From a virus, in the IMG/VR virus record IMGVR_UViG_3300030430_001482, positions 1-27,730 of that record: DNA of 27,730 bases; one strand, 5' to 3'. Positions 1 through 27,730 of this stretch are shown here, piece after piece (positions within the stretch are counted from its first letter, which is position 1; every line of letters begins with the position of its first letter). The notes beneath the pieces are model-generated. The model saw only the letters and a list, made by a program, of their open reading frames with translations, had not been told where the DNA came from and ran no database searches. The position numbers and the translations under genes are program-made.

Positions 1-141
1 AAACGAATACAGATACTCCTTAACAAGACACGAGAAGAGTATGCACGTAAAGATGATGTAAAAGATGATGTGCATGAATTGATGGATGCACTAAGAAGAT
101 TAGAAGATAAGTTAGACAAAGTATTGATGGGAAATAGATAA
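1..141 (+). CDS. C-terminal end of a charged coiled-coil protein (partial)
   Basis: An open frame runs from the first base of the window to a TAA at 139-141 and gives 46 residues; the start lies outside the window. The visible part is highly charged and lacks Pro and Cys. Leucines and other hydrophobics recur at heptad-like spacing in the stretch ending KLDKVLMGNR, so it is probably an alpha-helical coiled coil. Its stop overlaps the ATG of the next gene by one base (TAATG), which points to translational coupling and the same late operon. Charged helical tails like this occur in phage accessory virion and lysis-associated proteins, but the family cannot be named from this fragment. Confidence 0.7.
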   Translation, partial: KRIQILLNKTREEYARKDDVKDDVHELMDALRRLEDKLDKVLMGNR

Positions 142-1904
142 TGGCTGAAGAAGAAAACACCACTACCACGAATGTTGATGAGTTTATGGGTCAGCAAGTT
201 ACTAACCCGACTATGCCTGCCCAGGGACAATATATACCACAATCACAACAAATACAACCAGGTGAAGAAATATCTCCTGAAGCCTATGCACTTCAAGGAA
301 CTCCTGAAGTACCAATATCTCAAGCACAAACTGCTTTAGCAGCCGCACCAACAATATCTCCAGCAGCAACTGTAGAACCTTCTTTAGTAGGAGCAACTAC
401 ACCTGCGGCAGTTGCACAGACAGGTGAAGGGCTAACTAGAGAAGCACAAGCTGCACAGGTAACAGAACAAGAAAGAGCTAGGTCTCAAGCTCAAGCTCAA
501 CAGGGCACTGCCCAAGGATTAATAAGTCAAGCAGATACAGCTATGAGAGCCGTGACTGCCCCAGAAGTAGTTTCTGGTGCTGTTGCGGATACAGCTTTCT
601 TAGGTGATACAACTGCAGCACAGTCAGACTTTGTAAGTAATATACAAGGTGCAACCATGGCTGTTACACCAGAGATGACTGTACAAGGTCAGTTATCTCG
701 TATATCTCAACAATTTCAAGATGGTCAAGTGCCATCATGGGCTGCTGGAGTAGTTCGTACTGCTACTGCACAAATGGCTCAGCGAGGATTAGCCGCATCA
801 TCCATGGCAGGAGCTGCTATAACACAAGCCATACTTGAGGCTTCTGTACCGATAGCAACTGCCGATGCTCAAACATATTATCAAACTGCTGTAAAAATAA
901 TGGACAATCAACAGCAGGCTAACTTGACAAATACTCAGAATAATTTAAATGTGTCTTTGGCTAATACATCCAATAGACAACAAACTGCTCTTGCAAAGAT
1001 GCAAGTTCAAGCCGCTTTAGCTGGACAAACACTCTCCAACCAACAACAAGCAAACATCCTCAACGCTGAAAAATTTGCTGAAGCAGCTAACTTAAACTTT
1101 AATCAAGAGCAACAACGTGTGTTTGCAAACTCTAAGGCTATAGAAACTATTAATCTACAGAACTTAAGCAACGCACAAGCAACTGGCTTAGCTAATGCTG
1201 CGACTCTTGCACAGATGGACATGGCAAACCTAAACAACAGGCAACAGGCTATGGTGCTAAATGCACAAGGTTTCTTGCAGATGGATATGTCTAATCTAAC
1301 AAACGCACAACAGACGGAAGTTTTAAATCAACAAGCTAAAATGCAAACACTGTTGTCAGACCAAGCAGCACAAAACGCTGCACAAAACTTCAATGCGACA
1401 AGTCAAAATCAAGTCAACCAGTTCTTTGAGACTTTGACTGCTGATATAAATAAATTAAACTCTACACAGTTCAATGCACAGCAACAGTTTAATGCAGGAC
1501 AGGCAAATGCACTTAATCAGTTCCGTGCTACAATGCAAAATAGTAGAGACCAGTTCAATGTAAAAAATGCTGTAGAGATTGCACAGTCTAACGCTACCTG
1601 GCGTAGAAATGTAAACACAGCTAACACTGCGGCTATAAACGCAGCTAATCAACTTAACGCAGCTAATTACCTAAACATATCAAACACTGCACTTAATAAT
1701 ATATGGCAACAATATAGAGATGAGGCAGACTACGCATACACCTCTGCTGAAAACTCACAAGATAGAGCATTTAATTATGCCATGGCAATATTAGAAGCAG
1801 ATGTAACTGCTGACTTATACAATCAATACTTAGATGAGAAATCCTCTAACGCTATCGGTGGTTTTATATCTGCCTTAGGTATTGCAGCAATCAATAGAAG
1901 TTAG
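141..1904 (+). CDS. Ala/Gln/Asn-rich virion-type protein with 22-residue repeats
   Basis: This 587-aa protein has three parts. Residues 1-130 are a Pro/Ala/Gln/Thr-rich, probably disordered region. Residues about 150-255 are Ala/Met/Gly-rich and include QMAQRGLAASSMAGAAITQA. Residues about 255-560 are a very long Gln/Asn-rich helical region, with seven 22-residue tandem units at about 271-424 (unit type MDMANLNNRQQAMVLNAQ). There are no Cys residues and no enzymatic motif. The end (GGFISALGIAAINRS) is mildly hydrophobic. The start ATG overlaps the upstream stop. Its position ahead of a run of large virion-type genes suggests a structural or DNA-ejection role. That role is inferred from composition and context; no named family was recognised. 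Confidence 0.85.
   Translation: MAEEENTTTTNVDEFMGQQVTNPTMPAQGQYIPQSQQIQPGEEISPEAYALQGTPEVPISQAQTALAAAPTISPAATVEPSLVGATTPAAVAQTGEGLTREAQAAQVTEQERARSQAQAQQGTAQGLISQADTAMRAVTAPEVVSGAVADTAFLGDTTAAQSDFVSNIQGATMAVTPEMTVQGQLSRISQQFQDGQVPSWAAGVVRTATAQMAQRGLAASSMAGAAITQAILEASVPIATADAQTYYQTAVKIMDNQQQANLTNTQNNLNVSLANTSNRQQTALAKMQVQAALAGQTLSNQQQANILNAEKFAEAANLNFNQEQQRVFANSKAIETINLQNLSNAQATGLANAATLAQMDMANLNNRQQAMVLNAQGFLQMDMSNLTNAQQTEVLNQQAKMQTLLSDQAAQNAAQNFNATSQNQVNQFFETLTADINKLNSTQFNAQQQFNAGQANALNQFRATMQNSRDQFNVKNAVEIAQSNATWRRNVNTANTAAINAANQLNAANYLNISNTALNNIWQQYRDEADYAYTSAENSQDRAFNYAMAILEADVTADLYNQYLDEKSSNAIGGFISALGIAAINRS
951..1412 (+). repeat. Degenerate 66-bp / 22-aa tandem repeat inside the 587-aa gene
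   Basis: Residues 271-424 of the encoded protein divide cleanly into seven units of exactly 22 residues, beginning at V271, L293, A315, I337, M359, M381 and T403. The most regular units are MDMANLNNRQQAMVLNAQ and MDMSNLTNAQQTEVLNQQ. The pattern is a hydrophobic pair, then N-L-x-N, then QQ, then a V/I-L-N-A type step. Twenty-two residues is two hendecads (11-residue turns), which fits a right-handed or straight alpha-helical coiled coil. The DNA has diverged, so the repeat is clear in protein and weak in nucleotides. Confidence 0.8.
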
Positions 1905-1915
1905 GAAAATCAAAC

Positions 1916-2176
1916 ATGATGAGTATTATAGCTCCAATAGCCACTAATTTAGTTATGCAAAAGTTTGGCAAAGGACGTGAGTTACCACAAACACAATTAA
2001 AAGCACCACCAAATGTTGACTTGTATAGAAAATTTGGTAGACCTCAAAGAAGAAGAGCAAGTTATTTTTCCCAAAAATCAAGACCTGCACCTGTGGAAAC
2101 ACGAACATATGGACCTCAGAGCATATACAATTCTATACTAAAGAAACAGTTAGGTCTATTAACAAGTAGGACATAA
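1916..2176 (+). CDS. Small basic virion-block protein, unknown function
   Basis: An 86-aa protein begins at ATG 1916, about 10 nt after an AGGA-type ribosome site; a second ATG follows immediately. The first 15 residues (MMSIIAPIATNLVMQ) are hydrophobic. The remainder is basic and rich in Pro and Arg, with the run RPQRRRASYFSQKSRPAP near residues 42-59. There is no Cys and no catalytic motif. It lies 11 nt after the repeat protein and 2 nt before the next gene, so it belongs to the late cluster. A nucleic-acid-contacting or minor virion role is possible given the basic charge, but this is inference only. Confidence 0.7.
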   Translation: MMSIIAPIATNLVMQKFGKGRELPQTQLKAPPNVDLYRKFGRPQRRRASYFSQKSRPAPVETRTYGPQSIYNSILKKQLGLLTSRT

Positions 2177-2178
2177 CA

Positions 2179-2730
2179 ATGGATATTCAACTCAAAGACA
2201 CTATGACACTTCCTAGTGGTAAAGAACGCTCTTCGTTTGATACTGCTATCCCAGGACAATCTTTAACAAAAACTCCAGGCATATATCCGTGGGACAAACC
2301 ACCTATGTTAAACACTCCTGATGAGGTTATGGACTATTTCATGGATAAGTTTGAGCAAGACGATACAGCAGATAAATTGTTAAGTTTAGTAGATGCACAA
2401 ATACCTATATCAACTATTGTGGACTCGCTGTTATTAGCAGGATTCTCAGAGGGACTTATGAATCCTGATGTTGCAATATTAACTGGTGAAGACTTGACTA
2501 TGTTAATTATGCATTTAGCAGAACAAGCTGGTGTAGAATACACAGTTGTAAAAGACCAAAATTCTATGATTGATAAAGGACTACAACAAATAGCAGAATT
2601 TAAAAAAGAAAAGACAGAGTTTGATACTAAGTCAATGAAGAGTTTTTCCGATAAGATGAAAGAAGACATGCCTGAAGAGCCACCAATGGAGAAACCTACG
2701 GGTCTAATGGCTAAACAAGGAGCAGAGTAA
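2179..2730 (+). CDS. Acidic virion-block protein, unknown function
   Basis: This 183-aa protein starts at ATG 2179 after an AGGA site with about 7 nt spacing. The N-terminal 50 residues are Pro/Thr-rich and poorly structured. Residues about 52-130 are predicted helical, acidic and Leu-rich (for example DEVMDYFMDKFEQDDTADKL), and the last 50 are Lys/Glu/Met-rich. No Cys-based or enzymatic motif is visible. Its stop overlaps the next ATG (TAATG at 2728-2732), with a GGAG site just upstream, so it is translated together with the 520-aa gene. It may be a small internal or assembly protein of the virion. No family was recognised. Confidence 0.75.
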   Translation: MDIQLKDTMTLPSGKERSSFDTAIPGQSLTKTPGIYPWDKPPMLNTPDEVMDYFMDKFEQDDTADKLLSLVDAQIPISTIVDSLLLAGFSEGLMNPDVAILTGEDLTMLIMHLAEQAGVEYTVVKDQNSMIDKGLQQIAEFKKEKTEFDTKSMKSFSDKMKEDMPEEPPMEKPTGLMAKQGAE

Positions 2731-4292
2731 TGGCAATAACACTAGGCGGAATTATGAGAGGGGCACTACCTGTATTACAACAGGCACTAGAAGCTCCTAT
2801 GCAAGATGCTGTTGCAAGAATGGACAACATAGGTAAACTATATAATGCTAAAGCTGGTGACTTTCAAAAGAAACAAGCTGAGGCTTTATCAGACATGGAA
2901 AAGATAAAAACCATTGCTCAGTCATTTGATATTGATTTAGGTGTGGCAGAACAAGCATATAAGATAAGTGGTAAAAGTGTAGACAAAGCCAGTAAAATAA
3001 TAAACAATATGTTGAGTGCATATGACAATAAAATACCAGTAACATCTGTGGATATAAATCAATTACCTAACACAAATATGTTAGCTATGCCCCCAGTTAC
3101 TAAATTAGAAAATGTAGATATAGCTCCTAAAGATGCATCTAGGGATTCTATATTTAATTCATTTAAAAATTTATTTAAATACTACTCTCCAGATGAAGTG
3201 GTTGAGATGTTTGCTCAAAGAAGTAATATACCCGTTGACCAAGTAAGGAAAGTATTGTCAGGCACATTTGATATGCCAGAACTAAACGTCACCCAAAGAG
3301 CTACTCCAGAAGCTATAGCAAAAGGTATATCAGGACCTCCCTCAGGTGGTAGCCAGTTTCAACAAAAACTACAAAGTATGATGAATGTTATACGTGCACA
3401 ACCAGGTAATGCTAATAAATCAGACGCAGAGCTACGAGCATTAGCAGAGCAAGCAATCCTCAACCCACCACAAAAAGGTGCAAAGGGAGAGATGGGAGTA
3501 ATAATATATGGTGAAGGTGGACCTAGACTTGAAACTATAGATAGATATGTAGATGGTAAACTAGCTGCTCCTAGTAGAGAAATAGAAATAGCTAATGAAG
3601 AATTAATTTCAACTAACTATAAAAACTTCGATAGGATAGGCTTACTAAGAAGAACATTAGCTAAATATCCAAATGCTTTTAACATCTTAGGACAGTTCAG
3701 AAGAACAGCCAGTGACTTTGCTGATATATTTGGTGCTTCAGGGCTTGCACAAGACTTGGGTGGTCCTGATTTGCAATTTGCATTGCAGAGTGCTATTGAA
3801 TTTTTTAAGGGTGCAAAAGATGCCATATTTAAAGACCCTAGAATATCTGACCAAGATAAAGCCTTAATTGAGAGATATATAGGTATACTCAATGACCCGA
3901 CCATAGGACAGTCTCGTGCAATGGCTGCTATAGCAGGATTAGAGAGACAATTTGTAAGTTCAATGGCTAGTGCATTTGCTGTTAACTATGGTGCAGGTAA
4001 AGAAGGTGGCATAAGTGTCATAGAAACTGGAGATGATGGGGTATTAGACATAAATAAAATATCTGTAGCAAAAATGGTATTTGACCAGTTAGTTAGAGCA
4101 CAGAGATTAGATGTAACATCAACAGACCAAACAATGCAAAGACAAGTTGCACAAGCTATGATACTCGCTAAAAACTCAGTAGGAGCTTTCCAAGCATCCA
4201 TGGACCCTCGTTATCAAAGTCTACAAGAATATAAAACAAAATACAAAAATCCTTTCTTAATAGAAATTGATGCTATAACTGAGAGAACATAA
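2730..4292 (+). CDS. Putative internal virion / DNA-ejection protein (520 aa)
   Basis: The start ATG 2730 overlaps the preceding stop and has GGAG 7 nt upstream. Residues 1-100 are mostly alpha-helical and Ala/Lys/Gln-rich, a pattern seen in internal core proteins. The middle contains a basic, Pro-rich stretch, and residues about 300-500 are again helical (LRRTLAKYPNAFNILGQF and following). No catalytic motif, transmembrane segment or Cys cluster is obvious. It is the first of three successive genes of increasing size (520, 1032, 1292 aa), the arrangement of T7 gp14-gp15-gp16-like ejection proteins. The role is inferred from that order and from composition, not from recognised homology. Confidence 0.75.
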   Translation: MAITLGGIMRGALPVLQQALEAPMQDAVARMDNIGKLYNAKAGDFQKKQAEALSDMEKIKTIAQSFDIDLGVAEQAYKISGKSVDKASKIINNMLSAYDNKIPVTSVDINQLPNTNMLAMPPVTKLENVDIAPKDASRDSIFNSFKNLFKYYSPDEVVEMFAQRSNIPVDQVRKVLSGTFDMPELNVTQRATPEAIAKGISGPPSGGSQFQQKLQSMMNVIRAQPGNANKSDAELRALAEQAILNPPQKGAKGEMGVIIYGEGGPRLETIDRYVDGKLAAPSREIEIANEELISTNYKNFDRIGLLRRTLAKYPNAFNILGQFRRTASDFADIFGASGLAQDLGGPDLQFALQSAIEFFKGAKDAIFKDPRISDQDKALIERYIGILNDPTIGQSRAMAAIAGLERQFVSSMASAFAVNYGAGKEGGISVIETGDDGVLDINKISVAKMVFDQLVRAQRLDVTSTDQTMQRQVAQAMILAKNSVGAFQASMDPRYQSLQEYKTKYKNPFLIEIDAITERT

Positions 4293-7200
4293 TGCAAGAA
4301 CAAGATGAATTAGATAAGACCATACGAAGTCTTAACAAACAAGTTGGCAATCCTGTTCCAGGTGTGCCTCCAGCAGGCACAGTCACAACTCAAGAAAAAC
4401 CTGATTTAGAACCTATGTTTAAAAAACCTTACATAGGACCTGTTGATATACCTTTTATTCCTGGTAAACCTCTTGAGATGAAAACTATGGATATAGATGC
4501 TCTCAGACGTAACGCAGAAAAACTTGATGCAGCTAGAACCTCACGTATATCTGACCTTGCTAGTGGCATGGGAGGCACTTTTGAGAAGAATAACCAAGAA
4601 GTATCCGATATGTTGGGGTTCGGTGGACAAGCTATAACAGGCTTTGCAGATAACAAAGAACAGTTTGAGAATGCATTAAAAGAAAGAGTTGGTCCAGGGA
4701 ACTACAAAGTTATTGAAGATAAAGATGCTTCTTTCTTCCAAGATAAATATTATGTAAGTCTAAGAAAATCAGATGGTAGTTTTACACCATTTACAAGTCC
4801 TACTCAAAATACACTAGATTACGTACAAAAATATTTTCCTATGTTAGGCTTTGAGGTATTAGGTGACTCAGCAGCAGTTGGTACATCTATACTAACCACA
4901 ACTGCCTTAACAACCTTAGCATCTCTAGTTCCTGTTGCAGGAGCCGTGGCTGCACCTGTGGTTGCATTAGCAGGTCTAGGTTATATGTTGTACACAACTA
5001 ATAAGGGTGTAGAACGAGGCAGACAGTTCATACAAGAACAATTAGGTTTGCGTGGTGAAGATGCTGAAGAATTTGGTAGTCTTGTAGAGAATATAAAGAA
5101 AATAGTTACTGACCCAAAAGCAGGACAAGCGTTCAAGCAATTAATGGGTAAAAAAGCTGACATAACAGACGAAGAGTTCAAACAAGAATTACGCGGCATA
5201 TTTGGTACAGCCATAGCTTTCCCACTTGCTCTAATAGATAAACTAAAAAGTTCATTGTCTAGGGTAAGAGAAGGGGCAACTATAGATGATACTAATATTT
5301 ATAAATCTGCCATTGAAGCAGAAGACTTTGCAGATAAAAAAGGTTTAGTCCCTACTATTCTCCCACAAAGAACCATGGATAAAAAAATATCCAGACTTGC
5401 ATCTTTAGCTGAGCAAACATCTGTAATCATACCAAAAGTTTTACGTTCTCAAATGCAAAGTGCTGTTAATTATTTAAAAGAACAAAGGAAAAATATTGGT
5501 GGGGGCAACTTCTCACAATTTAGAGCAGCCATGTCAAGCATGGGTACGATGCTCAAAAACATACGAGAGGGTAAAACTGTTGTAGATTTTGAAGGACTTG
5601 GTACAAAACTAAACGAGCTCGAAGAATTATTCTTTGACTTACGCATGACTGAGTCTCGAGGTATGTACAAAAACATATTCGATAAGATAGGTGGTAGCAC
5701 TTATAACTTAGAAAGAATACGTGGGTTAATTGTTGGTCGTGAAGCAAAAACAACCATACCTGTTAGTAAACAAAAGCCAGGCAGTCCTATAGAAGCTGGT
5801 AGCACCCCTGTGGTCACAGGTGAGCCTAAGGTCGATTCCATAGTAGCCGACCTAATGGAGTTAGGAGCTGTCAGTGGCAACACTCGTGTTTTAACAGCAA
5901 AAGGTGTTGAGAAAGCTGTCGCACGATTAAAGAAGAATCATCCTGAATATGCTAAATACTTAGATACTAACGATATACAAATAAAAACTCCTGCACAGTT
6001 ATTACATGGTTACGCTGTTTTACTCGGGCAAATGTCAAAGGGCGTCTTTGGCAGAGATGTAGGCACAGCCGCTAATCCTCAGTTAGCATCATTTACACAA
6101 GGACTGAGGACAGCACTACTAGACGAGATAGCTAGTCCAATCATACCAAAAGGCAAACCTGCCATAACAGGCTTAAAAGAAGAAATAGATGCAGCTAATG
6201 CATTCTATAGACAAACCTTTGATGTCATAGAAACAGATGTACAACTACAAGCTAGAATAGGTGCTAAAACTGGGCAAGAGGGAACAACCATACCAGAAGC
6301 TATAGGTATATCCCCAGGCACAGCAGGACGAAAACAACCTGTACAGAAAACTTTGAGTAACATTGCTTTTCAAGAAGACTACATAATGAAGAACTTTAAA
6401 GGCAAGAATGTACCTATAGGACCTATGACTAGAATAAAAGAAGCCTTTGCTGATGTCATTAGTAATAAAATAAAAGGTGCATCAGATGTTAGCCCAGTTA
6501 AAACTGATTCTGCCGCAGATGTAAAAAGATATATAGAATCTTATAGCCCACGTGAATTAAAAAGCTTGGGAATAGACAAAGCCTCTGTATTTAAAGACTT
6601 AGATATGATAGCCAAGTTAGAAAGTACACAAATGGCTGAGAGATTAGCTTTAGGCTCACGTATAAAAAATACAGAATTAAAAAATGTATTTGATAATATC
6701 GTCCAAGCCAGAGACCTAGACTTAACTAAGACAGTTGACACTATGATGGATATTATAGGTAAACTGCCTAAAGGACAACAAAAAACAGAAATAGCTAATG
6801 TCAGGGCAGGCTTATTAGATTATGTGTTTTCTAAACAAAGCGGAGTTTTTCAAGAGGTAACCAAAAAACAAAGTGCATATTCACAAATTGGTGACACAAT
6901 AATTATGCCAGATAGGTTAGATGCAGTCATAACCAAGCTGGATGGTGCAGGTGTATTTCAAAAAATACTAAATGCAGAAGATAAAAAATTATTAAATGGC
7001 ATGAAAAACTATGTAGGAGTCATACAAAACGCTGGTACTGACGCAGGTTCTGCTTTAGCAGGTGCACAGATTATTGGTAATATGTTTACCTTAGACCCAG
7101 GCAAGTTCATATCTGGTATGGCTAGATTAAGTGCCCAAGGAAGAATAGCAAAGTTATTTGCTAATAAAGCGTTCTCTGATGCAATGACTGGCATCGGTCC

Positions 7201-7390
7201 AACACAGCCACAATCTAAGAAGTTATTAAGATACTTCACAGGAGCAGGAGCTGTGGGTAATATTATCACACAGTTTGCGTTATTAGGTTCACAACGTAGT
7301 GGTGAGTCTGTCCAAACAGAAGAAATGCTAGACCCAGAACTTGATAAAACTATACAAAGTTTAAGAAAACAAACTGAATCTTTAAGGTAA
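4292..7390 (+). CDS. Large putative internal virion protein with a hydrophobic hairpin (1032 aa)
   Basis: The ATG at 4292 overlaps the preceding stop (TAATG). After a Pro-rich N-terminus the protein has one strongly hydrophobic region at residues about 190-236 (Ala/Thr/Val/Leu/Gly with PVAG and APVVALAG), long enough for a membrane hairpin. The remaining 800 residues are mainly helical and Lys-rich. A 12-residue motif occurs at both ends: ELDKTIRSLNKQ at residues 6-17 and ELDKTIQSLRKQ at 1016-1027. A membrane-active segment in a large late protein fits an ejection protein that enters the cell envelope. This is inference from architecture; no peptidase or transglycosylase motif was found. Confidence 0.75.
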   Translation: MQEQDELDKTIRSLNKQVGNPVPGVPPAGTVTTQEKPDLEPMFKKPYIGPVDIPFIPGKPLEMKTMDIDALRRNAEKLDAARTSRISDLASGMGGTFEKNNQEVSDMLGFGGQAITGFADNKEQFENALKERVGPGNYKVIEDKDASFFQDKYYVSLRKSDGSFTPFTSPTQNTLDYVQKYFPMLGFEVLGDSAAVGTSILTTTALTTLASLVPVAGAVAAPVVALAGLGYMLYTTNKGVERGRQFIQEQLGLRGEDAEEFGSLVENIKKIVTDPKAGQAFKQLMGKKADITDEEFKQELRGIFGTAIAFPLALIDKLKSSLSRVREGATIDDTNIYKSAIEAEDFADKKGLVPTILPQRTMDKKISRLASLAEQTSVIIPKVLRSQMQSAVNYLKEQRKNIGGGNFSQFRAAMSSMGTMLKNIREGKTVVDFEGLGTKLNELEELFFDLRMTESRGMYKNIFDKIGGSTYNLERIRGLIVGREAKTTIPVSKQKPGSPIEAGSTPVVTGEPKVDSIVADLMELGAVSGNTRVLTAKGVEKAVARLKKNHPEYAKYLDTNDIQIKTPAQLLHGYAVLLGQMSKGVFGRDVGTAANPQLASFTQGLRTALLDEIASPIIPKGKPAITGLKEEIDAANAFYRQTFDVIETDVQLQARIGAKTGQEGTTIPEAIGISPGTAGRKQPVQKTLSNIAFQEDYIMKNFKGKNVPIGPMTRIKEAFADVISNKIKGASDVSPVKTDSAADVKRYIESYSPRELKSLGIDKASVFKDLDMIAKLESTQMAERLALGSRIKNTELKNVFDNIVQARDLDLTKTVDTMMDIIGKLPKGQQKTEIANVRAGLLDYVFSKQSGVFQEVTKKQSAYSQIGDTIIMPDRLDAVITKLDGAGVFQKILNAEDKKLLNGMKNYVGVIQNAGTDAGSALAGAQIIGNMFTLDPGKFISGMARLSAQGRIAKLFANKAFSDAMTGIGPTQPQSKKLLRYFTGAGAVGNIITQFALLGSQRSGESVQTEEMLDPELDKTIQSLRKQTESLR

Positions 7391-7394
7391 AGTA

Positions 7395-10300
7395 ATGGCA
7401 TATAAAGATTTAATAGATTACACTTACTTAGCAGGTGTGGGAGAACCCTCTCGTACAGAAGAAGACCTTGCTATTACTGAAGAAGACGTCAAAGGATTTG
7501 TACAAAGACGTAAAGCTGCAGCAGAAAAACAAAAGAAAGCAGGCATGTTTTCCTTAGCACAAGGAATACTGGAAGAACAATATAGTCCTAGGATATCATT
7601 AGATTATGGTGAAGTGTTGCCAATACTGCCTGGTGCTTATCGTCAAGACACAAAAGCCATAAAAGATAAATTAATAGCTGAACAACTAGATATTGCTCAA
7701 CAGATAGAGGATTACAAAGCTGCTCTATCTGACAGACCTGCTCCTAACTTAGGTATAATGAGTCCTCGGGAACTTGTTAATACTTTTAAAAAAGCAGACT
7801 TTACTCCTTTAAAACCTCAGGGCATGGGCACAGGTCCTATTGCATCCCCTCCTGATAAACCAACTGATATAGCCAATTTACCAAAGTTTAGTTTAACTGG
7901 ACCTGCTGAGTTTGGTCCTACAGCAGGGGGCATATTACGTGCTCTTGGACCTGCCCAATTTACAAACCCTCTCACTAAACCTAAAGACGCATTGGGTTCA
8001 GGCTTTGGTTTTATACTAAAAGGTATGAAGGGCTTAACTGGTGAAGAATACTTAACTAAAAGTATTGTAGCAAACATACAGAAAAATAGTGACGCTACTG
8101 GTAAAAGTATTTTACGAGACGCCTTAGAAGAAAAAGGCGTGCGTATTAAAGATAGGACTATAAAACAAAAAGATACAGCTCAAGAAGAACTTAACAAAAC
8201 TCTTGGTGTTTCAGAAGAAGTTAAAGAAATAGAAGTCACGTTACCTGAGTTTGATACAAATTTACCAGATAATGCTAGAGTTATAAAAGAAGCGTTAAAG
8301 AAAAATACAGAACCAAACTTCCCAGTATTGAGAGTAAAAGACTTGATGATGTCGGAAGAATTAAGTGGTTTAGAAATACAACAAACACGGAAAAGTCCTT
8401 TCTTTGCTGATAATGTTTCTACATATTTTAGTAATTATCCTGAGACAGGGGCATGGCAAAGTGCAGGATACACAAGAGGAATACCTGCATTTAGAGTATC
8501 TTTTTCTGAAGAAGGTGTAGGATTGAAAGCAAAAGGTGTTACGAGTCCTTACGGTCTTTCAAAAACTTATAAACATCCTCAAGTTGTAGGCGGAGAAGGA
8601 ACGGCTCCTTTATATGGTCATGTACGAAGTTTAGAGATAAAAGAATTAGAACCAGGAACTGTACACCCATTTACAGGACAAAAAATAGGTGCAAAATTTG
8701 GCGACCCTGGAGTATTTGCATTAGCAAAACTACCTAGAGAATATGCTCAAATAAAAGACTTGGAAGAGGCAGGAATGCTAGACCCGTCTAAAAAAGTCAG
8801 ACTTGAGAAAATGACTAGGGACGGAGCAGATATATCTAATTATGATGAAAGTGTTGCAAAATTTAACAATTATGGCATAAATCCTAATCCTCCTGATGAC
8901 GATTTGGTTGGAGATTTTTTAGTTCAATTTCCACGTAACGTAGAAAATCCTGCTGGTGTTTTACCAAGTATCAAGAGTTTTTTAACATTTAAAAGAAGAA
9001 TGCAAAAGCTAAATGCTATGTTACAACTAGTGCCTGTTCCTAACATATCACTACAGGGAAAAGTCAAGAAAACTCAAAACTTTGGTTCTTTAATACGTGG
9101 GGGCATAGCTAATAACAGAATGACCATTGATGATGTGCTTAGACTAATAAAAGCGGAGGATAAAGAAGTTAAAGAATTATTCCCTGAAATAGTAGAAGCA
9201 CAAAATTCTGAAAGAATTATATTGATTGAAAATGCCATTAAAAATTTTGTTAAAATAGCTGTGCAAAACAGTTTTAATGCTGTTGATACAGTCAATATAA
9301 CAAGAGAGATGTTTTTACCAGGCGTAATCGGAAAAGACACACAAATACCAAATATATCTGTAAATTCTGGTGTTGGTGAATTTTTACAAGGGAAGTTTAA
9401 AGGCAGAGCAGGAGATGCCGTTACTCTTGATGATTTAGTAAAGTATGCACAAACTTTAGCAAGAATTGATGCACAAACTTTAATCTTATCAAGAAAAGGT
9501 TTAACGAACACACATAATTTACAAGCTGTCCCTGGTCTTACAATAAGACCGAAATTAAGAGTAAATGAAAAAGGTAATATAGAAGCAGTGCCAGAAATGT
9601 TGTCAGAAAAACAAATAGAGGACATGGGTGAAATTGAAGCAGCAAAAGAAGCTCATAACTCTGCTCAAAAAGGAGAAATAATAGATATAGAAGCAGAGTC
9701 TATAGGTTTATTAACTTCGTTAGCCGCTAAGCAAAGTGCAGTTGACATTAAAGCTAAATTAAAACCAATGACAGTCATGGACCAAATAAGAGATTTGATA
9801 GAGTGGGAAAAGTTAGGTGGACCTGAACTGTATCAATTATATAAAGCTAGTAATGTAAATGCACCTGCATCACAGTTAGCCATGGGCTTTCCCGTAGAAC
9901 TTAGGAATAAACTAAAGTCATTAGAATTAAACTGGGGTAAAGGAAAAAGAGTAAAAAGATTAGGCGAAGAACAGTTTGATACTTTCAAAACTTCTCAATT
10001 TAAAAATCCCGAAGCTATGTTAGATAATATGAGAATGCAACAAAGAGGAGATGCAATTCTTACACCTGAGCAACAGATGGAACGCTTTGAACGTGCATAT
10101 AATTTAGAAGATGAAACAGAAATGTTAGGTGCTCTTGCTTACACAAACACCACTGCAAATAAAGCGTTCGCTAACTTACAAAATCGTCCTGATAAATTAG
10201 TTGAAATAAGCACATTACATAATGTAAAACAAGCTTTAAAAGATGGTTTTGATAAATTACAATTTAATACATTTACAACTATGGCTGAGCTTGCAGGATG

Positions 10301-11273
10301 GAGCAGTGGAGTATTTTCTGCAGGTCCACCTGGAAAAGCAGCAATGAAAGAATATCTTACAAGTCCCTTTAAAGATAAAATATCTGCTAGTGATAATTTT
10401 TTATTTAAAGTTGTTACAGAAGATTTCCAAGAGTTAGCAAACAAAAGAGCTAAAGGTCAGTCCGTCAGTATGTTTGATGCTATTTCTGATTTATATAAAA
10501 ATGTCCGAGAGAGAAATACATTTATGAGTTTTTGGGATGAATATAATGATAAATTCAACCTTGATGAACTCATAGAAAACTTCATAAAAGATGATATAAC
10601 AAATAGAAATGGAGAAGCCACACAATATATTGTGGATAATTTTACTAACAAACACTCTGTATCAGAATATGGAACCACTATGAGGCATGGTAAATTTTTG
10701 GATATTCAGGAAGTATTAAATTTATTTAGTAAAGAAAAATCTAAAGAAATACATAAACAATTTCGTTCCAGACCTCACACTTTTTTAACTAATAAAGATA
10801 AAGACATGGATTACTTAAATGCTCTTGCTGATGCATCAAATAGAGTTAAAGTGATAAATCTTTTTAAACCAAAACTAGGTCTTTCACCCTTAGCTAACTT
10901 TAAAGAAAGAAAAAACAATCCGTTTTATTTAAAATATGGTATGCCTAGCGATAAAAAATTAGAAGAACTTATAGCTAAAATGCCGACTGTGAATAGTGAC
11001 GGAACTGTGAAAGAAAAGAATTTGGGTTTCTCACTTCAGTATGGTAAATACAAAATTAAAGCATTGGAAGGGTTGGGACTTAAACCAAAGATTGTCCGTC
11101 CAGATGAAGACAACGCTTTTACATTTATAGAAGTTAATCTTGGAAACACTAAAGCAGAAAAAGCAGAGTTGTTAAAAAAGCTTGAACAACAAGAAATAGC
11201 TTTATATTCTCAATATATGCCAGTTCCTAACTTTAATGAGGTCAGAGATGACGAAGAGATGGGTGCGACTTAA
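7395..11273 (+). CDS. Very large putative internal virion / ejection protein (1292 aa)
   Basis: This is the largest gene in the window. It starts at ATG 7395 with AAGGT about 7 nt upstream and only 4 nt after the previous stop. The product is soluble-looking, Lys/Glu/Leu-rich and mostly helical, with a Pro/Gly-rich region at about 130-200. A more globular part follows at about 310-470, containing SPFFADNVSTYFSNY and GGEGTAPLYGHVRSLEIKEL. No recognisable nuclease, protease or lysozyme motif was found, but the globular part could be an enzymatic domain of unknown type. The length is close to that of T7 gp16 (about 1.3 kaa), and the position as last gene of the late cluster matches an inner-core ejection protein. 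The function is inferred. Confidence 0.75.
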   Translation: MAYKDLIDYTYLAGVGEPSRTEEDLAITEEDVKGFVQRRKAAAEKQKKAGMFSLAQGILEEQYSPRISLDYGEVLPILPGAYRQDTKAIKDKLIAEQLDIAQQIEDYKAALSDRPAPNLGIMSPRELVNTFKKADFTPLKPQGMGTGPIASPPDKPTDIANLPKFSLTGPAEFGPTAGGILRALGPAQFTNPLTKPKDALGSGFGFILKGMKGLTGEEYLTKSIVANIQKNSDATGKSILRDALEEKGVRIKDRTIKQKDTAQEELNKTLGVSEEVKEIEVTLPEFDTNLPDNARVIKEALKKNTEPNFPVLRVKDLMMSEELSGLEIQQTRKSPFFADNVSTYFSNYPETGAWQSAGYTRGIPAFRVSFSEEGVGLKAKGVTSPYGLSKTYKHPQVVGGEGTAPLYGHVRSLEIKELEPGTVHPFTGQKIGAKFGDPGVFALAKLPREYAQIKDLEEAGMLDPSKKVRLEKMTRDGADISNYDESVAKFNNYGINPNPPDDDLVGDFLVQFPRNVENPAGVLPSIKSFLTFKRRMQKLNAMLQLVPVPNISLQGKVKKTQNFGSLIRGGIANNRMTIDDVLRLIKAEDKEVKELFPEIVEAQNSERIILIENAIKNFVKIAVQNSFNAVDTVNITREMFLPGVIGKDTQIPNISVNSGVGEFLQGKFKGRAGDAVTLDDLVKYAQTLARIDAQTLILSRKGLTNTHNLQAVPGLTIRPKLRVNEKGNIEAVPEMLSEKQIEDMGEIEAAKEAHNSAQKGEIIDIEAESIGLLTSLAAKQSAVDIKAKLKPMTVMDQIRDLIEWEKLGGPELYQLYKASNVNAPASQLAMGFPVELRNKLKSLELNWGKGKRVKRLGEEQFDTFKTSQFKNPEAMLDNMRMQQRGDAILTPEQQMERFERAYNLEDETEMLGALAYTNTTANKAFANLQNRPDKLVEISTLHNVKQALKDGFDKLQFNTFTTMAELAGWSSGVFSAGPPGKAAMKEYLTSPFKDKISASDNFLFKVVTEDFQELANKRAKGQSVSMFDAISDLYKNVRERNTFMSFWDEYNDKFNLDELIENFIKDDITNRNGEATQYIVDNFTNKHSVSEYGTTMRHGKFLDIQEVLNLFSKEKSKEIHKQFRSRPHTFLTNKDKDMDYLNALADASNRVKVINLFKPKLGLSPLANFKERKNNPFYLKYGMPSDKKLEELIAKMPTVNSDGTVKEKNLGFSLQYGKYKIKALEGLGLKPKIVRPDEDNAFTFIEVNLGNTKAEKAELLKKLEQQEIALYSQYMPVPNFNEVRDDEEMGAT

Positions 11274-11569
11274 CCTTCGTTAATCACTTCCATAGCATTT
11301 AACTTATCTTCTATTTTACTAGCTTGTGAACGGAGCTGCTCTGCAACTCTCGTCAAGAACTCTTTACTGCTACCACTAATCCTCACATCATTTTTCCTCA
11401 ACACTGCAATCGTGTGACTATCTATAAGTGTCTTTGTGACTTCATCCCAAGTGTATTCACTAAAGGAAGGGTCTTCGTGCTCAGGTGCTATTACAACACC
11501 TATACCATTCAGGGTTAACGAAAGTTCTAAATCTAAGTCATTTATAAGTTCAATTCTTTTTATCGACAT
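11270..11569 (-). CDS. Small unknown protein, last gene of the early operon
   Basis: A 99-aa protein starts at ATG 11569 with AAAGGA 5 nt upstream, inside the end of the preceding gene (20-nt overlap). The N-terminal half looks beta-rich (IELINDLDLELSLTLNGIGV). The C-terminal third, from about residue 68, is helical and Arg/Leu/Lys-rich. There is no Cys and no catalytic motif. It is the last gene before the convergence with the late block: its TAA is the reverse of the TTAA that also holds the stop of the 1292-aa gene. No family was recognised. Confidence 0.7.
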   Translation of the reverse strand: MSIKRIELINDLDLELSLTLNGIGVVIAPEHEDPSFSEYTWDEVTKTLIDSHTIAVLRKNDVRISGSSKEFLTRVAEQLRSQASKIEDKLNAMEVINEG

Positions 11570-11804
11570 ACTTTTCCTTTGATGGAAGTTTCTCCCACTC
11601 TTTCATACTCATTCTAAACCTAACCAGTGCACTTCTGTTGTCGTCACTAACTAAGTCTCCTTGTGATATTCTTGCCCACTTTCTGCCCTCTACGACGTAC
11701 ACTAAATGTGTACCACATATGGGAAAACGTGATTCAAAAAATCTAGCCCTATACCTCTGTGCGTTTTTCCACACTGGGCTCTGAGGTTTCTCTATCTTTG
11801 CCAT
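11550..11804 (-). CDS. Small basic protein, unknown function
   Basis: This 84-aa protein starts at ATG 11804, preceded by AAAGGA at 6-nt spacing. It overlaps the end of the nuclease-like gene upstream by 56 nt and the start of the 99-aa gene downstream by 20 nt. It is Arg/Lys-rich, with a single Cys and an aromatic-rich core (QRYRARFFESRFPICGTHLV, then VVEGRKWARI), and ends with a charged helix. The two long overlaps and the good ribosome site argue that it is a real gene. No domain was recognised. Confidence 0.65.
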   Translation of the reverse strand: MAKIEKPQSPVWKNAQRYRARFFESRFPICGTHLVYVVEGRKWARISQGDLVSDDNRSALVRFRMSMKEWEKLPSKEKYVDKKN

Positions 11805-12213
11805 TCTTGTTCCTTTCTCTGAATGCCTTGATTACGTCCGATGAAAATAATTTCTGTATATTAAGTAAATACATCGTCGATGCATTGTGGTCGCCCCCCT
11901 TTACTGTTTTAGTGTAGTCAAGAGAGTTAATAATACTGCGTAAAACATCAGTCCGAAAAACAAGTGTTGCATAGGTTTCATCCCCAATACATAGGTTATG
12001 AAACCAATAATCTGATTCTGTTGCTTTGATTCCCGAAGGTTTACCATAACTTTCATACTCCACTGCTATATTGCCAGTTCGTTGCCACATATCTCTTTCA
12101 GATTTAACTTCAATCTTTTTATTTTGAAGCATGTCTGCAACTTGTTTTTCTCGGACCTCTCCGTAGTTCAAATCAATGTCAAACTTCTTTCGGTCCTTTA
12201 CTGACGGCTTCAC
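11749..12213 (-). CDS. PD-(D/E)XK-like nuclease or related phage protein (154 aa)
   Basis: The start is GTG 12213, forming a GTGA overlap with the preceding stop. Residues 17-60 carry the signal: an N-terminal helix with E19 and E22, then IEVKSE (E35-V-K37, the E-x-K half of a PD-(D/E)XK site), then W-Q-R-T-G-N-I-A-V-E, then YGKPSGI and T-x-S-D-Y-W. This pattern, EVK followed by TGN-x-x-VE and GKPSGI, recalls a phage protein group usually left unnamed. The fold assignment rests on the E-x-K motif; the acidic residue normally found before it is not clear, so catalysis is not certain. It may process replication or packaging intermediates. Confidence 0.65.
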   Translation of the reverse strand: MKPSVKDRKKFDIDLNYGEVREKQVADMLQNKKIEVKSERDMWQRTGNIAVEYESYGKPSGIKATESDYWFHNLCIGDETYATLVFRTDVLRSIINSLDYTKTVKGGDHNASTMYLLNIQKLFSSDVIKAFRERNKNGKDRETSEPSVEKRTEV

Positions 12214-12449
12214 TTCTTTTTGCTTTCAGTAGTTTCCTCTGGCTGTTTTCTTTCTAAATACTTAAGTATCATGGATAGTCTGTCATCATATTTACCTATT
12301 TCTGATATCTCTTTATCCATAGCCTCAATGATATCTGAATGCTCTCCGATACCCGTTGACCTGCTTAAATATATTTCTACATTCGCAATATGCTTATTTA
12401 TGTGTCCGACATAATAAGATTTAAGTGCTCCTAGTAACATTTCTCTCAC
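12210..12449 (-). CDS. Small helical protein, unknown function (GTG start)
   Basis: A 79-aa protein. The GTG at 12449 has AAGGAG eight nt upstream, whereas the first ATG (12440) is too far from that site, so GTG is the supported start. The sequence is almost entirely helical and charged, with IGEHSDIIEAMDKEISEIGK followed by YDDRLSMILKYLERKQ, and ends in a Lys-rich tail. It overlaps the 67-aa gene upstream by 29 nt and the nuclease-like gene downstream by 4 nt. No domain was recognised; a small coiled-coil partner protein is possible. Confidence 0.65.
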   Translation of the reverse strand: MREMLLGALKSYYVGHINKHIANVEIYLSRSTGIGEHSDIIEAMDKEISEIGKYDDRLSMILKYLERKQPEETTESKKK

Positions 12450-12624
12450 TTTTGTTTCTCCTTAGATTTTTAAAGTAACTGTGATTAAATCCCCTCAACC
12501 ATTCTTTCCCTCTAAAAGAAGAGGGATTAAATGGGTTTGTGGACTCATGTATAATACGTCTAGTCTTCTTCGTCCTATAAAAGTCTCGTTGTCCTTGTAT
12601 ATAGAATCTGTCAACAATAGCCAT
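12421..12624 (-). CDS. Small Rmf/CrpP-like motif protein (67 aa)
   Basis: This protein begins at ATG 12624, three nt after the RNR stop, with only a weak ribosome site. It is strongly basic. The central segment shows QGQRDFYRTKK, then NPF, and after a short gap KEWLRGF followed by SYFKNL. This resembles the ribosome modulation factor pattern (G-x-x-A, then C/N-P-Y, a short gap, then W-L-x-G-W) that also occurs in small phage and CrpP-like proteins. Rmf dimerises ribosomes in stationary-phase bacteria, so a phage version might act on host ribosomes. The similarity is short and seen by eye, so the assignment is tentative; it may be an unrelated basic protein. Confidence 0.55.
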   Translation of the reverse strand: MAIVDRFYIQGQRDFYRTKKTRRIIHESTNPFNPSSFRGKEWLRGFNHSYFKNLRRNKSERNVTRST

Positions 12625-12627
12625 ATT

Positions 12628-14559
12628 TTAACCTATATCCACCACTTCACAGCTATCTGCTGTACAAGCTAATGTTTGATTACCTACAGTATTATCTTCT
12701 TTTTCATACTCAGCAAGTTTTGACCAATCAATAAACTCAGGCATCTTAGTTAAAAACTCTTTGTAGTGTTCCTCCGTACAATCTTGATAAGGTGCTTGTT
12801 CATACACCATATCACTTCTTGGCAAGAAAGACAAGCCTGAAGCTATATCAAAGTTCTTATATATCCAAGCACCAGTCTCTAACCATTCATCTTTGCCAAC
12901 AGATATAGTTACAGATGGCTTATGCTCACACCAACTAGAAGCATAGACTTTCCAAAACTCTAATTGTTCAATAGCAGACATATCATCTCTAGTCACACAC
13001 ATATCAGGTGCTTTAATAGGAAAGCTAAATACAGCATTACTTTGACTCCATCCGTCAGTTTCCCATGGTATGTTTTGGTCCATCATAAATTGTGTGAGTG
13101 GGTCTTTTTTATCTCCACGCACAGTTCTTATGTAATACTGACTGTGTCTTGCATGGATACCTGACGCAGAATCTGTGAGTTGTGAAACTGTGCCTGATGG
13201 TTTTACACAAGTAATAGCCGTAGATTGTGGTATACCCATAGCCTCAGCAAACTCTTTGTTAGTGTCAACGGCTACTTCTTTTAACAACTGTAAAACATAA
13301 TTTAAGTCTGTATCCTTATCCTTACCATTAGTAATAGCATTATCCATAATGCCTGTCATAGACACACCTAGCAACCTCTCTTCAGACGTGTTAGTATGCC
13401 ATATCTTACGTAAGTATGGAAAGTGAGTTAAGGTAGACTGAAACGTACCTATTATAGTAGCTACACGAACTTTCTTTTTCAAGTCCTCAACAGTGTCATT
13501 CCCACGTACAATTATCTCAGATAAGTTACAGAACTGATATGGACGCAATATAATCTCACTACATGGATTAGTGCCGAAATCATACTCAGGATTTCTTCTA
13601 CCATTCTCAGCCGCCTTATTCTTAGCCGCCCCACGATAAAACATACCTCTCTCACCAGTTCCAGACTCAGCCAAAGCAAGCCACTCTCTCATAAATGTGT
13701 AAGAATCAGGCTTATCTGTGTAAGCTACTGAGTTATTTGACATTTGTCGTTGTGGTTCAGTCTTATAAAATTCTCCAGTTTTAGCATGTCTCATTCTGCC
13801 ATCAGATAAATTAGATAAGCTAATCATAGCAGAACGTCTTACACCACCTGAGACTACAACTTCTCCTACTTTACACATAAGGTCGTGACATTCTAGGCTT
13901 GACAACTTTCTACCTTTTGCTTCTTTAAACACTTTTAATGTGAACCGAAACAAATTATCCAAGGGAACTGGTCCTGATGCTCTACCACCAAATATCTTTA
14001 GCTTTGCACCAGCAGGTCTAATAAGAGACAAGTCCCATTTAGGTATCTCTCCTGCCCATAGTAAAGCCAATAGCTTACGGAAAGCTTTTGCCCATCCTTC
14101 TTTACTGTCTTTAACAATAATAGTTTCTTCTGTATCAAACAATAATCCAGGAACTTCAGGCAACTTACTTATGCAATCTCGTTCCACAGAGAAGCCAACA
14201 CCAGTGCCACACATAAGTATATACATAGCTTCATCAAATGCTTTTGGGTCATCTACTGGCAAATAAGAACAATTATATCCTGCAGTGTTATCTCTATCTA
14301 AAGCCTTGCCTGCAGTCATCATAGCTCTCATAGACGGCATAACTTCAGAGTGAAGTATAGCCTCATGCAGTTCTTCTTTAACATTGTCAGGTATAGTATA
14401 ACTATGTTTTTTCAAAAGATGTGAACTCATAAAGTTTACATATCTGCCCACAGTCTCATGCCATTCCTCTCTTCTGTTTTCATCATCAAGCCATCTTGCA
14501 TATCTAGACTTGTGAATAAATTGTTGATAATACGTTGGTAAAATTACGTTACTTTTCAT
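12628..14559 (-). CDS. nrdJ: Adenosylcobalamin-dependent ribonucleoside-triphosphate reductase (class II)
   Basis: This enzyme reduces ribonucleoside triphosphates to dNTPs using a B12-derived radical, supplying DNA precursors in the infected cell. At 643 aa it is somewhat shorter than the monomeric Lactobacillus-type enzyme. The active-site residues are all visible: C97 in AGYNCSYLP, C333 within NPCSE (N331, E335), and C344 in RPYQFCNL exactly 11 residues after C333, as in that enzyme. A C-terminal C632-x4-C637 pair near the end would re-reduce the active site. The gene overlaps the preceding 55-aa gene by 4 nt (ATGA). The dependence on cobalamin implies a host that makes or imports B12. The identification is firm. 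Confidence 0.95.
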   Translation of the reverse strand: MKSNVILPTYYQQFIHKSRYARWLDDENRREEWHETVGRYVNFMSSHLLKKHSYTIPDNVKEELHEAILHSEVMPSMRAMMTAGKALDRDNTAGYNCSYLPVDDPKAFDEAMYILMCGTGVGFSVERDCISKLPEVPGLLFDTEETIIVKDSKEGWAKAFRKLLALLWAGEIPKWDLSLIRPAGAKLKIFGGRASGPVPLDNLFRFTLKVFKEAKGRKLSSLECHDLMCKVGEVVVSGGVRRSAMISLSNLSDGRMRHAKTGEFYKTEPQRQMSNNSVAYTDKPDSYTFMREWLALAESGTGERGMFYRGAAKNKAAENGRRNPEYDFGTNPCSEIILRPYQFCNLSEIIVRGNDTVEDLKKKVRVATIIGTFQSTLTHFPYLRKIWHTNTSEERLLGVSMTGIMDNAITNGKDKDTDLNYVLQLLKEVAVDTNKEFAEAMGIPQSTAITCVKPSGTVSQLTDSASGIHARHSQYYIRTVRGDKKDPLTQFMMDQNIPWETDGWSQSNAVFSFPIKAPDMCVTRDDMSAIEQLEFWKVYASSWCEHKPSVTISVGKDEWLETGAWIYKNFDIASGLSFLPRSDMVYEQAPYQDCTEEHYKEFLTKMPEFIDWSKLAEYEKEDNTVGNQTLACTADSCEVVDIG

Positions 14560-14723
14560 CTTAATACCCTTATAGTTACATCTTTTGTTTGCAACCCAAC
14601 TATTTCATGTAGTAGGTCACCAATCATATCTTCCAATATAAATGGAAGCTCCTCTTTGTCAAGTGTGAACTCTTCCGAATCCACTTCAGCAGACACTCTA
14701 ATCGTTATCTTCGACTTCCTCAT
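14556..14723 (-). CDS. 55-aa protein between DUF3310 and RNR
   Basis: A short frame starts at ATG 14723 inside the end of the DUF3310 gene and stops with TGA at 14558-14556, overlapping the RNR start (ATGA). The product begins MRKSKITIRVSAEVDSEEF and ends TKDVTIRVLR. It has a beta-like first strand, an acidic helix (FILEDMIGDLLHEIV) and a matching basic beta strand at the end (ITIRV and VTIRV at the two termini). The balanced composition, full use of an otherwise empty 138-nt gap and 4-nt coupling to nrdJ support a real gene. No ribosome site is strong, so translation probably depends on coupling. Function unknown. Confidence 0.65.
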   Translation of the reverse strand: MRKSKITIRVSAEVDSEEFTLDKEELPFILEDMIGDLLHEIVGLQTKDVTIRVLR

Positions 14724-14991
14724 CTTGCACCACACTAATCAAGCGAGATAAATACCACTCGGCTTTCTGCAAGTCCTGCAAAGGCTTGCCTTTGTATTTG
14801 TATCTCCACAAATACTTCATAATATTTCCTTGTAAGTAACTCTTAAATTCAGTGCCCGTAGCAGCTTGTATGGCATCAATACACTCTATACCAAAATCAT
14901 TGTAATGAGCAGGACTATTTACCATATCTTCCAACTCTACATTGTCAGACTGTTCTTGTGCTTGTTTAATCCTCATCTTCATGTACTCCAT
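14698..14991 (-). CDS. DUF3310 family protein, related to T7 gp1.7 C-terminal region
   Basis: Residues 25-90 show the DUF3310 signature: SPAHY (P27, H29, Y30), GIECIDAI (E36, D39), GNIMKYLWRYKYKGKP, then DLQKAEWYLSRL. The same domain forms the C-terminal part of T7 gp1.7, described as a nucleotide kinase; shorter stand-alone members like this one (97 aa) are common in phages and remain uncharacterised. Placement directly before RNR agrees with nucleotide metabolism. The frame opens at a TTG (15000); I chose the first ATG at 14991, just past the preceding stop, but ATG 14982 or 14976 (with GGAG upstream) are possible starts. The acidic tail EEVEDND is outside the domain. Confidence 0.85.
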   Translation of the reverse strand: MEYMKMRIKQAQEQSDNVELEDMVNSPAHYNDFGIECIDAIQAATGTEFKSYLQGNIMKYLWRYKYKGKPLQDLQKAEWYLSRLISVVQDEEVEDND

Positions 14992-14996
14992 GTGTC

Positions 14997-15236
14997 TCAA
15001 TGTATTGTTACTCTTCCTATTTCTTCGTCTATACTTTGACGTCCATCTTCTAATACTTGGTCTGTATCTCTTATAGCAGTGTGAACCATACCTCTTGTGA
15101 GTAAAGCATAGAACATAGTATCTTCTTCTGTCAATAAATTTTTATCGTGACTATGATAAATCTCTACATCAAAACCTTTGTCTAAGTGTCTGATTATAAT
15201 AGCAGAATCACCTCTGTTTAAATTTATTTTACTCAT
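14997..15236 (-). CDS. Small soluble protein, unknown function (79 aa)
   Basis: The frame is open much further upstream, but that part lies antiparallel in frame to the membrane-protein gene. ATG 15236 has a strong GAGGA site 7 nt upstream and forms an ATGA overlap with the preceding stop, so it is the likely start. The product is 79 aa, acidic and compact: a beta-rich first half (SAIIIRHLDKGFDVEIYHSH), a helix around TEEDTMFYALLTRGMVHTAI, and an acidic end. There is no Cys. It sits between the membrane protein and DUF3310. No domain was recognised. Confidence 0.75.
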   Translation of the reverse strand: MSKINLNRGDSAIIIRHLDKGFDVEIYHSHDKNLLTEEDTMFYALLTRGMVHTAIRDTDQVLEDGRQSIDEEIGRVTIH

Positions 15237-15505
15237 GATTTTTTCCTCAAAAAAACTGACGGCTTTCTCTTTGCAGTTTCGAAGGTAGCTACTGTTAACA
15301 CAACTGCACTTATCAAGAATACATGAGCAACAGCAGTTATACCAAATACCCACATACTTCCAAAATACATAGAGAAAATTATACACCACATCCATGCTAA
15401 CACTTGCATAACCATATGTCTTGTATTTAAGTCAGGTATGTGACGTAAAGGATTACGTTCATGGTTCATAACAGATTGCCATGTATCGTGTACTATTTTA
15501 GTCAT
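15233..15505 (-). CDS. Small two-pass membrane protein
   Basis: A 90-aa protein from ATG 15505, overlapping the end of the upstream nuclease gene by 8 nt. Residues 1-30 are polar (NPLRHIPDL, NTRH). Two hydrophobic segments follow, about 31-49 (MVMQVLAWMWCIIFSMYFG) and about 52-75 (WVFGITAVAHVFLISAV and following), then a basic C-terminal tail (KRKPSVFLRKK). By the positive-inside rule both ends would be cytoplasmic. Small inner-membrane proteins in phage replication clusters can alter the host membrane or anchor replication, but this one has no recognised family. It could be holin-like in shape, although it lies far from the lysis-type gene. Confidence 0.75.
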   Translation of the reverse strand: MTKIVHDTWQSVMNHERNPLRHIPDLNTRHMVMQVLAWMWCIIFSMYFGSMWVFGITAVAHVFLISAVVLTVATFETAKRKPSVFLRKKS

Positions 15506-15842
15506 TTTTTGTTACCACTTCTATAAAATGTTCAGCATCAACTATAGCTAAAGGTTTTCTTCTATTCATCTTTATAATTAATAATGGTTCACCCTTGTAA
15601 TTGTGAGTCTCAGCTTGTTCATAATAATTATAAATTGTAGTCATTCTCTCTGTATTTTTACACTCGATGTTGTAAGGGAATTGTTTATAGGCAACTGTAG
15701 ATAACTGGACATCAACTCCGTTGACTCCCATAGGAGTAGACTTGATGTCCAACTCAGTTACTCTTTTAAGTAGACTTAGTAGTTTTTCTGCTACCCATGT
15801 CTGTAGCTTTCTTCCCTTTGCTTTTGCTGACCTTGGAGACAT
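15498..15842 (-). CDS. PD-(D/E)XK nuclease, Holliday-junction-resolvase-like
   Basis: A 114-aa protein. The K-A-K-G-R-x-L-Q stretch at residues 7-14 leads into a helix containing E19, followed by D44 in VNGVDVQLS and E60-C-K62 in FPYNIECKN. This is the E...D...E-x-K order of a PD-(D/E)XK site. The size and pattern fit small phage nucleases of Holliday-junction-resolvase type that cut branched DNA before packaging. The frame is open to 15959, but the extra 39 residues are Ser/Lys/Arg noise antisense in style. ATG 15842 has a purine-rich site upstream and keeps the conserved motif. Its first 25 codons overlap the preceding gene. Confidence 0.8.
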   Translation of the reverse strand: MSPRSAKAKGRKLQTWVAEKLLSLLKRVTELDIKSTPMGVNGVDVQLSTVAYKQFPYNIECKNTERMTTIYNYYEQAETHNYKGEPLLIIKMNRRKPLAIVDAEHFIEVVTKND

Positions 15843-16161
15843 CCTCTTCTTCTTCAATACGGATTTCTGTGATGTTAGCCGCTGGGATGGTAACTTTCTG
15901 ACCTTTCGTTTCGAGGGTCGGGAAAGGGACTTGGCTGTTGAGTTCTTCGATAAAGGCATCTGCTCTCTCTCTACTTATCTTAAATATTTTTGCAATAGGA
16001 GAGCCGTCAGTGCCTTTATACTGAATCGTCAGTGTTACGCCACTCTTCGGTGATATGGGTGTACCAAATCCACTTGGGGTTTCTTCCTTTGCTTGGTAAT
16101 TGTCTTTTGAACTCGAGGTTTTTCCAGCATCTTGTCTTGTAGGGACAATAACTGCACTCAA
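15766..16161 (-). CDS. Small protein overlapping the exonuclease gene, start unresolved
   Basis: The convincingly coding part lies from about 16032 down to the stop at 15766. It reads IQYKGTDGSPIAKIFKISRE, then ADAFIEELNSQVPFP, then KGQKVTIPAANITEIRI, and ends in a Lys/Ser tail. No ATG, GTG or TTG lies in frame in that part. The nearest are TTG 16161 (AGGA about 9 nt upstream, used here, 131 aa) and ATG 16212 (148 aa). Both would place the first residues inside the conserved Fe-S cysteine region of the exonuclease gene. Non-standard starts at CTG 16032 or ATT 16026, coupled to the exonuclease stop, are an alternative. Family and function are unknown; no Cys or catalytic motif is seen. Confidence 0.5.
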   Translation of the reverse strand: MSAVIVPTRQDAGKTSSSKDNYQAKEETPSGFGTPISPKSGVTLTIQYKGTDGSPIAKIFKISRERADAFIEELNSQVPFPTLETKGQKVTIPAANITEIRIEEEEDVSKVSKSKGKKATDMGSRKTTKST

Positions 16162-16903
16162 TCCCCAAGGTCCTATTACCTGTAGGTTTTTTATAAAAGA
16201 CTTCCTCGACATCGGTGAAACACCTTCGAAAAGCCTTTCGCTTAGATATCGATTTATAAGTGTGTTGTATCTTATCATACACGTCCTCTCTTTCTTGTTT
16301 AGTATCTTTTGCTTCTGCAATAGTTATTTCCCCAGTTGACTTATTGAGAGCAATCCAACCTTTAAATGGCTTATCACTAGCCATACCATAGCCATGTCCT
16401 TGTGTCACATAACCAAAAGCATCGGACTCTTTTATTCTTTCATAAGCATCATCAGGCTTAAATTTATTCTCAAAAGCAAATGGGGATGCAGTTTTTATAT
16501 CGTAAATTCCATCGTCTAATTCAATATCAAATTCACCTTCTATTGAACTTTTTTTATTTATTGGTAATTTTACCTTACCATGTTTATTTTTTATTTCTAT
16601 TCCTGATGCTTGTATCACTGCAATAATCAAAGCCTCTAGTACATCACCCATAGCCATTCGCATTTTGAAATCATAGCTAGGTGTTTCTTCTTCTGCTCCT
16701 AAGGCTTGCATCTGTAATTGACAAAGAGGTTTGCCAATATTACTCATTCTTAATCTAAAATCTGTTTTCTTTTCGTTGAATTGTTTGTTTAAGGCTTGTT
16801 TGCAATTCTCTGCAAATTCATTAATAATGTGAGGAGACATTTCTGTCTCCCCACGAGCCGCTCTTGAAAGGAACGAAACTATAGCGGCTTGTTTTGTATT
16901 CAT
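16016..16903 (-). CDS. Cas4/AddB-like Fe-S PD-(D/E)XK exonuclease
   Basis: A 295-aa RecB-family nuclease. Visible elements in order: C61 (first Fe-S ligand), E90 in GDVLE, D126 in EGEFDIE, D135-I-K137 in YDIKTA, Q168 and Y172 in QGHGYG (the Q-x3-Y motif), and a C-terminal C250-x2-C253-x5-C259 cluster. One early Cys plus three late Cys is the [4Fe-4S] arrangement of Cas4 and the AddB nuclease domain. Such phage enzymes degrade DNA ends for recombination or host DNA breakdown. No CRISPR genes are nearby, so a stand-alone viral nuclease is meant. The ATG overlaps the preceding stop (ATGA) and has only a weak ribosome site. Confidence 0.88.
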   Translation of the reverse strand: MNTKQAAIVSFLSRAARGETEMSPHIINEFAENCKQALNKQFNEKKTDFRLRMSNIGKPLCQLQMQALGAEEETPSYDFKMRMAMGDVLEALIIAVIQASGIEIKNKHGKVKLPINKKSSIEGEFDIELDDGIYDIKTASPFAFENKFKPDDAYERIKESDAFGYVTQGHGYGMASDKPFKGWIALNKSTGEITIAEAKDTKQEREDVYDKIQHTYKSISKRKAFRRCFTDVEEVFYKKPTGNRTLGIECSYCPYKTRCWKNLEFKRQLPSKGRNPKWIWYTHITEEWRNTDDSV

Positions 16904-17760
16904 CCTGTCAATGACTCGGGCAAATCATCATTCAGAACGTCATCCGAGGTTACAGTGACTGCATCTTGGTCTACCATTTTACCTTGCTTTCGTAAGGCAT
17001 CATCATATTCCTTCATCACTGCAGTGTTCTCGGCATTTATGTAGTCCATAAAGTAACCCAAGGTATCTTGGTCAGCTGGAGTGAAGTCGACGAGTTGAGG
17101 GCTATTGTCGAACTTACCTACATAATATACTAACCCACCATTCTTCTTCTTTTCCAAAGAAGCGTGGAGTTTGTAAAAGATAAAAGGTTTTTTCTGTGCA
17201 GTTAGAGCGTCCATAGGAACAGATATGGGCATAAAATTACTACCCCTTGCTCTCCAAAGGATAGGAACCTCTACTGCGTCTTCTACCTTTGCACCCTTTT
17301 CATCGACTGCGTCGAGAAAAGTAGCTTTGCCAAACAACATACGAAAGCACTTAATATTTTTTTGTTGCATTGCTTTGTCTGCTGATAGGCTTTCTCTTTG
17401 ACTAGCAGGAACTGAGCCACACCTGAAAGTACCTAACATGTCAGGTATCTCAGTTTGTGGATACAAGTTCTTTGCCATCACAGATTTGTTGACCATCTCG
17501 TTCACCTCAGCATCATAATGTAGATACTGATATCTTTGAACAAAGACTTGAAAGTCAATCTCTTTTGCATACACTGTTTTATCAGGTAGCGACACAGACC
17601 AAGAACCTGCAGGTAACGAATTACCCTCATCATCTTCATGGTCTCTGTTTATCTTCAAGAAGAACATATTTCTAGCAGGACTAGATGGCTCCTCTTGACC
17701 GATTAGTTTAGCGATATCTTCAAAATTTGTATTTGAATTTACAACTGGTAATGTTTCCAT
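16900..17760 (-). CDS. Replication-block protein, possible ssDNA-binding protein
   Basis: A 286-aa protein starts at ATG 17760 with a near-perfect AAGGAG 7 nt upstream, so it is probably well expressed. It is a beta-rich soluble protein with no catalytic motif: FFLKINRDHEDDEGNSL near the N-terminus, LPDKTVYAKEIDFQVFVQR, then a second globular half (VPILWRARGSNFMPI, KPFIFYKLHASLEKK). It ends with a strongly acidic tail, TSDDVLNDDLPESL. An acidic C-terminus, a strong ribosome site and a place between DNA polymerase and an exonuclease are all typical of phage single-stranded-DNA-binding proteins. The assignment is inference from those traits; a different replication accessory factor is possible. 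Confidence 0.7.
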   Translation of the reverse strand: METLPVVNSNTNFEDIAKLIGQEEPSSPARNMFFLKINRDHEDDEGNSLPAGSWSVSLPDKTVYAKEIDFQVFVQRYQYLHYDAEVNEMVNKSVMAKNLYPQTEIPDMLGTFRCGSVPASQRESLSADKAMQQKNIKCFRMLFGKATFLDAVDEKGAKVEDAVEVPILWRARGSNFMPISVPMDALTAQKKPFIFYKLHASLEKKKNGGLVYYVGKFDNSPQLVDFTPADQDTLGYFMDYINAENTAVMKEYDDALRKQGKMVDQDAVTVTSDDVLNDDLPESLTG

Positions 17761-17787
17761 ATTTACACTCCTTGTTGATATTGGAAC

Positions 17788-19932
17788 TCAATTTATATTA
17801 CATTCGGTAGAGTTAGTCAAGCTATATTCTTTCATATTCAACCAATCTTTACCTATTTCTAAATCCACAGCCAAAGGAACTTTCCAAGTTACGTTATAAA
17901 GTTCCTCAAACTGCTTGTCTACTTTAGTCATAGCATCATATGTCATACGTGCTACAACTTCTTCTTCACCAGGATATACATCTAAGACTATCGAGTCATG
18001 GACTGTATTAATAATCTTAGATGCAACTCTTTTATTGACAATCTCATTTTGCAAATGAATAAGTGCCAGTGGAACCACGCAACCACCTGCAAGACCTTGG
18101 ACAGGATAATTCTTAATAGAAGGTGCTCCTGATGCATTTCCGTTGGCAAGTCGTCTAGTATCTGGAAAAGCAAATTGCTGACCAGTATCCAAGGTAACAA
18201 CACCAGTCGATATAGCTTCAGTTTGTAAAGTCTCATGCCATTTTCCTAGCTTTGGGTACTTATCAACGAAGGCTTTATAGTAAGCCGTCTCATTTGGGGT
18301 ACCTGTAGTACCCCCGTATAAGGGCTTAAAGGTATGTGCCTTAGCTTCAGTACGTTCTTCTTTAGTAACTTCTGCTTCAGGCTTATCAAATATAATAGAA
18401 GCAGTATATTTGTGAACATCACTTCCTTTCATGATGTCATCAATCATAGTTTCATCGCCACAGAGTTGAGCAGCAATACGAAACTCTAACTGACTATAGT
18501 CGGCTTGTAGTATAGACCCATTATCAAACCTAGACACAACAACTGCCCTAACTGGGAATGTTGAACCTCGTGGTTGATTTTGGAAGTTAGGGTCTGATGA
18601 AGACAACCTAGTAGTCCTAGTGACACATTGATTAAACTTCGGATGCAACAAACCATTACTTCTTGTGTTGCGAGATATGCCACCAACGAAACTAGACAGA
18701 TACACGTCTACTGCATTTAGTCTTATGGTAGACCTAAGAAACTCTTGTGCTTTTAAGTTACTATTATGTTTAGCAATAGCTAATAGTCTAATTAAAGTGG
18801 TTTTATCAGTAGCAAACCCATTGGCAGACACATCTCCAATATCTCTTGGATTCATTGTGAGTCCACCAATTTTAGGAAGAGGCATGTAGATAAACCCTGC
18901 ACCAAAACACGCAGGACATTTAGTAGCTTTCTTCCATCTCTGTCCGTCCTTCCTTATCTTGAAGAACTCGCCTTTGCCATGACACTTGTGACAATGTTGT
19001 GCTTTTGTTCTGTGAACACGAGTGGTCATAGCTTTTACCATTGATGCAAATTGTGGCAGACTTAGCCTAGGTCTTAATAAAGGCTTACCTTTTTCATTGA
19101 GACCTATATTGAAAGCCTCTGCCCACTTCTTCTTATCAATAACTTTACGTGAGTAAATCAACTGACTTACTTGCTCAGGAGATGCAAAGTTTACATTTGT
19201 ATCGCCCATAACTTCACGGCATATTTCTTCCATCTTAGCCTTTAATTCTTTCTGCTCTTTCTCATAGTCAAGTCGCACTTTGTCCAAGGTTGTGAAATCA
19301 ATCTTGATTCCGTTACGTTCAATAACTGTGAGTATAGGAAGAAAGTCATTCATCAACTTCAAATGCTTTCGCATCGGTGAGTTGTGTGAATTTTTAAATA
19401 TTTCTTGTTGTGCAAGATGTAATTGTTTTGTGGATTCTACATCAGCTATGCCATACTCTTGAACAACGTCCATAGGCATAGCATCAAAACCAATACCATC
19501 TTTTAAATAATTGTGAGTCAAGTCAGATTTCTTTAATGCGACTTTTCTACGCACACATGAGTCATACAAACTCAATCCCCACTTTTGACCTCGCATCAAT
19601 ATATATTCACCAATCATAGTGTCATATACTTTGCCATCATAAGTAAAGCCACTTTCCCAAAGCCACATTAAGTCAAACTTAATATTGTGACCAACAAGTA
19701 AAGTAGTTTTGTCTAACACATTTTGCACTAAGTTAAATGCTTCGCCCACAGCCATCTCAGTTGACATCTCATCCATGTCTTTGTGATAAAACCAATGTAA
19801 CTGTGGCAGTTCATTATTGTGTGAATACTGAACTGTTACTAATTTATTGTTTGCATTAAATGGTGAAGGGTCTGTTCTCCTATTCTCATCCACCACAAAT
19901 GTAGTTTCTACGTCTAAATACGTTGTTGTCAT
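17788..19932 (-). CDS. polA: Family A DNA polymerase with 3'-5' exonuclease and zinc-motif insert
   Basis: The replicative polymerase, 714 aa. The exonuclease domain has D7/E9 (LDVET), N83 and D87 (GHNIKFD) and Y160/D164 (YGIAD). The polymerase domain has motif A D478 (ADYSQLEFR), motif B R527/K531/F535/Y539 (RTEAKAHTFKPLYGG) and motif C H645/D646 (VHDSIVL). The residue matching E. coli Pol I position 762 is Phe. Between the two domains (residues 314-345) lie two DnaJ-type CxxCxGxG motifs, C314-HK-C317-HGKG and C339-PA-C342-FGAG, probably one zinc site. No 5' nuclease domain is present. The start overlaps the helicase stop (ATGA), so synthesis is coupled. Confidence 0.96.
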   Translation of the reverse strand: MTTTYLDVETTFVVDENRRTDPSPFNANNKLVTVQYSHNNELPQLHWFYHKDMDEMSTEMAVGEAFNLVQNVLDKTTLLVGHNIKFDLMWLWESGFTYDGKVYDTMIGEYILMRGQKWGLSLYDSCVRRKVALKKSDLTHNYLKDGIGFDAMPMDVVQEYGIADVESTKQLHLAQQEIFKNSHNSPMRKHLKLMNDFLPILTVIERNGIKIDFTTLDKVRLDYEKEQKELKAKMEEICREVMGDTNVNFASPEQVSQLIYSRKVIDKKKWAEAFNIGLNEKGKPLLRPRLSLPQFASMVKAMTTRVHRTKAQHCHKCHGKGEFFKIRKDGQRWKKATKCPACFGAGFIYMPLPKIGGLTMNPRDIGDVSANGFATDKTTLIRLLAIAKHNSNLKAQEFLRSTIRLNAVDVYLSSFVGGISRNTRSNGLLHPKFNQCVTRTTRLSSSDPNFQNQPRGSTFPVRAVVVSRFDNGSILQADYSQLEFRIAAQLCGDETMIDDIMKGSDVHKYTASIIFDKPEAEVTKEERTEAKAHTFKPLYGGTTGTPNETAYYKAFVDKYPKLGKWHETLQTEAISTGVVTLDTGQQFAFPDTRRLANGNASGAPSIKNYPVQGLAGGCVVPLALIHLQNEIVNKRVASKIINTVHDSIVLDVYPGEEEVVARMTYDAMTKVDKQFEELYNVTWKVPLAVDLEIGKDWLNMKEYSLTNSTECNIN

Positions 19933-21140
19933 GCTGTATACCTACTCAAATCTGTATCCAAGTTGCAAATGATTTTGCCATGGAAGCCCGTTAATTTATT
20001 CTTTGATATAGTTAAGTATCGTTTCTTATCTGTGTTGTCAGTAATATCTGATTTACCGATGCCGATTATCAAGTCAGCTTCAGCGGCTTTACCAGTCTTA
20101 CTGTTCTCCATCATAGCATAAGTAACATTTGTTTTGCCCTCAGCATCAGCACTAGCCTGACTAATACCAATACCAAACAGATTATGTCTCTTACATATCT
20201 CACGATATTTTGTGTAGATACTTCTCAGCTTTTCATCTGTCCTTGCAAAAGTGCCCATGACATCTAACTTGTCTAACTGGTCAACAATCAACACATCAGG
20301 CTTTTTGTTTTCACAATATTTATTTAGCCATTCTATTGATGCATCTACATTGTCAATCATAGTTATGTTGTGAGCAATCTCTGTGAACTTGTCTTTTGCT
20401 TGTGAACGATTCTTATATATATCGTCTTCACTGTATCCAGTGTATGCACTAACTGCACGAAGCATAGTTCTACGTGCAGGTTCTTCGTTGGTTATTATGT
20501 GAACATCAGCTCCTTGTGAACAGAAGCCGTTTGGGGATGCTACAAGTGATACGTAAAAGGCAGTCTTACCAATCTCAGGTCTAGCAAAAGAAATCATAAA
20601 CTCTCCTGCCTTACCACCTCTAACCACTCTGTTAAGACTAGGCACATTGAACTCCCAACAGTTCTCACTCTGTGCATATTCTAACAAGGTGTCTAAGTCT
20701 GTTGTGATTGGTGTGACATCATCATCAGGAACAAAGCCTTGCTCTGATTTATCTATGAGTGCCCTCACGTCGTGAATCTTCTCAGGTGAGCCTTCCATAA
20801 TCGCTAGACCCATATCTGCGATATTACGTCCTATCTCCTGTTGCCACATCTTTTCTAATACATCTGTAGCTACGTCAGTTCCTATGGGTGGTAGATGTTC
20901 AATGTCAGACAACACCTCAGCTACTGCTTCTCGTTTTGCACGAGTGGCAGTGGGGTTACTGACTCTGTATATCTCCCTAATCTCTTGTAAAGATAAGTCC
21001 CTTTCGTAACTCTCGTGTCCATTGACAATGGTATCATACAAGTCTGTTAACTCGTTTGGAAACATTGAACGCATTACACGAGTTTTGTTTGCATCAAAAA
21101 AATCTTTGTGCATTAGGAGTTTAATTAGTTGCTGTTCCAT
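19929..21140 (-). CDS. DnaB-like replicative helicase (RecA fold)
   Basis: A 403-aa helicase. The N-terminal 150 residues are helical, like the DnaB linker region. The RecA-type domain follows: Walker A A186-R-P-E-I-G-K-T193 (the A-R-P-x-x-G-K-T form of DnaB), NEEPARRTM (DnaB-like E near the active site), Walker B VLIVDQLD (D287) and GISQAS (Q328). It would unwind DNA ahead of the adjacent polymerase. It is a separate gene from the primase, whereas T7 fuses the two in gp4. The ATG 21140 lies 16 nt inside the primase gene, with GAGGAG about 12-15 nt upstream. Confidence 0.93.
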   Translation of the reverse strand: MEQQLIKLLMHKDFFDANKTRVMRSMFPNELTDLYDTIVNGHESYERDLSLQEIREIYRVSNPTATRAKREAVAEVLSDIEHLPPIGTDVATDVLEKMWQQEIGRNIADMGLAIMEGSPEKIHDVRALIDKSEQGFVPDDDVTPITTDLDTLLEYAQSENCWEFNVPSLNRVVRGGKAGEFMISFARPEIGKTAFYVSLVASPNGFCSQGADVHIITNEEPARRTMLRAVSAYTGYSEDDIYKNRSQAKDKFTEIAHNITMIDNVDASIEWLNKYCENKKPDVLIVDQLDKLDVMGTFARTDEKLRSIYTKYREICKRHNLFGIGISQASADAEGKTNVTYAMMENSKTGKAAEADLIIGIGKSDITDNTDKKRYLTISKNKLTGFHGKIICNLDTDLSRYTA

Positions 21141-21892
21141 ACTAATCTTTTAATCTCCTCTTTGTTGAAATATTTTAAGTCGTCCTTTAGTCTTACTACA
21201 TTACAGGATACAAAGTACGCTAAATACTTTTGTATGTCAAGCGACTTGCGAGTAGCATCAGCATCCAAACAAATGTATACGTGCTTGTACTTTCGCAGTG
21301 GTGTGAGGTCGGCATCTTTTAAGTTAGTGCCTAAAAGTGCCACACCAGTGGACACTTGTGAAACTGCACAAGCACTTGCTGCATCTTCTACAAGTATAGC
21401 AGTGTCGTGGTCACCACAAGTGAATAGCTTTGATGAGTTGCCATATCTGTACCATTTAGGTAAAACTCTGTTACTGAAACTTCTGCCTATAGCATCATAA
21501 ACTTGTGAATCGTCCTGGACTACAAACACAGTTCGATTTTGTTTTGGGTCATACATAATTTTTGCAAGTCTGTCGTGCAGAGCGTGCAGACAGTTGTTGC
21601 GTTCTAAATATTGCATGGATTGTGAATGATTGTGAACTGGCACGAAGTGCTCAGCGAGATGATAGATAGAATGATAGTTTTGCGAGCTGACCAAACTTTT
21701 TATATCATCTTTGGTTCTAGTCACACCTTTAGCACCTTTGATGCGACAAGAAGCCTTATAACAATTCCAAAGGAGTTTGCCATACTCTTTTGTAATCGTA
21801 AATGTATTTCTGCCACCACATTCAGGGCAGTTGAGTCTGCTGGACGTATTATCCAACGGCTCATGTTGTTTTATAAAATCTTGAATATTCAT
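21125..21892 (-). CDS. TOPRIM primase with N-terminal zinc finger
   Basis: A 255-aa primase, the same domain layout as the primase half of T7 gp4. The zinc-binding domain has C22-x2-C25 (NCPECGG) and C44/C49 (WNCYKASCR). The TOPRIM domain has E169 in ILVEDAASA and D210-A-D212 in ICLDADATRK. It would lay down RNA primers on the lagging strand for the polymerase, together with the separate helicase gene that overlaps its end. The ATG 21892 follows GAGAGGA at 8 nt spacing. It is the first gene after the promoter at 21933-21961, so it leads the replication operon. Confidence 0.92.
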   Translation of the reverse strand: MNIQDFIKQHEPLDNTSSRLNCPECGGRNTFTITKEYGKLLWNCYKASCRIKGAKGVTRTKDDIKSLVSSQNYHSIYHLAEHFVPVHNHSQSMQYLERNNCLHALHDRLAKIMYDPKQNRTVFVVQDDSQVYDAIGRSFSNRVLPKWYRYGNSSKLFTCGDHDTAILVEDAASACAVSQVSTGVALLGTNLKDADLTPLRKYKHVYICLDADATRKSLDIQKYLAYFVSCNVVRLKDDLKYFNKEEIKRLVWNSN

Positions 21893-21932
21893 TTGTGTTC
21901 CTCTCTAGGTGTTCCCCTCGGCAAGTTTCTCG

Positions 21933-21961
21933 CTTTTATCACAGCTTTTAAATTTCGTCAA
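21933..21961 (-). promoter_or_regulatory. Sigma70-like promoter for the replication operon
   Basis: On the minus strand TTGACG (-35, five of six consensus bases) is followed by a 17-nt spacer and TAAAAG (-10, four of six). It sits in the 131-nt gap between a strong terminator and the primase ATG, leaving a leader of about 35 nt. The position is what a promoter for the whole leftward replication block would need. Host-type hexamers suggest use of the host RNA polymerase; no phage RNA polymerase gene is in the window. Confidence 0.6.
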
Positions 21962-21967
21962 CCCCCC

Positions 21968-22008
21968 AAAATAAAAAACCCCCCTACCGATAAAAACCGA
22001 TAGGGGGG
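21968..22008 (-). terminator. Intrinsic terminator after the peptidase operon
   Basis: Read on the minus strand, CCCCCCTA pairs with TAGGGGGG across a 14-nt middle (with two further inner pairs), giving a very GC-rich 8-bp outer stem directly followed by TTTTTTATTTT. It lies 15 nt after the stop of the 487-aa peptidase gene. The T tract is only on the minus-strand side, so it acts leftward. It separates the four-gene operon from the primase promoter. Confidence 0.88.
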
Positions 22009-22023
22009 CAGGGGAAGGAAGTA

Positions 22024-23487
22024 TTAGTATTCCCAATAGCCTGAGTGATAAGGTGAACCTAATCCATAGGAGTCAAGTTCAACTCTCTTAGTTGTTTCTT
22101 TCTCAGCCTCAACAATCAACTCAGCTATCTGTTGCATAGTAAGATTGTCTTTGACGATAGTGTACTTAACAAAGTCTGCTTTCTGTTTATCACTCATATG
22201 CTCAGGCAGACCTTCTTCAGGGTCATAGCCATAGAACTTATCATCAAGCAGATGATTGCACTTGTCTATCGTAGACTGGTTCATTCGCTCTGAAGACGAG
22301 AGAGAGCTCCCTGCTGAAACCAAAGACCTCGTACTCTTGTTCGAGGAATGTGCTTTGAAAAACGAGCCTTGCCTCGCCCCATAGTAACCCGAACGACGAA
22401 AGGGGGACACCTCCTCTTTGGGGTCTCTGACCACTGGTAAGTCGTCCCACGTTATCTTCAACAAAGCAGGTATCAGAACATCTCTAAACCATATCAAGTC
22501 AAAGTGCTCACGACTTGAATGTTGATTCTTGTAACTGACAGAGACATTAGTACACTCAGCTATTAGCTTGGTGTAGTTTGCAGAGTCAGTAAATGAACCA
22601 CCAGTGTTCGGAGCCATTTGTTGTTTAGGTGGCAACAAAGGATTTAGCTTTGCAGCTAGACTATTTGCAAAAGCATCTGAACAACAGCGACCACCAGCTT
22701 GATGAGTGATGATGTGTCCATACTCATATCTGTCGAAAGCAATACAATAGTTCATGCCTTTGACAACCTCAGGTGTCTGTTCAGATATGTGGCTCGAGCC
22801 GATACCACCACACTCTTCGCCAGTATGGAATACATACAAACCATCTGTGCCATTCATGATTAGTCTGCACATGATGTAGCAACCAAGTTTGTCATCTGCA
22901 CCGAGTACACTTGATACTGGCTTAACTGATGTCCTACTGGTAACAGATATGTCTGTTTTTACCCAATCATCAAAGTCATTATCTGAGCCATAGACTGATT
23001 TGGTTTTGCCCTTGCCCATAAGAATGTAGTTCTGAAACTTGAAGCCTTTATCTTCAGTCAAGTCAGCAATCTCATTCTTGGTCATGACTTTGTCTTTGTA
23101 CACATATTCATGCACATCTTTATCATACGAGGCATATACATAACCCTCATCAGTGATACGTAAGTCAGTCTTGTCTACTGGCACTCTGCTTTGCACAGTG
23201 TCCATGTGCGAACTGAACATAACTTTAGATTTCTTATAGTCCCCTACTTTTACGATAAGATTACCTTTGACATCAATGTGTGCCTTGTAACCTTTCTTTT
23301 TCTTAGTGCCTTTGGCAAGTGCTTCGAGTATGATATCACTTATCAGTTTCTCTTTGCCATGAGGCGATACTGTTGTCAGTAAATCATAGAGCAGATTATC
23401 CATCTGTTTACCACGAGTTACTTTGGTCATTGTTGCGACCTCAGGTTCTTGAAGCTTTGTGCTCCAGTCATAGTTATATAAAGACAT
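22024..23487 (-). CDS. M20/M28/M42-like zinc metallopeptidase with C-terminal extension
   Basis: A 487-aa protein with every ligand of a two-metal aminopeptidase. H94 and D96 lie in FSSHMDT, D198 in LGADDKLG, E224/E225 in HTGEECGG (general base and ligand), D252 in IAFDRYEYG, and H323 in NQHSSREHF. The spacing and GADDK-x-G resemble peptidase T and other M20/M42 exopeptidases, which trim amino acids from short peptides in the cytoplasm. Residues about 350-415 are a Ser/Arg-rich linker, and about 430-470 a helical charged domain absent from simple aminopeptidases. There is no signal peptide. ATG 23487 has AAGGAG 8 nt upstream and overlaps the previous stop (TAATG). The substrate is unknown. 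Confidence 0.85.
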   Translation of the reverse strand: MSLYNYDWSTKLQEPEVATMTKVTRGKQMDNLLYDLLTTVSPHGKEKLISDIILEALAKGTKKKKGYKAHIDVKGNLIVKVGDYKKSKVMFSSHMDTVQSRVPVDKTDLRITDEGYVYASYDKDVHEYVYKDKVMTKNEIADLTEDKGFKFQNYILMGKGKTKSVYGSDNDFDDWVKTDISVTSRTSVKPVSSVLGADDKLGCYIMCRLIMNGTDGLYVFHTGEECGGIGSSHISEQTPEVVKGMNYCIAFDRYEYGHIITHQAGGRCCSDAFANSLAAKLNPLLPPKQQMAPNTGGSFTDSANYTKLIAECTNVSVSYKNQHSSREHFDLIWFRDVLIPALLKITWDDLPVVRDPKEEVSPFRRSGYYGARQGSFFKAHSSNKSTRSLVSAGSSLSSSERMNQSTIDKCNHLLDDKFYGYDPEEGLPEHMSDKQKADFVKYTIVKDNLTMQQIAELIVEAEKETTKRVELDSYGLGSPYHSGYWEY

Positions 23488-25550
23488 TATAAAGTCTCCT
23501 TCTTTGGTTGGTTAATTTTATTATAGTACTCTTCAAAAGACGCACATATTGTTACGCCTTCAGCAGGTAGAGCATGTTGAAGAACTCTTGTTTTGCTACT
23601 TCTTTCTAAGTTCATGAAATCAAAATATTGATTCGTAAACGAGAACTCTACTCTTTCACTTGAGTGTCCGTTAGAGCTGTCTATCTTGACAAACTTGCTC
23701 TTATTCTCAAGCACAGCTTTTGTCAGACCATTGTCTCTGTAAATACTTAGACGTTTATGTTCGCCATGTATTTTAAGAAACACCATGCCAACACCACCAC
23801 CTGGCAGTACCTCAGCATAGTTGCCTGACCTTCTTGTGTAAGCCTCAGGGTAGCAAACTTGATGTCGTTGTCTACCACTACTGCTTACGATTCTTTTACC
23901 AGTGATGGGGTGTACCATCCCATGATAATGTAGAATACTTGTAGTCCTAAAGCCCCAGCCCTGTTGAGTTGCCCACACACTTCGCATGATGGGAAACTCT
24001 ACGTCAGCCCAAGGATGCCAGTAAATAAACACACCCTCACGAGATTCGATAGCTGCGTTTAGATTACTGAATATGGTTGGCTCCCAAAGACAATCCATAT
24101 TTACTTTAGGGTCAAAAGCATATTGTCGCCACTCACAGTTATCACTGGTCTGCCACCTCACATAGTTGGCATCTGATGCACAATCAGAGGAGCAGAATAG
24201 TGCACCATCAGGGGCTCGTATTGGAGAGTCTTCATCATAAACTTCATTATCACAATAATGACAACTCCTTTGACTGCCATACTCATACACATGACCACCA
24301 TTAGTAGTTGCTAGGTTAGGACTAGCCCAGCCTCTGCCCTCAGGTTTATCATTACTAGAAGTAAGCAAACACTTGTTGACTCCGTCTTTCACTCGTATCC
24401 ACATAAAATTTGCAGGCATAAAGTCAAAGTATGGAATCGGACAAGAGTCCTTGCTATTGTACTTACTGAGTGGTATGTCAAACTCTACATCTTTACCTCC
24501 ACGAAGTTGCCGAAGTAAAGTATTTTCCTCAGCACGTTCAATACCCAAGTTTTTCAACTCTTGCTGAAGTTTACGTCTGTAAAGTTCACGACTCGAGTAC
24601 AACCTTGTGTAATACCATTTCTTATCAGTTTCATTAAAATAAGCAATAGTACGAGCAAGAACTGTATCGGCACGTTTAACATAGAAGCCCGTAGTTTTAG
24701 GACAATAGTGGTACCAGTCAACTGGTTCATGTGGTCTAGTAACATAAAACCCATGAGTGCTGTCCATGCAAGAGCCAGGAGTGTCAGGACTTTTCTTGAC
24801 ATACATATCTCGCATATCTTGTAAAGTTTTAGTTTCACAAAACTCCATCGGTTTATATGTGTCCATTATCTTCTGTGCAAGATTGTCAATAGTCTTAGGC
24901 TCAATAAGCAACTCATCAATCAACACATACCTAGCCAATATACGAGTCAAAGACATCACACGTCTGCCATTCAAACGTCTGCGACCTCGTGCAAAGGGCA
25001 ACCATGACTGACTCCTATGTTCACACTTCAAGTCTATCTCAAGCTGACTAGCAAACCCAATCGTATGCTTTGGAGTCCAAGGGTTCTCACTAGCCATGTT
25101 TGTTTGACTGATATTGCCTGAACTGCCGTATCTATTGCTTTGTTTAACTATTGGATACGACAGTGCTAAGTTTACAAAAGCAAGACAGTTCAATGAGTCT
25201 TCATCTTTTGAATATCTCTTAGCTTCTTCGTGTGCCCACATGACAGGGTGAGTAATCCTAATGTTTATAGGATGCCACGAGTTGAGACCATGCATTCCTC
25301 GCCATGCACTTTCGATTTCTTTTACAAAATCTTGTGTAGGCTTTGCAAGGATACGAATCTTACGAGCAGCAGATATCACAAGAGGGTGAACATCCATAGA
25401 CACTTTTGAAAAGTAATTGCTGTTCAGTTTATTGTCCTTAGCAAATTTAAGAAGAAAATTATTCATTTGATTTGCTATCTCATTCATATGCTTAGGAGTT
25501 GATATCATTGTCCCACGGCTAGTATGGTTCTTAAGTGAGTAAGGCATCAT
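23487..25550 (-). CDS. Large 'SCM' phage protein with zinc-finger-like cluster, function unknown
   Basis: A 687-aa protein with a strong GGAGG site just before ATG 25550 and a 4-nt overlap with the preceding gene. Residues 258-320 contain PGSCM (S260, C261, M262), RPHEPVDWY, then ADTVLARTIAYFNE and KKWYYTRLY. This is an arrangement I associate with large uncharacterised phage proteins (S-C-M, then H-P and A-R-x motifs). Residues 430-457 hold C430-x2-C433 and C453-x3-C457, probably a zinc-binding treble-clef-like site. The C-terminal 180 residues are beta-rich with several His (HYHGMVHP). There are no transmembrane segments and no nuclease, kinase or ATPase motifs. Function cannot be assigned. 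Confidence 0.85.
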   Translation of the reverse strand: MMPYSLKNHTSRGTMISTPKHMNEIANQMNNFLLKFAKDNKLNSNYFSKVSMDVHPLVISAARKIRILAKPTQDFVKEIESAWRGMHGLNSWHPINIRITHPVMWAHEEAKRYSKDEDSLNCLAFVNLALSYPIVKQSNRYGSSGNISQTNMASENPWTPKHTIGFASQLEIDLKCEHRSQSWLPFARGRRRLNGRRVMSLTRILARYVLIDELLIEPKTIDNLAQKIMDTYKPMEFCETKTLQDMRDMYVKKSPDTPGSCMDSTHGFYVTRPHEPVDWYHYCPKTTGFYVKRADTVLARTIAYFNETDKKWYYTRLYSSRELYRRKLQQELKNLGIERAEENTLLRQLRGGKDVEFDIPLSKYNSKDSCPIPYFDFMPANFMWIRVKDGVNKCLLTSSNDKPEGRGWASPNLATTNGGHVYEYGSQRSCHYCDNEVYDEDSPIRAPDGALFCSSDCASDANYVRWQTSDNCEWRQYAFDPKVNMDCLWEPTIFSNLNAAIESREGVFIYWHPWADVEFPIMRSVWATQQGWGFRTTSILHYHGMVHPITGKRIVSSSGRQRHQVCYPEAYTRRSGNYAEVLPGGGVGMVFLKIHGEHKRLSIYRDNGLTKAVLENKSKFVKIDSSNGHSSERVEFSFTNQYFDFMNLERSSKTRVLQHALPAEGVTICASFEEYYNKINQPKKETL

Positions 25551-26134
25551 TCACCTCCTTCATAAATGTTAACACCAACAGTGCCACGTATGGCTGACAT
25601 TGTGCTCTCATGCATACTGCTCAAGGCACACCACTTAGTTTTGTCAATCGAGAAGTTCTTAGTGAGTTTCAAGAGTAACCTATTCTCAGAGACAGGATAA
25701 TGTGAGCTGTTCCTAGCAGATGTCTCGCCAAGCACAAGATAAATGTGAGGGTAGTCCTGTTCGTCAAAATCATTTTTGAATGACACAGCAGTGTGAGCAT
25801 TCTTGATTGATGACAAAGGAACAACCTCAGGCACTTTCTGTAAAGTCACAGTGAAGTTGTAGTAACCTACAATCTCAACCTCGTTACTCATACGTGGACT
25901 TGTGTCTGGCGTTGAAGTGAATGTCATTGGCGTTGACGTGGTGCTTGACTTGGCATATTTATCAAACTTGAGTGAATACATAATTGAGTCAAACTTATCT
26001 AAGTGGGCATACATATAGCCCTCAGAGTTGGCAGTTGATTTGTATTTAAATACATGACCAACTGGTACATCTCTACGTGGGATTATCCTACCCAGTGTGA
26101 CTGGAGTCACATCTATACTACATCCATGAAACAT
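25547..26134 (-). CDS. Unknown protein of the peptidase operon (195 aa)
   Basis: ATG 26134 follows AAAGGA at about 6 nt spacing and overlaps the end of the upstream gene by 17 nt. The protein looks beta-rich: an N-terminal part (VTLGRIIPRRDVPVGHVFKY) that could be a small barrel, a Ser/Thr-rich loop at about 65-80 (SSTTSTPMTFTSTPDTS), a second strand-rich part (EIVGYYNFTVTL), and a conserved-looking end. There is no catalytic motif and no membrane segment. It is directly coupled to the 687-aa gene (ATGA). No family was recognised. Confidence 0.75.
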   Translation of the reverse strand: MFHGCSIDVTPVTLGRIIPRRDVPVGHVFKYKSTANSEGYMYAHLDKFDSIMYSLKFDKYAKSSTTSTPMTFTSTPDTSPRMSNEVEIVGYYNFTVTLQKVPEVVPLSSIKNAHTAVSFKNDFDEQDYPHIYLVLGETSARNSSHYPVSENRLLLKLTKNFSIDKTKWCALSSMHESTMSAIRGTVGVNIYEGGE

Positions 26135-26543
26135 AGCGATTCCTTTCTATTGGTAATACTTCTGTGAAGTTTCTGTTGAAGTTCATATCCTTGATACGCT
26201 GAAGAGCAAAAGAGGTATAGGCTAAACCAGCCTCTTGTCTTTCACTTGAAGCGTAACCAAGAGAGGGTTGCCACTCTTTGGCTAGATTATTGATGATATA
26301 AGTCTGATGTTTACTCATGGCATCAATATCTTCGCCAGTGGCTAGTTTGAGTTCATACTTGTGACACTTGAGAATCAAGTCTTTAGTGACTCGATAATAT
26401 CCGTCAGCGTGTGCAAAAGTATGAACAACATACTTTCTGTTGGGCGAGTCGTAGCCAACGACTTTGCCCAAGAACTTGATGTAGTCGGTACGAGTTTTGT
26501 AATCGACTACAACAATGTCTTCGTCATTAAAAGCTCTAGGCAT
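26118..26543 (-). CDS. First gene of the peptidase operon, unknown (141 aa)
   Basis: The open frame extends upstream into the promoter, but ATG 26543 carries a strong AAAGGGGAAA site and follows the promoter at 26578-26606, so it is the likely start. The first 60 residues look beta-rich with a basic, SH3-like character (DEDIVVVDYKT, DYIKFLGKVVGYD, RKYVVHTF); the rest is helical. A basic small-barrel start could bind nucleic acid or protein, but this is speculation. There is no Cys. The gene opens the four-gene unit. Confidence 0.75.
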   Translation of the reverse strand: MPRAFNDEDIVVVDYKTRTDYIKFLGKVVGYDSPNRKYVVHTFAHADGYYRVTKDLILKCHKYELKLATGEDIDAMSKHQTYIINNLAKEWQPSLGYASSERQEAGLAYTSFALQRIKDMNFNRNFTEVLPIERNRYVSWM

Positions 26544-26577
26544 TGCTTTCCCCTTTCTGTTATTTTTGATTTTATTA

Positions 26578-26606
26578 ATATTAACAAATTGCACATGGTT
26601 GTGCAA
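26578..26606 (-). promoter_or_regulatory. Promoter of the four-gene peptidase operon
   Basis: On the minus strand TTGCAC (-35) and TAATAT (-10) are separated by exactly 17 nt, and the 141-aa gene starts 35 nt further on with a strong ribosome site. The same two hexamers with the same 17-nt spacing, extended to GTTTGCACAA and TTTGTTAATAT, occur 327 nt upstream at 26905-26933. Repetition in two short intergenic gaps is the main evidence; the -35 alone is a modest match to the sigma70 consensus. Confidence 0.6.
26589..26606. repeat. Perfect inverted repeat over the -35 box (possible operator)
   Basis: TTGCACA and TGTGCAA form a perfect 7-bp palindromic arm pair around a 4-nt loop. It lies 10 nt after the stop of the zinc-ribbon gene and covers the -35 hexamer of the next promoter. 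It could be a protein-binding operator or a weak terminator hairpin, since only TTTGTT follows on the minus strand. The second promoter copy has TTGCACA but lacks the other arm. Confidence 0.55.
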
Positions 26607-26615
26607 ACGAATGAC

Positions 26616-26864
26616 TTACTTGCCGTTTAAAGCCTCAGACAAGTTGAAGTCAAAGTTCTTAGGATTACAAGTCGCATCATATATTTGCTTCTTGTTAGTC
26701 ACTGGTTGATATGCTCCCTTATGGGTAGGTACAAGCGAGTAAACAGCTTTAATACCAGAATCCATAAGAGAAGCACAATCAACGCAGTAATCAGTGAAGA
26801 ATTTTGCCACAGTCTTTCTTTCGATTGGGACGTTATCCCCACATTGTTTACATTCATAAAACAT
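26616..26864 (-). CDS. Small zinc-ribbon protein
   Basis: An 82-aa protein. The frame is open to 26933, but that would start inside the promoter; ATG 26864 has AAGGAAGGA 5 nt upstream. Residues 5-30 carry C5-x2-C8 (YECKQCGDN) and C27-x2-C30 (YCVDCASL), a four-Cys zinc ribbon of the DksA/TraR-like or general type. One further Cys lies near residue 66. The rest is basic and without motif. It has its own promoter and stands alone between two control regions, which suggests it is expressed independently. Small zinc ribbons often touch nucleic acid or RNA polymerase, but the target is unknown. Confidence 0.75.
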   Translation of the reverse strand: MFYECKQCGDNVPIERKTVAKFFTDYCVDCASLMDSGIKAVYSLVPTHKGAYQPVTNKKQIYDATCNPKNFDFNLSEALNGK

Positions 26865-26904
26865 ACGTTCCTTCCTTATTTTATGTAAATTTTGATTATT
26901 CTTT

Positions 26905-26933
26905 ATATTAACAAAAAACCCCACCTTGTGCAA
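26905..26933 (-). promoter_or_regulatory. Promoter of the zinc-ribbon gene
   Basis: TTGCAC and TAATAT are separated by 17 nt, identical in hexamers and spacing to the promoter at 26578-26606. The -35 lies in the loop and arm of the upstream terminator hairpin and the spacer contains its T tract, so terminator and promoter occupy the same bases. The zinc-ribbon ATG is 41 nt downstream of the -10. Confidence 0.6.
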
Positions 26934-26944
26934 ACAAGGCAGGG
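26912..26944 (-). terminator. Intrinsic terminator after the lysis-side unit
   Basis: On the minus strand CCTTG pairs with CAAGG around a 6-nt loop, with a further CCC/GGG pairing outside a small internal mismatch, followed at once by TTTTTTGTT. It lies about 26 nt after the stop of the 72-aa gene and would end leftward transcripts coming from the SleB-type gene. Confidence 0.82.
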
Positions 26945-26969
26945 CTGGAGGTATTAGTTGTGAATAAGA

Positions 26970-27188
26970 CTAAGGTTGCAGTTGGTCTCTATTAACAGAA
27001 TTACCTACGACTCTTTCAAACTCTGTGACTTTATGCTTGGCGATTGCGTGCATAAATCTATTAGAGTCAAACTTAGGATTATCTGCTTTGAAGTAAGTAG
27101 TTAGCAACTTAACGTCTTCAAAAGATATGTTGGAGTTGCCAATTATCTTGGCAATCTCCTCGTAGTGTTTTCGTGTGAACTTAGACAT
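26970..27188 (-). CDS. Small helical protein, unknown function (72 aa)
   Basis: The first possible codon is GTG 27197, but ATG 27188 (MSKFTRKHYEEIAKIIGNS) is better placed, with AGGTGA upstream. The gene overlaps the end of the previous one by 8 nt. The product is mostly helical and basic, with TRKHYEEIAKIIG, then SFEDVKLLTTYF, then NRFMHAIAKHKVTEFERVV. This length and pattern resemble many small phage proteins of unknown role. No domain was recognised. It is the last gene before the terminator at 26912-26944. Confidence 0.7.
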   Translation of the reverse strand: MSKFTRKHYEEIAKIIGNSNISFEDVKLLTTYFKADNPKFDSNRFMHAIAKHKVTEFERVVGNSVNRDQLQP

Positions 27189-27453
27189 ATGAATCACCTA
27201 GCACGAATGATTCAACTTCGTCAGGCACACCATATTTACTGGCAACCTCTCTATAGTTGTCAGCGTGTCGTTGAGCTTTTTCTAAGAACTCAACAGCTTC
27301 ATGATGTGAGTTAACAACGACAATAGGTATGCCATTGAAAGTGTCAGGCAATTTGCCATCACCATGAACATAGCGTTTCTTTGCCCAAATGACGTGTTTG
27401 CCATCATAAGCACGTTTACGAATATCGAACTTATTAATATCAAAAGTACCCAT
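27181..27453 (-). CDS. Small basic protein, unknown function (90 aa)
   Basis: The frame is open upstream to 27507, but ATG 27453 has AAGGAAA 5-6 nt upstream and lies 1 nt after the SleB-type gene's stop, so it is the likely start. The sequence begins MGTFDINKFDIRKRAYDGKH and continues with a beta-rich, basic part (VIWAKKRYVHGDGKLPDTF, then IPIVVVNS) and a helix (HHEAVEFLEKAQRHADNYRE). There is no Cys and no motif. It is co-transcribed with the cell-wall hydrolase. No family was recognised. Confidence 0.7.
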   Translation of the reverse strand: MGTFDINKFDIRKRAYDGKHVIWAKKRYVHGDGKLPDTFNGIPIVVVNSHHEAVEFLEKAQRHADNYREVASKYGVPDEVESFVLGDSYV

Positions 27454-27454
27454 T

Positions 27455-27730
27455 TTATTTCCTTTTCTGTTTTTTGATATCCCACCTATAAAATATGTGG
27501 TCATCAATTCTTGTTATATAGGTTTTAGTTTCTGCCCAACTAGGCTGGACATAGTGAGCATGGTAGTGAGTCGCCCCTTGAACGACATCATCAATGTTAC
27601 CATAGTAAACACCATTTGCCACTCGTAATGCAACCTCCCATGCTTTCTTTTGCCTGGCTTTATCACTCTTGCCATCACAATACCAACTGAATTGGCATTG
27701 ATTCCTTATAGGTATATTAGGATTTGATTT
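27455..27730 (-). CDS. SleB-type cell-wall hydrolase, C-terminal part (partial)
   Basis: An open frame enters from the right edge and ends at TAA 27457-27455; its start lies outside the window. The 91 visible residues match the C-terminal half of the SleB / Hydrolase_2 family. They show NQCQFSWYCDG (C12, W16, C18), a helix with AWEVALRVANGV, GATHYHAHYV followed by P-x-W-A, and RIDDHIFYRW. These enzymes cleave peptidoglycan glycan strands; phages use them as endolysins. The catalytic Glu region of the family would be upstream of the window. It lies on the same strand as the replication genes, upstream of two small unknown proteins. Confidence 0.85.
   Translation of the reverse strand, partial: KSNPNIPIRNQCQFSWYCDGKSDKARQKKAWEVALRVANGVYYGNIDDVVQGATHYHAHYVQPSWAETKTYITRIDDHIFYRWDIKKQKRK

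Follow-up and report, generated by a model that had tools for sequence, protein, structure and literature searches.

The operon and its genomic setting

The window analysed here, a whole virus record of 27,730 nucleotides (IMG/VR record IMGVR_UViG_3300030430_001482), contains in its early region four ORFs on the minus strand that overlap by 17 nt (p141/p195), 4 nt (p195/p687) and 1 nt (p687/peptidase) and lie between a promoter motif and an intrinsic terminator. The features are the following:

26578..26606, minus strand: promoter motif TTGCAC-N17-TAATAT, two exact copies in the window, recurring in relatives
26118..26543, minus strand: p141, 141 aa, ORF conserved in five relatives
25547..26134, minus strand: p195, 195 aa, ORF conserved in five relatives
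23487..25550, minus strand: p687, SCM protein, ORF aligned by hhalign to the merged SCM profile
22024..23487, minus strand: pep487, two-metal metallopeptidase, with phrog_4191 and PF05343 matches and the metal residues
21968..22009, minus strand: intrinsic terminator, 14 pairs, stem 22009-21978, T tail

An earlier note, made from the letters alone, had described these overlaps together with a strong terminator, and both were borne out by the ORF check and by a terminator scan, in which the hairpin was the top match; it is kept in three relatives (L002-L004), with a fold of -30 to -34 kcal/mol. The promoter claimed in the same note was likewise borne out as a motif. It is a weak sigma-70 match that a generic promoter scan did not pick up, but the motif TTGCAC-N17-TAATAT occurs in two exact copies in the 27.7-kb window (26578-26606 and 26905-26933) against 0.08 expected, a number reached by one of 100 shuffled sequences, and L002 and L003 have it unchanged at the corresponding places, L004 in altered form; the more distant L015/L020 carry TGCTATAAT, an extended -10, at the promoter's position. 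The second copy sits before the zinc-finger gene that precedes the operon (26616-26867), whose product, a small Cys4 protein, weakly resembles DksA/TraR zinc fingers. Within the operon promoter, the 5' portion (26589-26606) forms a palindrome, TTGCAC..GTGCAA, whose arms are constant and whose loop changes in L003 and L004; it could be either an operator or the terminator of the upstream gene. Between the zinc-finger gene and the operon, a gene of 98-100 aa is present in L003 (8637-8933), L004 (6857-7153) and L020 (5634-5936) and absent from the window (26544-26615) and from L015, so that this otherwise conserved site has recently lost or gained a gene.

Five related IMG/VR contigs keep the gene order, and the four genes do travel together. 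L002, L003 (a 52-kb contig) and L004 carry all four complete and in the window's order. The order is the same in L015, whose peptidase extends to the limit of the sequence retrieved, and in L020/L021, where the contig end truncates the peptidase. Searches seeded by alignments of near-identical sequences alone returned the same contigs again. Identity to the five relatives ranges from 63 to 94% for p141 and from 61 to 99% for p195, and both proteins were found only in the lineage of the window. In Pfam, PHROGs, NCBIfam and 50,697 phage records p141 had no convincing family match and nothing useful was returned, and p195 had no family or phage match. The N-terminal half of p141 may form a small SH3/KOW-like barrel, a candidate judged by eye, and the two proteins could act as lineage-specific partners, for example as targeting or regulatory subunits. 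None of the four window proteins matched the known anti-phage defence proteins of PADLOC, and membership in known defence families was rejected on that basis.

The phage is a marine one and was typed as an HMO-2011-type podovirus. Its family A polymerase (PolA) carries a DnaJ-type zinc insert (E 1e-4, below the Pfam gathering score) and is 47% identical to that of Pelagibacter phage HTVC033P and 40% to that of HMO-2011, with a range of 38-47% across HMO-2011-type podoviruses (HTVC033P, CRP phages, HMO-2011); the replication genes run primase-helicase-polymerase, as in these phages. The three marks of membership (DnaJ-insert PolA, polymerase similarity and gene order) were thus all found in the window phage. 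It differs from four HMO-2011-type isolates at the site of the operon, where the fetched stretches of those isolates contain other genes (integrase, thymidylate synthase, small ORFs) and no homologue of the peptidase-SCM pair.

The operon lies beside the replication genes, its terminator preceding the primase gene. This early location bears on the idea that we are dealing with ordinary virion, lysis or maturation genes, for which the presence of a peptidase is the one argument. Profile searches against Pfam, PHROGs and NCBIfam gave no match to structural or lysis families, and the peptidase is of the aminopeptidase/deacylase type and not of the prohead-protease type. We therefore rejected a virion or lysis role, which appears highly improbable.

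The SCM superfamily and its pairing with the peptidase

p687 comprises an SCM core (about aa 240-380), a Cys4 zinc-ribbon-like cluster (aa 430-457) and lineage-specific N-terminal and C-terminal regions. Identity among relatives falls to 56%, and the four cysteines (C430, C433, C453 and C457), which give a weak L24e-like match (E 0.066), are invariant in six relatives. Neither Pfam, PHROGs, NCBIfam nor PADLOC assigned it a function, and direct searches of the 50,697 phage records gave nothing useful. Profile-profile comparison was needed, since a single-HMM search with the p687 relatives did not recover the SCM proteins of Autographiviridae. By hhalign, p687 matched the Autographiviridae SCM set (Prob 83, E 8.9e-6) and a merged SCM set of 58 (Prob 91.8, E 7.4e-7), whereas reversed, shuffled and unrelated control profiles gave E>=0.04. 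Direct comparison with the jumbo-phage SCM set alone was weak, and the link from p687 to the jumbo proteins runs via those of Autographiviridae.

The superfamily, which is defined in this analysis, has the signature Y..SCM..Y..R..RxY..PYxD. In a joint alignment of 27 proteins from three groups, residues Y250, S260, C261, M262, Y280, R300, R316, Y318, P373, Y374 and D376 of p687 are common to 26-27 of the 27; the aligner favours such residue matches, and the control comparison consequently carries most weight. Judged from these profiles, p687 is a divergent member of the SCM superfamily, at the edge of detectable similarity, and the S-C-M region and Cys4 cluster noticed at the outset are both confirmed by conservation.

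Relatives of the phrog_4191 peptidase occur in 364 phage records, and an SCM gene adjoins this peptidase in hundreds of Autographiviridae (KP34, Peat1, Vibrio KF1, Pasto). Immediately 5' of the peptidase gene, Pasto, KF1, Peat1, KpV48, Minorna, Ep4, M83, KP34, Buco and Bradyrhizobium phage BDU-MI-1 encode a large 'hypothetical protein'. These upstream proteins, that of BDU-MI-1 included, contain the S-C-M motif or are matched by the SCM profile; several of the pairs show the same 1-nt overlap as the window. Counts of records by host genus nearly coincide for the peptidase (Klebsiella 230, Pectobacterium 51, Vibrio 42, Escherichia 10, Shigella 4, Dickeya 3) and for the SCM protein (231, 51, 42, 10, 4 and 3, respectively). 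Among IMG/VR loci found through the SCM protein, the peptidase was next to it in 18 of 18, with the SCM gene immediately 5'.

The pair is also present in very large genomes. In LR745206 the peptidase gene comes first and the SCM gene is adjacent, and the 735-kb LR756501 (L142, 1-6095) has the arrangement peptidase-SCM-SCM-SCM-peptidase, with three tandem SCM genes between two flanking peptidases. A scan of IMG/VR with the jumbo form returned 207 relatives, often several per contig; a peptidase lay within 3 kb in 16 of 83 jumbo SCM loci, counts that are approximate because in a few cases one contig is represented by more than one locus, and in nine contigs it was adjacent on the same strand. 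In the majority of the jumbo loci no peptidase lies within 3 kb of the SCM gene. Three uncultured phage contigs (L126, L134, L136) contain arrays of four to five SCM ORFs in 5-7 kb, and one jumbo-phage SCM protein (L059, 4900-5350) has at its C-terminal end an extended series of DnaJ-like CxxCxGxG zinc repeats.

The pair is therefore common to phages of widely differing kinds, with genomes of 43 kb (podoviruses) up to 735 kb (megaphages), and p687 and its peptidase are the local version of this much wider gene pair. The earlier note had treated the four genes as a single self-contained unit. They do form one conserved operon, but as p141 and p195 are restricted to the lineage and the pair occurs in hundreds of phages, the relevant unit is the pair and not the four genes.

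The peptidase site and the predicted fold of the SCM core

The peptidase pep487 matches phrog_4191 with E 1.5e-61 and the M42-type aminopeptidase family PF05343 just above the cut-off. The two-metal pattern of M42/M28/M20 metallopeptidases (HxD, D, EE, D, H) is complete, as had been noted, and its seven metal and catalytic residues (H94, D96, D198, E224, E225, D252 and H323) are all invariant in 13 phage homologues. An insertion at about aa 100-185 and a C-terminal tail are lacking in most relatives; the tail, of about 120 aa, and the insertion have no counterpart in the peptidases of Autographiviridae.

A salvage or detoxifying aminopeptidase, supplying amino acids or clearing peptides with the SCM gene merely co-transcribed, would fit the M42-type match, the weak deacylase-like matches such as that to [LysW]-lysine hydrolase, and the phages of Thermus, Lactococcus and Bacillus (L030, L140, L141) in which the peptidase occurs with no SCM gene nearby. 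Nevertheless, phages that are unrelated, and that differ in genome size and in the orientation of the genes, have retained the pair, and salvage leaves the linkage to one particular partner unexplained. We regard this alternative as quite unlikely; the peptide salvage suggested in the earlier note found no specific support. Membership in the [LysW] pathway, or identity with [LysW]-lysine hydrolase itself, was rejected, the score being 35 bits against the 363 needed for the NCBIfam equivalog cut-off.

AlphaFold2 modelling of p687 with four close relatives reached a pLDDT of 29, and that of a peptidase-linked jumbo member (L056, 49 sequences) a pLDDT of 91.6 and a pTM of 0.85. All 50 PDB matches listed for the latter model were annotated as, or stood among, GNAT acyltransferases or N-myristoyltransferases, some being named only as protein of unknown function or integron cassette protein; the best E was 1.7e-3, with TM 0.43-0.50 by target length over mostly 120-135 columns. 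In a viral structure library, uncharacterised phage proteins came first (E down to 1e-26), a protein of Caulobacter phage Lullwater being among the matches, followed by GNATs. The Q/RxxGxG/A acetyl-CoA loop of GNATs (beta4-alpha3) is absent from the SCM family, whose consensus there is DRIYTxxDSDxxLFK, and the Pfam GNAT families gave no match to the SCM protein. A GNAT-like fold of the SCM core, extended to p687 by its relation to the jumbo model, is accordingly a prediction of moderate strength, and since the loop is absent the use of acetyl-CoA is unsupported.

The missing loop could also suggest a role without catalysis, which we consider a serious rival, albeit an unlikely one on balance. 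The SCM protein would then be a substrate receptor or adaptor, GNAT-like in fold, which either delivers a particular peptide or protein of the host or its defences to the peptidase or itself blocks a defence protein. Variable N-terminal and C-terminal domains and zinc ribbons around a constant core are consistent with such a role, as are the tandem diverged SCM copies of jumbo phages (up to five ORFs in one 4.9-kb locus and three in LR756501), which would be expected for diversified binding, and the greater variability of p687 (79% identity to L004, the peptidase having 91%). On the other hand, near-invariant Cys, Arg, Tyr and Asp residues, kept in order over very large divergence, suggest chemistry beyond binding.

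A possible two-enzyme module and known systems

The reading that we favour, although we would stop somewhat short of calling it probable, is that a GNAT-fold transferase and an amide hydrolase act as one modification or processing unit on a host or defence factor. The operon would be this lineage's version of a widespread two-gene phage module. Its first member would be the SCM protein, predicted to resemble GNAT-type acyltransferases and bearing the near-invariant Y, S-C-M, Y, R, RxY and PYxD; given the absence of the usual acetyl-CoA loop, it would probably rely on a different acyl or aminoacyl donor, or on a different chemistry. The second would be the peptidase, an M42/M28/M20-type amide hydrolase with two metals. 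Early in infection the SCM protein might bind or modify a target, and the linked hydrolase might then remove, trim or process an amide bond on that same target. Two steps on one substrate are suggested by the near-invariant Cys, Arg, Tyr and Asp together with the hydrolase linkage over great divergence, and early action may be inferred from the place by the replication genes and the operon's own promoter. The target could be a host or a phage molecule; probably the module acts on the host, and does so early in infection. A more specific version, which we put forward as possible but doubtful, is an undescribed two-enzyme system in which a host or defence protein receives an unusual group from the loop-less GNAT-fold transferase, the dedicated hydrolase removes or processes that group, and p141 and p195 serve as lineage-specific targeting subunits.

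The same fold and genomic neighbourhood could point towards nucleic acids. The substrate of the SCM protein might be nucleic acid, much as adenine is acylated by Mom, the GNAT of phage Mu, or else a factor of translation or replication close to the replisome; the peptidase would then process either the donor or the product. The predicted GNAT-like fold, the position next to primase, helicase and polymerase in both HMO-type and Autographiviridae genomes, and the Mom-type GNATs reported in jumbo phages (PMC7824862) would be in line with this idea. Against it, no DNA-modification partner genes were seen next to the pair, and the zinc ribbon is present in some SCM members only; we judge it more unlikely still than salvage.

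Modification or cleavage of a host factor, the earlier note having proposed cleavage, has become the better reading, although we still infer it, because the SCM core has a GNAT-like predicted fold and GNAT-triggered cleavage of RNA polymerase has been published. In phiKMV-like phages, the alpha subunit of host RNA polymerase is cleaved through the action of the GNAT Rac, probably by host proteases (PMC7552054), and for a range of phage GNATs host proteins or DNA have been proposed as substrates (PMC7824862). In the literature searched we found no description of the pair, of the SCM superfamily or of its fold, in agreement with the absence of a described phage pathway remarked on earlier; what is already known is the peptidase family and many of the SCM homologues, listed in databases as 'peptidase' and 'hypothetical protein'. 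Hundreds of sequenced phages, many of them infecting Klebsiella, Pectobacterium and Vibrio, carry the pair under these two names. Seen as one module, with its predicted fold and its few near-invariant residues, the pair has a role that can be tested directly in cultivated phages, KP34 among them. If the pair modifies or cleaves a host factor, very different phages would share a step of takeover or counter-defence.

Among known systems, the closest is the KP34 gp10-gp11 type pair of Autographiviridae (phrog_6980/phrog_13313 'unknown' plus phrog_4191 'peptidase'), in which an SCM core with a CxxC zinc ribbon likewise lies directly upstream of the peptidase with a 1-nt overlap, just before primase and helicase. 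The window differs in the N-terminal and C-terminal regions of its SCM protein, whose similarity is at edge level, in the extra insertion and tail of its peptidase, and in p141/p195, the promoter and the terminator, which are particular to its lineage. With the M42/M28/M20 metallopeptidases and [LysW]-lysine hydrolase, pep487 shares the full two-metal site and weak family matches, but it falls below the equivalog cut-offs. The predicted SCM core resembles the GNAT superfamily (RimI-type and aminoglycoside acetyltransferases, N-myristoyltransferase) in fold, whereas the Q/RxxGxG loop and a Pfam GNAT match are lacking, the C-terminal half is different, and S-C-M and PYxD are nearly invariant in SCM proteins. 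Rac, finally, is a candidate for a system that works alike, an autographivirus GNAT-fold protein tied to proteolysis in host takeover; its acetyl-CoA pocket is intact and it uses host proteases (PMC7552054), whereas the SCM family lacks the pocket loop and has a phage peptidase next door, and we set the two side by side as precedent and not as homologues.
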